From Alicycliphilus denitrificans K601 (GTDB taxonomy: Bacteria > Pseudomonadota > Gammaproteobacteria > Burkholderiales > Burkholderiaceae_C), in contig NC_015422.1 of assembly GCF_000204645.1 (NCBI RefSeq), forward strand, positions 682,001 through 746,000: a DNA stretch of 64,000 nucleotides, written 5' to 3'. Positions within the stretch are counted from its first letter, which is position 1. Every line of letters starts with the position of its first letter. The position numbers and the translations under genes were made by a program. The notes below the pieces were generated by a model. The model saw only the letters and a program-made list of their open reading frames with translations. It did no database searches and was not told the DNA's origin. This document shows positions 1 to 64,000 of this stretch, one piece after another.

Positions 1-118
1 GCGCATCCGCGCCTGCTGCGCGGATCTGGGCCTGCAGGTGATCGGCTGGCACGGCAGCGCCATCCAGGGTGGCGACGGCAACCGCGAGTTTTTCATCCAT
101 GCAAGGAGGGCGGCATGA
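1..118 (+). CDS. tlyA: TlyA-family rRNA methyltransferase, C-terminal fragment
   Basis: This is the last 38 codons of a gene that enters from the left edge, read from base 2 to the TGA at 116-118. The residues GLQVIGWHGSAIQGGDGNRE and the following FFIHAR match the C-terminal signature of the TlyA/hemolysin-A family, SAM-dependent RNA 2'-O-methyltransferases with an N-terminal S4 domain. The catalytic part lies outside the window. The stop overlaps the metF start by four bases (ATGA), so the two are probably co-transcribed. The family assignment rests on the C-terminal motif only. Confidence 0.75.
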   Translation, partial: RIRACCADLGLQVIGWHGSAIQGGDGNREFFIHARRAA

Positions 119-942
119 GCCTGCCGGTGAGTTTCGAGTTTTTCCCGCCCAAGACGCCCGAGGGCGCCGACAAGCTGCGCGCCGTGCGCCGGCAGCTGTA
201 CGCGCGCGCGCCGCAGTTCTGCTCCGTCACCTACGGCGCGGGCGGCTCCACGCAGGAGGGCACCTTCGCCACCGTGCGCGCCATCATCGAAGAGGGCGTG
301 GATGCGGCCTCGCACTTCTCCTGCATCGGCGCCACCAAGGCCGGCGTGCGCCAGCAGCTCGCCGAACTCAAGGCCATGGGCGTCAAGCGCCTGGTGGCGC
401 TGCGCGGCGACCTGCCCAGCGGCTACGGGCTGGGCGGCGAATTCCAGTACGCGAGCGACCTCGTCGCCTTCATCCGCCAGGAGACCGGGCGTGACTTCCA
501 CATCGAGGTGGCCGCCTACCCCGAGATGCACCCGCAGGCGCGCAGCCCCGAGGCCGACCTGCAGGCCTTCGCCACCAAGGTGCGCGCCGGGGCCGACTCG
601 GCCATCACCCAGTACTTCTTCAACGCCGACGCCTACAGCCGCTTCGTGGACGACGCGCGCCGCCTGGGCGTGGAGATCCCCATCGTGCCGGGCATCATGC
701 CCATCACCGGCTCCTCGCAGCTGATGCGCTTCTCCGATGCCTGCGGCGCCGAGATCCCGCGCTGGATCCGCCTGCGCCTTCAGGGCTTCGGCGACGACAT
801 GGCCAGCATCCGCGCCTTCGGCCTGGACGTGGTCGGCCGGCTGTGCGAACAGCTCGTGCGCGCGGGCGCGCCGGGCCTGCACTTCTACACCATGAACCAG
901 AGCGCGGCGACGCTGGCGCTCTGCGAGCGGATCGGGTGCTAG
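115..942 (+). CDS. metF: 5,10-methylenetetrahydrofolate reductase
   Basis: This cytosolic 275-residue flavoprotein reduces 5,10-methylene-THF to 5-methyl-THF, supplying the methyl group for methionine synthesis. The TIM-barrel family signatures are visible in order: the N-terminal FEFFPPKTPEG segment with the conserved Glu (residue 8), SVTYGAGGST (37-46), LRGDLP (96-101), and GADSAITQYFFN (159-170) near the folate and flavin sites. Length fits bacterial MetF. The ATG is preceded by GCAAGGAGG at 101-109, a strong ribosome binding site, and overlaps the tlyA stop. No riboswitch is visible because the upstream DNA is coding. Confidence 0.95.
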   Translation: MSLPVSFEFFPPKTPEGADKLRAVRRQLYARAPQFCSVTYGAGGSTQEGTFATVRAIIEEGVDAASHFSCIGATKAGVRQQLAELKAMGVKRLVALRGDLPSGYGLGGEFQYASDLVAFIRQETGRDFHIEVAAYPEMHPQARSPEADLQAFATKVRAGADSAITQYFFNADAYSRFVDDARRLGVEIPIVPGIMPITGSSQLMRFSDACGAEIPRWIRLRLQGFGDDMASIRAFGLDVVGRLCEQLVRAGAPGLHFYTMNQSAATLALCERIGC

Positions 943-968
943 AACGGCACCGCCAGGCCGGGGCTGCT

Positions 969-1688
969 ATGGTGCATGGCATGTCCCTGGTCCGGCCTTC
1001 CCTCCTGCGACGCCTGCTGCCGGCCGTCTGCGCAGCCGTGCTGGCAGGCTGCGCCGTGCAGCAGCCGCAGCCAGCGGCCAAATCCGCCCCTCCCACTGCC
1101 GCCCCGCCAGCGCCTGCCGCCGCGGCAGCGCCTCCCGCCCGGCCGGCGCCCCGCGAGCCGGCGCTGCGCATGAAGCCCGAGCGCCGACCCGGCGAAGGCT
1201 CGGGCGCGCCGGCCCTGCGTGCACCCGAGCCCGAGGCGCCGGTGCTGCTCGCCAGCGGCCAGGCATCCTGGTATGCCGACAGCCTGCACGGGCGGCGCAC
1301 GGCCAACGGCGAGCGCTACGACCGCGAGGAATTCACGGCCGCGCACCGCAGCCTGCCCTTTGGCGCGCGCCTGTGCGTGCGCAGCCTGGTCAACGGCCGC
1401 ACGGTCATCGTGCGCGTGAACGACCGCGGGCCGTTCACGCCCGGGCGCATCATCGACCTGAGCCGCGCCGCGGCAGAGGAGCTCGGCATGGTGGGCCTGG
1501 GCATCAAGCCGGTGGAGCTGTGGCAGCTGGGGGCAGACGACGAGGCCTGCCCCGAAAGCCTGGAGCCGGCCGCCCAGGGCTCGGGCCTGGGGCTGGACGC
1601 CGAGGCCGCCGCCAAGGCGCTGCAGCAGCCCGCGCCCAAGGCGAAGGCGCCAGCCGCGCGCAAGCCGCGGCGCAACAAGCGCCGCTGA
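969..1688 (+). CDS. rlpA: RlpA-family septal-ring lipoprotein
   Basis: This is a 239-residue predicted lipoprotein. The signal peptide (RPSLLRRLLPAVCAAVLAGC) has a lipobox LAGC with the acylated Cys at residue 28. A long Pro/Ala-rich linker follows, then a double-psi beta-barrel domain at about residues 95-185, with ASWYADSLHGRRTANGERYD and the conserved VNDRGPF. Family members act on peptidoglycan lacking stem peptides at the septum. The usual C-terminal SPOR domain is absent; the tail is an Ala/Lys-rich stretch ending in RKPRRNKRR. ATG 969 and ATG 981 are both possible; neither has a clear Shine-Dalgarno. It ends directly against rlmJ, which is convergent. Confidence 0.85.
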   Translation: MVHGMSLVRPSLLRRLLPAVCAAVLAGCAVQQPQPAAKSAPPTAAPPAPAAAAAPPARPAPREPALRMKPERRPGEGSGAPALRAPEPEAPVLLASGQASWYADSLHGRRTANGERYDREEFTAAHRSLPFGARLCVRSLVNGRTVIVRVNDRGPFTPGRIIDLSRAAAEELGMVGLGIKPVELWQLGADDEACPESLEPAAQGSGLGLDAEAAAKALQQPAPKAKAPAARKPRRNKRR

Positions 1689-2582
1689 CTACGGCGCGCC
1701 GCCCTCCAGCGTCCAGGCTGCGTGCCGGTCCTGGGCCAGCAGCTCGGCCATCTGCGGCAGGGCCGCGCGCAGCGCGGCATCGAGCGTGAAGGGCGGGTTG
1801 ATCAGGAACATGCCGCTGGCCGGCAGCCCGGGCCGGCGGCCCGGCGCGGTGCCAGCCGGCGCCGTCTTGCCGGACTTCACCGTCAGCGTGGCGTGCAGCC
1901 AGGACTTGCCGGCCTTCTGTGCCAGGGTCTTGAGCCGGCGCGGCAGCTCATGCGCCTCGGGCCGAGGGATGATGGGATACCAGACGGCGTACACGCCCGT
2001 GGCGAAGCGCTTGAGCGCATCCTGCAGCATGTCCTGCACGCGCGCGTAGTCGCTCTTTATTTCATAGCTGGGGTCGCACAGCACGAGCGCCCTGCGGCTT
2101 GGGGGTGGCAAGAACTGCCTGGCGCCCTCGAAGCCGTCCTGCGCCAGCACCGCCACCTGGCGGCCGGCATCGAGCTGGGCCACATTGCCCGCCAGGGCGC
2201 GCGCGTCCGTGGGGTGCAGCTCGAACAGCTTGAGCCTGTCCTGGGCGCGCAGCAGGCGCTGGGCGATGAAGGGCGAGCCGGGATAGACGCGCGTGGCCTC
2301 GCCCTGGTTGAAGGCGCGCACCATGTCCACGTAGTCCTGCAGCGCCGGCGCCAGCGCGGCGGGCGCGGCAGGCGGGACCAGGCGCAGGATGCCGTCCGCT
2401 GACTCGGCGCTGGTGCTCGCGTAGTCCCCGTCCAGCCGGTACAGGCCCGCGCCGGCATGTGTATCCAGCACGGTGAGAGCCGCGTCTTTCTGTAGAAGAT
2501 GTTGCAAAGTGGCGATGAGCACCGTGTGCTTGAGCACGTCGGCGTGATTGCCTGCATGGAAGGCGTGGCGATAGCTGAACAT
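1689..2582 (-). CDS. rlmJ: 23S rRNA (adenine2030-N6)-methyltransferase
   Basis: This 297-residue cytosolic enzyme methylates N6 of A2030 in 23S rRNA. The start chosen gives MFSYRHAFHAGNHADVLKH, which matches the conserved N-terminus of the family; an upstream in-frame start would add eight residues not typical of RlmJ. THAGAGLY (41-48) is the SAM-binding region. DPSYE (170-174) replaces the usual DPPY-type catalytic motif of N6-adenine methyltransferases, and RlmJ commonly has a DPPYE here. It is transcribed toward rlpA and its stop abuts the rlpA stop. Confidence 0.93.
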   Translation of the reverse strand: MFSYRHAFHAGNHADVLKHTVLIATLQHLLQKDAALTVLDTHAGAGLYRLDGDYASTSAESADGILRLVPPAAPAALAPALQDYVDMVRAFNQGEATRVYPGSPFIAQRLLRAQDRLKLFELHPTDARALAGNVAQLDAGRQVAVLAQDGFEGARQFLPPPSRRALVLCDPSYEIKSDYARVQDMLQDALKRFATGVYAVWYPIIPRPEAHELPRRLKTLAQKAGKSWLHATLTVKSGKTAPAGTAPGRRPGLPASGMFLINPPFTLDAALRAALPQMAELLAQDRHAAWTLEGGAP

Positions 2583-2782
2583 GCGCCCAATGGTAGCGAG
2601 CCGCATGCGCTCGCCGTCATGGCCGAGTGATGTTTTTGGCCGACAGATGCGCTTTGTTGCCGACCGCGGCGGCGGCCTGCGCCATCATGGCGGCCCTTGA
2701 CCGTCTGCCGGCGCATCGACCATGGGCGTGCGCGCGAGCCGCGCTTCCCACCTTGCCAGCCATCGCACCCATCCCCGCCCCC

Positions 2783-4579
2783 ATGTCCGCCGTTCCCCGT
2801 CCCAGCCACGCCGATGCCTTGCCGCCGGGCACGCGGCTCGGCGAGTTCGAGGTGCAGGCCCTGCTGGGCGTGGGCGGCTTCGGCATGGTCTACCAGGCGT
2901 TCGACCATTCCCTGCAGCGCTGCGTGGCCATCAAGGAGTACATGCCCGCGTCGCTGGCCGGGCGCGCGGACGGGCATTCGCTGTGGGTGCGCTCCTCGTC
3001 GAACGAACAGTCGTTCCAGGCGGGCCTGGCCTCGTTCGTGGACGAGGCGCGGCTGCTCGCGCGCTTCGACCACCCCAGCCTGGTCAAGGTGTTCCGCTTC
3101 TGGGAGGCCAATCACACGGCCTACATGGTCATGCCCCTGTACCGCGGCATGACGCTCAAGCAGGCGCGCGCCCACATGCGCACGCCCCCGCCCGAGGCCT
3201 GGCTGCGTACGCTGCTGTGGTCGGTCACGAGCGCGCTGCGTGTGCTGCACGACGGGCAGACGCTGCACCGCGACATATCGCCGGACAACATCTTCCTGCA
3301 GGACCACGGGCCGCCGGTGCTGCTGGACCTGGGTGCGGCGCGCCACGCGATCGGCGGCGGCAGCCATGGGCATGCGGCCGTGCTCAAGGTCCATTACGCC
3401 CCGCTGGAACAGTACGCCGACGCGTCGGCCGAGCTGGGGCAGGGCCCCTGGAGCGACCTGTACGCGCTGGGCGCCGTGGTCCACGGCTGCCTGTGCAACG
3501 ACACGCCGCTGCCCGCTACGCTGCGCGCCGTGCGCGACCGCATGGTGCCGTTCCCGCGCGTGGCGCGCACGGTGCGCAGGCAGTTCGGCATCGAATACTC
3601 GCGCCCCTTCGTCGAGGCCATCGCCCAGTGCCTGGCGCTGCAGCCGCAGGAGCGGCCGCAGTCCGTCGCCGACTTCGTGCAGGCCATGGGCATGGCGGAG
3701 GCGCCCGCGGGGCTGGAGTCCTTCGACTTCCGGGACGCGCTGGGCGACATCTGGGTCGAGCCGCAGAGCAAGGACGCCCAGGGCGTGGCCGTGCCCATGA
3801 TCGACGCCATGACGCTGTCGCAGCCGCAGTCCGCGCCGCTGGCGGTATCCGCCGCGCAACGGGCGGGCGAGGCTTCCACCGCAGTGGCGGATGCCGGTGC
3901 CGCGCCGGCGTTCGCCGACACGCAGGTCGCGCCGCCGCCCTCGCGCGAGCGCCCGCCGCGGCGCCGGCACCGCGTGCGCGCCCAGGGCCGCGGCCATGGG
4001 ACTGCGGCGGGGCAGCCAGGCAAGGCGGACATCTCTTCGGGCGCGGCGGCGCAGGTGCACCGCACCGGCGGGCAGGCGCCGATGATGTGGGCCATGGCCG
4101 GGTCCGTGGCCGCCATGGCCCTCGTGGGCAGCCTGTGGTGGATGCAGCGCGAGCGCGCGCCGCACCGCACCCCGGAGAGCGAGATCATCACCGAACTGGC
4201 GGAGCCGGCGCCGCCCCCGGGGCTGATGCGCGCGACGCACGAGGTCACCGCCAGCGCCCTGCTTCACCCCGCGGACATGGGGCTCGCGCCGGCCGCTGAG
4301 GTGGCCAGGCCCATGCCCGCGCGCCGCGAGGGCGAGATCCCCGCCCCGCCGCCCGCGCCCGTGGCCGTGCAGCAGGCCATGCCCGCGCCAGCGCCGCCCG
4401 CACCGCGCGCGGCGCCGCCGGGGCCGGACGAGGCATGCGCGTCCGCGGGTTTCTTCGCGCGGCCCATGTGCATCCACCGGGAATGTCAGAAGGCCGGCAT
4501 GGCGCGCCACCCCGTCTGCGTGGAAAACCGCCTCAGGCATGAGGAGCAGGAACTGCAGCGCCAGCTTTACGCGCAATAG
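2783..4579 (+). CDS. Membrane-anchored Ser/Thr protein kinase
   Basis: This 598-residue protein has an N-terminal Hanks-type kinase domain (about residues 15-300): glycine loop GVGGFGMV (29-36), ATP-binding Lys in VAIKEY (51), catalytic HRDISPDN (162-169) and a DLG variant of the DFG metal motif (182-184). A Pro/Ala/Arg-rich linker is followed by one transmembrane segment (about 433-453, MAGSVAAMALVGSLWW) and a Pro-rich, probably periplasmic tail with several Cys near the C-terminus. The start was placed at the ATG just before the kinase domain; in-frame starts up to 52 codons upstream exist. The substrate is unknown. It stands alone, 145 bp before rplM. Confidence 0.85.
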   Translation: MSAVPRPSHADALPPGTRLGEFEVQALLGVGGFGMVYQAFDHSLQRCVAIKEYMPASLAGRADGHSLWVRSSSNEQSFQAGLASFVDEARLLARFDHPSLVKVFRFWEANHTAYMVMPLYRGMTLKQARAHMRTPPPEAWLRTLLWSVTSALRVLHDGQTLHRDISPDNIFLQDHGPPVLLDLGAARHAIGGGSHGHAAVLKVHYAPLEQYADASAELGQGPWSDLYALGAVVHGCLCNDTPLPATLRAVRDRMVPFPRVARTVRRQFGIEYSRPFVEAIAQCLALQPQERPQSVADFVQAMGMAEAPAGLESFDFRDALGDIWVEPQSKDAQGVAVPMIDAMTLSQPQSAPLAVSAAQRAGEASTAVADAGAAPAFADTQVAPPPSRERPPRRRHRVRAQGRGHGTAAGQPGKADISSGAAAQVHRTGGQAPMMWAMAGSVAAMALVGSLWWMQRERAPHRTPESEIITELAEPAPPPGLMRATHEVTASALLHPADMGLAPAAEVARPMPARREGEIPAPPPAPVAVQQAMPAPAPPAPRAAPPGPDEACASAGFFARPMCIHRECQKAGMARHPVCVENRLRHEEQELQRQLYAQ

Positions 4580-4605
4580 ACCTGCGCCGCGTGGTTTCGT
4601 ATAAT
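4577..4605 (+). promoter_or_regulatory. Sigma-70 promoter of rplM-rpsI
   Basis: TAGACC at 4577-4582 and a perfect TATAAT at 4600-4605 are separated by 17 bp. This fits a strong housekeeping promoter. Transcription would start near 4612, leaving a leader of about 110 nt before rplM. Confidence 0.8.
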
Positions 4606-4723
4606 GGCAGGCTTCGCAGCGATTTTTGGTCCCGCGGCGGAGCATGCACCCACCTAAGAGGCTCCCGCCAGAGGAGCACCGACCGTGGAAAAGGACCGTC
4701 AAACCCTCTCAGAAGAGAAACTC

Positions 4724-5152
4724 ATGACTACTTTCAGCGCAAAGCCCGCTGAGGTCGTGCACGAGTGGTTTGTGATTGACGCCACCGACAAGGTGCTCGG
4801 ACGTGTCGCCAGCGAAGTGGCACTCCGTCTGCGCGGCAAGCACAAAGCCATTTACACGCCTCACGTCGACACCGGTGACTTCATCGTCGTCGTCAATGCA
4901 TCCAAGCTCAAGGTCACCGGCACCAAGTCGCTCGACAAGGTGTACTACCGCCACTCGGGCTACCCCGGCGGCATCACGGCCACCAACTTCCGCGACCTGC
5001 AGGCCAAGCATCCCGGCCGCGCCCTGGAAAAGGCCGTCAAGGGCATGCTGCCCAAGGGCCCCCTGGGCTACGCCATGATCAAGAAGCTGAAGGTCTACGG
5101 CGGGGCGGAGCATCCGCACAGCGCCCAGCAGCCCAAGCCCCTGGCAATCTAA
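4724..5152 (+). CDS. rplM: 50S ribosomal protein L13
   Basis: L13 is a 142-residue protein of the large ribosomal subunit that binds 23S rRNA early in assembly. The sequence is near-identical in pattern to betaproteobacterial L13: [40 protein letters not shown], then [20 protein letters not shown]. The ATG at 4724 gives the usual MTTFSAKP N-terminus; an in-frame GTG at 4685 would add 13 atypical residues. It is followed 9 bp later by rpsI in the conserved rplM-rpsI operon, driven by the promoter at 4577-4605. Confidence 0.97.
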
Positions 5153-5161
5153 GGAGCCGAG

Positions 5162-5554
5162 ATGATTGGTGAATGGAACAATGGCACCGGCCGTCGCAAG
5201 TCCAGCGTCGCCCGTGTGTTTCTGAAGAAGGGCTCCGGCAAGATCACGGTGAATGGCAAGGACATTCAGCAGTACTTCGGCCGCGAGACCTCGATCATGA
5301 TTACCAAGCAGCCGCTGGTGCTGACCGGTAACGTCGAAGCCTTCGACATCCAGATCAACGTGCACGGCGGCGGCGAATCCGGCCAGGCCGGCGCTGCCCG
5401 CCACGGCATCACGCGCGCCCTGATCGACTATGACGCAGCGCTCAAGCCCCAGCTCAGCGCCGCCGGCTTCGTGACCCGCGACGCCCGCGAGGTCGAGCGC
5501 AAGAAGGTCGGCCTGCACTCCGCACGCCGCGCCAAGCAGTTCTCCAAGCGCTGA
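5162..5554 (+). CDS. rpsI: 30S ribosomal protein S9
   Basis: S9 (130 residues) is a small-subunit protein whose C-terminal tail reaches the P-site tRNA. Conserved blocks are [19 protein letters not shown] at the N-terminus, [15 protein letters not shown] in the middle, and the C-terminal [11 protein letters not shown] ending in the invariant Lys-Arg. AAGGAG lies 7 bp before the ATG. It is the second and last gene of the rplM operon, ended by the hairpin at 5577-5602. Confidence 0.98.
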
Positions 5555-5576
5555 TCCGCGCAGGTTCTGCCCATCC

Positions 5577-5602
5577 ACAAGGCCACCCTCGGGTGGCCTT
5601 GT
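5577..5602 (+). terminator. Terminator after rpsI
   Basis: A perfect 12-bp inverted repeat (ACAAGGCCACCC, loop TC, GGGTGGCCTTGT) sits 22 bp after the rpsI stop. Only a weak T stretch follows (GCTTTCC), so termination may rely mainly on the stable stem. Confidence 0.8.
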
Positions 5603-5717
5603 GCTTTCCAGGGGCCACCAAAAGGCCCCATGGACTCTGGCGGCAAAGCCGCAGGCCCCCCGGCTGCCAGGCAGTTTGCAGTAGCATCCATCCAGTTCTT
5701 GAACATTGGAGCAATCC

Positions 5718-6092
5718 ATGAGCGCCGTTGCCACCCCCGCCGATACCGAAATGCCCGCACCCATCCTCTTCACTGACAGCGCGGCGGCCAAGGTAGCCGA
5801 GCTGATCGCCGAGGAGGGCAACCCCGACCTCAAGCTGCGCGTGTTCGTGCAGGGGGGCGGCTGCTCGGGCTTCCAGTACGGCTTCACATTCGACGAAATC
5901 ACCAACGAGGACGACACCACCATGACGAAGAATGGCGTGTCGCTGCTCATCGACGCCATGAGCTACCAGTACCTCGTGGGCGCCGAGATCGACTACAAGG
6001 AAGACCTGCAGGGCGCGCAGTTCGTCATCAAGAACCCCAATGCCGAGACCACCTGCGGCTGCGGTTCGAGCTTCTCGGTCCAGGATCAGTGA
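5718..6092 (+). CDS. erpA: Iron-sulfur cluster insertion protein
   Basis: This 124-residue A-type carrier delivers [4Fe-4S] or [2Fe-2S] clusters to apo-enzymes. The HesB/IscA fold signatures are [11 protein letters not shown] with the first Cys and CGCGSSF with the C-terminal Cys pair. The ATG at 5718 gives [11 protein letters not shown]; an in-frame TTG four codons upstream is less likely, and TTGGAG lies 7 bp before the ATG. It is monocistronic. Its downstream terminator, formerly shared with convergent anmK, has been split by the element at 6134-6666. Confidence 0.94.
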
Positions 6093-6224
6093 CCGCGGGG
6101 TCCCTCCCTCAATGAAAAAAACCGCCCGAAGGCCTAGCCGTTCCGTTAAGGAGTTGCTAAGCGCCCGCCGGAACCTCATTGATTGCCCTCCAGCCTCGCG
6201 CTGTGAGGAGCTTTCTTCTGGGGC

Positions 6225-6605
6225 TCAATGAGTTGCCGGCGCCCGCTGGCGAGGCGGTTCGCCAGGCACGAAGTAGAGGATGTCTTCCTCTGCCACGGGG
6301 CCTGGGCGTGCGAGGTTGCTTTGCATGGGAAAGATTTCCCCGCAAAGCAGGCATTTGAGGCTTGGGAGTGACCTCCCTGTCGCCCCGACGATGCAATCGC
6401 CCGGCATCGGCTCGGCGCCGCCTCCGAACGGTCGACCTCGCTTACGGTCATGCAGCGGCGCCACCCCAAAGTTCAGGCAGCAGGGGTTCTTGCAATGGTT
6501 GACCTGGATGCCGGCGGCCGTCGGCGGATACCGCCACGGCCACTTCTTCAGCCTCCCAGACCCTGAAGGAGATTTTTCTTCTGACAAAAAAGGGCTCCAG
6601 TCCAA
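6225..6605 (-). pseudogene. Possible truncated transposase N-terminal zinc ribbon
   Basis: An open minus-strand frame of 126 codons fills most of the element. It has two Cys pairs in a zinc-ribbon-like spacing (CKNPCCLNFG and LKCLLCGEIFP), a pattern I associate with N-terminal zinc ribbons of some IS transposases. No catalytic DDE domain follows. The only start is a TTG in the loop of the terminator hairpin at 6592-6616, so it is unlikely to be expressed as drawn. Probably a relic of the parent transposase; the family is not established. Confidence 0.35.
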
Positions 6606-6616
6606 GACTGGAGCCC
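6586..6616 (-). terminator. Terminator inside the element, facing anmK transcription
   Basis: An 11-bp perfect stem (GGGCTCCAGTC, loop CAA, GACTGGAGCCC at 6592-6616) is followed on the minus strand by six Ts (6591-6586). It would stop minus-strand readthrough from anmK soon after it enters the element, and so partly replaces the destroyed terminator. Confidence 0.75.
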
Positions 6617-6703
6617 ATTCTGTAACAATCAGCAGAGCCTTAGCAACCCCTTAACGGAACGGCTAGCCCGAAGGCGGTTTTTTTCATTGCCGGCAAACTG
6701 GAA

Positions 6704-7828
6704 TCAGGCAGGGTAGATGGCACCGAGGATGCGCGCGCCGCGGGCACCGGTCACGCTGGGCAGGTTGGCCGCCTCTCCCGCCATGCACTGGCGCGCCAGC
6801 CAGGCGAAGGCTGCAGCCTCCACCTGCAGCGGCGGCAGGCCGTGGCACCCCGAGTCCTCGACGCCGACACCCGGCAGCAGCGCCTGCAGGCGCTCCATCA
6901 GGTACTGGTTCAGCGCGCCGCCGCCGCAGACGATGAGCAGCCCGCACTCGGGCGCGTGGCGCCGCAGCTCCTGGGCGCAGCTCCGGGCGGTGAATTCGGC
7001 CAGCGTGGCCTGCACGTCCTGCGGACTGGCGTCGCCGCTTCCCGTGCCGTCCAGCTGCCGCGCCAGCCAGCGGGGGTTGAACAGGTCGCGTCCCGTGCTC
7101 TTGGGTGGGGGGGCGGCCAGGAAGGGCTCGGCCAGCATGGCGTGGAGCAGGGCGCCAATGGGCCGGCCGCTGCGGGCCCAGGCGCCCGCCGCGTCGTAGG
7201 GCCGGCCCGTGTGGCGCTCGCACCAGTGGTCCATGAGGGCGTTGGCGGGGCCGCAGTCGAAGCCGAGCACGCCGCCGCCGGCGCGCAGGATGCTCAGGTT
7301 GGAGATGCCGCCCAGGTTCAACACGGCCACCGTGCGCCCCGCTTGGCCGAACACGCCCTGGTGGAAGGCGGGCACCAGCGGCGCCCCCTGGCCGCCGGCG
7401 GCGACGTCGCGGCTGCGGAAGTCCGCCACCACGGTGATGCCCGTGCATTCGGCCAGCAGGGCCGGGTTGTTGAGCTGCAGCGTGTAGCCCGTGCCGCCGA
7501 AGGCCTGGGGCCGGTGGCGCACCGTCTGGCCGTGGGCGCCTATGGCGTGCACCGCCTCGGGGGGCAGCCCGGCCTGCGCGAGCAGGCCGTGCACGAGCCC
7601 GGCATAGCCGCGCGCCAGGGCATTCGCGGCCAGCGCGGCGCGGTGCAGCTCGTCGTTGCCGCTGGTATTGAGGGCGAGGAGTTCTGCTCTTAAATCAGGA
7701 GCTAATGGGGCAGACCCATGAAGCGCTACCCGGCATTTTCCCTCTGAAAACTCGGCCAGAACCCCATCGATGCCGTCGAGCGAGGTGCCCGACATCAGCC
7801 CGAAGTACCACCGCGCCCGGCTGTCCAC
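6704..7828 (-). CDS. anmK: Anhydro-N-acetylmuramic acid kinase
   Basis: This 374-residue cytosolic sugar kinase of peptidoglycan recycling hydrolyses and phosphorylates 1,6-anhydro-MurNAc to MurNAc-6-phosphate. Visible motifs are the N-terminal FGLMSGTSLDGID, GAHGQTVRHRP, the NLGGISNLS ATP-site segment, GFDCGPANALMD and CGGGALNQYLMERL near the C-terminus. Length is typical. The GTG start at 7828 lies 15 bp after the stop of the M23 peptidase gene, with AAGG just after that stop serving as ribosome binding site, so the two form an operon pairing wall degradation and recycling. A lower-GC stretch at about 7688-7742 resembles the Comamonadaceae interspersed repeat. Confidence 0.95.
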   Translation of the reverse strand: MDSRARWYFGLMSGTSLDGIDGVLAEFSEGKCRVALHGSAPLAPDLRAELLALNTSGNDELHRAALAANALARGYAGLVHGLLAQAGLPPEAVHAIGAHGQTVRHRPQAFGGTGYTLQLNNPALLAECTGITVVADFRSRDVAAGGQGAPLVPAFHQGVFGQAGRTVAVLNLGGISNLSILRAGGGVLGFDCGPANALMDHWCERHTGRPYDAAGAWARSGRPIGALLHAMLAEPFLAAPPPKSTGRDLFNPRWLARQLDGTGSGDASPQDVQATLAEFTARSCAQELRRHAPECGLLIVCGGGALNQYLMERLQALLPGVGVEDSGCHGLPPLQVEAAAFAWLARQCMAGEAANLPSVTGARGARILGAIYPA

Positions 7829-7843
7829 TGGTGGGCGGCGCCT

Positions 7844-9226
7844 TTATTCGGCGCTGGCCTGCATGATCTGCTCGGCCGAGGACAGCTGCACGCGCATGTT
7901 CGCCGCCAGGCGGTCGAACGCGGGGCGCGCGGCTACCGGCACGGGCTGGGCGGACTCGCTTTCGCGGGCGATGGTCATGGGGTCGCGGTGCTCGCCGTTG
8001 ACGCGGAATTCGAAATGCAGGTGCGGGCCCGTGGCCCAGCCCGTCGCGCCCACGGCGCCGATCTTCTGCCCCTGGTCCACGGCCTGGCCTTTCTTCACGT
8101 CGATGCGGCTCAGGTGGGCGTAGACGGTGACATGCTGGTTGCGGTGCTTGACGTAGATCACGTTGCCATAGCCGTTCTGCACGCCGGCGAAGTCCACCAC
8201 CCCGTCGCCCACGGTGCGCACGGCCGTGCCCGTGGGGGCAGCGAAGTCGGTGCCCAGGTGGGCGCGCCAGGTCTTGTGGATGGGGTGCAGGCGCATGGCG
8301 AAGCCGCTGGAGACGCGTGAGAACTCGACCGGAGAGGTCAGGTAGGCGCGGCGCATGCTCTGCCCGTCCAGCGTGTAGTACGAGCCCTTGCCCGCGCCGG
8401 GGGGCTGGAACCAGATGGCGCTGTAGGTCTTGCCACCATTCTGGAATTCGGCGCTCAGCACGCGGCCGCTGCGCAGCGGTTCGCCGTCGGCCTCCAGGGT
8501 CTCGTAGACCACGGAGAAGCGGTCGTCCTTGCGCAGCGCGCGGCGGAAGTCGATGTCGCCCGAGAACACCTCGGCCAGTTGGATGGCCACGGCGTCCGGG
8601 ATGCTGGCCGCGTCGGTGGCGGCGAAGAGCGAGCTGCGGATGATGCCGCCGGCGAGCCGGCTGCCCACGGTGAGCGGCGCCGTCTCGGTGCGCGAGGCGA
8701 AGCTGCCGTCGCCCTTGCGCTCGACCACGAGGCGCTGGAACTGGCTGCCTTCGTCCGGCGCCCAGCGCGCCGTCAGGCGCACGAGGCGGTGGTCGTCGGT
8801 GGTCTCGGCCGAGATGGACCGGCCCGAGCGGCCCAACAGCTGCTGGCGCACAAGGCCGTCGCCGCGCAGGAACGCTGCGGCCGCCGGATCGGCGACGCCC
8901 AGGCGCTGCAGGATGCTTTCGGCCGTGTCGGAGCCGCGCGTGGTGTCGGAGCGGTACAGCGCGAAGGGCGGCATGTCCACCAGCGACGACAGCTGCTCGT
9001 CGCCGGCCAGCGACTGCACGGGCAGGGACACGGTGGTCACGGGCAGGTCGGCCGGGTCCGGCGCGAACGAGGCCACGGCAAAGGCGCCGCCGCCGCCGGT
9101 GAGCAGCAGGGTCGCCACGGCGGCGGTGATGCGTTTCGGATGTTTTTGAACGGATTGCTTGAGCCGGTCGAGCAATAACAGGCAGGCGGTGGTCAGGCCG
9201 TTGTTCAAGAGTGTTACCCCAGGCAT
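7844..9226 (-). CDS. M23-family metallopeptidase (murein endopeptidase)
   Basis: This is a 460-residue envelope protein. After a short Lys/Arg-containing N-terminus, one hydrophobic segment ([20 protein letters not shown], about residues 33-52) anchors or exports it. The C-terminal LytM domain has the zinc motifs [14 protein letters not shown] and [10 protein letters not shown] plus [11 protein letters not shown]; the domain before it resembles the OapA/MepM N-terminal region. It probably cleaves peptidoglycan cross-links in the periplasm. The start is the first ATG not overlapping tyrS; a longer open frame runs upstream into tyrS but does not look coding. It forms an operon with anmK. Confidence 0.88.
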
Positions 9227-9397
9227 AGGTGCCTCCAGGCCCGGGCCGGGGAGGGCGTGAGGGCGGGAAGCACCAGGAATGTCGTTGCGCTGCGGAGGGT
9301 GGTCGGCGCCAGGCGGGGGCGGGCCACTAGAATCCGCTGCTTGAAAGTGCCCGAGAGTATAGTCCCTGGGGCTTTGGTGACACCCCAAAAAACCCTT

Positions 9398-10630
9398 ATG
9401 AATCAATCTGCTGTTACAACATTCCCGGTCACCGATGAGGTAGGGCGGGCGCTCGAAGTGTCCCTGCGCGGCGTCGATGAGCTGCTGCCCAGGCAGGAGT
9501 GGGTGCAGAAGCTGGCGCGCTCGCAGGCCACGGGCCAGCCGCTGCGCATCAAGCTGGGGCTGGACCCGACGGCGCCCGACATCCACCTGGGCCACACGGT
9601 AGTGCTCAACAAGATGCGCCAGCTGCAGGACCTGGGGCACCAGGTGATCTTCCTGATCGGCGACTTCACCACGCTGATCGGCGACCCCTCGGGGCGCAAC
9701 AGCACGCGCCCGCCGCTCACGGCCGAGCAGATCAAGGTCAACGCCGAGACCTACTACACCCAGGCCGCCAAGGTGCTCGACCCGGCGCGCACCGAGATCC
9801 GCTACAACAGCGAGTGGAGCGACGCCCTGGGCGCGCGCGGGATGATCGAACTGTCGGCCAAATACACGGTGGCGCGCATGATGGAGCGCAACGACTTCCA
9901 CCAGCGCTTCACCGACGGCAGCTCGATCAGCCTGCACGAGTTCCTGTACCCGCTCCTGCAGGGCTACGACTCGGTGGCGCTCAGGTCCGACCTGGAGCTG
10001 GGCGGCACGGACCAGAAGTTCAACCTGCTCATGGGGCGCCATCTACAGCAGGAATACGGCCAGGAGCCGCAGTGCGTGCTCACCATGCCGCTGCTGGTGG
10101 GGCTCGACGGGGTGGACAAGATGTCCAAGTCGAAGAACAACTACATCGGCATCACCGAGGACGCCAACACCATGTTCGCCAAGGTGCTGAGCATCTCGGA
10201 CGCGCTGATGTGGGACTGGTACACCCTGCTGTCGTTCAAGAGCCTGGCCGAGATCGCCGCGCTGAAGAAAGAGGTGGAGGCCGGGCGCAATCCCAAGGAC
10301 GCCAAGGTCATGCTGGCCAAGGAGATCACGGCGCGCTTTCACAGCGCGGCCGCGGCCGATGCGGCGGAGCAGGACTTCAACAACCGCAGCAAGGGCGGCA
10401 TTCCCGACGAGATTCCCGAGCTGAGCCTGTCCGGCGCGCCGCTGGGCATCGGCGCTCTGCTCAAGCAGGCCGGCCTCGCGCCCTCGACGAGCGAGGCCAA
10501 CCGCCTGATCGACGGCGGCGGCGTGCGCGTGGACGGCGGCGTGGTGAGCGACAAGGGCCTCAGGCTCGGCGCGGGCACCTACGTGGTGCAGGTGGGCAAG
10601 CGCAAGTTCGCGCGCGTGGCGCTGGGCTGA
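9398..10630 (+). CDS. tyrS: Tyrosyl-tRNA synthetase
   Basis: This 410-residue class I aminoacyl-tRNA synthetase charges tRNA-Tyr. The HIGH-type motif is HLGHTVV near residue 57, [11 protein letters not shown] is the KMSKS loop, and the C-terminal S4-like RNA-binding domain begins near [19 protein letters not shown]. The sequence is of the TyrZ-like subgroup common in betaproteobacteria. ATG 9398 was chosen because the preceding in-frame region overlaps the leader of the divergent peptidase gene and does not look like protein. It is followed by a palindromic repeat and the convergent LysR gene. Confidence 0.96.
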
Positions 10631-10633
10631 TTT

Positions 10634-10685
10634 ATAGAAAATCGGCCTCTAGCGCTTGCCAGCAAAGCGCTGGCAGCTATCGAAA
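10634..10685. repeat. Comamonadaceae-type interspersed palindromic repeat, copy 1
   Basis: This imperfect palindrome contains CTAGCGCTTGCCAGCAAAGC and GCTGGCAGCTATCG. TGCCAGC (10657-10663) pairs with GCTGGCA (10669-10675) around a 5-nt loop. On the reverse strand it aligns with copy 2 at 15355-15402 over TTTCG(A)TAGCTG, GCGCTT, AAGCGCTA and AGGC. It lies between the convergent tyrS and LysR stops and may act as a terminator. Confidence 0.75.
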
Positions 10686-10691
10686 CCGTAG

Positions 10692-11657
10692 TCAATCCGG
10701 CTCGCCCACGGCGGCGCGCGTGGCCTCGGCCTGCAGCAGAAGCCAGGCGCGGAAGGCCTGTACCTCGGGCCGCTCGCCGCTGCGCGGGCCCATCACCAGC
10801 CAGTAGGCCAGCGGCGCGTCGAGCCGGTGGCCGGGCAGCACTTCCACCAGATCGCCCGCTGCCAGGCTTTGCGCGACGAGTGGCATGCGCGCGAGCGCCA
10901 GCCCCTGGCCTGCCAGCGCCGCCTGCGCGATCTGCTGTGCGTAGTTGAGGTACAGCCAGCGCTGCGGCTGCAGGCCGCCCAGGCCGTTGGCCTCGAACCA
11001 GCGGCCCCAGGTGATCCAGTCGAAATAGGGCTGGCGGTGCGCGTCGCCCGCCTCGATGAGCGCGAAGCGCGCCACGTCGGCCGGCTGGCGCACGGGCGGC
11101 ATGCTTTTGAGCAGCCAGGGGCTCGCGACCACGGCGAGCTGCTCGCCGAAGAGCCGCTCGGCCCCCGGAGCGGAGCCGCCGGGCGTGGCCCAGCGCAGAG
11201 CCAGATCGACGTCGGCGGTGTCCAGATCGACCACGCTGTCGCTGGTGTCGATGCGGATGTCGATGTCGGGGTGCGCGCACTGGAACTCCTCCATGCGCGG
11301 GATCAGCCACATCGAGGCGAAGCTCGCCCAGGTGGCGATGGCGACGCTGCGCCGCCCGGCCATCTGCCGCACCTGGCGCACGGCGGCGTCCAGCCGATCG
11401 AGCGCGGGCGCCACGGCGCGGTGCAGCTGCACGCCCGCGCCGGTCAGTTCCACGGCGCGCGTGTGGCGCAGGAACAGGGGCACGCCCACCTCGTCCTCCA
11501 GCGCCTGGATCTGGCGGCTCACGGCGGATTGCGTCAGGGCCAGTTCGTCGGCGGCGGCGCGGAAGTTCAGGTGCCGCGCGACGGCAAGAAACGCGCGCCA
11601 GTGCCCCACGGCGACGGGGCGGGTGCGCAGGTGAGAGGGGGAGGGCATGGCGGACAT
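10692..11657 (-). CDS. LysR-family transcriptional regulator (GcvA-like)
   Basis: This 321-residue DNA-binding regulator has an N-terminal winged helix-turn-helix, FLAVARHLNFRAAADELALT followed by QSAVSRQIQALEDEVGVPLF, and a C-terminal substrate-binding domain. The HPDIDIRIDTSDSVVDL and DVDLALRW motifs are typical of the GcvA/AmpR subgroup. The effector is unknown. The start could be 11657 or 11648 (MSAMPS or MPS). It is divergent from glmU with 51 bp between starts, so the LysR operator may lie in that gap, but LysR target genes next to it other than glmU are not obvious. Confidence 0.9.
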   Translation of the reverse strand: MSAMPSPSHLRTRPVAVGHWRAFLAVARHLNFRAAADELALTQSAVSRQIQALEDEVGVPLFLRHTRAVELTGAGVQLHRAVAPALDRLDAAVRQVRQMAGRRSVAIATWASFASMWLIPRMEEFQCAHPDIDIRIDTSDSVVDLDTADVDLALRWATPGGSAPGAERLFGEQLAVVASPWLLKSMPPVRQPADVARFALIEAGDAHRQPYFDWITWGRWFEANGLGGLQPQRWLYLNYAQQIAQAALAGQGLALARMPLVAQSLAAGDLVEVLPGHRLDAPLAYWLVMGPRSGERPEVQAFRAWLLLQAEATRAAVGEPD

Positions 11658-11708
11658 GCTAGCCGGATAATCCACGCTTTCGCCGCAAGCGCATCCATCT
11701 CCATCCCA

Positions 11709-13133
11709 ATGACGCAACTCGACATCATCATCATGGCCGCGGGCAAGGGCACGCGCATGAAAAGCCGCATTCCCAAGGTATTGCAGCGCCTGGCCGGGCG
11801 GCCCCTGCTGCACCACGTGCTGGACCAGGCGGCCAGCCTGCAGGCGCGGCGCGTGGTGGTGGTGACGGGCCATGGCGCTACGGAAGTGGAAGCTGCCTGC
11901 GCAGGCGGGGCGGGCCTTAGGGCCGGTTTTGACCTGCAATGCGTGCGCCAGGAGCCGCAGCTGGGCACGGGCCATGCCGTGCAGCAGGCCGTGCCGCGGC
12001 TGGCGGGCGACGGCACGGTGGTCGTGCTCTCGGGCGACGTGCCGCTCACGCAGGCCGCCACGCTGCGCGCGCTGGTCGAGGCGTCGGGCGGCGAGCGCCT
12101 GGCGTTGCTCACCGTCGGCCTGCCCGACCCGTCCGGCTACGGGCGCATCGTGCGCGGCGCCGGCGGCACGGTGCTGCGCATCGTCGAGCACAAGGACGCG
12201 AGCGAGGCCGAGCGCGCCATCGGCGAGGTCTACAGCGGCATCATGGCCGTGCCCGCGCGCCTGCTCGCCGCCTGGCTGGCGCGCCTGACCAACGACAACG
12301 CCCAGGGCGAGTACTACCTCACCGACGTCGTCGCCATGGCCGTGGCCGACGGCGTGCCCGTGGTGGCGCACCGCATCACGGATGCGCTGCAAGTGGCCGG
12401 CGTGAACAGCCCGGTGCAGCTGGCCGAGCTCGAACGCGCGCACCAGCAGCGCCAGGCGCAGGCATTGATGGAACAGGGCGTGCGCCTGGCCGACCCGGCG
12501 CGCTTCGACCTGCGCGACGACGCGCGCGGCGGCAGGGCCCAGCTGGTCTGCGGGCAGGACGTGGAGATCGACGTGGGCTGCATCTTCACCGGCCGCGTGG
12601 AGATCGGCGAGGGCGCGCGCATCGGCGCCTACTGCCACATCGGCAACGCCGTCATCGGCGCGGGCGCGGTGATCCACCCCTTCACCCACATCGACGGAGA
12701 GAAGGCCGGCGCCAGCGTGGGCGAGGGCGCGCTCGTGGGCCCCTTCGCGCGCCTGCGCCCCGGCGCGCAGCTCGGGCGCGAGGTGCATGTGGGCAACTTC
12801 GTCGAGATCAAAAACTCCCAGCTGGCCGACGGCGCCAAGGCCAACCATCTGGCCTACCTGGGCGACGCCACGGTGGGCGAGCGCGTGAACTACGGCGCGG
12901 GCAGCATCACCGCCAACTACGACGGCGCCAACAAGCACCGCACCGTGATCGAGGCGGACGTGCACGTGGGCAGCAATTGCGTGCTGGTGGCGCCCGTCAC
13001 GATCGGCGCGGGCGGCACGGTGGGCGGCGGCTCCACCATCACCAAGGACACGCCGCCGGGCGCCCTGAGCGTGGCGCGCGGCAAGCAGGTGAGTATCGCG
13101 GGCTGGAAGCGTCCGGCCAGGCAGGCCAAATGA
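11709..13133 (+). CDS. glmU: Bifunctional UDP-GlcNAc pyrophosphorylase / GlcN-1-P acetyltransferase
   Basis: This 474-residue cytosolic enzyme makes UDP-GlcNAc in two steps. The N-terminal uridyltransferase domain starts IIIMAAGKGTRMKSRIPKVL, with the nucleotide-binding loop and Lys. The C-terminal half is a left-handed beta-helix of hexapeptide repeats, with KNSQLADGAKANHLAYLGDA and GAGSITANYDGANKH around the acetyl-CoA site. Length is standard (E. coli 456). UDP-GlcNAc feeds peptidoglycan and LPS, and probably the HexNAc-type sugars of the downstream exopolysaccharide locus. It overlaps the following histidine kinase by four bases. Confidence 0.96.
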   Translation: MTQLDIIIMAAGKGTRMKSRIPKVLQRLAGRPLLHHVLDQAASLQARRVVVVTGHGATEVEAACAGGAGLRAGFDLQCVRQEPQLGTGHAVQQAVPRLAGDGTVVVLSGDVPLTQAATLRALVEASGGERLALLTVGLPDPSGYGRIVRGAGGTVLRIVEHKDASEAERAIGEVYSGIMAVPARLLAAWLARLTNDNAQGEYYLTDVVAMAVADGVPVVAHRITDALQVAGVNSPVQLAELERAHQQRQAQALMEQGVRLADPARFDLRDDARGGRAQLVCGQDVEIDVGCIFTGRVEIGEGARIGAYCHIGNAVIGAGAVIHPFTHIDGEKAGASVGEGALVGPFARLRPGAQLGREVHVGNFVEIKNSQLADGAKANHLAYLGDATVGERVNYGAGSITANYDGANKHRTVIEADVHVGSNCVLVAPVTIGAGGTVGGGSTITKDTPPGALSVARGKQVSIAGWKRPARQAK

Positions 13134-13912
13134 CGGCGGAAGGCGGCGCGACGCGCGGCGGCACCGCGCAGGACCGGCTGCAGGCCGAGCTGGATGAGGC
13201 ACGCCGCCAGATGGCCGCCATGGCGGCCGCGCACGAAGCGTTTCTGCGCGGCGTGTCGCACGACCTGCGCGCGCCGCTGCGCCACGTGACCTCCTACGGC
13301 GCGCTGGTGCGCGAGCTGCTGCAAGAGCTGCCGGCCCAGTATCCCCAGGTGGAGGAGGCGCTGGGCTTCCTGGCCACCATGGATGCCTCCGCGCGCCGCA
13401 TGGGGCTGATGATCGACGGCCTGCAGGCCATCGCGCGCGCCGGCCGCGTGCCGCTGCGGCTGCAGGCGGTGGACCTGGGCGCCGCCGTGCAGCAGGCGCG
13501 CGCGCTGCTGGGCGGCGCCGGCGACGGCGTGCAGTGGGACGTCGCGCCCGCCATGCCGGCCGTGCGGGCCGATGCCGAGCTGTTCGGCCAGCTGCTCGCC
13601 CAGCTGCTCGGCAATGCGCTCAAGTTCACGCGCGGCATGGCGCAGGCGCGCATCGCCGTGCACGCCGAGCCCGATGGGCAGGGCCGCGTGCGCATCACCG
13701 TGCAGGACAACGGCGCGGGCTTCGACGGCGCGCGCGCGCAGCAGCTGTTCGGCGTGTTCCAGCGCATGCACCGCGAGGCCGACTTCGAGGGCGTGGGCGC
13801 CGGCCTGGCGCTGTGCGCGGCGATAGCGCAGCGCCATGGCGCCACGATCACCGCGGCGGCCGCGCCCGGCGCGGGCTGCAGCATCCGGCTCGACTGGCCG
13901 GGCGCCGCGTAG
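13130..13912 (+). CDS. Soluble sensor-less histidine kinase
   Basis: This 260-residue protein has a HisKA domain with H-box FLRGVSHDLRAPLRHVTSYG (His near residue 45) and a HATPase_c domain with N-box QLLGNALKFTRG, G1 VQDNGAGFDG and G2 GVGAGLALC. There is no transmembrane segment, PAS, GAF or HAMP; a short coiled-coil-like N-terminus precedes the H-box. The H-box resembles those of phytochrome-type kinases. The start ATG overlaps the glmU stop (ATGA), so it is translationally coupled to glmU. No receiver-domain gene is adjacent, making it an orphan kinase of unknown partner. Confidence 0.85.
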   Translation: MTAEGGATRGGTAQDRLQAELDEARRQMAAMAAAHEAFLRGVSHDLRAPLRHVTSYGALVRELLQELPAQYPQVEEALGFLATMDASARRMGLMIDGLQAIARAGRVPLRLQAVDLGAAVQQARALLGGAGDGVQWDVAPAMPAVRADAELFGQLLAQLLGNALKFTRGMAQARIAVHAEPDGQGRVRITVQDNGAGFDGARAQQLFGVFQRMHREADFEGVGAGLALCAAIAQRHGATITAAAAPGAGCSIRLDWPGAA

Positions 13913-13940
13913 TGCGCCCGGCGGATTCGTTCACACCTTC

Positions 13941-14276
13941 TCAGGGCATCAGGCCCAGCCGCGCCTCCAGCTGGTGCAGGCGCTGACGCAGGGCCGACAC
14001 CTCTTCGATCAGGTCGGCTGTGAGCGCGGCCAGCTCGGGGTCGGCGTCGAAGGTCGATTCCAGCCGCGCCAGGCGGCGCGCGCGTACCACGGTGGCGCTG
14101 GTGAATTGCCAGTGGCCGCCCGCCTGTTCGCCGTGCAGCAGGCCGGCCTCCAGCCGTTCGATCACCCAGCCGGGCGCCATGCAGCACGAGCGCGCAAGGT
14201 CGTCCAGCGTGAGGCGGGCCTGTTCGTCGAGCAGCTCGGCCAGGGCGTTGTCGAGGAAGTTGGGCGTCGTGGCCAT
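13941..14276 (-). CDS. cbpM: Chaperone modulator CbpM
   Basis: This 111-residue MerR-like small protein binds the J-domain of CbpA and inhibits its co-chaperone activity in the E. coli system. An N-terminal helix-turn-helix-like segment (RLTLDDLARSCCMAPGWVIE) is followed by a C-terminal helix ending LRQRLHQLEARLGLMP, as in the family. It begins 2 bp after the cbpA stop on the same strand, which is the conserved cbpA-cbpM arrangement. Confidence 0.85.
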   Translation of the reverse strand: MATTPNFLDNALAELLDEQARLTLDDLARSCCMAPGWVIERLEAGLLHGEQAGGHWQFTSATVVRARRLARLESTFDADPELAALTADLIEEVSALRQRLHQLEARLGLMP

Positions 14277-14278
14277 GT

Positions 14279-15274
14279 TCAGGCTCCTTGCGTGCCGTGC
14301 GCGGCGCGGGGCTGGAATTGCGGGAAGGCTTGGGCAAAGGCGCGGTAGGCCTGCTGCTGCGCCGGCGTGGCGGCGGCGGGCAGGCTCACGTGCAGCTCCA
14401 GGTACAGGTCGCCGGGCGTGGCGGCGGGTATGCCGCGCCCTTTCAGGCGCAGCTTGCGGCCGCTTTTCCAGTGCGGCGGCACGGTCACCTCCACGGTGTT
14501 GCCCCCGGGCGTCTGCACCTCGATGGCGCCGCCCAGCTCCGCCTCCCACGGGGCCACGGAGACGGACTGGTACACGTCGCGGTCTTCGGCGCGCCAGCGC
14601 GCATCGGGCTTGAAGCGCACCTCCAGGAACAGGTCGCCCGCCGGCGCGCCGCCCAGGCCCGGGCCGCCCTGGCCGGTCAGGCGGATCAGCTGGCCCTCGC
14701 GCACGCCCTTGGGGATGGTCACCTGCAGCTGGCGCTCTTCGTTGACGAGGTGGCCGCCTTCGTCCAGCCGCGCGCCGTGCAGCGTCAGCGTGCGCTGGGC
14801 GCCGTGGTAGGCGTCGCGCAGGTCCAGCTCGATGCTGGCGTGGTGGTCGCGTCCGCGCTGGCGGGGTTGCTCCGCGCCGCGGGCCTGGGCGCCGCCTCCG
14901 CGCTGGGCGCGCTGTGCCCGGGCCGCGTGGCCGAAGAGCTGCTCGAAGAAGTCGCTGAATTCGGCGCTGTCCATGCCTTCGGCGCCGGGGGCGCCGGTGA
15001 ACTCGAAACCGGCGTCCCAGTTCGGTGGCGGGCGGAAGTCCTGGCCGGGGCGGTGCGGCGCCTCGCGGCCCAGGGAGTCGTAGGCCGCGCGCTTCTTGGG
15101 GTCCGACAGCACGGCGTTGGCCTCGTTCACCTCGGCCATGCGCGCGGCGGCGTCGGCCTCCTTGCTCACGTCCGGGTGGTACTTGCGCGCCAGCTTGCGG
15201 TAGGCCTTCTTGATGTCGGCGGCGCTGGCGTCGCGCTCCACGCCGAGGATTTTGTAGTAGTCCTTGAACTCCAT
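14279..15274 (-). CDS. cbpA: Curved DNA-binding protein / DnaJ-class co-chaperone
   Basis: This 331-residue Hsp40 has an N-terminal J-domain (residues 5-70) with the HPD motif in ARKYHPDVSKE, a Gly/Phe-containing linker, and two DnaJ C-terminal substrate-binding domains. The zinc-finger region of classical DnaJ is absent, which defines the CbpA type. It stimulates DnaK ATPase, and E. coli CbpA also binds curved DNA. GGAGGACGC precedes the ATG. It is followed by cbpM, its inhibitor. Confidence 0.93.
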   Translation of the reverse strand: MEFKDYYKILGVERDASAADIKKAYRKLARKYHPDVSKEADAAARMAEVNEANAVLSDPKKRAAYDSLGREAPHRPGQDFRPPPNWDAGFEFTGAPGAEGMDSAEFSDFFEQLFGHAARAQRAQRGGGAQARGAEQPRQRGRDHHASIELDLRDAYHGAQRTLTLHGARLDEGGHLVNEERQLQVTIPKGVREGQLIRLTGQGGPGLGGAPAGDLFLEVRFKPDARWRAEDRDVYQSVSVAPWEAELGGAIEVQTPGGNTVEVTVPPHWKSGRKLRLKGRGIPAATPGDLYLELHVSLPAAATPAQQQAYRAFAQAFPQFQPRAAHGTQGA

Positions 15275-15354
15275 GCGTCCTCCATGCTTGGCATCACCGT
15301 GCGAGAGTGGGGGCGATGGAGCGCAAGGTCAAGTACCGCACGATGCGGTGCTTT

Positions 15355-15402
15355 CATTTTCGTAGCTGTAGGCGCTTGTCAGGAAAGCGCTACAGGCAGT
15401 TT
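15355..15402. repeat. Comamonadaceae-type interspersed palindromic repeat, copy 2
   Basis: Stem CTGTAGGCGCTT pairs with AAAGCGCTACAG (15366-15395) with one bulged base. It aligns with the reverse complement of copy 1 at 10634-10685. The stop codon of the Lrp/AsnC gene (15379-15381) lies in its loop, so the repeat contributes the last codons of that gene. Confidence 0.7.
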
Positions 15403-15870
15403 TGTCTCGAATTTTGCACGGTGCGTGGCGAAGAAGGCCTTGACGTTGCGCACGTTCGCATCCTGGGTGAACAGGCGCTGCGACAGCGCCAGGTAGCCGG
15501 GCATGTCGCGCGCATGGACGACGAGCACGAAGTCCGGCCCCGGCGATACGCGCCAGCATTGCTGCACCGCCGGGTCGGCCACGGCGCGGGCCTCGAACGC
15601 GGCGAGGTGCTCGGCGCCCTGGCGGTCCAGCGAGACCTCGACGATGGCCGTGAGTCCGTGGCCCTGCAGCGCGGCCAGCCTGTCGGGCTGCAGCAGGGCC
15701 ACCTGGCGCTCTATCAGGCCCGACGCCTGCAGCCTGCGCACGCGGCGCAGGCAGGTGGGGGGCGAGACGTGCACGCGCTCGGCCAGGGCCTGGTTGCTCA
15801 GCGATGCATCGCTTTGCAGCAGGTCCAGCAGTTGCAGGTCGATGGCATCTGGCGTGAAATCGTATTCCAT
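15379..15870 (-). CDS. Lrp/AsnC-family transcriptional regulator
   Basis: This 163-residue regulator has an N-terminal helix-turn-helix ([20 protein letters not shown]) and a C-terminal RAM ligand-binding domain, with [12 protein letters not shown] and [16 protein letters not shown]. Such proteins bind DNA as octamers and often sense amino acids. The ATG giving [11 protein letters not shown] was chosen; an in-frame ATG ten codons upstream would read through the presumed operator. It is divergent from glmS, with a 24-bp palindrome 6 bp before its start suggesting autoregulation. Its 3' end is embedded in the interspersed repeat. Confidence 0.9.
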
Positions 15871-15875
15871 ATGAT

Positions 15876-15899
15876 TGCCATATTCGAATGAATATTGCA
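15876..15899. promoter_or_regulatory. Candidate Lrp/AsnC operator
   Basis: The inverted repeat TGCCATATTC-GAAT-GAATATTGCA matches 9 of 10 positions per arm in an AT-rich intergenic region, directly upstream of the Lrp-type gene and about 105 bp before glmS. Length and AT-rich centre fit Lrp-family sites; the assignment is by position only. Confidence 0.55.
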
Positions 15900-16004
15900 T
15901 TCATTATCTTTGATGAAAGATTTCTACAAAAATATGGAAAACTAGGTCAGAAATTTCTTCCGGCGTTCCCTAGCATCACGCCCATTCATCGGCAGGAGTC
16001 TTTC

Positions 16005-17915
16005 ATGTGCGGCATCGTCGGCGCGGTATCCACGCGCAACATCGTTCCCATCCTGGTACAGGGCCTGCAGCGGCTTGAATACCGCGGCTACGACTCCTGC
16101 GGCGTGGCCGTGCACGAGGCCAGCCTGGGCGGGCAGCCCGCGGGCGGCCTGCGGCGCGCACGCAGCACGGCGCGCGTGGCCGAGCTGCTGGCGCAGGTGG
16201 CCCACGACGGCCTGCAGGGCGCCACCGGCATCGCCCACACGCGCTGGGCCACGCATGGCGCGCCGGCGGTGCACAACGCCCACCCCCACTTCAGCCACGG
16301 CGCCGGCGAGGCGCCGGCCGATGCCGCGCGCGCCGGCCGCGTGGCCCTGGTGCACAACGGCATCATCGAGAACCACGAGGAGCTGCGCGCGCAGCTGCAG
16401 GCGCGCGGCTATGTGTTCTCCAGCCAGACCGACACCGAGGTCATCGCCCACCTGGTGGATAGCCTGTACGACGGTGACCTGTTCCAGGCCGTGCGCAGCG
16501 CCGCCGGGAAGCTACGCGGCGCATTCGCCATCGCGGTGATCCACAAGGACGAGCCGCACCGCGTGGTGGGCGCGCGTGCGGGCTCACCGCTGGTGCTGGG
16601 CGTGGGCGACGGCGAGAACTTCCTGGCCAGCGATGCCATGGCGCTGGCCGGCGTCACCGACCAGATCGTGTATCTGGAGGAGGGCGACCTGGTGGACCTG
16701 CAGCTGGGTCGCTACTGGATCACCGGGCCCGACGGCCAGCCGTTGCCTGCGGACAGCCGCCCCGTGCGCACCGTGCATGCGCACAGCGGCGCGGCCGAGC
16801 TTGGGCCCTACCGCCACTACATGCAAAAGGAGATCTTCGAGCAGCCGCGCGCCATCGCCGACACCCTGGAGGGGTTGCAGGGCATCGCCCCCGAGCTGTT
16901 CGACGGCGCGCCCCGGCACGGCCAGCCCGGCGCGGCGGCCTGGCGCGTGTTCAAGGAGATCGACTCCGTGCTCATCCTCGCCTGCGGCACCAGCTACTAC
17001 AGCGGCTGCGCGGCCAAGTACTGGCTCGAATCCATCGCCGCCATCCCCACGCAGGTGGAGGTTGCCAGCGAATACCGCTACCGCACCAGCGTGCCCAACC
17101 CGCGCACGCTGGTGGTGACCATCAGCCAGTCGGGCGAGACGGCCGACACGTTGGCCGCGCTGCGCCACGCGCAGGGCCTGGGCATGCGGCATACGCTCAC
17201 CGTCTGCAACGTGGCCACCAGCGCCATGGTGCGCGAGTGCCAGCTGGCCTACGTCACGCGCGCGGGCGTCGAGATCGGCGTGGCCTCCACCAAGGCCTTC
17301 ACCACGCAGCTCGCGGGCCTGTTCCTGCTGACCCTGGCGCTGGCGCAGGCCAAGGGCCGCCTCTCCGAGGAAAGCGAGGAGCAATACCTCAAGGCCATGC
17401 GCCACCTGCCGGCGGCCCTGCAGGCCGTGCTGGCGCTGGAGCCGCAGGTCATCAGCTGGGCCGAGGACTTCGCGAAGATGGAGAACGCACTGTTCCTGGG
17501 CCGCGGCATCCATTACCCGATCGCGCTCGAAGGCGCGCTCAAGCTCAAGGAAATCAGCTACATCCATGCCGAGGCCTACCCCGCGGGCGAGCTCAAGCAC
17601 GGCCCGCTGGCGCTCGTCACCAGCAGCATGCCCGTGGTCACAGTGGCGCCCAACGACGAGCTGCTGGAAAAGCTCAAGAGCAACATGCAGGAAGTGCGCG
17701 CGCGCGGCGGCGTGCTGTACGTGCTGGCTGACGCCCGCACCAACATCGAGAGCAGCGAAGGCGTGCATGTGATCCGCATGCCCGAGCACTACGGCCTGCT
17801 GTCGCCGCTGCTGCACGTCGTGCCCCTGCAGCTGCTGGCCTACCACACGGCCTGCGCGCGCGGCACCGACGTGGACAAGCCGCGCAACCTGGCCAAGAGC
17901 GTGACGGTGGAGTGA
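16005..17915 (+). CDS. glmS: Glutamine-fructose-6-phosphate aminotransferase
   Basis: This 636-residue enzyme makes glucosamine-6-phosphate, the entry step to UDP-GlcNAc. The N-terminal class II glutaminase domain has catalytic Cys2 in [12 protein letters not shown], and two SIS sugar-isomerase domains follow with [13 protein letters not shown] and STKAFTTQ. The C-terminus [12 protein letters not shown] is the conserved sequence whose coding DNA is the TnsD target in other bacteria. AGGAG lies 8 bp before the ATG. The region from 25 bp after the stop is a putative Tn7-like insertion. Confidence 0.97.
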
Positions 17916-17944
17916 CCGGCACGCTCCGGGGCGGCGGCTTGATC

Positions 17945-17984
17945 GTAAAAATAAACTCTGTAATGTAAAAATTAACTCTGTAAA
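17945..17984 (+). repeat. Tandem 20-bp repeats, putative TnsB sites of the glmS-proximal end
   Basis: GTAAAAATAAACTCTGTAAT is followed immediately by GTAAAAATTAACTCTGTAAA (18 of 20 identical). They begin 5 bp inside the proposed transposon tip. IS21-family ends also contain repeated blocks, so a relic IS21-type end is the main alternative. Confidence 0.6.
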
Positions 17985-18414
17985 TTTTGCATGGAGTTCA
18001 GTCGCTGGGGGAGTTTTTCGTTTGAAGGAAAGTCCCCGTTGGCAAGGTGTCAACTACTCCTGAACGCGCCTGCACTGAAATTTGCTTCTCTGAAAAGTGA
18101 TGTTTCGTCGCAATTAGTCAGTTGACCGTTTCAGGCTGGCAGCCGTCATTCACACGTCAGTCCATGAACGACTGCATCACTCGACAACGGACGCTGGACG
18201 CCTTCATCAACGTGACACGACTGTCATGGTCACTTGTCGACAGCAGCGCCACGAAGGCGCATCTTCATGAACCATCCGAGAGACTCGTGCGCACCATGCG
18301 CTATAGCTGAAATAGCCCTCTGAAAGCGCGCATCGAAGCACCCTTTGACTCGCATCCGGTTCCAATCTGCGAGAGCATGGACAATTACCAAGCGTGCGAG
18401 AAAAAGGGGGCGAA
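17985..18414. other. No gene recognised
   Basis: About 430 bp of lower-GC DNA lies between the tandem repeats and the truncated gene at 18415. Short frames exist on both strands (for example 18122-18310 plus) but none has recognisable features or a good ribosome binding site. It may hold the promoter of the truncated gene. Confidence 0.5.
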
Positions 18415-18518
18415 ATGAGCGTGGCGAGCGTGATCTCAACGGGGGGAGCTGGGGGCGACTTCGAACGACGGGTTGGCGCCTATTTTCTGGGTCTGCTGCT
18501 CACGAAGTCGTTCATGCC
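18415..18518 (+). pseudogene. 5' fragment of a putative defence-type protein, cut by IS21
   Basis: ATG 18415 is preceded by an AAAAAGGGGG ribosome binding site. It opens a frame encoding MSVASVISTGGAGGDFERRV and then GAYFLGLLLTKSFMP before the IS21 end at 18519. The motif STGGAGxxFExxVxAxxLxxLL is, from memory, the N-terminal signature of large bacterial proteins with nuclease and ATPase domains found in defence islands. Only about 34 native codons remain, followed by 21 codons read from the IS end. The rest of the gene is absent from the window. The function of the intact protein is inferred from the motif alone. Confidence 0.5.
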
Positions 18519-18591
18519 TGTTGATTTCCACGCAAAGCTGACCCACCATTTCCATCGAATCTTGACCCACCCTGGTTCGTGAGCTTCACGC

Positions 18592-19395
18592 TCACGTTGT
18601 GGATAAGTTCTTGGTCGCCTTCTCCTTCTTGGTGGTCTGTGGTGGTTGCTGTGCGGAGCTATTCTTGAACCGGTAGCTGTCATTGCCGGTCTCAAGAATA
18701 TGGCAGTGATGCGTGAGCCGGTCCAGCAGCGCCGTGGTCATCTTGGCATCTCCGAACACATTGGCCCACTCGCTAAAGCTCAGGTTGGTGGTGATCACGA
18801 CGCTCGTGCGCTCGTACAGCTTGGACAGCAGGTGGAACAGCAAGGCTCCTCCTGACGTGCTGAATGGCAGGTAGCCCAGTTCATCCAGGATCACCAGATC
18901 GGCATAGGCTAGGCGGTGCGCGATCTGCCCCGGCTTGCCCTGGGCCTTCTCCTCTTCCAGTGCATTGACCAGCTCCACCGTGGAGAAGAACCGCACCCTG
19001 CGGTGATGGTGCTCAATGGCTTGCACCCCGAGGGCTGTGGCGATGTGGGTCTTGCCCGTACCCGGTCCACCCACCAGCACCACGTTGTTGGCGTTCTCCA
19101 AGAATTCGCAGCGGTGCAACTGGCGTACCAATGCCTCGTTCACCTCGCTGTGGCTGAAGTCAAACCCAGCCAGGTCCCGGTACGCAGGGAACCTGGCCAC
19201 CTTGAGTTGGTAGGCCACAGAGCGCACCTCCCGCTCGGCGGTCTCGGCCTTGAGCAGTTGGGACAGGATGGGCTGCGCTGCGTCGAAGGCCGGCGCACCT
19301 TGCTCAGCCAGTTCCGCAACCGCCTGGGCCATGCCGTGCATCTTGAGCTCGCGCAGCATGATCACGATGGAAGCGATGGCAGGGTCATGACGCAT
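18592..19395 (-). CDS. istB: IS21-family helper ATPase IstB
   Basis: This 267-residue AAA+ ATPase of the DnaC/IstB type assists IstA in target capture. Walker A is [12 protein letters not shown] near residue 110 and Walker [14 protein letters not shown] near 165, followed by the STSGG and [14 protein letters not shown] motifs. It overlaps the 3' end of istA by 11 bp, as is usual. The C-terminus is a Lys/Gln/Thr-rich tail. It appears intact. Confidence 0.95.
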
Positions 19396-20935
19396 AGCGC
19401 ACCTCCCTCAATTGGTCATAGCGCAGCACGTTGGCCTGGGGTTCCACAGACAGCTTGAGGGCCTGGGGCGAGGTGACCGGTGCTGGGGCGGGCTTACCGT
19501 CCAGCAGGCGGTGCAGCACGTTCAGGATGTGGGTCTTGCTGGCAGCCCCTGACTCCAGTGCCAACTCCACTGCAGCGAGCACAGCTTGTTCATCGTGGTG
19601 CAGCACCAGAGCCAGAACCTCCACCATCTCTCGGTCGCCGCCTGGCTGCTTCAAGAGGGCGGCCTGCAGGCGCTTGAAGGCTGCTGGCAGTTCCAGGAAT
19701 GGAGCACCATTGCGCAAGGCCCCGGGCTTGCGCTGCAGCACTGCCAGGTAGTGGCGCCAGTCGTACACGGTCTGTCCCGCACCATGGTGGTTACGCTCGA
19801 TCAGGCGCTGATGCTCGCACACGATCTGGCCTTCGGCGGCGACCACCAGGCGATCGGCGTAGACCCGCAGGCTCACCGGCCGATTGGCATAAGGCGCCGG
19901 CACGCTGTAGCGGTTGCGCTCGAAGTGGACGAGGCAGGTGGGTGAGACGCGTTTGGTGTGCTCCACAAAGCCATCGAAGGGCCGGGGCATTGGCATCAAG
20001 TCGTTCTTCTCCTCGGTCCAGATGTCCGCGACGGTGCCCGGCAGCTTGCCGTGCTCGATCTCGTGCCACAGCGCCACGCAGCGCTCTTCAAGCCATGCAT
20101 TGAGATCGGGCAGGCTTGGGAATGGCGGCACTACCTGCCACAGGCGATGGCGGGCATCGCGCACGTTCTTCTCCACCTGGCCCTTCTCCCAGCCCGAAGC
20201 AGGATTGCAGAACTCGGCCTCGAACAGGAAGTGGCTGACCATGGCCGCAAAGCGCGCATTGACGTCGCGCTCCTTGCCACGGCGCACCCGGTCTACGGCG
20301 GTGCGCATGTTGTCGTAGATGCCACGGCGGGGCACACCGCCCAGGACTGCGAATGCATGGTTGTGGGCATCGAACAGCATCTCGTGCGTTTGCAGCGGAT
20401 AGGCGCGCAGGTAGAACGCTCGGCTGTGGCTGAGCTTGAAGTGGGCTACCTGCAGCTTGGTGCGCACGCCGGCGAGAACAGCCCAGTCCTCGCTCCAGTC
20501 GAACTGGAAGGCCTCACCCGGACCGAAGGCCAGGGGAACGAAGGTGCCGCGGCCAGTGGTCTGCTGGGCCACAAGGCGCTGCTCGTGCCAGAGGCGGGCA
20601 AAGGCCGCTACGCGGTTGTAGGAGCCGCCATAACCGAGCGCCTGCAGATCCACGTACATCTGCTTGACGGTGCGGCGCTGCTTGCGGGATCGGCCAGCTT
20701 CCGTCTTGAGCCAGCCAGCGAGCTTCAAGGCGAAGGGATCGAGCTTGGATGGACTGACCCGCTTGGCATAGTGCGGCTCGGCCTCGCCTACGCGCAGGTA
20801 CTTGCGGATGGTGTTGCGCGAGAGGCCCGTGCGGCGGGCTATCTCCCGGATGGACAGCTGCTCTCGCAGGGCCCAGCGCCTGATGACACTCAGTGTTGCC
20901 ACGTCTATCACTCCTGGTCTCCTGCTGCTCAGCAA
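19385..20935 (-). CDS. istA: IS21-family transposase IstA
   Basis: This 516-residue DDE transposase has an N-terminal helix-turn-helix ([20 protein letters not shown]), then a retroviral-integrase-like core with FQFDWSEDW (first Asp), [12 protein letters not shown] (second Asp) and [17 protein letters not shown] (Glu), and a C-terminal Mu-type domain with [20 protein letters not shown]. Length is standard and the frame is unbroken, so the element may be active. It is transcribed from the 21019 end. Confidence 0.95.
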
Positions 20936-20996
20936 AGCAGCAGGTTAGGGTTAGTACGTGGGTCAGGTTTGGATGGAAATCCCGGGGGTTAGTGGG

Positions 20997-21221
20997 TCAC
21001 TTCTGCGTGGAAATCAACATCTCGTCTTCCAGCAGGCTCTTCTGATCGGCGCTGTGCCGCTCGGATTGGGCGGCGAACTTCAGCCGCTTGAGCAGCGCGC
21101 ACTCATAGGTGAGCTTCTCGTTGAGCGCGCGCTGGTGACGCAGTTCGGCCAGCAGGCGCTGGGTCACTTCGCGCAGTTGCTCTGCGTCCAGTTCGCTCAG
21201 GGCTTGCTCGTCGATCACCAT
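20997..21221 (-). pseudogene. tnpC: IS66 transposase TnpC, N-terminal fragment
   Basis: The ATG at 21221 starts MVIDEQALSELDAEQLREVT, then continues with RQRALNEKLTYE-type sequence up to LKRLKFAAQSERHSADQKSL and LLEDEM. This is the leucine-zipper-like N-terminal region of IS66 DDE transposases. Native coding ends at 21020, where the IS21 end begins; the frame closes eight codons later at 20997. The DDE domain is lost. Confidence 0.88.
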
Positions 21222-21303
21222 GGCTGGCAGTGTGCCCGCTCACCCTGGGTCCAGCCATTGACGCATCTCCCGATTGCCACGGCCACGCCCTTGCGCCGAC
21301 GAT

Positions 21304-21636
21304 TCAGACCACGCTGATGGCACCTTGCGAGCCCACACGCTGCCAGGGCAGGCCCAGCACCAGGGCGTTGAGCTGGGCGTGTTCCAACGCCACGTTCGGA
21401 CTGCCCGCAGGTGCCCAGACAAACTTGCCCTGGTGCAGCCGGCGCGCGGCCAGCCACAGCCCCACACCGTCATGTACCAGGACCTTCAGGCGATTGGCTC
21501 TCTGGTTGGCGAAGACGTAGGCATGGTGCGGGTGGGCCGCGCCGAAGGTGGCGATCACCCGCGCCAGGGCCGTGTCCGTGCCCGCGCGCATGTCCAGCGG
21601 GGTGGTGGCCAGCCAGGCCTCATCGATACGGATCAC
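21304..21636 (-). CDS. tnpB: IS66-family accessory protein TnpB
   Basis: This 110-residue accessory protein is required for transposition in IS66 elements. The N-terminus VIRIDEAWLATTPLDMRAGTD, the HHAYVFANQRANRLKVLVHD block and the C-terminal ALVLGLPWQR are family hallmarks. The GTG start at 21636 overlaps the tnpA stop (GTGA), showing translational coupling. It is apparently intact, but the element cannot move without tnpC. Confidence 0.9.
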   Translation of the reverse strand: MIRIDEAWLATTPLDMRAGTDTALARVIATFGAAHPHHAYVFANQRANRLKVLVHDGVGLWLAARRLHQGKFVWAPAGSPNVALEHAQLNALVLGLPWQRVGSQGAISVV

Positions 21637-22070
21637 CGCAACAACTCCCGCAGCATCTGGGCGCACTCGGCGGCGCCAGACAAGGGCCAGTGCACGGTCA
21701 CGGACATGCCGGGGCGCTGGCATTCGATGCGGATGCCGTCCGCTGGCGTTGGCAAGGACGCGGATGGCAGCTCACCAGCAGACGCCGGCGGTACTGCGCT
21801 CAGGTCGATGGGGATAAAGGCCGGGGGTGGGGAAGCAACGACTGCAGTGCTGACGCCAGCTTCAAGACGGTGAAATCCCTGCGCCCATTCCTTGAGCCAG
21901 CGGTGTAGCACGTTGGCGTTCATGCCATGTTGCAGGGCCACCGCCGCGACCGATGCGCCTGGCTGTCGGCAGGCAGCCACCAGCTCGGCCTTGAATTGCG
22001 GGGTGTAGGTGCGGTGCGTGCGCCGCTGCGCATAGCGCGGGGTCTGAGGGTCTTTGAGCATCGTGTCCAC
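21633..22070 (-). CDS. tnpA: IS66-family TnpA (helix-turn-helix protein)
   Basis: This 145-residue protein has an N-terminal IS3/IS66-type helix-turn-helix: YTPQFKAELVAACRQPGASV followed by AAVALQHGMNANVLHRWLKE. The C-terminal half is variable and Pro/Ala-rich. The start could be 22070 or the ATG three codons later (22061). It is the first gene of the truncated IS66 element. Confidence 0.88.
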   Translation of the reverse strand: MDTMLKDPQTPRYAQRRTHRTYTPQFKAELVAACRQPGASVAAVALQHGMNANVLHRWLKEWAQGFHRLEAGVSTAVVASPPPAFIPIDLSAVPPASAGELPSASLPTPADGIRIECQRPGMSVTVHWPLSGAAECAQMLRELLR

Positions 22071-22118
22071 GCCAATGTTGCGTGCACACGATCTTGCTCA
22101 GCCTTACCACCTCATTCA

Positions 22119-22256
22119 AGATGGGTTCGCCAGCCGCATACGGCGAACAAGCTGGCGCGCATTTGCTACGCCACGCTGCGCGACCACGCACCGTTTGACG
22201 AGGCGGCGCGGTTGTGCAAAAAGACCCACCGCCAAAGCTATGTCATGCCAGCCTGA
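22119..22256 (+). pseudogene. Possible C-terminal remnant of an IS110-type transposase
   Basis: This plus-strand frame ends NKLARICYATLRDHAPFDEA, then ARLCKKTHRQSYVMPA and a TGA. The ANKLARI motif followed by a short charged tail resembles C-termini of IS110-group transposases. The frame upstream is cut by the IS66 end at about 22107. Identification is tentative because only about 43 codons remain. Confidence 0.35.
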
Positions 22257-22668
22257 GACACACGCCACGGCCAGTTTCCTTCACCACTTGCGAAGGGTTT
22301 GATCGACCATCATGGCCAATCGGGTTCCTCCCACACCGCACTACGCCGATAACTCTTCCGGCAGCTTGCCTGCCGCTTGCAACGTGTGGCGACGCGGTGA
22401 CGCAGATTCCATGTCGGCACGGACCAGAAAAGAGTCCACTACAGATGCCGGATATACGACTGCAGGTTTTTTACCCCTTGGTCCCCAATCGGTCAGGCTC
22501 TTGCTGTTGTGGGGGAGTCCATATAGGAATGGTTACCCGCACAAGCCCTTCCCAGATGTCGCCGGTTTGGGTCTAACTCCACCATATACAGCCCGCGCGA
22601 ACCCAGACCGCGCCATACATGAAAGAGCGGGGGGCTCGGAAGTCCGGTTGATGCTGTCGGGAAGGTGC
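22257..22668. other. No gene recognised
   Basis: About 410 bp lie between the transposase remnant and the distal Tn7-like end. A 133-codon plus-strand frame (22312-22713) runs through it and into the transposon end repeats, with no recognisable motif and atypical composition. I regard it as non-coding relic DNA. Confidence 0.5.
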
Positions 22669-22806
22669 CCGACGGATTTTCTTTGTTGGAGCGTTCTGGG
22701 AGTCGTCGATTAAGCGATTTTCGACGGACTTTCCAGAACAGACCAGTAGACGACGAATCAACGAGTTATGAGCGGAAGTTCCGACGGACTTTATTTGTTG
22801 CGGTCA
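22669..22806 (-). repeat. Three spaced repeats, putative TnsB sites of the distal end
   Basis: On the minus strand, reading inward from 22806: GCAACAAATAAAGTCCGTCGG (22801-22781), GTTCTGGAAAGTCCGTCGA (22739-22721) and CCAACAAAGAAAATCCGTCGG (22689-22669). The outer and inner copies match at most positions. The outer copy contains AATAAAGTC, the core of Tn7 TnsB sites. Their spacing over about 140 bp resembles the Tn7 left end. Confidence 0.6.
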
Positions 22807-22812
22807 CGGCGC

Positions 22813-23067
22813 TTACTTGCTCATTTTGTCCTTGGACATGCCGCCCTTGCCCATTTGATCCATGGAGGACTTGCCGTCCTTGGTCATTGCGCCCTTGCTC
22901 ATGCCCATGGCGTCCTTGTGGCTGGCGCTCTTGTCCATGGAGGATTTCTCCATGCCCATCTGGCCCTTGCCCATGGAGTCCTTGGATGTCGAGTCGGCCG
23001 CGAAAACCGAGGTGGCGCCCAGTGCGAGGCACATGGAGAGCGTGGCGGTGGTGAATGCGTTTTTCAT
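22813..23067 (-). CDS. Pentapeptide MXKDX repeat protein
   Basis: This 84-residue secreted protein has a cleavable signal peptide (MKNAFTTATLSMCLALGATS, cleavage after VFA-A). The rest is Met/Lys/Ser/Gly-rich imperfect MxKDx repeats such as SKDSM, MDKSA, MTKDG and MSKDK, matching the described MXKDX family (TIGR02953 by name). The function is unknown; Met-rich periplasmic proteins often bind copper or buffer oxidants. AAGGAG precedes the ATG. It lies downstream of the oxidoreductase genes on the same strand and ends 2 bp from the Tn7-like flank. Confidence 0.85.
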   Translation of the reverse strand: MKNAFTTATLSMCLALGATSVFAADSTSKDSMGKGQMGMEKSSMDKSASHKDAMGMSKGAMTKDGKSSMDQMGKGGMSKDKMSK

Positions 23068-23140
23068 GATGATGCTCCTTGGTTGAGGCTGAAAAAGGCG
23101 GCATGCGCCGCAGGGGGAATCGAAAGGTGGATGCGCTCGT

Positions 23141-23929
23141 TCAGCTGCCGCCGAACCAGTTGTAGCCCTGGTCCTCCCAGTAGCCGCGGTTGAAGGTGTT
23201 GCTCACGAAGATGGCCCGTATGTGCTTGGGGTTCTTGTAGCCAAGCTTGGTGGGCATGCGCAGCTTCATCGGAAAGCCGTACTTGGGCGGCAGCGGCTGC
23301 CCGTCCCAATCGAGTGCGAGCAGCGTCTGCGGGTGCAGGGCGGTCGCCATGTCGATGCTGGTGTAGTAGCCGTCGGCACATTCGAAGCCCACGTAGCGCG
23401 CGCCGAGGTCCGCTCCGACGGCGCGCAGAAAATCGCCGAAGCGCGGCCCGCCCCACTTGCCGATGGCGCTCCAGCCCTCCACGCAGATGTGGCGCGTAAC
23501 CTGCGTGTACTGTGGCAGCGCGCGCAACTCATGCAGCCGCCAGCGGCGCTTGTCGGCCACGAGGCCGGTGACCTCCAACTGGAAGCCGTCACCGTCGACC
23601 TGCGGTACCTCGCCCTCGCCATAGAAGGCATTGAACGGGAAGGGCCGGGTAATCATCGAGTCGAGGTAGGTGGGCGCAAGGTGCGAGGGATCGAACAGCC
23701 AGCCCTGTACCCGGTCGTTGAAACGCGAGATGCGCATCAGTGCCGCCTCGGCCGTGGCGTTGTCGTCGATGCTGCAGCCGCTGAGCAGGCCCAGGCCGCC
23801 AAGCGTGAGCCCGCGCGTCAGAAACTGCCGGCGCGAGGCTTGCGGCAGCTGCCTGGCGAGCAGCTTGCGTGCATCGGCCACCACGGCTTCGGCGTTGTCC
23901 CTGTGCCAGATGGAGGTAGGGGGGCTCAT
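23141..23929 (-). CDS. Periplasmic molybdopterin-dependent oxidoreductase (sulfite oxidase/YedY-like)
   Basis: This 262-residue protein has a twin-arginine signal, SRRQFLTRGLTLGGLGLLSG, ending in a lipobox-like LSGC. The oxidoreductase fold contains RHICVEGWSAIGKWGG, whose Cys should ligate Mo, as well as YTSIDMATALHPQTLLA and PTKLGYKNPKHIRAIFV. Family members such as MsrP reduce methionine sulfoxide in periplasmic proteins; the substrate here is not shown by sequence. The start is the ATG overlapping the cytochrome b gene stop by four bases; longer upstream frames lie inside that gene. Confidence 0.87.
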   Translation of the reverse strand: MSPPTSIWHRDNAEAVVADARKLLARQLPQASRRQFLTRGLTLGGLGLLSGCSIDDNATAEAALMRISRFNDRVQGWLFDPSHLAPTYLDSMITRPFPFNAFYGEGEVPQVDGDGFQLEVTGLVADKRRWRLHELRALPQYTQVTRHICVEGWSAIGKWGGPRFGDFLRAVGADLGARYVGFECADGYYTSIDMATALHPQTLLALDWDGQPLPPKYGFPMKLRMPTKLGYKNPKHIRAIFVSNTFNRGYWEDQGYNWFGGS

Positions 23930-24582
23930 GGCGTGGCCTCCTTGGCGGTCGTCCGGCGGAGCGTGGACCGGCCCAGCAGCATCGCGAGCAGCGAGCGCGG
24001 CACCAGTACGACCATGACGAGGTGCACGGAGGCGAAGCCGACTATGGCGGCCATGCCGTAGAAATGGATGTGTCTGGCCGTGTCGTAGCCGCCCAGGAGT
24101 TCGCGCAGCAACGGGAACTGCACCGATTTCCAGACGACGAGGCCGCTGAGCACCAGCACGACGAGGTCCGCAATGGCGAACAGATACGCAGCGCGCTGCA
24201 CCTGGTTGTAGCGGCCCATGTCCCCATGCGACAGGCGCGCCGTCAGCGCGAGCCAGGCATCGCGGAGAATGCCGCGCGCCGTGACGGGAAGCAGGCGGCG
24301 CGCGAACCTGCCGGTCGCCAGATTGAGCAGCAGGTAGGCGAGCCCGTTGAGCACGAACAGCCACATGCCGGCGAAATGCCACTGAAGCGCGCCGCCGAGC
24401 CAGCCGCCCAGCGTGATGCCCGCAGGAAAAACGAAATCGAAGATGGGCGAGGCGTTGTAGATGCGCCAGCCGCTCGTCACCATGACCAACACGGCCACGG
24501 CATTGAGCCAGTGGGTGACGCGCAGCCAGAGCGGTTGCAGTGGCTTGCTGTGTTTCGACGGTTGCGGCGTGGGCGACGACAT
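23926..24582 (-). CDS. Cytochrome b561-type membrane subunit
   Basis: This 218-residue inner-membrane protein has four predicted transmembrane helices: HWLNAVAVLVMVTSGWRIYN, HFAGMWLFVLNGLAYLLLNL, YLFAIADLVVLVLSGLVVW and HFYGMAAIVGFASVHLVMVV. His residues suitable for bis-heme ligation sit at helix ends (VTHWLN, WHFAG, HIHFYG, VHLV). It probably passes quinol electrons to the molybdoenzyme encoded next, whose start it overlaps by four bases. It is divergent from the two-component system, with 95 bp between starts. Confidence 0.88.
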   Translation of the reverse strand: MSSPTPQPSKHSKPLQPLWLRVTHWLNAVAVLVMVTSGWRIYNASPIFDFVFPAGITLGGWLGGALQWHFAGMWLFVLNGLAYLLLNLATGRFARRLLPVTARGILRDAWLALTARLSHGDMGRYNQVQRAAYLFAIADLVVLVLSGLVVWKSVQFPLLRELLGGYDTARHIHFYGMAAIVGFASVHLVMVVLVPRSLLAMLLGRSTLRRTTAKEATP

Positions 24583-24677
24583 GGGGGCATTGTTCGGCGC
24601 GCCCGGTCTCGAAATCCTCACCGAAAGTTCAAAAAATCGTGATCTTTCGGCGCGGGCCGCTGCGGGAGAATGCGCCG

Positions 24678-25388
24678 ATGGACACCCCCAAACGCATCCT
24701 GATCGTCGAAGACGATGACAGCATCGCCGAGCTGCTGCGCATGCATCTGAGCGACGAAGGCTACGACGTCGAGCGCGTGGCCGATGGCAGGCTGGGCCTT
24801 GCCGCCGTGGAGCGTGGAGGCTGGCATGCGCTGGTGCTCGACCTGATGCTGCCCGGGGTGGATGGCCTGGAGATCTGCAGGCGGGCGCGGGCCATGACTT
24901 ACTACGTTCCCATCATCATCACCAGCGCCCGTTCGAGCGAGGTGCATCGCATCCTGGGGCTGGAGCTGGGGGCCGACGACTACCTGGCCAAGCCGTTCTC
25001 CGTCATGGAGCTCGTCGCGCGGGTGCGCGCGCTCCTGCGGCGCAGCGAGGCGCTCGCGCGTAATGCCAAGCTCGAGGCCGGCGTGCTCTCGCTGGGGGGC
25101 CTGAGCATCGACCCGATCGCGCGCGAGGCCCGGGTGGACGGCCAGTCCGTCGAACTTACGCCGCGCGAGTTCGACCTGCTGTATTTCTTTGCCCGCCAGC
25201 CGGGCAAGGTGTTCTCGCGGCTCGATCTACTCAACCAGGTCTGGGGCTATCGGCATGACGGCTATGAGCACACGGTGAATACGCACATCAACCGGCTGCG
25301 GATCAAGATCGAAAGGAACCCGGCCGACCCCAAGCGCATCCTCACCGTCTGGGGTCGCGGCTACAAACTCGCGGAGGATGCCCTGTGA
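24678..25388 (+). CDS. OmpR-family response regulator
   Basis: This 236-residue protein has a receiver domain with acidic pair VEDDDS, phospho-acceptor Asp in LVLDLMLPGVDG (about residue 54) and the KPFS switch Lys. A C-terminal winged helix follows, with ELTPREFDLLYFFARQPGKV and HTVNTHINRLRIKIE. GGGAG lies 11 bp before the ATG. The stop overlaps the start of the sensor kinase. The divergent redox genes starting at 24582 are the obvious candidate targets. Confidence 0.94.
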   Translation: MDTPKRILIVEDDDSIAELLRMHLSDEGYDVERVADGRLGLAAVERGGWHALVLDLMLPGVDGLEICRRARAMTYYVPIIITSARSSEVHRILGLELGADDYLAKPFSVMELVARVRALLRRSEALARNAKLEAGVLSLGGLSIDPIAREARVDGQSVELTPREFDLLYFFARQPGKVFSRLDLLNQVWGYRHDGYEHTVNTHINRLRIKIERNPADPKRILTVWGRGYKLAEDAL

Positions 25389-26866
25389 CGGTGCAGAGTC
25401 TCTCGCTTTCGCAGCGCCTGTCCGCTGTGTTCGTGCTGCTGCTGCTGGCCTGCTGCGCCGCCTCGGTGGTGCTGCAGATGCGGGGCAGCGAAAGGCACGA
25501 ACAGGAAGTCATTCAGCGGCTTTCGCTGGATCTGGCGCCGCAAATCGCACGCTACCCCGAACTGATGGAGCCACGGGGCTTCAACCCTTCGGCCGTGAGC
25601 GGGCTGTTCGACAAACTCATGGCAGTGAATCCGAGCGTCGAGGTGTACCTGCTCGATGCGGGAGGTCGCATCCAGTCCTATTCGGCCCCGGAGGGCGCGG
25701 TCAAGCGTCTGCAGGTGGATCTGGCGCCCGTGCGCCGGTTGCTGGGCGGCGGCGCACTGCCGATCTTCGGGGACGACCCGCGCAGTCCCGATGGGCGGAA
25801 GGTCTTCAGCGCGGCGCCGTTGAAAGCTGCGGGCCGCGATGCGGGCTACGTCTACGTGATTCTTCAAGGAGAGAGCCGCGAATCGCTGGCCGCGCGCGTG
25901 AATGCCGGCAGTGCGGCGAACGCCATACTGTGGTCCATGACGCTGGTCGCGCTGCTCGGCCTGATGGCGGGGCTTGCGGCGTTTCGCCTCATCACGCGCC
26001 CGCTGCGTACACTGACCGAAGCCGTGCGCGGCCTGGAAACGCATGGCATGTCCTGGCTGCCGCAAGCCAGGCCACTGCTGAAGCAGGCCGCCCGCAGCGG
26101 CGGAGAGATTGCGTTGCTCGGCCAGAGCTTCGAGCGGCTTGCGCAACGCACGCAAGAGCAATGGCAGGCCCTTCGCAACCAGGACCAGCAGCGGCGCGAG
26201 CTCTTTGCCAACCTCTCGCATGATTTGCGCACGCCGCTCACCTCGTTGCATGGCTATCTGGAGACCTTGCGCATGAAGTCCGAGGTGCTGGAGCCGCAGG
26301 AGCAGCGCCGCTATCTCGACATCGCACTGGAGCAAAGCCGCAAGGTCGGCCGCCTGGCGCAGGAAATGTTCGAACTTGCGCGGCTGGAATACGGCGTGGT
26401 CAAGCCGGAGATGGAGCAGTTCTTCCTCGCCGACCTGCTGCAGGACGTATTCCAGAAATTCGAACTTGCCGCGGAGGCCAAGCATCAGCGCCTGGTGGCG
26501 GACATCGCGCCGGGGTTGCCCCCCATCACGGCCGATCTCGCAATGATGGAGCGCGTGCTGATGAACCTGATCGACAACGCGGTGCGCGTCGCGCCTGAAG
26601 GCGGCGAGATCACCGTGGAACTACAGCCGCATGCGCAGGGTGGCATCGAGGTCACAGTGCGGGATACCGGCCCAGGCATTTCTGCTGCATTGCAGGAACA
26701 CCTGTTCGAACGCCCCGCATTCACAGGCTACGCGGCCGCGCAAGGCGCTCGCTCGGGTGGCTTTGGGCTCATGATCGTGCATCGCATCCTGCAGCTGCAT
26801 GAAAGCACGATCCGGCTGATGTCTCAGCCGGGAGCCGGAGCGGTGTTCCGGTTCGTGCTCCGGTGA
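25385..26866 (+). CDS. Membrane sensor histidine kinase
   Basis: This 493-residue kinase has one N-terminal transmembrane helix (SAVFVLLLLACCAASVVLQM), a periplasmic sensor region of about 130 residues, a second helix (ILWSMTLVALLGLMAGLAAF), HAMP (RLITRPLRTLTEAVRGLE), H-box LFANLSHDLRTPLTSLHGY and a HATPase domain with N-box NLIDNAVRVAPEGG, G1 RDTGPGIS and G2 GGFGLMIVHRIL. The GTG start overlaps the regulator stop; a second GTG two codons later is possible. The periplasmic signal is unknown; the neighbouring oxidoreductase suggests oxidative or metal stress. Confidence 0.93.
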   Translation: MTVQSLSLSQRLSAVFVLLLLACCAASVVLQMRGSERHEQEVIQRLSLDLAPQIARYPELMEPRGFNPSAVSGLFDKLMAVNPSVEVYLLDAGGRIQSYSAPEGAVKRLQVDLAPVRRLLGGGALPIFGDDPRSPDGRKVFSAAPLKAAGRDAGYVYVILQGESRESLAARVNAGSAANAILWSMTLVALLGLMAGLAAFRLITRPLRTLTEAVRGLETHGMSWLPQARPLLKQAARSGGEIALLGQSFERLAQRTQEQWQALRNQDQQRRELFANLSHDLRTPLTSLHGYLETLRMKSEVLEPQEQRRYLDIALEQSRKVGRLAQEMFELARLEYGVVKPEMEQFFLADLLQDVFQKFELAAEAKHQRLVADIAPGLPPITADLAMMERVLMNLIDNAVRVAPEGGEITVELQPHAQGGIEVTVRDTGPGISAALQEHLFERPAFTGYAAAQGARSGGFGLMIVHRILQLHESTIRLMSQPGAGAVFRFVLR

Positions 26867-26883
26867 AATCGCAGGCGTGCGTA

Positions 26884-27231
26884 TCAACGTACCTTTTTCA
26901 GCTTGATCAGACTGGCAGTGTCGTTGGCCCATACCGCCACGGCTGCGCCGGTTGCGCTCTTGGGCAGCTCTGCATCGGTCTTGGGCGCCACCAGCGGCAT
27001 CTTGCCGGGATCCTCCCAGATCCACACGTTGCAGGCCTTGCCGGGCTCGCAGGCTGCCTTGGCGGCTTCCACCCATGCCGTTTCGGAGAGGTTTTCCTTG
27101 CAGTGCATCAACACCACCGAGTCGCTGCGGGCTTTCACCGTGCAGCCGTTTTGCGCCGCATGCGTCACCGAGGGCGCCGCCATCGCAAGCGTCGAGGTCA
27201 CCAGGGCCAATGATTTCAGGGTGGGATGCAT
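26884..27231 (-). CDS. Small secreted protein, unknown function
   Basis: This 115-residue protein has a signal peptide (MHPTLKSLALVTSTLAMAAP, cleavage near THA-A). The mature part contains four Cys (NGCTVKA, MHCKENL, AACEPGKACNV), suggesting two disulfides, and Trp-containing segments (AWVEAAKAA, NVWIWEDPGK). I do not recognise the family. It is convergent with the histidine kinase, 17 bp away, and may belong functionally to the periplasmic redox module. The ATG was chosen because it starts the signal peptide. Confidence 0.65.
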   Translation of the reverse strand: MHPTLKSLALVTSTLAMAAPSVTHAAQNGCTVKARSDSVVLMHCKENLSETAWVEAAKAACEPGKACNVWIWEDPGKMPLVAPKTDAELPKSATGAAVAVWANDTASLIKLKKVR

Positions 27232-27330
27232 GGCTTGCTTTCTGAAGGGGTGAGTGGAATTTGCAATCGCATTGCGCGTGCGACTGCCCAACCGCTTTCA
27301 TTGTCCACGGCCTGGTGCCAAAGGCAAAAG

Positions 27331-27368
27331 GAAAAGCGAGGAGTGCCACGCTGTGTGGCGCTCCTCGC
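27331..27368 (-). terminator. Terminator of the vWA PEP-CTERM gene
   Basis: GCGAGGAGTGCCAC and GTGGCGCTCCTCGC (27336-27349 and 27355-27368) form a 14-bp stem with one T-G pair and a 5-nt loop. The minus strand continues into a T-rich run (TTTTCCTTTT). It lies 38 bp after the gene's stop. Confidence 0.8.
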
Positions 27369-27406
27369 CTGGGCAGCCTATGGGCTATGGCTGGTCTTGA
27401 CGGACG

Positions 27407-28213
27407 TCAGGCAGACCGGCTGCGACGCGTAATGCCCAAGCCAACCAAACCGAGCGCCATGAGCATCAAGATGCCGGGCTCCGGCACTTGTCCTGTGGAT
27501 GCCTGGACCTTGTTGTGGATGGCAGTGGGGAAGTCGTTGAAACTATTCACTGCCAGAACCCAGGGGTTGGAAGTCATGGGGTTGGGTGGTGACGATCCGT
27601 CAGGCAAGAAGGTGCCGCAATTGTTGCAGGGCCCATTGACAGGTGAAAACACCAAGCTCCTCAGAGCAGACACGTCAAAGCTACCGATGGCTTCGGCGGT
27701 GAGCGCGTCGATACCTGCGGCCCTTGCGGCAATGGCGGCATTGATGGCTGCCTGATTCGGATTGTTGCCAGGAATATTGGGCTCGCCATCGGTGGCGATG
27801 TTAATCATCGAATTGAGTCCGGTGCTGAAGTTGCTGGACCCTGTCATCAAACTGGAGATGGCGGCGATGCCGGCTGCAGTGGCCGTCAAGCCAGCCGAAT
27901 ACGCCATGCTGTTCACTGCCGCGATGATGCCCGGCAGTGAGGCGGCGGTCACGACGGTGGGGGACACCACGGTAGTCGTGCCAGACGAGAAGGTGACCAC
28001 CGTCACCTCGATCGAACCATCTGTAGGCAGGGCCGCCAATGCTGCGGCATAGCCATTCCTCATCGTTTGGAAGTTGGATGACCCGATGCTCCCCGAAGCG
28101 TCGACCAAGAAGCCAAGTTGGGTCGTGACGGGCGCCGCGTAGGTCGCCAGCGAAGCGGTAGCTAGCGCTAATGCGCTGCCGATGTGCCGCAGGAATTTCG
28201 AAAGAGTGAGCAT
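27407..28213 (-). CDS. PEP-CTERM protein with a von Willebrand factor A domain
   Basis: This 268-residue exported protein has a signal peptide (residues 1-27, up to TYA-A) and a vWA domain starting QLGFLVDASGSIGSS, with the DASGS metal-ion-dependent adhesion motif. The C-terminal sorting signal is VPEPG, a hydrophobic helix (ILMLMALGLVGLGI) and TRRSRS. XrtA should recognise the PEP motif, cleave it and pass the protein to the outer surface. It is monocistronic, with a sigma-54-type promoter 65 bp upstream and a hairpin terminator. It is divergent from manC. Confidence 0.93.
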   Translation of the reverse strand: MLTLSKFLRHIGSALALATASLATYAAPVTTQLGFLVDASGSIGSSNFQTMRNGYAAALAALPTDGSIEVTVVTFSSGTTTVVSPTVVTAASLPGIIAAVNSMAYSAGLTATAAGIAAISSLMTGSSNFSTGLNSMINIATDGEPNIPGNNPNQAAINAAIAARAAGIDALTAEAIGSFDVSALRSLVFSPVNGPCNNCGTFLPDGSSPPNPMTSNPWVLAVNSFNDFPTAIHNKVQASTGQVPEPGILMLMALGLVGLGITRRSRSA

Positions 28214-28277
28214 TTGAAGGACTCCTTGGGGGCAGGTGGATCGGTGGCTTGAACCGCTGGAGCGGTCGGTTTTAAAT

Positions 28278-28293
28278 AGCAAGATGCGCGCCA
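28278..28293 (-). promoter_or_regulatory. Sigma-54-type promoter of the vWA PEP-CTERM gene
   Basis: On the minus strand TGGCGCG-CATC-TTGCT matches the -24/-12 consensus TGGCACG-N4-TTGCW with one mismatch, about 65 bp upstream of the ATG. XrtA systems are known to use sigma-54 with the PrsK/PrsR pair; those regulators are not in this window. Confidence 0.7.
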
Positions 28294-28623
28294 TGAAAAA
28301 TTTTCTTTTAAAAACATGGTGTTATGGGCGGTTCACTTTTTCTTGGCAACGCTCTGTAAAACTTTCCGACGCCAGGGCTGAGTTCCTCATCGCTTAGTGC
28401 CTGATCAAGGGGCAGCGCTTTAAGTGCCTATTGCGCCGCAGCATGGCCTTTGCGATAGTTCAATGCGCTTGGCCGGGGGATCGTCGGGCTGGCGTGCCGG
28501 GCGCGGCCCCGCTAGGATGCATCGGGGGACCTTTGATGGAGACTCGCAGCCCCTGAGGCCCCATGCTGGTGGGGTGGCGTCGGATAGGTTTTTGTGTTTG
28601 GTCAAACGGAGTGCGTGCCGACC
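28294..28623. other. Intergenic region upstream of manC
   Basis: It starts with an AT-rich tract (28294-28340), then becomes GC-rich. No gene was seen. No convincing -35/-10 or sigma-54 site for manC was identified, although the manC promoter should lie here. CCCCATGCTGGTGGGG at 28560-28575 could form a small hairpin just before the gene. Confidence 0.5.
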
Positions 28624-30066
28624 ATGTTGATTCAGCCGGTGGTTTTGTCGGGCGGCTCGGGCACACGCCTGTGGCCCCTGTCGCGAGAGAAATATCCCAA
28701 GCAGCTACTGGCGCTGATGGGCGAGGACTCCCTTCTGCAGGCAACACTGCGGCGGTTCAACGGGGTGAGCGGAGCAGACAGCGCGCCGCCGCTGGTGGTG
28801 TGCAACGATGAGTACCGCTTCGTGGTTGCGGAGCAATTGCGTCTGATCGGCAGGCTCGGGCGTATCGTTCTGGAGCCTGTGGGGCGCAATACCGCGCCGG
28901 CATTGACGCTTGCCGCGCTGGCTGCGCAGTCTGGCGGGGAAGACCCGGTGCTGCTGATCATGCCGGCCGATCACGTCGTAACCCAGCTCGCGGCATTCCA
29001 AGAGGGCGTGCGCCATGCCGCGCGACTGGCACAGGACGGCGCCATCGTCACTTTCGGCATCACCCCTGACCGGCCCGAAACCGGTTACGGATACATCCAG
29101 GCCGGTGCTGCGGTCGATGAGGATGGAGCGCGCGCCATTGCGCGCTTCGTTGAAAAGCCCGATCGCGCCACGGCGGAGGGTTATTTGCAGGCGGGCGACT
29201 ATCTCTGGAACAGTGGTTTGTTCGTGCTGCGGGCCTCCGTCTGGCTCAAGGCATTGGCGCTGTGCCGGCCCGATATTCTGGAAGCATGCGAAGCCGCGTG
29301 GAAAGGCGGTGCGTCCGACTTGTCGTTTTGGCGTGTGAATGCGGAGGCGTTTGCCGCCTGCCCGAGCGACTCCATCGACTACGCCGTGATGGAGCGTCTG
29401 GCTGGTGCGCAATCGGTGGCAGGGCTGCCGCGCGGCGTGGTGCTGCCGTTGTCTGCAGGATGGTCCGATGTGGGGGCTTGGGACGCGCTCTGGCAGATCT
29501 TGCCCAAGGACGCCGATGGCAACGTGGTGCAGGGCAGAACCCTCATGCAGGACAGCAGTAATACCTTGGCGCTGTCCTCGGGGCGCTTGCTGGCTTGCGT
29601 CGGCGTTCAAGGGCTGGTTGTCGTGGAAACCCCCGACGCGGTCTTGGTGGCAGATCAACGGCACACCCAGGATGTGAAAAAGATCGTTGATCGCCTGAAA
29701 CGCGATGGCGGTACGGAGGGGGTACTGCACCGCAAGGTTTACCGCCCCTGGGGCTGGTACGACGGGGTCGATGGCGGAGAGCGCTTCCAGGTCAAGCGCA
29801 TCATGGTCAAGCCTGGAGGCAAGCTGTCGCTGCAGATGCACCATCACCGCGCAGAGCACTGGGTCGTAGTGCGCGGCACCGCCCGCGTGACCAAGGGCGA
29901 GGAGGTCTTTTTGTTGACGGAGAACCAGTCGACCTACATCCCCCTGGGCGTGACGCACCGCCTAGAGAACCCTGGTCATGTCGACCTAGAGATGATCGAG
30001 GTGCAGTCCGGTTCGTATCTGGGCGAGGACGATATCGTGCGATTCGAAGACTATTACGGGAGGTGA
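28624..30066 (+). CDS. manC: Mannose-1-phosphate guanylyltransferase / mannose-6-phosphate isomerase
   Basis: This 480-residue type II phosphomannose isomerase/GDP-mannose pyrophosphorylase has an N-terminal nucleotidyltransferase domain, IQPVVLSGGSGTRLWPLSRE with the GTP-binding loop and FVEKPDRATAEGYL at the sugar site. The C-terminal cupin has KPGGKLSLQMHHHRAEHWVV, the metal-binding His cluster. It produces GDP-mannose for the exopolysaccharide. ATG 28624 was chosen; an in-frame GTG ten codons upstream is possible. As the first gene of the cluster it precedes the export genes by 223 bp. Confidence 0.95.
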   Translation: MLIQPVVLSGGSGTRLWPLSREKYPKQLLALMGEDSLLQATLRRFNGVSGADSAPPLVVCNDEYRFVVAEQLRLIGRLGRIVLEPVGRNTAPALTLAALAAQSGGEDPVLLIMPADHVVTQLAAFQEGVRHAARLAQDGAIVTFGITPDRPETGYGYIQAGAAVDEDGARAIARFVEKPDRATAEGYLQAGDYLWNSGLFVLRASVWLKALALCRPDILEACEAAWKGGASDLSFWRVNAEAFAACPSDSIDYAVMERLAGAQSVAGLPRGVVLPLSAGWSDVGAWDALWQILPKDADGNVVQGRTLMQDSSNTLALSSGRLLACVGVQGLVVVETPDAVLVADQRHTQDVKKIVDRLKRDGGTEGVLHRKVYRPWGWYDGVDGGERFQVKRIMVKPGGKLSLQMHHHRAEHWVVVRGTARVTKGEEVFLLTENQSTYIPLGVTHRLENPGHVDLEMIEVQSGSYLGEDDIVRFEDYYGR

Positions 30067-30070
30067 ATAC

Positions 30071-30181
30071 ATGCTTTCCGTCTATCATGTGGACAGCCTG
30101 ATAGCCGTTGCATTGTGGTGTGCCTTAGTGTGGGTCATTGGATCAGAAGCTGGCTGCTACGTAAAACAGTGTGAAACGTAG
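30071..30181 (+). CDS. Possible 36-residue membrane peptide
   Basis: ATG 30071 lies 4 bp after the manC stop region, with GGGAGGTGAATAC as ribosome binding site. It encodes 36 residues with one hydrophobic stretch (DSLIAVALWCALVWVIGSEA) and a C-terminal Cys-containing tail. I know of no family. The good ribosome binding site and hydrophobic core support it, but the length makes chance equally possible. Confidence 0.3.
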   Translation: MLSVYHVDSLIAVALWCALVWVIGSEAGCYVKQCET

Positions 30182-30289
30182 CGAAATGCAGAAGTCAGAT
30201 ATGTGTTTACGTGCGACAGTCATCCACAGTATGCTGTAGTAACATTTGGTTAAATCGGGCTCTATAAACCTTTGTATTGGAGTTGCGCC

Positions 30290-30931
30290 ATGCACAAAAA
30301 CGTTTCGAGGCTCCTTGGTTCAATGGTTCGTGTCCTGGCAATGGCCGGTGTCGCCGTGGCAATGGTGGGTTGCGGTGCCATGAGAGGTGGGGACTACCCG
30401 GCCGCACCCGCCCAGGCGGCCACTCCGGATTACAACTACGTCGTGGGGCCTGGCGATACGCTGAACATCATCGTCTGGCGCAATCCTGAACTGTCGCAGG
30501 TCGTTCCCGTGCGCCCAGATGGTCAGGTGTCCACACCACTAATCGATGGGCTTGTAGCGCAAGGCAAAACCTCCGCCCAGATTGCCCGGGATGTGGAAAA
30601 GGAACTGGGCAAGTACGTGCGGGATCCGGTCGTTACCGTGATCGTGACTAATTTCGTTGGACCGTATAGCGAACAGATCCGCGTGGTAGGTGAGGCAGCC
30701 AAGCCGCAGTTCTTGCCCTACAAGCAAAAAATGACGGTTCTGGATGTCATGATCGCAGCTGGCGGGTTGACCGATTTTGCCGATGGCAACCGTGCCACGC
30801 TGGTGCGCTCGGCCGAGGGCAACAAACGCTATAAGGTGCGCCTCGATGATCTGATCAAGCGTGGAGATATCGGCGCCAACGTGGACGTGCTTCCCGGAGA
30901 CATTCTCATCATCCCCCAAGGGTGGTTCTGA
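30290..30931 (+). CDS. Polysaccharide export lipoprotein (Wza-like, XrtA-associated)
   Basis: This 213-residue outer-membrane lipoprotein has a signal peptide with lipobox MVGC (Cys28), a poly_export domain starting DYNYVVGPGDTLNIIVWRNPE, and a SLBB domain around IRVVGEAAKPQFLPYKQKMT and LDVMIAAGGLTDFADGN. It resembles the short export proteins of exosortase A loci, which lack the Wza C-terminal helix. It should form the outer-membrane exit for the polysaccharide with the chain-length protein. TTGGAG precedes the ATG by 8 bp. Confidence 0.92.
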   Translation: MHKNVSRLLGSMVRVLAMAGVAVAMVGCGAMRGGDYPAAPAQAATPDYNYVVGPGDTLNIIVWRNPELSQVVPVRPDGQVSTPLIDGLVAQGKTSAQIARDVEKELGKYVRDPVVTVIVTNFVGPYSEQIRVVGEAAKPQFLPYKQKMTVLDVMIAAGGLTDFADGNRATLVRSAEGNKRYKVRLDDLIKRGDIGANVDVLPGDILIIPQGWF

Positions 30932-30977
30932 CCCGGCTTGTCGGCTGGGTGCAGCGTGCGTTTGTTAGGGGGATGGA

Positions 30978-32540
30978 ATGGATGAGCTTCTAGGTCAGAT
31001 CACTACCGCTGCGCGTGGTATGTGGATCTATCGCCGGGTGGCGATGCTGACCACTTGGCTGGTGGGGGCCATCGGCGTCGGTGTGGTGCTCTTGATGCCT
31101 GATTACTATCAGGCATCGGCGCGCGTGTTCGTAGATACACAGTCCATCCTGAGGCCGCTCATGACCGGCATTGCCGTGCAGCCGAATATCGAGCAGCAGG
31201 TATCCATGCTCAGTCGTACGCTGATCAATCGTCCCACGGTGGAACGGCTGGTCCGTATTGCGGATCTTGATTTGGGTTCGCAATCCAAGGCATCGACAGA
31301 TGCAGTGGTTGATTCTGTAACAAAATCCATCAGCATCCAGTCCACCGGGCGCGACAACCTCTATACGCTGTCCTATCGCAATCCAAGCCCTGAAAAGGCG
31401 CAACGGGTTGTACAGGCCCTGCTGACCATCTTTGTCGAATCAAGCCTGGGCGCTGCGCGCCAGGATTCGGATAGCGCACGTCGCTTTCTGGACGAGCAGA
31501 TCAAGAGTTACGAGGCCAAGTTGACGGAGGCGGAAGGGCGTCTCAAGGCATTCAAACTGCGCAACATCGAGATGCAATCCCAGAGCGGCCTCGATTCTGC
31601 CGGGCGGGCTGCTGAAATTGACAATCAGCTGAGTCAGGCCAGGCTTGATTTGCGTGAAGCTGAAAGTGCGCGGGTGGCGGCAGGTCGCCAACTGGAGATA
31701 CTGCGCTCGCAAGCGGCCAAGTCTCCGGTCGCCTCTGCGCCCGACGTGCAAACGCCCGAGCTTGACGCGCGTATCTATGCGCAAAAGCGCAATCTGGATA
31801 CGCTGCTGCAGCGTTACACCGACGAACATCCTGACGTCGTCAGGACGCGTTTCTTGATTGCGGATCTCGAAGCACAGAAGCGTCGTGAAGTAGAGGCCTT
31901 GCGCCGCAAAGCGCAGGAGGGGCACGCCGCACCTGCTGTTGAGACCAATCCGGCGATTTTGGAGCTCAGTCGCATTTATTCTGCAGCAGAGGTGCAGGTG
32001 GCGTCGCTGAGGGCGCGTGTGGTCGAATACGAATCGCGCTCTCGCCGTATTCATGAGCAACTCAAAGTTGCCCCACAGTTGGAGGCGGAGTTGGCGCAGC
32101 TCAACCGTGATTACCAAGTCAATCAGAAAAATTATGCTGATTTGGTTGCGCGTCGTGAATCGGCCCTGATGTCGGGGAAATTGGAAAACACATCCAACGT
32201 GGCCGAATTCCGAGTCATCGACCCCCCTCGTGTCGCCCCCAAACCAGTCGCTCCGAATCGGCTGCTGTTAATGCCAATTTCGCTCTTGGTTGCCATTGGC
32301 GCAGGGCTGGGCATGGCATTTGTGATGAGCCAGGTCAGGCCCGTATTCTTTGATGGCGCCACCCTGCGGCAGGTGACGCAGTTGCCATTGCTGGGCGTAG
32401 TTGGGCAGATTGCCAGCGACGAGTCGCGGCGACGTGAATCGCGTAGCTTGATGCGTTTCATCATGGCATGTGTTGCATTCCTGTTGCTTTATGCGGGCGG
32501 CATGGCGGCGCTGTCCATTCATTCTGGCGTTCTGGGGTAA
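30978..32540 (+). CDS. Chain-length determinant protein (Wzz/GNVR, XrtA-associated)
   Basis: This 520-residue inner-membrane polysaccharide co-polymerase has an N-terminal helix (MLTTWLVGAIGVGVVLLMP), a Wzz domain, a long periplasmic coiled coil (about residues 165-380, with FLDEQIKSYEAKLTEAEGRL), a GNVR-like segment near LNRDYQVNQKNYADLVARRE and a C-terminal pair of helices ending in a short periplasmic tail. It lacks a fused kinase domain; the kinase is the next gene, 8 bp downstream. It controls polymer length and export. Confidence 0.92.
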   Translation: MDELLGQITTAARGMWIYRRVAMLTTWLVGAIGVGVVLLMPDYYQASARVFVDTQSILRPLMTGIAVQPNIEQQVSMLSRTLINRPTVERLVRIADLDLGSQSKASTDAVVDSVTKSISIQSTGRDNLYTLSYRNPSPEKAQRVVQALLTIFVESSLGAARQDSDSARRFLDEQIKSYEAKLTEAEGRLKAFKLRNIEMQSQSGLDSAGRAAEIDNQLSQARLDLREAESARVAAGRQLEILRSQAAKSPVASAPDVQTPELDARIYAQKRNLDTLLQRYTDEHPDVVRTRFLIADLEAQKRREVEALRRKAQEGHAAPAVETNPAILELSRIYSAAEVQVASLRARVVEYESRSRRIHEQLKVAPQLEAELAQLNRDYQVNQKNYADLVARRESALMSGKLENTSNVAEFRVIDPPRVAPKPVAPNRLLLMPISLLVAIGAGLGMAFVMSQVRPVFFDGATLRQVTQLPLLGVVGQIASDESRRRESRSLMRFIMACVAFLLLYAGGMAALSIHSGVLG

Positions 32541-32548
32541 CAGCGATC

Positions 32549-33511
32549 ATGACCAGCTCTATTGAAAAGGCGGCTCAACGGCTGGAGCAATTGCGCAAGG
32601 CGGGTGTGTCGCTGGCTGGCGACAAAGGACGGCCAACCGAAGCCGCAGTGCAGGAATCTGCGTATCTGCCTGAGCATGCGGCGCATTTTGCGGGAATGGA
32701 TTCGGTCGAGGCTCAAGCAGCAGCACACTCGAAACCGGGCACGAAAACTGTGCAAATCGACCTGACGGCGCTGGGGGCCAGTGGCTTTGTGACGCCCAAT
32801 GCGCCACGCTCGGTCACCACTGAGCAGTATCGCGTCATCAAACGGCCGCTCCTTGAGAATGCAACAGGTAAAGGTGCTTCCCTGGTGGCGCATGGCAATT
32901 TGATCATGGTCACCAGCGCCCTGCCGGGTGAAGGAAAAAGTTTCACAGCCATTAATTTGGCTATGAGTCTGGCGATGGAACTCGATCACACGGTCATGCT
33001 TGTAGATGCCGATGTGACATGCCCCTCGGTCATGACCAAGTTAGGCCTGCCTCCCGCCGCAGGTTTGCTGGATGTGTTGCAGGACGACAAGATCAAATTG
33101 TCTGATGTGCTTTTGCGCACCAATGTGGATAAGCTCACACTGCTGCCCGCAGGGTTGCCCCATCCACGCGCGACGGAGCTGTTGGCCAGCGATGCCATGA
33201 CTTCTTTGCTAGATGAGATGGGAAAGCGCTACAGCGACCGAATCATCATCTTCGACTCACCGCCGTTACTGCTGACCACGGAGGCCCGGGTACTGGCCGG
33301 TCATATGGGGCAGGTTGTGATCGTGGTTCAGGCAGAAAAAACGCTCCAATCACAAGTCGAGCACGCGTTGTCTACCATCGAGTCGTGCCCCATCAAACTT
33401 ATGGTGCTCAACCAGGTGCGTAGCAGTGGTCTGGGCGCTTATGGCTACGGCTATGGTTATGGCCACGGACGGATGGTGGGAGAGCGTGGGCCGGCCACTG
33501 CTGTGGCATGA
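32549..33511 (+). CDS. Exosortase A-associated tyrosine autokinase (BY-kinase)
   Basis: This 320-residue cytoplasmic BY-kinase of the CpsD/CapB type has Walker A SALPGEGKSF (123-132), Walker A' MLVDADVTCPS (150-160) and Walker B IIIFDSPPLL. A C-terminal tyrosine cluster, AYGYGYGYGHGR, is the likely autophosphorylation site. An N-terminal extension of about 90 residues has low complexity. It pairs with the upstream chain-length protein to cycle polymerisation and export by phosphorylation. Confidence 0.93.
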   Translation: MTSSIEKAAQRLEQLRKAGVSLAGDKGRPTEAAVQESAYLPEHAAHFAGMDSVEAQAAAHSKPGTKTVQIDLTALGASGFVTPNAPRSVTTEQYRVIKRPLLENATGKGASLVAHGNLIMVTSALPGEGKSFTAINLAMSLAMELDHTVMLVDADVTCPSVMTKLGLPPAAGLLDVLQDDKIKLSDVLLRTNVDKLTLLPAGLPHPRATELLASDAMTSLLDEMGKRYSDRIIIFDSPPLLLTTEARVLAGHMGQVVIVVQAEKTLQSQVEHALSTIESCPIKLMVLNQVRSSGLGAYGYGYGYGHGRMVGERGPATAVA

Positions 33512-33539
33512 GATGAAAGAGAGAAGAGAGGGCGTCTGT

Positions 33540-35195
33540 ATGCACCTGCAGTACTGTCGTATAGCAAGTACTCACGTTGCTGGCCGGGCTGTGTGGGCGC
33601 TGGCGGCAGCATCGGCACTCTCACCTGGCATTGCCTTGGCGCAGGTGCCTGATGTTTCCACGGCGGAGCCGCCTGGCTTTGCCCCCGTACAGTCACCCGT
33701 TGTTCCCACGGAACCGACGGACGCCATAGTAAAGCGGCGAGACAATGCCCCGGCTGACTCGCGTCAATCAGGGGTGTGGCTGGAACCACGCATCACGGTG
33801 CAGCATACGGTCACCAACAATGCACGGCTTGATGCGACGCATATCAGTGACCAAGTGACTGAGGTAAATCCAGGATTTCGGTTGGTGAGTGATACGGCTC
33901 GTATCAACGGCTTTGTCGATTATTCTCTGCGAACCGCACATTACGCCCGTGGCACGGTTTCTGACCAAGTCTGGCACAACCTTAATGCCAAGGGAACTGC
34001 TGAGGCGATTGAGAACCGGGTTTTTGTCGATGTGGCAGGTGTCGTTGCGTTGCAGCCAATTTCGGCATTCGGCGCGCCTGGCGTTGATTCGCCCGCAAAT
34101 CCAAATATGGCGCAGACGTCAAGCTTTCGGGTATCGCCATACCTGAAGGGTAGTTTTGGAAGTAATGTCGATTACGAGGCGCGCTATAGCGTGCAAGATA
34201 CGCGTTCTGATGCGGAAAATCGTGCCAGTGTTACGGTGCAGGGTTGGCTTCTGCATCTCGGAAGTAAACCGGATGGTCACACTATTATTGGGTGGGCATT
34301 GGATGCAATGCAGGAGGACGCTGAATTTTCCACTGGAAGAAATATAGATACAACCACGCTGCGCGCGCGCATGAGTTATCTGGCTTCTCCGCAGTTGCTT
34401 CTTGTTGGTATTGGCGGGGTCGAATCCACCAATCAGCTGTCACCAACGCACAAATCTCATGGTATCGTGGGGTTTGGCGCCGATTGGCGGCCATCCAATA
34501 AAACCCGACTGTTTCTTGAGCGCGAGAGTCGTTACTTTGGTGAGGCTCATAAAGTCAATTTTGAATATCGCACTTCGCGTACCATCTGGAGCTACACGGA
34601 TCGCAAGGGTATATTCGCTGGGCTGGGCGCCCAATCTTCGGCATCAATGGGGTCGTTGTTTGATCTACTTGACAGCTTTTATGCGCGGACCGAACCGAAT
34701 GCGATTCGACGTACGCAGCTCGTCTTGGCAGAAATTGAGCGTAGGGGGCTTCCTGCAGATATGCAGGTTTTCCCAGATTTTCTGACATCATCGAGCACGC
34801 TGCAGCGGTTGCAAGAACTATCTGTGGCGCTCTTAGGTCAGCGGAGTACATTCACTCTAGCGGTCCTGCGTTCTGATACTCGCTTGCTGGATGGAACGCT
34901 TCAACTTGGGGATGACTTTGATGCCAATACGCGGATTCGTCAGCGCGGCTGGCGTCTGATGGTCGGCCATCGACTCACGCCAAATGCATCTATCAATGCA
35001 AGTCTTGGTGAAATGCATAGCGTGGGATCGGTCCCTGGGTTGGAAACCCGAGTACGTCCGCTCATATTAGGATGGAATACCCTTGTAGCACGGCGTACGA
35101 ATGTCGGAATTCAGCTGCGTCGTGTATTGTCTGATGGGAGTGTCACTCGATATAATGAGTCGGCCATCATGGGGTTCATTACACATCGGTTTTGA
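33540..35195 (+). CDS. XrtA-associated outer-membrane beta-barrel protein (TIGR03016 type)
   Basis: This 551-residue protein has an N-terminal signal (VWALAAASALSPGIALAQ) and a remainder rich in alternating amphipathic strands (for example FVDYSLRTAHYARG, FGADWRPSNKTRLFLERES), ending MGFITHRF with a terminal Phe, as in outer-membrane barrels. Position and pattern match the TIGR03016 PEP-CTERM-associated family. Its role, perhaps in export or anchoring, is unproven. Codon use is visibly AT-richer than the neighbouring core genes. GAGAGGG supports ATG 33540; an in-frame ATG at 33513 exists. Confidence 0.85.
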   Translation: MHLQYCRIASTHVAGRAVWALAAASALSPGIALAQVPDVSTAEPPGFAPVQSPVVPTEPTDAIVKRRDNAPADSRQSGVWLEPRITVQHTVTNNARLDATHISDQVTEVNPGFRLVSDTARINGFVDYSLRTAHYARGTVSDQVWHNLNAKGTAEAIENRVFVDVAGVVALQPISAFGAPGVDSPANPNMAQTSSFRVSPYLKGSFGSNVDYEARYSVQDTRSDAENRASVTVQGWLLHLGSKPDGHTIIGWALDAMQEDAEFSTGRNIDTTTLRARMSYLASPQLLLVGIGGVESTNQLSPTHKSHGIVGFGADWRPSNKTRLFLERESRYFGEAHKVNFEYRTSRTIWSYTDRKGIFAGLGAQSSASMGSLFDLLDSFYARTEPNAIRRTQLVLAEIERRGLPADMQVFPDFLTSSSTLQRLQELSVALLGQRSTFTLAVLRSDTRLLDGTLQLGDDFDANTRIRQRGWRLMVGHRLTPNASINASLGEMHSVGSVPGLETRVRPLILGWNTLVARRTNVGIQLRRVLSDGSVTRYNESAIMGFITHRF

Positions 35196-35198
35196 TCC

Positions 35199-36299
35199 AT
35201 GTATGAAGCTTTTTATGGGTTAACCAGCAAACCCTTCCAGCTCAATCCCGATCCAGGCTTCTATTTCAGCAGCAAGCAGCATCAGCGCGCCCGGGCCTAT
35301 CTGGAATACGGTGTCATGTGCTGCGAAGGTTTCATCGTCATCACGGGAGAGGTCGGCGCAGGGAAGACCACGATTGTGCGCGGCCTGCTCGACAGTTTGG
35401 ACCCTGACACCGTCGTGGCTGCGCATCTGGTGAGTACGCAACTAGGTGCGGACGATACGCTGCGCTTGGTAGGCGCCGCGTTCGGTGTTCGCGTGCATGG
35501 GGTGCCCAAGGGGGATTTGCTGCTAGCGCTTGAGGCGTTTTTTGTCGCTCAGACGTTGAAGGGAAAGCGCTGCCTGCTGATCGTCGATGAGGCGCAGAAC
35601 CTGCAACCGCAGGCAGTGGAAGAGTTGCGCATGCTGTCCAATTTTCAAAATGGACAGGATGCTTTGTTACAGACGTTTCTTGTAGGGCAACCCGAGTTCC
35701 GTGAGATTCTGCAGAGCCCTGGCATGTTGCAACTGCGGCAGCGAGTCATTGCCACCTGCCACCTCGGACCACTGGATTCTGAAGAAACCCGGGAGTACAT
35801 ACTGCATCGCCTGAAGTGTGCTGGAGCGAGCGACAAGCCCACTTTCGATTCTGAAATCTTCGAGGGAATATATCGTTTTACTGCGGGTATTCCTCGGCGT
35901 ATCAATACCTTGATGGATCGTGTTTTGCTGCAAGGCTTTCTTACCGACAAGATCCATATAGATCTTGAGCTGCTCAATGAGATCATTCACGAGATCCAAT
36001 CCGAAATGAATGTGCCGCCGAAAGTGGCGCATCCCTGGGAGTCGCCACTACGAACGGCAACACGCGGAGCGCTTCCATATGACGACTCGGAGTTGGCGGA
36101 CTTGAGTCTTGATGATGAATTGGCCAGTGGACTATCAAGCAACCTTGCGAACATAACTGCGGAGCAGCTGAGCGCGCATCTTTTGCGTATTGAGCGCAGC
36201 GTGCTGCGCCAAGAGCGGGTGAACTTGGAGATCCTGATGAACTTGCAGAAGCTGGTGGCTGCAGCGCGGCGATCCCATCCGGATAGCGCGGCTGGTTAG
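35199..36299 (+). CDS. XrtA/PEP-CTERM-associated ATPase
   Basis: This 366-residue AAA-type ATPase of the ExeA/GspA-like group (TIGR03015 type) starts MYEAFYGLTSKPFQLNPDPG, the family hallmark. Walker A is GEVGAGKTT (50-58), Walker B CLLIVDEAQNL (126-136), and the sensor region is FTAGIPRRINTLMDR. The C-terminal 80 residues are variable. The gene starts 3 bp after the outer-membrane protein and is likely to act with it at the inner membrane, although it has no transmembrane segment here. Confidence 0.93.
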   Translation: MYEAFYGLTSKPFQLNPDPGFYFSSKQHQRARAYLEYGVMCCEGFIVITGEVGAGKTTIVRGLLDSLDPDTVVAAHLVSTQLGADDTLRLVGAAFGVRVHGVPKGDLLLALEAFFVAQTLKGKRCLLIVDEAQNLQPQAVEELRMLSNFQNGQDALLQTFLVGQPEFREILQSPGMLQLRQRVIATCHLGPLDSEETREYILHRLKCAGASDKPTFDSEIFEGIYRFTAGIPRRINTLMDRVLLQGFLTDKIHIDLELLNEIIHEIQSEMNVPPKVAHPWESPLRTATRGALPYDDSELADLSLDDELASGLSSNLANITAEQLSAHLLRIERSVLRQERVNLEILMNLQKLVAAARRSHPDSAAG

Positions 36300-36307
36300 A
36301 GCGTGTC

Positions 36308-37174
36308 ATGCACGATCCCGGTCCCATTACCAACGCGCTGACCATCGACGTAGAGGACTATTTTCAGGTCTCGGCCTTTGCGCCATATATCAAGCGCAGC
36401 GAATGGGATTCGCGTGAATGCCGTGTGGAGCGCAACGTGGATCGTATATTGGCCCTGTTGGACGATAGAGGCGTCCGGGCGACCTTCTTCACGTTGGGCT
36501 GGATCGCCGAACGGTACCCTGCAATGGTGCGCCGCATCGTGGATGGCGGGCATGAGCTTGCCAGCCATGGGTATGGGCATGAGCGTGCAAGTGACCTGTC
36601 GGAGGCCGACTTCTTCAATGACGTTCACCGCGCCAAAGCATTGCTCGAAGATATCGGTGGCATGTTGGTCTTGGGGTACCGTGCTCCTAGCTTTTCCATC
36701 GGCTCTGCCAATATGTGGGCACTCGATACATTGCTGCGCGCTGGGTACCGCTACAGCTCCAGCATCTATCCCATACGGCATGATCACTATGGAATGCCGG
36801 ATGCGCCACGCTTCAGCCACCAGATCCGTCAGGGCCTGATCGAAATACCGCCGACCACATTGCGCATCTTCAACCATAATCTGCCATCGAGCGGTGGCGG
36901 CTACTTCCGCCTTCTTCCATACTCGTTGTCGCACTGGATGCTGCGTCATGTTAATACCCAGGATCACTCACCTGCAGTTTTTTACTTCCATCCATGGGAG
37001 ATCGATGTCCGGCAGCCGCGCATTCAAGGCATCAGCCTCAGGACACGTTTCAGGCACTACGTGAACATAGGCCGTATGGAGAAAAGGCTGGGGCTGCTGC
37101 TGCAGGATTTTTGTTGGGGGCGAATGGATCACGTTTTTCTACCCCGGCATGCACCGGAGGTCTCTCTTGTCTGA
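36308..37174 (+). CDS. Polysaccharide deacetylase with DUF3473 (XrtA-associated)
   Basis: This 288-residue NodB-type deacetylase has LTIDVEDYFQVSAF (catalytic Asp and metal-site Asp near residues 13-15), GHELASHGYGHER (metal His pair) and RAPSFSIG. A C-terminal DUF3473 segment contains FYFHPWEIDVRQPRI. It probably N-deacetylates HexNAc residues of the exopolysaccharide or its lipid-linked precursor. It lies 8 bp after the ATPase; its end overlaps alternative starts of the FemAB-like gene. Confidence 0.92.
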   Translation: MHDPGPITNALTIDVEDYFQVSAFAPYIKRSEWDSRECRVERNVDRILALLDDRGVRATFFTLGWIAERYPAMVRRIVDGGHELASHGYGHERASDLSEADFFNDVHRAKALLEDIGGMLVLGYRAPSFSIGSANMWALDTLLRAGYRYSSSIYPIRHDHYGMPDAPRFSHQIRQGLIEIPPTTLRIFNHNLPSSGGGYFRLLPYSLSHWMLRHVNTQDHSPAVFYFHPWEIDVRQPRIQGISLRTRFRHYVNIGRMEKRLGLLLQDFCWGRMDHVFLPRHAPEVSLV

Positions 37175-37181
37175 TCTCTCC

Positions 37182-38228
37182 ATGGAATTGACGATCCATC
37201 GACTGGATCCGAACAATGCTTCCGATACTGTCCGATGGGATGACTTTGTGCGTGGTTGTGCCCAGGCCACATTCTTTCACCGTTCCGGGTGGCAGGCGCT
37301 GATTCGCGAGGTTTTTCGCCACGACACCTATTTTCTCTTTGCGGAATCGGGTGCAGGTGGGGGTATCCGAGGGGTCTTGCCGCTTGGGCATGTCAAAAGT
37401 CGTCTGTTTGGAAACGCTTTGGTCAGCCTGCCATTCTCCGTGTACGGAGGTGTTGCTGCACTCGACGAGCAGGCCGCATCGGCGCTGGAGCGAGAGGCCG
37501 AGTGCCTGGCTGAGCGCCTGGGGGTGGATCATCTAGAGCTGCGCAACGTGCAGCGCCGGCATGCGGATTGGCCTTTGCAAGACCTTTATGTGACGTTTCG
37601 CAAGCCCATCGAACCTAAAGAAGAGGCCAATCTTTTGGCCATCCCGCGCAAACAGCGCGCGATGGTGCGCAAGGGCATCAAGAATGGCCTGACCTCCCAC
37701 ATCGACACCTCGGTGGATCGTTTCTTTGCGCTTTATGCCGACAATGTGCGTCGCCATGGGACGCCAGCCCTGCCGAAGGCCTATTTCAAAGCCTTGCTTC
37801 GCATTTTTGGACCTGATTGTGAGGTGCTCACGGTTTGTTCGCCCGATGGCCATCCCATTAGCAGCGTTTTGAGTTTTTATTTTCGTGACGAAGTGCTGCC
37901 CTACTACGCTGGGGACGCTTCAGCGGCGCGAGAGCTTGCGGCCAATGATTTCAAATATTGGGAACTGATGCGCCGTGCTTGTGCACGTGGTCTGAAAGTC
38001 TTTGACTATGGGCGCAGCAAGCAGAACACGGGCTCATACGCATTCAAGAAAAACTGGGGATTCGAGCCCACGCCTTTGCACTACGAGTACCGGCTGTACA
38101 AAAGCGACAGCGTGCCGCAGAACAACCCCTCGAATGCCAAGTATCGTCTGCTGATTGCCGCTTGGCGGCGCATGCCCATTCAGCTGACCAATTGGCTCGG
38201 GCCGAAGATTGTGCGCAACCTTGGATAA
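37182..38228 (+). CDS. FemAB-related protein (XrtA-associated)
   Basis: This 348-residue GNAT-fold protein is related to FemA/B aminoacyl transferases (TIGR03019 type). Recognisable segments are RWDDFVRGCAQATFFHRSGW, PRKQRAMVRKGIKNGL, YYAGDASAARELAANDFKYW and FDYGRSKQNTGSYAFKKNWG. It may transfer an amino acid or acyl group to the polysaccharide; the substrate is unknown. Starts at 37149 (ATG), 37167 (TTG, with CGGAGG 7 bp upstream) and 37182 (ATG) are all open; 37182 fits the family N-terminus best, 37167 has the best ribosome binding site. Confidence 0.88.
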   Translation: MELTIHRLDPNNASDTVRWDDFVRGCAQATFFHRSGWQALIREVFRHDTYFLFAESGAGGGIRGVLPLGHVKSRLFGNALVSLPFSVYGGVAALDEQAASALEREAECLAERLGVDHLELRNVQRRHADWPLQDLYVTFRKPIEPKEEANLLAIPRKQRAMVRKGIKNGLTSHIDTSVDRFFALYADNVRRHGTPALPKAYFKALLRIFGPDCEVLTVCSPDGHPISSVLSFYFRDEVLPYYAGDASAARELAANDFKYWELMRRACARGLKVFDYGRSKQNTGSYAFKKNWGFEPTPLHYEYRLYKSDSVPQNNPSNAKYRLLIAAWRRMPIQLTNWLGPKIVRNLG

Positions 38229-38241
38229 GACCATCTGACGC

Positions 38242-39480
38242 ATGGCTGCTGCAAGTAATATTCTTTATTTGGTGCACAGGCTGCCGTACCCACCCAACAA
38301 GGGTGACAAGGTACGCTCGTACCATTTGCTGCGTCACCTGCAGAAGAGTCACCGCGTGTTCCTGGGGACGTTTGTAGACGACCCGGACGATTTGCAGCAC
38401 CTGCCGACGCTCCGGGCCATGTGCAGCGACCTGCATGTGGAGCGCATTCATGTCCGCAGCGCCAAAATCAAAAGCCTCAGCGGGATATTGACAGGTGAAG
38501 CGCTGACGCTCGCCTTTTATCGTAGCGCTGGCATGCGGCAATGGGTGAAGCAGACGGCTGCCGCGCACGATCTGAGAGCATGTGTGGTTTTTTCTTCCGC
38601 CATGGCGCAATATGCGCAAATGCTTCTACCGCAGGTGCCCATGTTGGTGGACTTCGTGGATGTGGACTCTGCCAAATGGACCCAGTACGCCCCCGCGCAC
38701 CGTTGGCCTTTGTCCATGCTGTACCGTAGGGAGGGCAGACATCTTCTCGCATACGAGCGCGCCATGGCTGCATTGGCGCAACGTGCGTATTTCGTGACGA
38801 CCAACGAAACTTCCTTGTTCCTGTCGCAGGCCCCCGAATGCGCGGGACGGGTGCAGTCCATGGGCAATGGGGTGGATTCCGATTTTTTCGCGCCCCATCC
38901 TCGGCGGGAAAGCCCCTTTGCCGCAGGGGAGCAGGCCATCGTGTTCACCGGTGCCATGGACTATTGGCCCAACATAGACGGTGTGAGCTGGTTCGTGTCG
39001 GATATGTTGCCGCACCTGGTTGCGCGTTACCCGCAGGTTCGGTTCTACATCGTAGGCCGCAGTCCTTCGCCGCAGGTGCAGGCATTGGCAAGTCCGCATG
39101 TCGTCGTCACGGGCACCGTACCCGATGTGCGGCCCTATCTGCAGCATGCCAATGCGGTAGTGGCGCCATTGCGCGTCGCGCGTGGCATTCAAAACAAAAT
39201 TCTCGAAGCCATGGCCATGCAGCAACCCGTGGTCACGGTCACCAGCTGCGCCGATGCCATCGGTGCCACGGCAGAGCAGGGAGTGTTGCGAGCCGATGCG
39301 TCAGAGGAGTTCGTCCAGGTCTTGCAGTCTCTGCTTGAGTCTCCAACCAGCGTTGCTGAGTTGGGGCGCAAAGCGCGCAGCTATGTGGAGCATGCCTGTA
39401 GTTGGCAGGCACACCTGGGCACCATCGATAGTTGCCTCGGCAACGCAGGTGCCGCCCATGCCGGTGGTGCCGGAGCATGA
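38242..39480 (+). CDS. Glycosyltransferase (XrtA-associated, TIGR03087/stp1 type)
   Basis: This 412-residue GT4/GT1-fold glycosyltransferase has an N-terminal LYLVHRLPYPPNKGDKVRSY signature and a C-terminal donor domain with VFTGAMDYWPNIDGVSWF and VAPLRVARGIQNKILEAMAM, containing the EX7E-like region. The N-terminal signature is specific to the group found beside exosortase A. It adds a sugar to the growing repeat unit; donor and acceptor are unknown. The stop lies 10 bp before xrtA. Confidence 0.92.
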   Translation: MAAASNILYLVHRLPYPPNKGDKVRSYHLLRHLQKSHRVFLGTFVDDPDDLQHLPTLRAMCSDLHVERIHVRSAKIKSLSGILTGEALTLAFYRSAGMRQWVKQTAAAHDLRACVVFSSAMAQYAQMLLPQVPMLVDFVDVDSAKWTQYAPAHRWPLSMLYRREGRHLLAYERAMAALAQRAYFVTTNETSLFLSQAPECAGRVQSMGNGVDSDFFAPHPRRESPFAAGEQAIVFTGAMDYWPNIDGVSWFVSDMLPHLVARYPQVRFYIVGRSPSPQVQALASPHVVVTGTVPDVRPYLQHANAVVAPLRVARGIQNKILEAMAMQQPVVTVTSCADAIGATAEQGVLRADASEEFVQVLQSLLESPTSVAELGRKARSYVEHACSWQAHLGTIDSCLGNAGAAHAGGAGA

Positions 39481-39490
39481 GGATGCACGC

Positions 39491-41059
39491 ATGACAGGCA
39501 GCATCCGATCGATACCCGCTCATTGGCGCCGCCCCCTGGCTGCACTTGTATTGCTGCAGGCTGCAATCCTGGCCATCTATTGGCATTCGGCCTGGGGCAT
39601 GGCCATGATCTGGGCGCGCTCCGATACCTATGCGCATGGGTTCGTGGTGCCTTTCATTGCTCTGTGGCTGGTGTGGCGTCAACGTGCCGCACTGGCTCCC
39701 ATGGTGCCGCGCCCTGGGCGGTTGGCGTGGCTCCTCATGGCGGGTGCGGCAGCGCTCTGGCTGGTCGGCGATCTGGTTTCCGTGAATGCGGCGACACAGC
39801 TCGCGCTCATGATGCTCATTGTGCTGTCAGTGCCGGCAGTTCTGGGCTGGCGCATCACCAGGGCGTTGGCTTTCCCTTTGGGCTTTCTGTTCTTCGCCGT
39901 GCCCATCGGCGATTTCCTGATGCCGCGCCTGATGGAGTGGACGGCCGATTTCACCGTTCTGGCGCTGCGTGTGAGCGGCATTCCGGTATACCGCGAAGGA
40001 CTGCAATTCATCATCCCGTCGGGGACTTGGTCCGTCGTCGAGGCATGCAGCGGCATCCGCTACCTCATCGCGTCGGTGACGGTGGGCTGCCTGTTCGCCT
40101 ATCTCAGCTACCACAGCATGCGCAAGCGCATGGTGTTCATTGGCGTGGCCATCGTGGTCCCCCTGGTGGCCAATTGGTTGCGTGCATACCTCATCGTGAT
40201 GCTGGGGCACTTTTCAGGAAACACCATTGCGACTGGCGTGGACCATCTTATCTACGGCTGGCTTTTCTTTGGGCTGGTCATCGGCATCATGTTTCTCATC
40301 GGTGCGCGCTGGGTTGATCCAATGCCGCCGCTCAAGGCTTCAGTACCCGGGAGCCTGGTTGAAGCAAGCTACTTGAACCGGTGGCCATGGTTTGCACTGT
40401 CGCTGCCTTTCGTGGTCGTGCTGGCCCCGTACGCAGTGCTGGCCATCATGAACCTGGGTACGAAGACGGCGCCTGTTCAATTGGCTAGGCCGATCGTCGC
40501 GGCTCCTTGGCACGCTACGGCCATGCCGCCCAGTTCCTGGGAGCCCGCATTCCAGAACGCATCTGCCGAGTTGCACATGGGTCTTGCGGATGCCCAAGGC
40601 AGACCGCTGGGTTTGCTCGTGAGCTACTACCGCCAGCAGAACTACAAGCGCAAGCTGGTCAGCTCGGAGAACGTGCTGGTGCGTAGCCTGGATCCCGTCT
40701 GGGCACGCGTGGCCAGTGGTTCCGCCAATGTGCAAATGCAGGGGAGGGCCCTGCGCGTGGACAGCGCCGTGATACGCCAGCATGCGCGTGGCATGGTCGG
40801 TGCGGGTGAGCGCTTGCTGGCGTGGCGCTTCTACTGGGTCCATGGCACCTTCACAGCCAGCGATTACGCGGGCAAGATCCGGGGCGCTCTGGGGCGCATC
40901 AGCGGCTGGGGCGACGACGGAGCCAATATCGTGATCTACACGCCCTTGTCGGATGCCAAAGAAGCGGAGGCTGATGCTTCGGCGCTCTTGCAGTCCTATC
41001 TGGACAGCCAGGGAAGCGCCCTGGCACAGGCGCTGCGACAAACACGAGGGCGCGACTGA
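39491..41059 (+). CDS. xrtA: Exosortase A with fused EpsI domain
   Basis: This 522-residue inner-membrane protein has an N-terminal half of about eight transmembrane helices carrying the exosortase catalytic residues: Cys186 in VEACSGIRYLIA, Arg231 in NWLRAYLIVMLGH and His252 in DHLIYGWLFF. The C-terminal periplasmic EpsI-type domain (about 325-522) contains LVSYYRQQNYKRKLVSSEN. It should cleave the PEP-CTERM signals of the proteins at 27407 and 61851 and couple them to export. ATG 39491 starts right before the first helix. Confidence 0.96.
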   Translation: MTGSIRSIPAHWRRPLAALVLLQAAILAIYWHSAWGMAMIWARSDTYAHGFVVPFIALWLVWRQRAALAPMVPRPGRLAWLLMAGAAALWLVGDLVSVNAATQLALMMLIVLSVPAVLGWRITRALAFPLGFLFFAVPIGDFLMPRLMEWTADFTVLALRVSGIPVYREGLQFIIPSGTWSVVEACSGIRYLIASVTVGCLFAYLSYHSMRKRMVFIGVAIVVPLVANWLRAYLIVMLGHFSGNTIATGVDHLIYGWLFFGLVIGIMFLIGARWVDPMPPLKASVPGSLVEASYLNRWPWFALSLPFVVVLAPYAVLAIMNLGTKTAPVQLARPIVAAPWHATAMPPSSWEPAFQNASAELHMGLADAQGRPLGLLVSYYRQQNYKRKLVSSENVLVRSLDPVWARVASGSANVQMQGRALRVDSAVIRQHARGMVGAGERLLAWRFYWVHGTFTASDYAGKIRGALGRISGWGDDGANIVIYTPLSDAKEAEADASALLQSYLDSQGSALAQALRQTRGRD

Positions 41060-41061
41060 GC

Positions 41062-42972
41062 ATGTGCGGCATTTCCGGCATTTTCGACACGCGGGGTACG
41101 GGCACGATCCCGCGCGACCTGATTTCGCGGATCAACAACGTCCAATCCCACCGCGGACCCGACGAAAACGAAGTCCACCTGGAGCCCGGCCTGGCATTGG
41201 GGCACCGGCGCCTGTCGGTCATCGACCTAGCCACGGGCACTCAGCCTCTGTTCAATGAAGACGGCACCGTGGGCATCGTCTTCAATGGCGAGATCTATAA
41301 CTACCTTGAGTTGATGCAGGAGCTCAATGATCTGGGCTACCGTTTCAGGACGCGCAGCGACACTGAAGTGATCGTGCATGCCTGGCAGGCCTGGGGTGAG
41401 GCGTGCGTGCACAGGCTCAGAGGCATGTTCGCCTTCGCCTTGTGGGATCGTAAACACCAAACCTTGTTTCTTGCACGCGACCGCATGGGCGTCAAGCCCA
41501 TGCATTACGCGTGGTTGCCGGACGGCAGCTTCATTTTTGGCTCCGAGCTCAAAGTGCTGACCGCCCACCCGGGTTTCGTGCGCGACATCGATCCGCTCGC
41601 GGTGGAGGGCTATTTTTCGTTCGGGTACGTTCCCGATCCGCGCTGCATCTACCAGAACGCCCACAAGCTGCCCGCTGCCCACACGCTCACGCTGCGCCGT
41701 GGTGACGCAGGCAGGCCGGCTCCACGCCCCTACTGGGACGTGCGCTTCACCAACGACAACCCCATCAAGCTGCAGGACGCGCAAGCCGAGCTGCGTGAGC
41801 GCGTGCGCGAGTCCGTGCGCCTGCGCATGATCGCCGATGTGCCACTGGGCGCCTTCCTGTCGGGTGGCGTGGATTCCAGTGCCGTGGTGGCCACCATGGC
41901 GGGCCTGTCCAGCACGCCGGTGCACACCTGCTCCATCGGGTTTGACGATCCTCGTTTCGATGAGTCGAGCTTCGCCCAGCAGGTGGCCGATCATTACCGG
42001 ACCGACCATAGGCTGGATATCGTCAGCAGCGACGACTTCGATCTCATCGACACCTTGGCCTGGCTCTACGACGAGCCCTTTGCGGACAGTTCGGCCATTC
42101 CCACGTATCGCGTCTGCCAGATGGCGCGCAAGCACGTCACGGTGGCGCTCTCCGGTGACGGGGGCGACGAGAGCATGGGCGGTTACCGGCGCTACCGCAT
42201 GCATCTCGGCGAGGAGGCCGTACGCGGGCGCCTGCCGCTCGCGCTGCGCCGCGGCATGTTCGGACCATTGGGGCGCTGGTATCCCAAGGCCGACTGGGCG
42301 CCGCGTTCGCTGCGCGCCAAGACCACCTTCCAGGCCCTGGCCATGGATAGCGTGCAGGCATACTGCCACAGCATGTCGCAACTGCGTGGCGACGAGCGCC
42401 GGGCGCTGTTCTCGCCTGCCTTCCAGCGCAGTTTGGGGGGCTATGGCGCGCTCGAGGTGTTTCGCCTGCATGCCGAGCAGGCCCAGACCGAGGACCCGCT
42501 TGCCCTGATCCAGTACCTGGACTACAAGACTTGGTTGGTGGGCGACATCAACACCAAGGTCGATCGCGCCAGCATGGCCCACTCGCTGGAGGTGCGCGAG
42601 CCGCTGATGGATCACCTGCTGGTGGAGTGGCTGGCCACGCTGCCCAGCGACTTCAAGATCCGCGCAGGCCAGGGCAAGGTCATCTTCAAGCAGGCCTATG
42701 AACCCCTGCTGCCGCGCGACGTACTGTATCGGCCAAAGATGGGATTTTCAGTACCGCTGGCGGCCTGGTTGCGCGGCCCGTTGAAAGACCGCGTGCGCCT
42801 GGCGCTGCTGGGCGAGCGCATGCGCGACTGTGGCTACTTCAACCCCGTGACCCTGCGCCGCCTGGTCGATGAGCACAACAGCGGCCTGCGCGACCACGCC
42901 ACTGCGCTGTGGATGCTGCTCATGTTCGAGGCCTTCCTGCGCCTGAACGAAGGGGCCGCTCCCCATGGCTGA
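41062..42972 (+). CDS. Asparagine synthetase-like amidotransferase (XrtA-associated)
   Basis: This 636-residue protein has an N-terminal class II glutaminase domain with Cys2 (MCGISGIFDT), SHRGPDE and FNGEIYN, and a C-terminal AsnB-type synthetase domain with PP-loop FLSGGVDSSAVVA. It belongs to the TIGR03108-type group beside XrtA and probably amidates a uronic acid or other carboxyl sugar of the polymer rather than Asp. It starts 2 bp after xrtA and overlaps the next glycosyltransferase by 8 bp. Confidence 0.94.
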   Translation: MCGISGIFDTRGTGTIPRDLISRINNVQSHRGPDENEVHLEPGLALGHRRLSVIDLATGTQPLFNEDGTVGIVFNGEIYNYLELMQELNDLGYRFRTRSDTEVIVHAWQAWGEACVHRLRGMFAFALWDRKHQTLFLARDRMGVKPMHYAWLPDGSFIFGSELKVLTAHPGFVRDIDPLAVEGYFSFGYVPDPRCIYQNAHKLPAAHTLTLRRGDAGRPAPRPYWDVRFTNDNPIKLQDAQAELRERVRESVRLRMIADVPLGAFLSGGVDSSAVVATMAGLSSTPVHTCSIGFDDPRFDESSFAQQVADHYRTDHRLDIVSSDDFDLIDTLAWLYDEPFADSSAIPTYRVCQMARKHVTVALSGDGGDESMGGYRRYRMHLGEEAVRGRLPLALRRGMFGPLGRWYPKADWAPRSLRAKTTFQALAMDSVQAYCHSMSQLRGDERRALFSPAFQRSLGGYGALEVFRLHAEQAQTEDPLALIQYLDYKTWLVGDINTKVDRASMAHSLEVREPLMDHLLVEWLATLPSDFKIRAGQGKVIFKQAYEPLLPRDVLYRPKMGFSVPLAAWLRGPLKDRVRLALLGERMRDCGYFNPVTLRRLVDEHNSGLRDHATALWMLLMFEAFLRLNEGAAPHG

Positions 42973-44119
42973 GGCGGACCGCGTTCGCGTCGTGCATGTG
43001 GTGCACAGCTTCGGCGTAGGCGGGCTGGAGAACGTCATCGTGCAACTCATCAACCGCTTGCCGCCCGCTCGCTTCGAGCACGTGGTGCTGGCACTGACCA
43101 CCGTGAGCGAATTCCGCCAGCGCATCGCCCGCCCCGATGTGCGCTTCATCGCGCTGCACAAGCCTCCTGGCCATGCCGTGCCCCTGTACCCCCGGCTGTA
43201 CCGCCTGTTGCGCGAGCTGCGGCCCCATGTGCTGCACACCTGCAACTTGGCAGCGCTGGAGGTGGTACCGCTGGCGTGGCTGGCACGTGTGCCGCTGCGT
43301 GTGCACGCCGAGCATGGCTGGGACGCGCACGACCCCCAGGGCCGCAATCCGCGCTATCAGCGCCTGCGCCGCCTGTACCGGCCCTTCGTGAATCATTACG
43401 TGGCCGTTTCGCGCGATCTGGACGACTACCTTGGCCGTGCGGTGGGTGTGCCGGCGCGGCGGCGCCACCTCATTGCCAACGGAGTGGACACCGACGCCTT
43501 TGCACCGGCGCATGGCATGCCTCGCGCGGTATCGGGCTGCCCCTTCGAGCCAGGCAGGCACTGGCTGGTGGGAACGGTGGGCCGTCTGCAGACCGTAAAG
43601 AACCAGCCCCTATTGGCGCGCGCTTTCGTGCGTGCCTTGCAAGACAATCCCGCCATGCGCGATACCGCGCGCTTGGTCATCGTCGGTGAAGGCCCGCTGC
43701 GCACCGAGGTCGAGCGCGTGCTCGCCGAGGCTGGCATGAGTGACCTGGCCTGGCTGCCGGGCGCCCGGGCCGACGTGGCCGACGTACTGCGCTCGTTCGA
43801 CCTGTTCGTTCTGCCTTCGCAGACCGAAGGCACCTCGTGCACGCTGCAGGAGGCCATGGCCAGCGGCCTGCCCGTGGTGGCCACCGCAGTGGGCGGCACG
43901 CCCGACCTCGTGCAGGAGGGCGTCACGGGGCACCTGGTGCCGTCCGACGACGAGCAGGCGCTGGCCGACGCCATGGCGCGCGCCTTCAGCGATCCTGGCG
44001 CGGCCGTCCGCCAGGGCCAGGCTGGCCGCGAACATGCGCTGCGCCGCTTCGCCATGGGCACCATGGTGCGGCAATACCAACAACTGTTCGATCCCCAGGT
44101 GGGTCGGGCTACCGTCTGA
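42965..44119 (+). CDS. Glycosyltransferase (XrtA-associated, TIGR03088/stp2 type)
   Basis: This 384-residue GT4 enzyme has an N-terminal VVHVVHSFGVGGLENVIVQL and a C-terminal donor-binding domain with VGTVGRLQTVKNQPLLARAF, VIVGEGPLR and LPSQTEGTSCTLQEAMASGL (EX7E motif). The first motif is characteristic of the TIGR03088 group next to exosortase A. It overlaps the amidotransferase by 8 bp and precedes the next glycosyltransferase by one base, so it is fully within the operon. Confidence 0.93.
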   Translation: MAEADRVRVVHVVHSFGVGGLENVIVQLINRLPPARFEHVVLALTTVSEFRQRIARPDVRFIALHKPPGHAVPLYPRLYRLLRELRPHVLHTCNLAALEVVPLAWLARVPLRVHAEHGWDAHDPQGRNPRYQRLRRLYRPFVNHYVAVSRDLDDYLGRAVGVPARRRHLIANGVDTDAFAPAHGMPRAVSGCPFEPGRHWLVGTVGRLQTVKNQPLLARAFVRALQDNPAMRDTARLVIVGEGPLRTEVERVLAEAGMSDLAWLPGARADVADVLRSFDLFVLPSQTEGTSCTLQEAMASGLPVVATAVGGTPDLVQEGVTGHLVPSDDEQALADAMARAFSDPGAAVRQGQAGREHALRRFAMGTMVRQYQQLFDPQVGRATV

Positions 44120-44120
44120 C

Positions 44121-45275
44121 ATGCGTATCCTCTACCACCATCGCACAGCCTCGAAAGATGGGCAGGCTGTGCATATCGAAGAAATGATCGACGCCATGCG
44201 CGCCCTGGGGCACGAGGTGCGCGTCGTCGCCCCTCTGGCCGATCAGGACGATGGTCGTATGGGCGGTGGTGTGGGCTGGGTGCATCACCTCAAGGCCGTA
44301 TTGCCCAAGGCCATGTATGAATTCATGGAACTGGCCTATAGCCTGGTGGCCTATCGCAAGCTGATGGCCACAGCACGCGAATTCAAGCCCGACCTCATCT
44401 ACGAGCGCTACAACCTGTTCCTGCTGGCCGGTCTCATGGTCAAGCGCCGCCTGGACGTGCCTCTGTTACTGGAAGTGAATGCGCCATTGGTGTTCGAGCG
44501 CTCGCAGCACAGCGGTGGCTTGGCCTTGCGCACCTTGGCCCGCTGGGCCGAGGGCAAGGCCTGGCGTGGGGCTGATGCCGTGCTGCCCGTCACTGCCGTG
44601 CTGGCTGCCCATGTGCGCGACTATGGCGTGCCGGCCGAGCGGATCCATGTCATCCCCAATGGCATCAACCGCGCCCACTTCGCCCATGCCCCAAGTCCGG
44701 CCGAGGCTAAAGCCAGCCTTGGCTTGCAGGGCAGGGTTGTGCTGGGCTTTACCGGATTCGTGCGTGACTGGCATGGTGTCGATCGCATCATTGATTGGAT
44801 GGCCGGCACAGATGCACCCACTGACACCCATCTGTTAGTGGTGGGGGACGGTCCGGTACGCACCGAACTGCAGGCCCAGGCCTGCCGTCTGGGACTGGGA
44901 GAACGAGTCACCTTCACCGGCGTGATCCACCGTGACCAAGTGCCCGCTTACGTGGCTGCCTTCGACGTGGCTTTGCAACCCGCCGTCACGCCCTATGCTT
45001 CGCCGCTCAAGCTCATGGAATATCTGGTGCTGGGTAAGGCCGTTATCGCTCCGGCCACGCCCAACCTGCAAGAGGTGCTGGCCGATGGTCTCAATGCGCT
45101 GCTGTTCGATGAAGCACAGCCCGGCGCACTGGAGCATGTCCTGCAGCGCGTGTGCAGCGACAGCGTGTTACGCGGGCGTCTGGCCCAAGGGGCGGCGGAC
45201 ACTATCGACCGGCTGGAACTGACCTGGCTGGGTAATGCGCGCAGGGCTCTGAGCCTGGTACAAGCGAGGGGGTGA
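44121..45275 (+). CDS. Glycosyltransferase (XrtA-associated, TIGR04063 type)
   Basis: This 384-residue GT4 glycosyltransferase starts MRILYHHRTASKDGQAVHIE, a signature of exosortase A-associated members. It continues with LIYERYNLFLLAG, VIPNGINRAHF and the donor motif FDVALQPAVTPYASPLKLMEYLV. The acceptor is unknown. It overlaps the next glycosyltransferase gene by one base (TGATG). Confidence 0.93.
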   Translation: MRILYHHRTASKDGQAVHIEEMIDAMRALGHEVRVVAPLADQDDGRMGGGVGWVHHLKAVLPKAMYEFMELAYSLVAYRKLMATAREFKPDLIYERYNLFLLAGLMVKRRLDVPLLLEVNAPLVFERSQHSGGLALRTLARWAEGKAWRGADAVLPVTAVLAAHVRDYGVPAERIHVIPNGINRAHFAHAPSPAEAKASLGLQGRVVLGFTGFVRDWHGVDRIIDWMAGTDAPTDTHLLVVGDGPVRTELQAQACRLGLGERVTFTGVIHRDQVPAYVAAFDVALQPAVTPYASPLKLMEYLVLGKAVIAPATPNLQEVLADGLNALLFDEAQPGALEHVLQRVCSDSVLRGRLAQGAADTIDRLELTWLGNARRALSLVQARG

Positions 45276-46456
45276 TGAAAATTCTGCTGTTCTCCAGCCT
45301 TTACCCCAGTGCGGTGCGCCCCATCCATGGCATCTTCGTGGAGACGCGCTTGCGCGAACTGCTCAAGACGGGCGAGGTGCAGGCCAAGGTGGTGGCGCCC
45401 GTGCCGTGGTTTCCTTTCAAGGGCAAGCGCTTTGGCGCATACGCGCGGTTCGCCGCCACGCCGCACATGGAGCAGCGCAACGGTGTCGAGGTGCATCACC
45501 CGCGTTATCTGCTGCTGCCCAAGGTGGGCATGAATCTCGCGCCTTATGCCATGGCGCTGGGGGCCTTGCCCGCCATCCGCCGGTTGCAGCGCCGGGGTTT
45601 CGACTTCGACCTCATTGATGCCCACTACTACTACCCCGACGGCGTGGCCGCCGCGCTGTTGGCCAAATGGCTTAACAAGCCGTTTGTGGTGACGGCTCGC
45701 GGCTCCGACCTGAACCTCATCGCGCAGTACTCTTTTCCGCGCAAGCTGATCCTGCAGGCGGCTGAGCAGGCCAGCGCTTCGATTGGCGTGAGCCAGGCGC
45801 TCATGGACCGTTTGGCAGAACTGGGGGCCGATCGCTCCAAGCTCAACATCTTGCGCAACGGTGTGGACCTGGAGCGTTTCGTGCCCGAAGACCGTGCCGA
45901 AGCCCGCCAGCGCCTGGGCTTGCCGGTACCGGGACGCTACTTGCTCTCGGTTGGGAACCTGGTCGAGCTCAAGGGCCACCACATCGCCATCGAGGCACTG
46001 TCTCACTTGCCTGAAGTCACGCTGCTGATCGCAGGCGCCGGTCCGGAAGAGGGCTCCTTGAAAGTCTTGGCCGAGCGCATGGGCGTGGCTGAGCGTGTGT
46101 GCTGGGCTGGCGTGGTACCCCAGGCTGAACTGAAGTGGTGGTACAGCGCGGCCGATGCCCTGGCCCTGTGCAGCAGCCGCGAGGGCTGGGCCAACGTGCT
46201 GCTGGAGGCCATGGCCTGCGGTACGCCGGTGGTGGCGACCGATATTTGTGGTACGCCCGAGGTGGTGAGTAGGCCAGCGGCCGGTGTGCTCATGGCCCGC
46301 CGCGATGCACGGGCCCTGGTCACGGCCTGGCTCGACCTGCACAGCCAATTGCCAACGCGAGAAGAAACCCGAGCCTACGCGCAGACCTTCTCCTGGGATG
46401 CAACGACGCAGGGGCAACTACAACTGTTTCGAAGGATCGCTGATGCCCGGCGCTGA
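45275..46456 (+). CDS. Glycosyltransferase, family 4
   Basis: This 393-residue GT4 enzyme has N-terminal KILLFSSLYPSAVRPIHGIF, DLIDAHYYYPDGVAAALLA and TARGSDLNLI for acceptor binding, and a C-terminal SVGNLVELKGHH, CSSREGWANVLLEAMACGTP (EX7E) and PEVVSRPAAGV. This type is often called exosortase A-associated hexosyltransferase, although its primary family is general. The ATG at 45275 overlaps the previous stop; a GTG one codon earlier is possible. It overlaps the next gene by 14 bp. Confidence 0.92.
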   Translation: MKILLFSSLYPSAVRPIHGIFVETRLRELLKTGEVQAKVVAPVPWFPFKGKRFGAYARFAATPHMEQRNGVEVHHPRYLLLPKVGMNLAPYAMALGALPAIRRLQRRGFDFDLIDAHYYYPDGVAAALLAKWLNKPFVVTARGSDLNLIAQYSFPRKLILQAAEQASASIGVSQALMDRLAELGADRSKLNILRNGVDLERFVPEDRAEARQRLGLPVPGRYLLSVGNLVELKGHHIAIEALSHLPEVTLLIAGAGPEEGSLKVLAERMGVAERVCWAGVVPQAELKWWYSAADALALCSSREGWANVLLEAMACGTPVVATDICGTPEVVSRPAAGVLMARRDARALVTAWLDLHSQLPTREETRAYAQTFSWDATTQGQLQLFRRIADARR

Positions 46457-48065
46457 TTGGCGTCCCATCGATCGGCAAGAGCGCCTGCTGGCCTGGGCTT
46501 TGGTGCTGGCGTGCGTGGTGCTGCTGTTCGTGCAGGCACCGCACGGCGGGGCCTTTTACTGGAGTGACTCGCCACGCCACGCCCTCAATGGCGTATTTGT
46601 CATGGACCTCGTCAAGGCCATGCCCTTGGATGACCCCACCGGCTATGCCTACCGCTATTACGCTCAGTACCCCGCGCTCACCATCCTGCTCTATCCGCCG
46701 CTGTTCTATGCGATCAGCGCGCCGTTCTATGCCGTATTTGGGGTGTCGCAAGAAACGGCGCTGCTGGTGGTGGCCCTGCACTACGTCGCGCTGGGCCTGG
46801 GCTGCTGGCGCTTGGCTCGCTACTGGCTGCCTGCGGTGCCGTCGCTGGCCTTTGCCGCGCTGGTGCTGTGGCTGCCTGAGGTGGCGTTCTGGGGCCGACA
46901 GGTAATGCTGGAGGTGCCTGCATTTGCATTTCTAGCCTGGAGCGCAGTGGCCGTGATGGCCTACCTGAGTGGCGGTCACGTGAAGTGGCTGTACCTGGGG
47001 GTGGCGTTGCTGGTGCTGGGCATGTACACCAAGATCAGCGTGGGCTACATGGGCGTGGTTTACGCCATCTTGGTACTGCAGCGCGACGGCTGGGCGGCGA
47101 TGCGCAACCGCCATCACTGGTGGGTGGCGGTCTTGGCCATTGTCGGATTGCTGCCCCTGGCGGTACTCACGCTCAAGTTCGGCCAGGCCAATGTGCAATC
47201 GGTCGCCGGCGTGGCCGATGCCGTGGCCTCGCGCGCCAGTTGGCGGGGGTGGGTGTGGTATCTGCAGCAGATTCCCTCGCAGGTGGGTTGGCCGCTGACA
47301 GTGTTGGGCCTGGCTGGTGCGGCCATGGCTGCGTGGCGGCGCACGCCCGGTTTGGGCTTCTGGTGGGCTGGCTTTGCCTTGGGCTACTTGTTTTTCTCGT
47401 CCATTGATCTGAAGGAGGCACGCCATAGCGTCTTCCTGCTGCCCACGGTAGTTTTCTTCGCCGTGCTCTTGCTGTACACGCTGCTTCCTCCGCCCCGCCT
47501 GGGGCGTTGGTCGGTGGCTGCACTGGCCCTGCTGGTGCTTGCCACTGCCGGCTTGACCGCGTGGACGCGCCCCGTGTTCTACGTGCAGGGTTATGCGCAG
47601 GCTGCCGCCGAGGTGGCACGCCTAGCGCCGCACGACAGCACGGTCCTGTTCTCAGGCTATCGCGATGGCTCGTTCGTGTTCAACATGCGGGCACGGGAAG
47701 ATCGGCGTGACCTGCACGTGATGCGGGCCGACAAGCTGCTGCTTGGCGTGGCCGTGCGGCGGGAGTTGGGCGTCGAGCAGAAGGGCCTCACCGAGGCCGA
47801 GATTGCCGATGCTATCAACGCCAACGGTGTTCACTATGTGGTGATGCAGCCTGGCTTCTGGACCGACCTAGAGGCCATGCAGCGCTTCGAGCGCGTGATG
47901 GCCAGCGGCCAGTTTGAGCAGGTGGCTCGCATCGCCACTCCGGCCAACTATCCGGCGCACGAGACACAACTGGTGGTTTATCGCAACAAGGGGCAGGTGG
48001 CGCCTCGGCGGTCGGGAACGGACATCGAGCTCAAGATCATCAACCGGCGCATCAGTGCTGATTGA
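46443..48065 (+). CDS. Polytopic membrane glycosyltransferase (GT39/ArnT-like)
   Basis: This 540-residue inner-membrane protein has about ten transmembrane helices, starting with LLAWALVLACVVLLFVQAP. The first periplasmic loop has WSDSPRHALNGVFVMDL, where an acidic residue after the first helix is the catalytic base in GT-C enzymes. It ends with a periplasmic domain of about 120 residues. Such enzymes use polyprenyl-phosphate sugars to modify glycans or proteins. The specific donor is unknown. It is the last enzyme before the small membrane gene and O-ligase. Confidence 0.85.
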   Translation: MPGADWRPIDRQERLLAWALVLACVVLLFVQAPHGGAFYWSDSPRHALNGVFVMDLVKAMPLDDPTGYAYRYYAQYPALTILLYPPLFYAISAPFYAVFGVSQETALLVVALHYVALGLGCWRLARYWLPAVPSLAFAALVLWLPEVAFWGRQVMLEVPAFAFLAWSAVAVMAYLSGGHVKWLYLGVALLVLGMYTKISVGYMGVVYAILVLQRDGWAAMRNRHHWWVAVLAIVGLLPLAVLTLKFGQANVQSVAGVADAVASRASWRGWVWYLQQIPSQVGWPLTVLGLAGAAMAAWRRTPGLGFWWAGFALGYLFFSSIDLKEARHSVFLLPTVVFFAVLLLYTLLPPPRLGRWSVAALALLVLATAGLTAWTRPVFYVQGYAQAAAEVARLAPHDSTVLFSGYRDGSFVFNMRAREDRRDLHVMRADKLLLGVAVRRELGVEQKGLTEAEIADAINANGVHYVVMQPGFWTDLEAMQRFERVMASGQFEQVARIATPANYPAHETQLVVYRNKGQVAPRRSGTDIELKIINRRISAD

Positions 48066-48089
48066 AAGCATGCAAAGGGGAAGACAGCG

Positions 48090-48221
48090 ATGGAAGCACT
48101 CATTCTGGTGATCGACATGGGCCTCATGCTGTACCTGTGCTGGCGCCTGTTTCGCGGCCGGGATGGCCGGGAGGTCGATCTGGGCTATCTGCGATATGAC
48201 AAGACCGATACATCGCGTTGA
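48090..48221 (+). CDS. Small membrane protein, 43 residues
   Basis: ATG 48090 has AAAGGGGAAG as ribosome binding site. The product MEALILVIDMGLMLYLCWRL continues FRGRDGREVDLGYLRYDKTD and ends SR: one hydrophobic helix followed by a charged cytoplasmic tail. It fills most of the 190-bp gap between the GT39-like gene and the O-ligase, on the same strand. Size and position suggest a subunit or regulator of the ligase or export complex, but no family is known to me. Confidence 0.6.
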   Translation: MEALILVIDMGLMLYLCWRLFRGRDGREVDLGYLRYDKTDTSR

Positions 48222-48255
48222 GTCGTCGCCATTTCCTCACCGATAGAACAACGAC

Positions 48256-49587
48256 ATGCGTGATCTGGCTTTTGCCCTGATGCTGCTCGCCGCGCTACCC
48301 TTGGCGCTGGCGCGGCCCTTCAACGCCTATCTGCTGTGGGGGTGGACCGGAATGCTGGCGCCCACCACGTATTTCTATGGCTTCATGGTGGGGGCACGGG
48401 TGAATTTCGTGTTTGCCATGCTTACCTTGGTGCTGCTGGTCTTTGGGCGGGTGTCATGGCGCAATTACCAGGGCAACGTCGTGGCCTGGCTGTACCTGCT
48501 GCTGGCTATCCATGCCACTTTCGCGTTCTGGTTTGCCTATGCCGGCAACCCTTATGACGAACAGTACTACGAGATCCTGCTCAAGGGACTGCTGTTCGCC
48601 GTGGTCATGCCCTTCTTCGTGCGCGAGCGCGTGCATTTCCATGCCGTGCTTATCGTCATTGCCCTGGGCCTGGGGATTCATGGTGTACTCAATGGCCTCA
48701 AGACCATCGCCTCGGGTGGCGGGCACCTCATGCTGGGCCCCGAGGGCACCATGCTGGCCGACCGCAACCACCTCTCCACAGCGCTGGCCCTGGTGCTTCC
48801 GGTGCTTTTGTACCTGCAGACCTATGCCACCAACCGCCTCGTCCGCCTGGGCTATCTGGGTGCTTTTTGCGTGGTGGTTCTGGCCATTTTGGGTGGCGGC
48901 TCGCGTGCTGGTTTCGTTGCGGTGTCGGTGGTGGGCATGTGGCTCATTTTCACGACCAGGCGCAAGGGCTTGGCCGTTGTCCTGGTGGTCGCCGCTGTGG
49001 TGGGTTTTCTGGCCTTTGCTCCCGAAGACATCACCGAGCGCATGTCCACCATCACGGAGGCGGAAGACGATAACTCCTTCATGGGCCGGGTGTTTGCCTG
49101 GAGGGTCAGTTCGGCCATTGCGTTGGCCAATCCAATCTTTGGTGGTGGCTTCCATGCCGTGCAGGTCCAGTCGATCTGGGACAACTTCAAGGCGTCCTCG
49201 GGCTTGCTGGGTTTTCTGCATCTGCCCGTGCCGGAGTTCTCGGCCAAGGCAGCCCACAGCATCTATTTCGAGGTGATGGGCGATCTGGGCTTTGTGGGAC
49301 TGGGCCTGTTTTTGTTTATTCTGGCAAGGGCACTCTGGTGCCGGCGGGTCATCAAACGCGCGACGGCCCGGCTCGGCTCGCCATACCAATGGGCGCGCGA
49401 CATGGCCGATATGCTCATGCTGGCCGTGCTGGCCTATATGGTGGGTGGCGCGGCCGTGAGTCTGGGCTACTTCGAGGTGATCTATATGGTCGTAATGCTC
49501 ATGGAACTGCTGCGCATCCACGTGGTGCGTGCACTGGCCGATCCCATGCGGCGGGAGATGGCATCGGGGGCAGGAGGGAAGGCGTGA
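48256..49587 (+). CDS. O-antigen ligase/polymerase-like protein (XrtA-associated)
   Basis: This 443-residue inner-membrane protein has about eleven transmembrane helices and the Wzy_C-type periplasmic loop, with AFAPEDITERMSTITEAEDD and SAKAAHSIYFEVMGDLGFVG. The latter, containing the H-S-Y/F-E motif, is conserved in the TIGR03097 exosortase A-associated ligases. It may polymerise the exopolysaccharide or glycosylate proteins. It overlaps the deacetylase start (GTGA). Confidence 0.92.
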   Translation: MRDLAFALMLLAALPLALARPFNAYLLWGWTGMLAPTTYFYGFMVGARVNFVFAMLTLVLLVFGRVSWRNYQGNVVAWLYLLLAIHATFAFWFAYAGNPYDEQYYEILLKGLLFAVVMPFFVRERVHFHAVLIVIALGLGIHGVLNGLKTIASGGGHLMLGPEGTMLADRNHLSTALALVLPVLLYLQTYATNRLVRLGYLGAFCVVVLAILGGGSRAGFVAVSVVGMWLIFTTRRKGLAVVLVVAAVVGFLAFAPEDITERMSTITEAEDDNSFMGRVFAWRVSSAIALANPIFGGGFHAVQVQSIWDNFKASSGLLGFLHLPVPEFSAKAAHSIYFEVMGDLGFVGLGLFLFILARALWCRRVIKRATARLGSPYQWARDMADMLMLAVLAYMVGGAAVSLGYFEVIYMVVMLMELLRIHVVRALADPMRREMASGAGGKA

Positions 49588-50546
49588 TTTCGAGGCTGGT
49601 ACTGCAATCCTTGTCCAAGGACAAACTGTCGGTCCTTCTGTTCCACAAGGTGCCGCAGCAGTGCGACCCGCTGGTGCCTGCCGATGTGAACATGGCCCGG
49701 TTCGAGCATTTGCTGGACTACACGTTTTCCCAGTTGCAAGTGCTTCCGTTGGAGGAGGCCGTTGGCCGCCTGCAGACAGGCCGCCTGCCAAGGCGTGCGG
49801 CCTGCATCACCTTCGATGACGGCTATCCCGACTGGCTGGCGGGTGTGGCGCCTGCACTGCGCAGGCGTAACCTGCACGCCACCTTTTTCATCACCTCGGG
49901 CCAATTTGACGGTGTCCCCCTGTGGCACGAACGCATCCTGGCGGCGCTGCGCCGCCTGCCGGGACCATGGCTGGACCTCGGCATTCCCTTTTTGCCGGCG
50001 CAGCCTGTGGTCACTATGGATGATCGGCGGCGCCAGGTGCAGCGGCTGGAGCAGGAGTTGAAATACCTTACGCTCCATCGGCGTGAGCAGATACTGCAGC
50101 AGTTGGAGGCTGCGGCAGGTGTGCAAGCAGCCGACGTTCCGGTGATGAGCGAGAACCAACTGCGCGATTTGCACAGCCAGGGCTTTGGTATTGGTGCCCA
50201 CACTGCCTTGCACCCCATCCTGGACTACTGCAATGCCGAGGAAGCCGAGCGTGAGATTGGCGGCGCCCGTGAACACCTGCAAGCCATAGTGGGCGGGCCG
50301 GTGAATGGCTTTGCCTACCCCAATGGCCGTCCCTATGCCGATTTCTCCCGCCTGCACGTGGATGCCGTGAGGCATGCTGGCTACCGTTACGCTGTCACCA
50401 CCCATTGGGGGGTGGCTGACGCGTGCACGTCGCCGTTCCAGATTCCGCGCTTCACTCCGTGGGCCGAGCGCGATTGGCACGTGACCTATCAACTGGTGCG
50501 CAACCTGATGACGGAACCGATGCAGGTGCCAGAGGCGGCTGTATGA
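49584..50546 (+). CDS. Polysaccharide deacetylase (second)
   Basis: This 320-residue NodB-fold protein has SVLLFHKVP, CITFDDGYPDWLAGV (catalytic Asp pair), FGIGAHTALHPIL (metal His) and GFAYPNGRPYADF. It has no signal peptide; the N-terminus is short. The GTG start at 49584 has AGGAGGGAAGG upstream and overlaps the ligase stop. It is one of three deacetylases in the cluster and presumably acts on a different acetyl group or lipid-linked unit. Confidence 0.9.
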   Translation: MISRLVLQSLSKDKLSVLLFHKVPQQCDPLVPADVNMARFEHLLDYTFSQLQVLPLEEAVGRLQTGRLPRRAACITFDDGYPDWLAGVAPALRRRNLHATFFITSGQFDGVPLWHERILAALRRLPGPWLDLGIPFLPAQPVVTMDDRRRQVQRLEQELKYLTLHRREQILQQLEAAAGVQAADVPVMSENQLRDLHSQGFGIGAHTALHPILDYCNAEEAEREIGGAREHLQAIVGGPVNGFAYPNGRPYADFSRLHVDAVRHAGYRYAVTTHWGVADACTSPFQIPRFTPWAERDWHVTYQLVRNLMTEPMQVPEAAV

Positions 50547-51556
50547 GCATTGCCGTATCCCTGAAGGACGGTTTGCGCACAGCGCTCTATCGCTGCGGTG
50601 CATTGGGGGCGTGGCACCGCTGGCGCAATCGCCGCGTCCTCACGGTGCTCATGTTCCATCGGGTGCTGCCTTCTGATGACCCGGCTTTTGCCCTCGCCGA
50701 GAGGGAATTCACCTTTACCCTTGGCGGCTTTCGGCGCACGCTGGACTTCGTGCAGCGTCACTACAGCGTACTGGGCCTGGACGACTTGCAGGCTGCCCGC
50801 CGGGAGCAGCGGCCCTTGCCCCCCAACCCCATGCTGATCACCTTTGACGATGGCTGGCGCGACACCTTGACCCATGCAGTCCCCGAACTGGCCCGGCGTG
50901 GCCTGCCGGCGGTGCTGTTCCTGGCCAGTGAGGTTGTGGCTCTGGACAGTCCGCGCTGGTGGCAAGACGCGTTGGTGGCGGCCCTGGAAGAACCTGGGGC
51001 GTCTGCTCGGTTGTGTGCGGCCGCAGGGTGGACCGAGAAGCCGCAGGGGAGTGTCAGCCAGGCCCCGGCGGCCCATCTGGGCGCCATGCCGGAAGCCGAG
51101 CGCTGCGCGTGGTTGGAGCAGCATGCTCCAGGTGTCCTGGGCCAGGTTGCAGAGCGGCAAATGGTGACGCTGGGCGAATTGAAAGCCTTGGAAGCGGGCC
51201 GCCTCGCCATCGGAGGGCATGGTCACACGCACAGCCCCTTGACCTTGTCTCCAGATCCCGAGGCTGAGTTGCAGGCCAGCGAGCACATGCTGGGCGAACT
51301 GAACCAGCCAGTGCGAAGCATGTCGTTTCCGCACGGAGCCTGGTCCAGTACATTGGTCGCAGTGGCAAGAAAGAGCGGGTTCGAGTGGATGTTCACCAGC
51401 GATGCCGTGTTGGCAGATGTATCACGCTGGCCGAGTCCGTTGCCCGCGCTGGGGCGTATCCACGTGCCTGAGAACGCCTGGACCTGCAGGGCGGGCGATA
51501 TTGATTCTGCTCGCCTGGCCACGTTTTTGTTCTTTCGCCCATTGCAGCGCCACTGA
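50543..51556 (+). CDS. Polysaccharide deacetylase (third)
   Basis: This 337-residue NodB-fold protein has VLMFHRVLPSDDPAFALAER, MLITFDDGWRDTLTHAVPEL, IGGHGHTHSPLTL and SMSFPHGAWSSTLVAVARKS. An N-terminal stretch of about 30 residues (LYRCGALGAWHRWRNRRVLT) precedes the fold. It overlaps the previous deacetylase by four bases. The two are diverged, so tandem duplication is ancient or they were recruited separately. Confidence 0.9.
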   Translation: MSIAVSLKDGLRTALYRCGALGAWHRWRNRRVLTVLMFHRVLPSDDPAFALAEREFTFTLGGFRRTLDFVQRHYSVLGLDDLQAARREQRPLPPNPMLITFDDGWRDTLTHAVPELARRGLPAVLFLASEVVALDSPRWWQDALVAALEEPGASARLCAAAGWTEKPQGSVSQAPAAHLGAMPEAERCAWLEQHAPGVLGQVAERQMVTLGELKALEAGRLAIGGHGHTHSPLTLSPDPEAELQASEHMLGELNQPVRSMSFPHGAWSSTLVAVARKSGFEWMFTSDAVLADVSRWPSPLPALGRIHVPENAWTCRAGDIDSARLATFLFFRPLQRH

Positions 51557-51561
51557 CCCTT

Positions 51562-52605
51562 ATGCCCATGAATACCGACCGCCTGCGCATTCGGCGCAAA
51601 CCCTTCAACATGTTGACCGCGGCGGAGCGCGATGGGTGGGCACGGTTGCTCGATGAGAACTCGTCTTCGCGCTGGGCATTTCTGTCGCCTACTTATGCGG
51701 AGGCAGTGAACGCCACCGTCGATCCCGTGGATGTGCTGTTGTGCTGGCGTGACGACGAATTGGTGGGTGTAATGCCGCTGCAACGTTCGGCTGGATGGCT
51801 GGGGCGCTTGGGCCTGAGGGAGCCGGTGGGGCGCCAGATGACCGACTACTTCGGCCTCCTGGCGCGTTTCGAGGTCAGGCTGGAGTGGCAGTCATTGCTG
51901 AAGGCGGCTGGCATACCGTGTCTGTATTTCACACACCTTGACGAAAGCCAGACGGTCCATGGTCTGGCCGGAGACAGCCCGAGGAAGGGGCTGCGCACAC
52001 ATATTCATTCCGATGGCGGAGATACCTACTGGGAATTGCTGCGAGCCCGGAAAAGAAAGGTCGTTAGCGAGATAGAGCGGCGTGAGCGCAAACTGGTAAC
52101 GGAGCATGGCTCACTGACGTTCGAGATGCAATCCGCTGCGCCTGCACAGGATCTGGAACTGCTGGTGGCGCTGAAGAACGCGCAATATCTGCGTACCGGC
52201 CATGATGGCGGAGCGTTGTTGAACCCAGCCAATGTGCGGCTATTGAACCGTCTGCTGGAGTCTCGCGATCCACTCTGTCTGCCTCGGCTCAGCGTGCTGC
52301 GTTGTGGCGGGCAACTGGTTGCGGGCCATTTCGGCCTGCAGTGCGGGCCGCTGCTGCATTATTGGTTTCCTGCCTATGACAGTCGGCTTGCCGCCTATTC
52401 CCCCGGACGTGTGCTGTATCGGCACATTCTGTCGAAGGCACGGGATTACGGCATTGCCTGCATAGACCATGGTGAGGGCGATAGCGTGGCCAAGCGGGAC
52501 TTCGCCAACGATGAGCATCAGTATCTCAAAGGTTTGGTTTCAGCCAACCCTTGGGGCCAGGCGTTGGGCCTCATTCAACGGCTGCGCTGGCGTTTCGCCG
52601 CTTGA
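51562..52605 (+). CDS. GNAT-fold acyltransferase, CelD/BcsL type
   Basis: This 347-residue protein has two GNAT-like halves. RKRKVVSEIERRERKLV, then VALKNAQYLRTGHDGGALLN and YWFPAYDSRLAAYSPGRVLY are typical of the CelD/BcsL family, found in cellulose and exopolysaccharide loci. It probably transfers an acyl or aminoacyl group onto the polymer. Starts at 51562 or 51568 are possible. It is the last gene of the plus-strand run; its stop directly abuts the convergent GT2 gene. Confidence 0.85.
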   Translation: MPMNTDRLRIRRKPFNMLTAAERDGWARLLDENSSSRWAFLSPTYAEAVNATVDPVDVLLCWRDDELVGVMPLQRSAGWLGRLGLREPVGRQMTDYFGLLARFEVRLEWQSLLKAAGIPCLYFTHLDESQTVHGLAGDSPRKGLRTHIHSDGGDTYWELLRARKRKVVSEIERRERKLVTEHGSLTFEMQSAAPAQDLELLVALKNAQYLRTGHDGGALLNPANVRLLNRLLESRDPLCLPRLSVLRCGGQLVAGHFGLQCGPLLHYWFPAYDSRLAAYSPGRVLYRHILSKARDYGIACIDHGEGDSVAKRDFANDEHQYLKGLVSANPWGQALGLIQRLRWRFAA

Positions 52606-53553
52606 TCAGTGGGTCGATGGTTTTGCATGACCTGTCCAATAGGACAGCGCGATATAGGCCAAGCAGCGAAGAGGGTGATGGCCGCGTCGCAGTGCATGCC
52701 AGAAGGCGGCTCGGGCGATGGTCCGGTCGCCGTGCCAGTAGTGGGCATAGGCATGGTCAAAGTACACGCGGGCGAGCCGTTCATGGAACGATTTGGGCGT
52801 GAGACTTTGATCATTGACCGTGTCCAATCCCCATCGTATGGCTGCTGCATTGAGTAGATTGACGAGGTGGTTCTCGGGTGACAACCGGTGCATGGCGCTG
52901 GCGCCATGGATGCGATACAGGGCCACGGGACCGTTGAGTGAATGCATTTCAGCCACCCGCGAAGCCTTGAGCCAGAAATCGTAGTCTTCACCCTGCCGCA
53001 TGGCCTCGTTGAATCCGCCAATCGCCTCGTAAACGGTGCGCCGCACCACCGCAGTGTTCATGCCGACCAGCAATCCACCCAGCAGTCTGGTGTACAGCCA
53101 GCCCGACCGTTCGGGATCGGCGTGAGTGAGCTTGCTTGCGTCCTGCATGAGCGATCTGGCTGGCGCAAACGCTCCACTCGGCAATGCCTGCCATCGAATG
53201 AACTTGCCAAAGACGATGCCCACTTCCGGATGCGCGTCAAAGTAATTCACCTGTGCCTGCAACTTGCCGGGGAACCAAACGTCGTCGGCATCGAGAAAAG
53301 CCAGCAAGTCTCCCCGGGACTGTGCCATGCCCACATTGCGGGCCCGCGAAACGCCCATGCCCTGTAGGTGAATTACGCGGACGCGTTTGTCCTGAAGAGC
53401 GTACCGGTCGTAATCGTCATCTGTGGAGCCATCGTCGATGAGCAGCAATTCCAGATCGGTAAATGATTGCTGCAGCACGCTGTCTAGGGCCTCCTGCAGG
53501 TAGTCCTTGCCATTGCGCACGGGGATGATGACGGAGACACGGGGGCGGTTCAT
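52606..53553 (-). CDS. Glycosyltransferase, family 2
   Basis: This 315-residue GT-A enzyme has VSVIIPVRNGKDYLQEALDS, LLLIDDGSTDDDY, FLDADDVWFPGKLQAQ (DxD-type metal motif) and a catalytic-loop GEDYDFWLKAS. There is no transmembrane segment. It opens the minus-strand part of the cluster or is its last gene, 112 bp after the flippase. ATG 53553 gives the usual N-terminus; upstream in-frame codons extend to 53619 without family similarity. Confidence 0.92.
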   Translation of the reverse strand: MNRPRVSVIIPVRNGKDYLQEALDSVLQQSFTDLELLLIDDGSTDDDYDRYALQDKRVRVIHLQGMGVSRARNVGMAQSRGDLLAFLDADDVWFPGKLQAQVNYFDAHPEVGIVFGKFIRWQALPSGAFAPARSLMQDASKLTHADPERSGWLYTRLLGGLLVGMNTAVVRRTVYEAIGGFNEAMRQGEDYDFWLKASRVAEMHSLNGPVALYRIHGASAMHRLSPENHLVNLLNAAAIRWGLDTVNDQSLTPKSFHERLARVYFDHAYAHYWHGDRTIARAAFWHALRRGHHPLRCLAYIALSYWTGHAKPSTH

Positions 53554-53665
53554 GGTCTGTCTCCAGAGTACCACGGCATCTTTTCGAGCGTCATGCGCTT
53601 TGCAGGACTTGGCGTGCACATGGCAAATATGCCGGCTGGTCCATCGTCGCCACTTGGTACGTTGT

Positions 53666-55114
53666 TCACGGGCTTCGTCGCCGTTGCATGAGAGCGTGCT
53701 GCAGCCGTTTCAATTCGTCGGCCATGGGCAATCGCAGCAGCAAGCAGCCTATCAAAAACGCCAGCATGGCGCAGACGCCCGTGACGACAATGGCAATCCA
53801 GGGGGGCATGTCTTGAGGCAACATTTGGCGTATCCCCAGGCAGACGCACCCCACCAGCAGGGCTTGTGCCACCAATGACATCGTGCTCCTGATCCATGCA
53901 GTCCAGCGCAGGCCCAGGTAACGCTCGTGGATCCACAGGTAGTACGGCACGCTCATCAACTGGCCGAGCGCCACCGCCAGCGCGAAGGTGTGCAGGGTTC
54001 CATCCATGAGCCAAACGGCACATACGACCTTGGCCGCCACCAACACGGCGTTGGGTCCGATGGCGGCATAGGGTTTGCCGACGCCGGTCAGGGCTGGGGC
54101 GCTGAGTGTGAACAGGCTGCTGATCGCATAGGACAGGCATAGCCACGGAATGGCGGGCACGGCCTCCAGCCAGGCGCGGCCGTAGAGCAGGCTCACGATG
54201 TCATGTGCGAGTACTGCAATGGCGGCGAGCGCGGGCAGCATCAATGCGTTGATCAGCGAACTGGCGCGCAGGTATTCCCCCGCCACCGGCCCATGGGTGT
54301 GGTGCACCTTGGCCATGTAGGGCAGGGCGAAGAAATTGACCGTGGGCAGCAATGCCGTCCCCACCATGTTTACCGTGGAGTTGGCGCGGCTGAACAGGCC
54401 TACTGCGGCAGGCGTCATCCAACGTCCAAGCAGGATATCGGGCAGTGCGTTGTCTGCCGCCTTGAGCAGGGCGGTCAACAGATTGCCCAGGCCAAAGTGA
54501 ACGATGTCGTGAAGCTGGCGAAAGCTTGGTAGCCAAGGTAGTGGACGGTCAACCACCCAGCGAGCCATGGCTCCAGTAGTGATGATGTTGACCAAGTTGG
54601 CCCAGGCCATGGTCATGGGGCCAAAATCCGCGAGTGCCAGCATTACCGACGCGCCGAAATATACCGCTGAGGTCACCGCAGTTATAAGAGCCGACTTCTC
54701 TACGGCCATCTCACGCGACAGGATGGCCATGGGAATAGCGCCCAATGGAATGAATACAAAGCCCAGCGCCAACACTTGCACCGCGGGTACGACTCGGGCT
54801 TCATGGAAGAAATGCGCCCAGTAGGGGGCACTAAAAAACATGATCGTGGCGACGCTCCAAGAGGTAATCAGGAGCACGCCGAGCGCATTGCGCAGGGTTT
54901 CGGTTGTGAGCTCTTTTTCGCGCTTAATGAATGCGGTGACGCCAAAGTCGCGAAACACATGGGCCACGGCCATGAGCACTGCGCTCATGGAGAAAATGCC
55001 AATGTCCTGGGGCGTGAGCAGGCGGGCCAGCACGATCGACAGCACGAAGTTGGCGACCAGGGCCAGGTTGCTGACGAGGAACTGCAAGGCGACTTTTTGA
55101 CGAACCGAAATCAC
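53666..55114 (-). CDS. Oligosaccharide flippase (Wzx, MOP superfamily)
   Basis: This 482-residue inner-membrane protein has about 12-14 transmembrane helices. The N-terminal FLVSNLALVANFVLSIVLAR followed by LLTPQDIGIFSMSAVLMAVA and DFGVTAFIKREKELT are typical of the PST/Wzx family. It translocates undecaprenyl-linked repeat units to the periplasm for the polymerase encoded at 48256. The GTG start at 55114 lacks a strong ribosome binding site; no nearby ATG gives the conserved N-terminus. Confidence 0.93.
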   Translation of the reverse strand: MISVRQKVALQFLVSNLALVANFVLSIVLARLLTPQDIGIFSMSAVLMAVAHVFRDFGVTAFIKREKELTTETLRNALGVLLITSWSVATIMFFSAPYWAHFFHEARVVPAVQVLALGFVFIPLGAIPMAILSREMAVEKSALITAVTSAVYFGASVMLALADFGPMTMAWANLVNIITTGAMARWVVDRPLPWLPSFRQLHDIVHFGLGNLLTALLKAADNALPDILLGRWMTPAAVGLFSRANSTVNMVGTALLPTVNFFALPYMAKVHHTHGPVAGEYLRASSLINALMLPALAAIAVLAHDIVSLLYGRAWLEAVPAIPWLCLSYAISSLFTLSAPALTGVGKPYAAIGPNAVLVAAKVVCAVWLMDGTLHTFALAVALGQLMSVPYYLWIHERYLGLRWTAWIRSTMSLVAQALLVGCVCLGIRQMLPQDMPPWIAIVVTGVCAMLAFLIGCLLLRLPMADELKRLQHALMQRRRSP

Positions 55115-55183
55115 GTGATGGGCGTCTGCGCTGAGGCCTGCTACTGGTTTAGAGCTGGTATATACGGCATATTCGAAGACATG

Positions 55184-56281
55184 TCATTGCGGCTGGCGTT
55201 GAAGATCGACGTACCATCTCATTGCCTCCCGTAAGCCTTCAGCAATACTGTGCGTTGGCGCATAGCCCAGCAAGGTCATTGCCTTGCCAATGTCCGCTTG
55301 GCTGTGGCGAACATCGCCAGCGCGAAAGTCGCGATAGGCTGGTTGCACCACCGGATCCACGCCGAACTGCGCCAGATTCTCCCGCAGCAATGCGAACAGT
55401 TGGTTCAAGGTGGTGCGGCCGCCCACGGCAATGTTGTAGACCTGATTGGTCGCCTCGCTGCCAATCACCGTTGCTGCGAGCAAGTTGGCCTGCACTGCAT
55501 TGGCCACATAGCAAAAATCGCGACTGGTTTCCCCATCGCCGTTGATATACACAGTTTCTCTGGTGAGCAGCGCCGCAGTCCACTTCGGGATCACCGCCGC
55601 ATAGGCGCCATTGGGATCCTGTCTTGATCCGAATACGTTGAAGTAACGCAGGCCAATGGTCCGGAATCCGTAGCAACGCGCAAATACTTCCGCATATAGC
55701 TCGTTGACGTACTTAGTCACGGCATAAGGGCTCAGAGGCTTGCCGATGATGTTCTCCACCTTGGGCAAAGCGGGATGGTCTCCATAAGTACTGCTGCTGG
55801 CGGCGTAGGTAAAGCTCTTAACCCCAGCATCTCGCGCTGTCGCCAGCACATTCAGGAAGCCCGTGATGTTCGCGCTATTAGTGGTGATGGGGTCAGCTAG
55901 ACTGCGCGGAACGGAACCCAGTGCTGCTTGGTGAAGCACGTATTCGACGGCTTCGTTTTTGACATCTGTATTCCCGGAGCGGGCAGGAGAGAACTGCATC
56001 GCATTCCGACAGTCATTCAAGCTGCGGATGTCACCTTCGATGAAACGGAAGTTGGCCCATTGATCAGGCGTCACCAGGCTTTGTACCTCGTCCAGATTGC
56101 GCTGATGCCCGGTGGCGAAGTTGTCCAGACCGACGACACGCTGATTGAGTTTGAGCAGGGTTTCCAGCAGGTTGCTGCCGATAAAACCTGCCACGCCGGT
56201 CACAAGCCAAACATGCTGTTCATTAATGAGGCGAGATTTCAGCAGTTCGTACGCCGAGGATCGTTGGTCCATATTATTCAT
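55184..56281 (-). CDS. UDP-N-acetylglucosamine 4-epimerase (WbpP/TviC-like)
   Basis: This 365-residue extended SDR enzyme has Rossmann motif [29 protein letters not shown], the catalytic SSSTYGD and [13 protein letters not shown] (YxxxK), and [20 protein letters not shown]. These fit the WbpP/TviC subgroup that interconverts UDP-GlcNAc(A) and UDP-GalNAc(A). ATG 56281 has GGAAG 6 bp upstream; ATGs at 56305 and 56272 are alternatives. Paired with the adjacent 6-dehydrogenase it would supply UDP-GalNAcA. Confidence 0.93.
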
Positions 56282-56307
56282 GCGGAACTTCCAATGATCA
56301 TTCACTA

Positions 56308-57585
56308 TTACAGCCGGCCATCTGCAGTACCCAGCGGCAAGATGCCCTTCACATCAAACAGCACGGCGTCACGTTGTCCCAAGGCCTTGATTCCGACCTC
56401 GCCCAATGTCATGAATTGATGATGTCCCACCGCCAGCACGACAGCGGCATATTGACCGGGCGCAGGCATTTCGGCCAGGCACTTCAGGCCATATTCGTGT
56501 TCAGCTTCTTCGAGGTTGATCCACGGGTCGAACACATCAACTTGGGTGTTATAGCCCTGCAGCCTGCGGACGATGTCGACGACTTTGGTGTTCCGTACGT
56601 CGGGGCAGTTTTCCTTGAACGTCAGACCGAGCACCAGAACCTTGCTGCCTAGCACTGGTAGGCCCTTGCGCAACATGAGCTTGACCGTCTGGTCAGCGAC
56701 ATGGTTGGCCATGTTGTCGTTGACGCGCCGACCGGCCAGGATGACCTCGGGGTGGTAACCGACTTCCTGCGCCTTATGTGTCAGGTAGTACGGATCCACA
56801 CCAATGCAGTGGCCTCCGACGAGGCCCGGGCGAAAGGATAGGAAGTTCCACTTGGTGCCGGCGGCTTGCAATACTTCCAGGGTGTCGATGCCCAGCCTAT
56901 GAAAAATGAGGCTGAGTTCGTTCATCAGCGCGATGTTGATGTCGCGCTGTGTGTTCTCGATAACCTTGGCAGCTTCGGCCACCTTGATGCTGCTCGCCTT
57001 ATGGGTACCTGCGGTGATGATCTGTTTGTAAAGCTGGTCCACCGCCTCGGCCACTTCGGGAGTGCTACCGCTTGTCACCTTCTTGATGGTAGGCAGACGG
57101 TGTTCTTTGTCGCCAGGGTTGATGCGTTCCGGGCTATAGCCACAGAAGAAACTGACGTTGAATTCCTTGCCGCTGAACTTTTCGAGCACAGGAACGCAAA
57201 CCTCCTCGGTGGCACCGGGATAGACCGTGGATTCATAGATGACCACAGCGCCCTCGGGCATCACCGTGCCGACGGTTTCGCTGGCCTTGATCAGAGGCGT
57301 CATGTTCGGGCGGTTGGCTTTGTCTACCGGAGTTGGCACTGTGACAATGAAAACACGGCAGTCCCTCAGATCTTCCGTACTGGCGCTGTATCGCAGGTGG
57401 GTTGCGGCCCTGAGATCTCCTGGGGAAACTTCCAGCGTGCTGTCTCTGCCCGACTGCAATTCCGCGATGCGTGCAGCATTGACGTCAAAGCCCAGCACAG
57501 GACGATGCTTGCCAAACTCGACAGCAAGCGGTAGGCCGACGTAGCCAAGGCCGATGATGGCAATTTTTTCGTGACTCAAGTTCAT
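56308..57585 (-). CDS. UDP-HexNAc 6-dehydrogenase (WbpO/TviB-like)
   Basis: This 425-residue nucleotide-sugar dehydrogenase has NAD motif [35 protein letters not shown], and the catalytic Cys in [20 protein letters not shown]. Sequence type matches TviB/WbpO, which oxidise UDP-GlcNAc or UDP-GalNAc to the uronic acid. ATG 57585 gives the standard N-terminus; an open frame continues 61 codons upstream without similarity. It is followed 26 bp later by the epimerase. The resulting uronic acid could be the carboxyl target of the amidotransferase at 41062. Confidence 0.94.
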
Positions 57586-57716
57586 GGCTGCGGTGAAGTG
57601 GATGGGCTGGACTGCAGCACCCAGGGTTTCAATGAGTGAGGGTGGGGCGTTGCGGGCAGTACAGAGACAATTCCTAGTAGACCGCCTGCGGTGATCGTAC
57701 CCCAGGCCCTTGCGGC

Positions 57717-57914
57717 GTGATGAACTTGTGGCGAAATTTGCAATTGATGATGACGGGTGGGCAATCAAGTTGGCGAGCCATCGCGTGGATGCTCCAACTT
57801 TGCCGCATCGGGCTCGCCATCGTCATGCAATTCGCGGGTTGGAGTGGGCTGTACTTCCTGGGGGCGTGCATCTGCATGGCTTGGCTGTTGGCAGGTGTTG
57901 CACTTCAGGTATGA
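57717..57914 (+). CDS. Possible small membrane protein, 65 residues
   Basis: A plus-strand frame encodes a basic N-terminus and two hydrophobic stretches (IGLAIVMQFAGWSGLYFLGA and CICMAWLLAGVALQV). The start could be either of two adjacent ATGs or the ATG at 57747. The ribosome binding site is weak. It lies alone between the divergent dehydrogenase gene and a bidirectional terminator, which is the expected place for a short transcribed gene. No known family. Confidence 0.4.
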   Translation: MMNLWRNLQLMMTGGQSSWRAIAWMLQLCRIGLAIVMQFAGWSGLYFLGACICMAWLLAGVALQV

Positions 57915-58000
57915 ATCCGTTCTTTGTAGGCGCAGCTTGAGTCGCGAATTTATCCTGGAGGCAAATATCTGAGGCGGGTTTGAATCTGCTTGGCCCAAAG

Positions 58001-58026
58001 AAAAAGGCGCCAAGTGGCGCCTTTTC
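58001..58026. terminator. Bidirectional terminator
   Basis: AAAAGGCGCC-AAGT-GGCGCCTTTT (58002-58025) is a perfect 10-bp stem with a tetraloop, A-tract on the left and T-tract on the right. It terminates the small plus-strand frame and the minus-strand lyase-like gene, whose stop lies 63 bp to the right. Confidence 0.9.
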
Positions 58027-58088
58027 GTGGATTTGCTGACCACCTAGCTGAATGAATGCTTGGTGGACGTGCATTTTGTTGGATCTAT

Positions 58089-60341
58089 TTACCTCGGAAC
58101 AATGGCCCAGGTGGGGTTGTTCAAGAAATCCTTGTCCATTGATGATGTTTTCGATTTCCAGAGGGTGTATGCAGTAGCTGCATTTGTGATGTTAAGGCTC
58201 GATACGGCGGCAAGCATTGCGCGTGCATTTGCTGCATATCCACCAGACCATGTCGGGTATCCATCATATTCGAGAGATCCGTTGCAGGTGACGCCCGGGA
58301 AGTTGACCTGGGCAAGCTCGCTCCAGCTTCTGATCCACTGGCCGCTTGAATTCTTAAGCTGAAGGTAGTAAGCGGGTGCCTTGGCCAGACAGAATCCTTG
58401 CGCTTCATTCATGAAGCGGCCTACTCCAAACTTGCTTACCCAATTGAGGAGTTCCATGGCTCGTGGCTCACCTGCCTCGGCGTGTTGAGCCATGACGATG
58501 GCCCAGAAGTCGTTTTGCCATGGTCCGACCGTGGTCGTATCGTACGGGTTAACCGGAGAGCTCATGGGCGACACGTCGGCCGCGGGGGTAACAACCCAAT
58601 TTTGATAGAACCATTCAAGGCTGTTGGACAGCCGGCGCTGAAAGTATGCTTTCATTGCGTGCGTATCGGGGATGATGCGAGAGGCTTCTCCGAGCGCGCG
58701 CATCGTCCATGCTTGTCCGCGGACCTGATCTTCCCACAATAGTCCCTGACCAGCTCCCCGGTATGCGGGATTCATTGCTGTCAGATTCCAAGCAGCCCAG
58801 TACATCAGCTCATCTTGAAAGAATGCATCGCCGGTAACCAGATAGGGCACATAGGCATAGGAGGCCTGATGCGCAGTATCCGGTTGCCAAATGGTCGTGC
58901 CATTGACAACGGTTGGCAGTGCAGGCTGTGAGCTGCCAAGCCAGGTCGACACATTCGGAAACCGGTCCAGGTCGAGTGGCAGATTGGATGAGTCGTCGCG
59001 ATAGTGGATGGGGACGGAGCCGGCTGCATCGGCATGGGCCAGCATTACCTCTTTCATCCGATCATCTTGAGAGATGAGGTACATAGCCGTCCATTGCGGC
59101 ACAGGGCCAATTTCAGGACGACCGCCCGTGGTACCGAAAGCGGGCGTCAACATCAGGTTGGCCATGGGGCCAAGGTTGGCTTGAGACGTCTTGGCTTGCG
59201 TGTATTGCTTGTAGAAGTCAGAGAGCACCGCTTCTGGAATGCTCAGGCTGAGGTCATAGTTCCAAATTGCCTTGCTCGCCATGAAGTACGGCATGTTGTG
59301 GCGTACGCGCGCCTGCGGCTCTGCCGAGGCACCGGTCCATATCACCTTGTGCCAGCGGGCGTGATGGTAGTGGGTGAACTTGGGCTGGGTGTAGATGGTG
59401 CTGCCGTTGCGCTTGACGGCGAACGAATAGGTAATGTTTCCGGGGTTGGCCGTCCAGGTGCGGGTGTTTTCCATCACCACGTCGGTGCGAATGCGTTGAC
59501 CGCCGTCCACCAGACGGGTGTGCAGCCTGGCCGTCAGGTGCGGGTGCGTGGCGCCGGTGGCCTTGTTCTTGAAGGGCAGGGCCACTGTGTATTCGTTGGC
59601 TACTGCACCGGACAGGCGGCGGCCTGTATTGTTGGCGATCTGTTTGACGAGATCGGCCTGGGGCTGCGCCACCAAGGTGGTGATGCTGCCGTTGGTGTCA
59701 TACACCTGGGCTTCCAGTTCCAGGTTCCAGTCGGGATTGCTGGGAACGCTGGGGGTACTTGTGGATTTGGCGCCGGTGTAGAGGTTGATGATTTTGCTCT
59801 GGCCGGGCTGCAGGGTGCTGAGTTGGGTGCTGAGGACGGCGAAGCGGGCAGAGCCGTCACGGTGGGAGGAAATTTCGTCTGCCTGCAGTGGGATGGTGGC
59901 GCCGTCCACCTTGGCAACAAGCCCTTGGGTGGTGAACTGCCAGTCCCCGGCCTTGAATGGCTGCCCGAATGTGACGGGCACGGAGGCCTGGGCCTGGGAA
60001 CCGGTGGATGCGACCTCTACGCAGGTGAGCGCATCGGCCGCGCAGCTAAAAGGCGCCTTCGGGATCAGAGTGGGCGCAGACGGTAGTGTCGGGGTTGTAG
60101 GGTATGTGGTTGACTGTGATGGCTGGGTTGATGATGTCGTTGATGAAGACGACGCCACGGGCCTGAAAGTAATCGACGTAGACGCTGCGCTTGTTGTGAC
60201 CGGCGACATCGCCTCTGCAGCCAATTCGCCGCCGTTGCTGCCGCCTCCGCAGCCCGACAAAGTGGCCAGGACTAGCAGGCCCGACAATGGCTGGTGGTAG
60301 CGGCCCTTGGAAAACTGGGTCCGAATCAGTGAAGTTTTCAT
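58089..60341 (-). CDS. Large lipoprotein, PcRGLX/YetA-like putative polysaccharide lyase
   Basis: This 750-residue protein has a lipoprotein signal ending LATLSGC (Cys near residue 31), a Ser/Thr/Pro-rich linker (residues 45-95), then a domain with VPVTFGQPFKAGDWQFTTQG and ADEISSHRDGSARFAVLSTQ, resembling the RIFT-barrel N-domain of exo-rhamnogalacturonan lyase (PcRGLX/YetA) proteins. An all-alpha toroid-like region with many Trp/Tyr follows (for example YVPYLVTGDAFFQDELMYWA). It may trim or release the exopolysaccharide made by the neighbouring genes; activity is inferred from fold resemblance only. Confidence 0.7.
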   Translation of the reverse strand: MKTSLIRTQFSKGRYHQPLSGLLVLATLSGCGGGSNGGELAAEAMSPVTTSAASTSITFRPVASSSSTTSSTQPSQSTTYPTTPTLPSAPTLIPKAPFSCAADALTCVEVASTGSQAQASVPVTFGQPFKAGDWQFTTQGLVAKVDGATIPLQADEISSHRDGSARFAVLSTQLSTLQPGQSKIINLYTGAKSTSTPSVPSNPDWNLELEAQVYDTNGSITTLVAQPQADLVKQIANNTGRRLSGAVANEYTVALPFKNKATGATHPHLTARLHTRLVDGGQRIRTDVVMENTRTWTANPGNITYSFAVKRNGSTIYTQPKFTHYHHARWHKVIWTGASAEPQARVRHNMPYFMASKAIWNYDLSLSIPEAVLSDFYKQYTQAKTSQANLGPMANLMLTPAFGTTGGRPEIGPVPQWTAMYLISQDDRMKEVMLAHADAAGSVPIHYRDDSSNLPLDLDRFPNVSTWLGSSQPALPTVVNGTTIWQPDTAHQASYAYVPYLVTGDAFFQDELMYWAAWNLTAMNPAYRGAGQGLLWEDQVRGQAWTMRALGEASRIIPDTHAMKAYFQRRLSNSLEWFYQNWVVTPAADVSPMSSPVNPYDTTTVGPWQNDFWAIVMAQHAEAGEPRAMELLNWVSKFGVGRFMNEAQGFCLAKAPAYYLQLKNSSGQWIRSWSELAQVNFPGVTCNGSLEYDGYPTWSGGYAANARAMLAAVSSLNITNAATAYTLWKSKTSSMDKDFLNNPTWAIVPR

Positions 60342-60680
60342 ATATGGCTTTTGGCACTCAATGTGGATGCGTTCAGGTACTTATCGGCATGCGTTTCGAC
60401 CGCTGTAGCCGTGATGCCAGGTACTAAGAGGTAGGTATGGGGGGTGGTTTCCCTAGGGTAGAACCGCTCAATGAGCGATTGCAGATGGTTGTGGCTACGA
60501 ACGAGGCGGAGCCCAGCCCAGGGAGCGACGCATTGTCTGGGTAGGCGCAACGCAAGGCGTAACTGGTTGTCGCGGCAAGGAATTGCTGGGATTTCCAGTG
60601 TTACTCGGGCCGTAGCTTCGCCTAAGTCGAATGATGCGAGAACACAATTTTTACTATCGAAACGACTACACACATATAAG
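60342..60680. other. Intergenic, no gene recognised
   Basis: This 339-bp region separates the divergent lyase-like and GNAT-type genes. An open frame from 60471 leads into the downstream gene but the extra 70 residues are Arg/Ser-rich and unlike the family. No clear promoter motif for either gene was identified; TTTTGGCACTC near 60350 resembles only the -24 half of a sigma-54 site. Confidence 0.5.
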
Positions 60681-61748
60681 ATGACCCGCTGTATTTCAGA
60701 TGAGAATGCAACGGAACGGGTTGTGCAATGCGCGCCATTTGTGGAGGAAGGTTGCGTGCTCGGCGACGTTTTTCAGTCTGAGGCCTGGTTTGCCAACCTG
60801 CTGGCTCATGGCTTTGAGCGGCCTCCGCGCGGACACTGGGCTTTGCCGCTGCCCTCGCGTTCCAGTGAGCCAGTTCACTTGCACCTGATGCAGGAGTCTT
60901 CGGCTGGCTCTTTGTGTTCTTTAAGCAACTATTACAGCTGCCTTTATGGCCCGGTAGGCTCGACCAGGGCGATCCAGGACGTTTCTGTTGCTCAGTGGCA
61001 AGCGGCTGCACATGCCTTGCGACAGTTGCCGGGCAGCAGTGTGTTGCGCCTGCAGCCGCTGGATGCGGATGGCGCGTGGCTGGCGGGGCTGGAAGGGGGA
61101 CTGCGCGCCGCTGGCTACTGGACGGATCGGTTTTTCTGCTTCGGGAATTGGTACCAGCCGGTGCCTGGCGGGGGCTTTGCCGATTATTGGCGGCAACGCC
61201 CATCGGCCCTGCGGCACAGCGTGGAGCGCGGGCGGCGCCGGCTGGACCGGGCGGGAGGGGCTTGGCACATCGACATCATTGCCGATGCGTCGCCTGGACT
61301 GGATGCATGTCTGGCCGCGTACCTAGCGGTGTATGCCAAAAGCTGGAAGTCGCCCGAGCCTTGTCCGGATTTCATGCCGGCCCTGGTGCGCATGGCGGCG
61401 CGTGAAGGGTGGCTGCGCCTGGGGGTGTTGTGGCTGGGGGAGCAGCCCCTGGCCGCGCAGGTCTGGCTGGTATGTGACGGGAAGGCCAATATCTACAAGC
61501 TGGCCTATGTGAAGGGACAGGAGAGGCTGTCCGCCGGCTCGGTGCTGACGGCAGCCCTCATGCAGCGCGCCATGGACGTGGACCGGGTGCTGGAAGTGGA
61601 CTATCTGAGCGGCGACGATGCCTATAAGCGCGACTGGATGGCGATGCGGCGCGAGCGGGTGGGCCTGGTGGCGTTTGACCCGCGTCGCCTTCCTGGCCTG
61701 CTGGCCGCGGGGCGGCATTTTGCGGGGAGGATGCTGCGGCGGCGCTGA
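60681..61748 (+). CDS. GNAT-fold acyltransferase, CelD/BcsL type (second)
   Basis: This 355-residue protein of the CelD/BcsL-like GNAT group has PSALRHSVERGRRRLDRAGG, YLAVYAKSWKSPEPCPDFMP and VWLVCDGKANIYKLAYVKGQ, followed by LEVDYLSGDDAYKRDWM. It is diverged from the protein at 51562. It is probably an EPS-modifying acyl or aminoacyl transferase. ATG 60681 was chosen; its ribosome binding site is poor. It ends before a bidirectional terminator shared with the PEP-CTERM gene. Confidence 0.82.
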   Translation: MTRCISDENATERVVQCAPFVEEGCVLGDVFQSEAWFANLLAHGFERPPRGHWALPLPSRSSEPVHLHLMQESSAGSLCSLSNYYSCLYGPVGSTRAIQDVSVAQWQAAAHALRQLPGSSVLRLQPLDADGAWLAGLEGGLRAAGYWTDRFFCFGNWYQPVPGGGFADYWRQRPSALRHSVERGRRRLDRAGGAWHIDIIADASPGLDACLAAYLAVYAKSWKSPEPCPDFMPALVRMAAREGWLRLGVLWLGEQPLAAQVWLVCDGKANIYKLAYVKGQERLSAGSVLTAALMQRAMDVDRVLEVDYLSGDDAYKRDWMAMRRERVGLVAFDPRRLPGLLAAGRHFAGRMLRRR

Positions 61749-61798
61749 TCGGGTTGGTATCTTGGCAACTCTGGGATGGCTCCCTGAATCTTCGAGCC

Positions 61799-61828
61799 AA
61801 AAAAAAGGTGGCCGGAGCCACCTTTTAT
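61799..61828. terminator. Bidirectional terminator
   Basis: AAAAGGTGGC-CGGA-GCCACCTTTT (61803-61826) forms a perfect 10-bp stem with tetraloop, flanked by an A-tract on the left and Ts on the right. It serves the convergent GNAT-type and PEP-CTERM genes. Confidence 0.9.
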
Positions 61829-61850
61829 GCGTGTGGGCCTCAGACTAGGC

Positions 61851-62609
61851 TTACTTCGCACCCTTTTGCTTGCGGCGCGACACAAAGGCCAGACCGGACA
61901 AGCCCAGGCCCAGGAGAGCCAGCGAACCGGGCTCCGGAACCTTGGTCACGGACTCGACGTAGACGACCATGTCGTTGTAATCCCTGTCCGAGCCGCCGCT
62001 CAGAGACTGGTCTTCCCATCCCAGGACATAGCTGGAAGACCCCCATACGCCAGTTGCACGACCCGGGAACTGGACCGTGTCTCCATCGCCCTGGTAGCTC
62101 ACCATTTGCTCGTTTCCGCCATTCTGGCTAGCCTGCGAGAAGAATGTGCCCCCGGGGCCGCTCAGGTAATAGCCGAACGTGCTGGAGGTAAACAGCATGC
62201 TTCCGAGTATGCCGCCGTTGGTAAGGTCCACTGCCTTGAATTGATTGGAAGCATCGACGGTGATGGCCACTTGAGCACCGCTGCTGGCGCTGCCAGAAAA
62301 CAATTGCAACTGGGTAGCTGTGTTGTAGGGGTCGTAAATACCGAACGTATTGATGTTGGCATTCCCGGCGATCTCAAGGATCATGGTGGCAATGGAACCA
62401 CCAGATGCCTCGATCTGGAACAGTTCTGCGCCAGCTTGATTTGTGTTGACGTTAGGCGCGGCAGACACGGGCGAAGCGCCTGGGCCGCCGTATGCGTTGT
62501 TGATGATGGTTTGCAGCGATGTTTCGGAACCGGGCAAAACCGTGGCAGCGAACGCGCCGGTAGACATGGCAAGGACTGCAGAGGCTACCAACGTTTTGAG
62601 TGCTTTCAT
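61851..62609 (-). CDS. PEP-CTERM protein with DUF4114
   Basis: This 252-residue exported protein has a signal peptide (ALKTLVASAVLAMSTGAFAA). The body has few Cys and is Gly/Ser/Asn-rich; the DUF4114-like motif VLGWEDQSLSGGSDRDYNDM (Asp-rich, likely Ca-binding) precedes the sorting tail VPEPG, a hydrophobic helix and SRRKQKGAK. It is a predicted XrtA substrate that ends up associated with the extracellular matrix. A sigma-54-type promoter lies 52 bp upstream of the ATG and the terminator at 61803 follows. Confidence 0.93.
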   Translation of the reverse strand: MKALKTLVASAVLAMSTGAFAATVLPGSETSLQTIINNAYGGPGASPVSAAPNVNTNQAGAELFQIEASGGSIATMILEIAGNANINTFGIYDPYNTATQLQLFSGSASSGAQVAITVDASNQFKAVDLTNGGILGSMLFTSSTFGYYLSGPGGTFFSQASQNGGNEQMVSYQGDGDTVQFPGRATGVWGSSSYVLGWEDQSLSGGSDRDYNDMVVYVESVTKVPEPGSLALLGLGLSGLAFVSRRKQKGAK

Positions 62610-62660
62610 GATGAACTCCTTTGAGTGACATTCCACCGAATGCGGGATGCACTGCCATAA

Positions 62661-62675
62661 GCATGTTGCGTGCCA
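62661..62675 (-). promoter_or_regulatory. Sigma-54-type promoter of the DUF4114 PEP-CTERM gene
   Basis: On the minus strand TGGCACG-CAAC-ATGC matches TGGCACG-N4-TTGC with one mismatch, 52 bp before the ATG. Together with the site at 28278-28293 it suggests that PEP-CTERM genes here form a sigma-54 regulon. Confidence 0.75.
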
Positions 62676-62803
62676 AATAATAAAATCAACAACTTATGTG
62701 CGAGCGGTCTGTGGGGTGTAAAAAAATCTGACGGTCCTGGCCCTGCTGAAGAGGGGCGCCGCTCGCAGCTGAAAGCTGCGCTTCCTGCCGTTGGCTGTCG
62801 TGC

Positions 62804-63646
62804 CTATGCCATGGCGCCGAGCCACGCCAGCGTCAGGTCTTCCACTTGCAATTGCCAGGCCGGTTGCGAGAAAGTGTGGTCGGCGCCGGCGATGTCGTGC
62901 CTGCTCACGCCAGGGCGCTGCAGGACATGGCTCCAGGCCGATTGCGTGGCTGTGTACTCGACAAATTCCTGCGCCGTCAGGTCGCGCTCGCTCAGTATGA
63001 GAAGGATTTTGCCCTCGAACGCTTGCCAGGCATGCGCCATGCGCTCTTGAAATGAGAGTGAAGGCGCTACTGCATGCCGCATAGCGCGCAGGTTGTTCCA
63101 TGCGCTACGCAGCGCCGTCAAGCCTACGCCGCCGCTTGCCAGCTTGCGCCAGAAGTCTGGCTCCAGGATGCGCTGGCGGTAGTAGTGCTTGACCCGCGCA
63201 CGTGCCAGGCCGGCTTCGGACCGCACCCAGGGATTGAGCAGGGCCAGGCCGGTCACGCTCGGATCCTGCGTTGCCTGCATGTACAGCAGGCTGGCCGAGG
63301 CCCCGTCGCACAAGCCCCAGAGCACGGCGTGCCGAACGGGCGCGGCGCGCAGCATCGCCTCCACGGCGGCTGCAATATGGGGGGCGGTGTTTTCGAATGG
63401 CACGGGTTCGCCGGGACTGTCGCCCATGCCCGGCAGGTCGAAGCGCAGCACGGGGTGGCCGGCGGCTGCCAGGCGGCGGGCCAGTCGCACGAACTGCCGG
63501 TGGCTGCCCACGCGGTGCTGGGCGCCACCTACCACCACCACTACGCCAATGTGCCGCATGGGGGTATCCGGCGCGGGCAGGGTCAGGATGCCCAGCATGT
63601 CGAAGCCGTCGCCGGCTATGTGAATGGGCTGTTCCTGGACGTTCAT
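62804..63646 (-). CDS. Exosortase A-associated hydrolase 1 (alpha/beta fold)
   Basis: This 280-residue alpha/beta hydrolase has VVVVVGGAQHRVGSHRQFVR, FDLPGMGDSPGE, the nucleophile-elbow region VLWGLCDGASASLLYM (a G-L-C-D-G motif with Cys in place of the usual Ser) and a late His in GADHTFSQPAWQ. This is the TIGR03100-type family found with XrtA; the Cys nucleophile is typical of it. The substrate is unknown. ATG 63646 overlaps the stop of the next upstream gene. Confidence 0.92.
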   Translation of the reverse strand: MNVQEQPIHIAGDGFDMLGILTLPAPDTPMRHIGVVVVVGGAQHRVGSHRQFVRLARRLAAAGHPVLRFDLPGMGDSPGEPVPFENTAPHIAAAVEAMLRAAPVRHAVLWGLCDGASASLLYMQATQDPSVTGLALLNPWVRSEAGLARARVKHYYRQRILEPDFWRKLASGGVGLTALRSAWNNLRAMRHAVAPSLSFQERMAHAWQAFEGKILLILSERDLTAQEFVEYTATQSAWSHVLQRPGVSRHDIAGADHTFSQPAWQLQVEDLTLAWLGAMA

Positions 63647-64000
63647 GCCTGGGGCGGGTGGGTGAGGGCGGCCAGGGTGGCCTGGACCAGGGCGGGGGCT
63701 TCGTCGGTGCCCACGGTTTGCCAGAAGGGCGGGCTTTCCACGGCTTGTGCCTGTACCTGCCAGCCCGCGGCATGCCAGGCCGAGAGTTGTTTGCCGGCGG
63801 CGGGGCTGAGCGAGGGTGTTTGCGCGGCTGATGTTTCCAGCCACACCAGCCGCCCCGGCTGCAGCGAACCGGGGTCGGGCATGTGCGCCTCGGCCAGCCC
63901 TTGGGCCAGTCGGGGGCTCAATGTGTAGCCGGCAATGGCGATGGCCAGCCCTTGTGCTAGCGTCTGTGAGGGGGGCGGCTCACCCGTGCTGCCGGCGCCC
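63643..64000 (-). CDS. Exosortase A-associated hydrolase 2, C-terminal part
   Basis: This frame is open from the window edge to the TGA at 63645-63643, giving the last 118 codons. The tail GRLVWLETSAAQTPSLSPAA, then AWHAAGWQVQAQAVESPPFW and QTVGTDEAPAL, matches the end of TIGR03101-type hydrolase 2 proteins. The catalytic part lies beyond the window. It overlaps hydrolase 1 by four bases; the two are the usual pair beside exosortase A. Confidence 0.82.
   Translation of the reverse strand, partial: GAGSTGEPPPSQTLAQGLAIAIAGYTLSPRLAQGLAEAHMPDPGSLQPGRLVWLETSAAQTPSLSPAAGKQLSAWHAAGWQVQAQAVESPPFWQTVGTDEAPALVQATLAALTHPPQA

Follow-up and report, generated by a model that had tools for sequence, protein, structure and literature searches.

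A probable composite scar of two stacked Tn7-like transposons behind glmS in Alicycliphilus denitrificans K601

The DNA between positions 17940 and 22806 of the window (the whole 64,000-nucleotide stretch of Alicycliphilus denitrificans K601 that was analysed) was confirmed as a relic at attTn7 carrying a Tn7-type right end and a Tn7-type left end. The original prediction of a Tn7-like relic was borne out by the position, the tandem R sites and the spaced L sites, all as in Tn7-type ends. Its reading of the two as both ends of one transposon failed on end scores, by which the proximal end fits the right end of one family (B) and the distal end the left end of another (A). Judged by these sequence comparisons, the ends belong to different families and would not be one transposon's pair. 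The segment is probably a composite scar of two stacked Tn7-like transposons with different end families. The features of the region were as follows.

16005-17915, forward strand: glmS, its 3' end being the attTn7 recognition region
17939-18138, forward strand: 200 bp forming the right terminus of a B element, 96% identical to locus L057 of genome G297
17940-17983, forward strand: right end of family B with terminus TGATCG and two sites spaced by 20 bp (17946-17963 and 17966-17983)
18415-18519, forward strand: 35 codons that may begin a cargo ORF broken by IS21; no Pfam or PADLOC match
18519-21019, reverse strand: IS21-family element, istB 18592-19395 and istA 19385-20935, terminal repeats alike at 25/28 positions
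21020-22141, reverse strand: IS66 remnant with tnpA, tnpB and the first 67 codons of tnpC
22146-22253, forward strand: C-terminal transposase fragment with no Pfam match
22665-22806, reverse strand: family A left end, TGACCG terminus, three sites
22807-22811, no strand: 5-mer CGGCG adjoining the A left end, a weak counterpart of the proximal flank CGGCT
22813-23067, reverse strand: MXKDX repeat gene, the first gene past the A left end (TIGR02953, 26.2 bits, below the cut-off of 41)

The 3' end of glmS is recognised by TnsD. The proximal terminus starts at 17940, the 25th nucleotide past the glmS stop at 17915, which agrees with the predicted insertion point 25 bp after the gene. The proximal end (TGATCGTAAAAATAAACTCTGTAA) has its repeat cores at 17953 and 17973, and the 11-base core, allowing up to one mismatch, had no further place in the 64-kb window; the tandem 20-bp repeats likened to a Tn7 right end were thus recovered as the sole matches. 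For the distal end (TGACTCCAACAAATAAAGTCCGTCGG), cores were located at 22792, 22732 and 22680, with spacings of 60 and 52 bp that are also seen in A left ends elsewhere. No fourth place was found in the window with up to one mismatch, in keeping with the claim of three spaced repeats as in a Tn7 left end.

Both ends recur in other genomes. A 24-base B pattern, searched with up to three mismatches, was present in four other genomes of the 398, exactly so in three of the four, and the reversed control gave 0 matches. The distal end matched in 22 other genomes of the 398, with a best outside E-value of 3.9e-7. In the plasmid collection, a single record matched the proximal end and none matched the distal end. 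Behind glmS, the B right ends tested lay at +24 in all three cases, and A ends at +15/16 in six of ten and at +22 to +24 in the other four (one A end was read by eye); the A end of A. delafieldii is at +24. That the repeats arose by chance and are not transposon ends is practically negligible as an explanation: no point in its favour was found, and the B pattern in four other genomes with an empty control, the outside E-value of the distal end and the constant B position behind glmS all count against it.

The assignment to families was based on end scores. The proximal 46 bases scored best against B right ends (46, alike at 46/46 positions to the best one), followed by B left (20), A right (13) and A left (10.5) ends. 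The distal 130 bases gave 49.5 for A left, 32 for A right, 19 for B right and 10 for B left, with shuffles reaching 17. The predicted likeness of the inverted distal end to the proximal one also exceeds chance, its score being reached by 1/2000 shuffles over the first 26 bases and by 3/2000 over 46 bases. Since the termini are alike above chance, families A and B appear to be related. Tn7's own end sequences differ from the ends here; on that comparison, the suggestion of a little-described lineage with ends unlike those of Tn7 was supported.

A single Tn7-like transposon with its ends at 17940 and 22806 is quite unlikely. It would account for the inverted orientation, the R- and L-like number and spacing of sites, the similar termini and the match of the flanks at four of five positions; against it, the ends fit different families, and family B has left ends that partner its right ends. 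Same-family pairs do exist, A/A in loci L020 and L029 and B/B on a plasmid. The flanks read CGGCT and CGGCG as had been stated, but their value as a 5-bp duplication did not stand, because a match of at least four in five arises by chance in 2-3% of comparisons (53/2500 local 5-mer pairs; 3% of window 5-mers against CGGCT). Because the two ends belong to different families, the flanking 5-mers are no evidence for a single insertion. Among genus mates, DNA matching 22807-23250 was found in 0/6. In G003, glmS is followed by manC with no element between. Neither end was present in any of the four genus mates within the genome samples, so the 20-bp repeats were not seen behind glmS without an element, the finding named beforehand as refuting.

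In Comamonadaceae, both families have elements that insert behind glmS and form stacks at that site. Adjoining elements separated by 3-5 nt were found as A-left next to A-right (L032 and Acidovorax kalamii), B-left next to A-right (A. delafieldii) and B-left next to B-right (G297). On plasmid pACDW039_1, 11 nt identical to the A terminus run straight into a B right end, and the sequence upstream of them resembles the 3' end of glmS (by eye). The pairing seen in the window, B-right with A-left, was observed again in A. kalamii, where the segment encloses a tnsC remnant and a single IS21-type end; A. delafieldii shows the reciprocal A-right/B-left pairing.

These pairings also bear on a hybrid-ended mobile unit, in which an A end and a B end moved together, unlike ends being paired by one TnsB or by two cooperating sets. 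This is unlikely. In its favour, all three segments behind glmS in which a B end has an identifiable partner (the window, A. kalamii and A. delafieldii) are mixed, in both polarities; the A and B termini are related; and the flanks are near-identical in A. delafieldii (CATTTG/CATTG) as in the window. However, serial insertion at one position yields the same near-identical flanks, those of A. kalamii differ (acctc/atggc), and no second copy of the A. kalamii unit (3854 bp) was found among the 398 genomes, where other matches reached at most about 700 bp. Remains of IS21 lie within both B-right/A-left cases, and pure A/A and B/B pairs are known. It is unlikely that at attTn7 of Comamonadaceae the two end families swap halves, that mixed-end units are mobile through transposases pairing unlike ends and that glmS islands evolve by end swapping.

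In the stacking history that we prefer, TnsD-type targeting would read the 3' end of glmS, which would survive each insertion, and end recognition and target immunity would be set by each family's own sites. Because recognition and immunity would be family-specific, an element with other ends could insert beside a resident, closer to glmS. A B element would then have come to lie next to glmS with an A element beyond it, and DNA loss that stopped at the IS21 copy may have removed the left part of B, the right part of A and any transposition genes, leaving a B right end and an A left end as a false pair. The order of insertion, the escape from immunity, the B cargo left of IS21 and the mechanism of deletion are our inferences.

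Several observations weigh against stacking and loss: the B transposase was not encountered around B ends, the three mixed segments fit a hybrid unit as well, no trace of an A end was found on the glmS side of the B end, homology to the B element stops at 18138, and the termini are related. That nothing of an A end is seen between the B end and glmS would also suit homologous recombination with another strain over the glmS region, by which the B right end took the place of the A right end, B never having inserted beside A. Such an exchange is very unlikely; it requires a second crossover within unlike sequence, and a junction at IS21 is the simpler route.

The stacking-and-loss reading places that junction within the DNA between the ends. 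The region 18139-18518 matched nothing searched; because these 380 bp up to IS21 are without a match, only position links the DNA left of IS21 to B. IS-bounded adjacent deletions leave a neighbour truncated precisely where an IS copy begins. Over 1122 bp, the IS66 remnant is 100% identical to the intact IS66 on pALIDE01, and its tnpC is cut at the IS21 edge, with 67/504 codons kept and the remainder absent from the other side of IS21. The proposed IS decay of the element was supported. IS21 is present in seven full-length copies at 100% in the genome, and 0/7 exact copies, the window copy included, have a target duplication, for which reason its absence here was dropped as a sign of deletion. 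The transposase fragment at 22146-22253 is presumably IS110-like.

To look for transposition genes, 16001-24000 was searched by tblastn with 16 Tns-type proteins, and no tns remnant was recovered, nothing being better than E 0.002 and the two strongest matches falling in glmS and IS21. The queries came from A- and C-type elements, so a remnant of B genes could be missed. TnsD had no match in the whole genome, with a model that matched in 10/25 genomes. With these queries, the claim that no tns genes are left was upheld.

Relatives with A ends carry TnsD and inferred TnsA, TnsB and TnsC genes. PF15978 (TnsD) scored above cut-off in 8/25 genomes searched; TnsD lies within 14-26 kb of an A end in G210, G177 and G020, and locus L066 has TnsD and TniQ domains. 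The TnsA- and TnsB-like proteins of these relatives gave no Pfam or NCBIfam match and are called 'hypothetical protein' wherever a source names them. The TnsB-like proteins have D316, D403 and E438 invariant in 24 aligned, consistent with a putative DDE triad, and their best PDB profile match was Tn7 TnsB (7pik), a weak one at E 0.043. A single TnsB group for all A ends was rejected, as TnsB-like proteins about 30% identical (G177/G210 versus G327) are both A-linked.

No B-cognate transposase or tnsABC was found in the sequence examined near the B ends of G297, G008, A. delafieldii and pACDW039_1. Two candidates were set aside: the Tns-like set of pACDW039_1, for which no tie to B ends was established, and a TnsA/TniB/TniQ set of G297, in whose stretch no B end was found and which we take to sit in comM.

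A cargo-sized segment between inverted Tn7-type ends is not necessarily one transposon, and boundary calling at attTn7 can mispair such ends. The scar suggests how islands built at a single preferred insertion site may accumulate and erode. Because Pfam and NCBIfam miss the TnsA- and TnsB-like proteins, Tn7-like islands in these bacteria may be undercounted. End families A, B and C look under-described; Tn7-like islands at glmS are already known. In the protein search, the 8000 candidates with most shared words were scored. The literature covered, including passages of PMC8649781, PMC10293859, PMC3384475, PMC11406308 and PMC12452197 and little of the subscription literature, yielded nothing on these end families, and 'burkholder' and 'comamonad' were absent from the main text of PMC8649781 and PMC10293859. 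The idea that accessory DNA gathers behind glmS through Tn7-like insertion is cited in PMC3384475.

The relic resembles Tn7 and glmS-targeting Tn7-like transposons in its start about 25 bp past the glmS stop, its proximal right end, its tandem R sites and its spaced L sites, and its A-end relatives resemble Tn7-like transposons in their TnsD and inferred TnsA, TnsB and TnsC. It differs from them in its end sequences, which are unlike those of Tn7, in its relatives' TnsA- and TnsB-like proteins, which escape both profile collections, and in that no complete element is present and the ends come from two families. Compared with glmS islands built by Tn7-like insertion, the remnants here are mixed and fused across two end families. 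The IS21 copy at the exact edge of the truncated IS66 is as in IS-bounded adjacent deletions, but the loss here would join halves of two transposons and so mimic a single element.

The scar behind glmS is a real relic at attTn7, as the original prediction had proposed. It is well preserved and of a known kind, but it is derived from two elements, not one. The proximal terminus, TGATCGTAAAAATAAACTCTGTAATGTAAAAATTAACTCTGTAA, starts at the 25th nucleotide after the glmS stop. Its repeat cores at 17953 and 17973 (spacing 20 bp) were confined to this end, with no further occurrence in the window at up to 1 mismatch in 11 bases. The distal terminus is inverted, with three cores at 22792, 22732 and 22680. 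The two termini had been called inverted and similar, and shuffling upheld this: the score was reached by 1 of 2000 shuffles for 26 bases and 3 of 2000 for 46 bases. The features of the region are as follows.

16005-17915: glmS, before the proximal end
17940: proximal end
18519-21019: IS21-family element, between the two ends
21020-22141: partial IS66, between the two ends
Between the two ends, besides IS21 and IS66: transposase fragment
22806: distal end, inverted

Both ends were searched for in 398 sampled family genomes. The distal 173 bp matched in 23 of these (own genome counted), and the 27-base distal terminus was matched at 20 or more positions at least once in each of 27 fetched loci (L020-L046). 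These ends, termed family A, share the terminus form TGACTCCAACAAATAAAGTCCGTCGG. Some are left ends with three sites spaced by about 60 and 52 bp, others are right ends with a second site 20 bp further on, and the A ends of L029, L033, L034 and L041 have a single site only. Several A ends lie directly behind glmS. The proximal terminus (24-base pattern, up to 3 mismatches) was present at seven places in five genomes, own included; the reversed control gave zero matches in the 398 genomes. It defines family B, which has its own left ends in the genome G297, A. delafieldii and the plasmid pACDW039_1. Over its first 200 bp, the window element shares 96% identity with the G297 right end.

In a direct comparison, in which shuffles reached 17, the best scores of the proximal end were 46 to B right, 20 to B left, 13 to A right and 10.5 to A left ends. 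For the distal end they were 49.5 to A left, 32 to A right, 19 to B right and 10 to B left. The readable pair thus combines the right end of a B element with the left end of an A element, and the claim of one transposon with both ends readable was not borne out. Such false pairing of ends is of general interest. A third family, C (TGACCGTATAAATAAAGGGTGTCA), was found behind glmS in the genome G008, with a TnsABCD-like set inside. In this genome, a 60.7-kb stretch starting behind glmS lies between two C ends (L134 17665 to L092 18343) and contains additional ends of families A and B.

A partner end could be located for three B-bearing segments behind glmS, and all three pairs were mixed.

Mixed end pairs in glmS-borne segments
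Window (4.9 kb): right end of family B, left end of family A
A. kalamii (3.85 kb): right end of family B, left end of family A
A. delafieldii (17.6 kb): right end of family A, left end of family B

No partner was found for the B ends of the L095 MAG, G297, G008 and pACDW039_1 at 320122. Pure A/A units were observed behind glmS in L020 (44-1585, 1.5 kb) and L029 (1235-1525, 291 bp, one site per end), and these small units would have to be mobilised in trans. A pure B/B unit of 6.3 kb is carried by pACDW039_1. Alternatively, though less probably, all three mixed pairs could be mobile hybrids, a reading favoured by the near-duplicate flanks CATTTG/CATTG in A. delafieldii and CGGCT/CGGCG in the window; such flanks are, however, equally expected if elements insert serially at a single position. 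In the A. kalamii unit, the flanks acctc/atggc did not match each other. Here a C-terminal piece of tnsC adjoins the A end; its 127 residues are 71% identical to a tnsC at 97 kb on the same contig (95% DNA identity across 378 bp). The unit also holds a single terminal repeat of the IS21 type (25/28).

Right of IS21, the IS66 matches the intact copy of pALIDE01 at 100% identity along 1122 bp, but keeps only 67 codons of the 504-aa tnpC. The remainder of IS66 was absent from the left flank of IS21; DNA has therefore been lost as far as the IS21 boundary. On the left flank, a 35-codon open frame running into IS21 gave no family match and may be the beginning of a cargo gene of B; 18139-18518 had no match in the plasmids or, outside its own genome, in the fetched loci. 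In the K601 genome, IS21 is present as seven full-length copies at 100%, a further one at 99% and two exact partial copies, the eight full-length places representing a recent expansion of one element. The missing target duplication in the window is uninformative, because none of the seven exact copies, window copy included, has one. Loss at this edge, or losses including it, would have removed the left part of B and the right part of A. The best explanation, that stacked B and A elements lost DNA at IS21 and left a fused scar, is probably correct. Our confidence in it was lowered a little, and that in its rivals slightly raised, because it is only by its position that the DNA on the left of IS21 can be attributed to B. 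Between glmS and the window B end there is no A-end remnant, which counts against stacking followed by loss.

The segment 17936-26880 as a whole was missing from the three genus mates with a readable glmS flank (G002, G003 and G006). In G003, glmS is followed by manC, in G002 by a tandem repeat and then manC, and G006 rejoins the window at 26883. Beside the relic, the block 22813-26866 comprises an MXKDX gene, MsrP-like oxidoreductase, cytochrome b and two-component genes. None of these three genus mates carries it between glmS and manC, and its first 444 bp had no DNA match in six of six genus mates. Behind glmS, G002 (L005 1891-2606; 5.2 tandem copies, 99% alike) and G006 (L004/L010) carry a 137-bp repeat whose units each duplicate the glmS 3' end and so provide extra attTn7-like sequences.

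PF15978 (TnsD) was above cut-off in 8 of 25 genomes searched, and in G210, G177 and G020 its gene and an A end are 14-26 kb apart. Based on size, order and mutual similarity, the genes beside it were taken for tnsA, tnsB and tnsC. AAA matches of the TnsC-like proteins ranged from weak to clear; the TnsA- and TnsB-like proteins tested matched no family in Pfam or NCBIfam. For the A. kalamii TnsB-like protein, 66 homologues were found among 8000 candidates scored. All seven with a readable source name were 'hypothetical protein', and nine of the 66 carry PF27135 as a precomputed Pfam accession; none of the scans of this analysis returned it. D316, D403 and E438 were invariant in 24 aligned members, in line with the residue spacing of a DDE transposase. 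The best PDB profile match was Tn7 TnsB (7pik), with an E of 0.043 that is not significant by itself. No family B transposase was found in the stretches around the B ends of G297, G008, A. delafieldii and pACDW039_1. On the plasmid (L130 14138-20360), a TniQ gene adjoins three genes, maybe tnsC, tnsB and tnsA, whose annotation is 'hypothetical protein' and which are distant from the sets of families A and C. Defence genes lie beyond B and A right ends (L057 12827-17437 and L066 7930-14083), encoding CBASS-type phospholipase, cyclase, E1-E2 and JAB, and type I restriction and methylation proteins. Also of general interest are end families with transposase genes that escape standard libraries.

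Relative to the glmS stop, B right ends lie at +24 in all three cases, and A ends at +15/16 in six of ten and +22 to +24 in four. Abutting elements were separated by 3-5 nt, with A-left/A-right junctions in L032 and A. kalamii, B-left/A-right in A. delafieldii and B-left/B-right in G297. G020 has a B terminus located 58 bp within an A right end. On pACDW039_1 (L132 about 1440-1520, 320122), a B right end comes directly after 11 nt that match the A terminus exactly; the sequence preceding these 11 nt, judged by eye, is like the glmS 3' end and is possibly a decoy attTn7. Abutting and nested A and B ends thus indicate that elements with unlike ends share attTn7. In Tn7 and its kin, target immunity is exerted by the element's own ends, according to PMC11406308 and PMC12452197, and we infer that unlike ends escape it.
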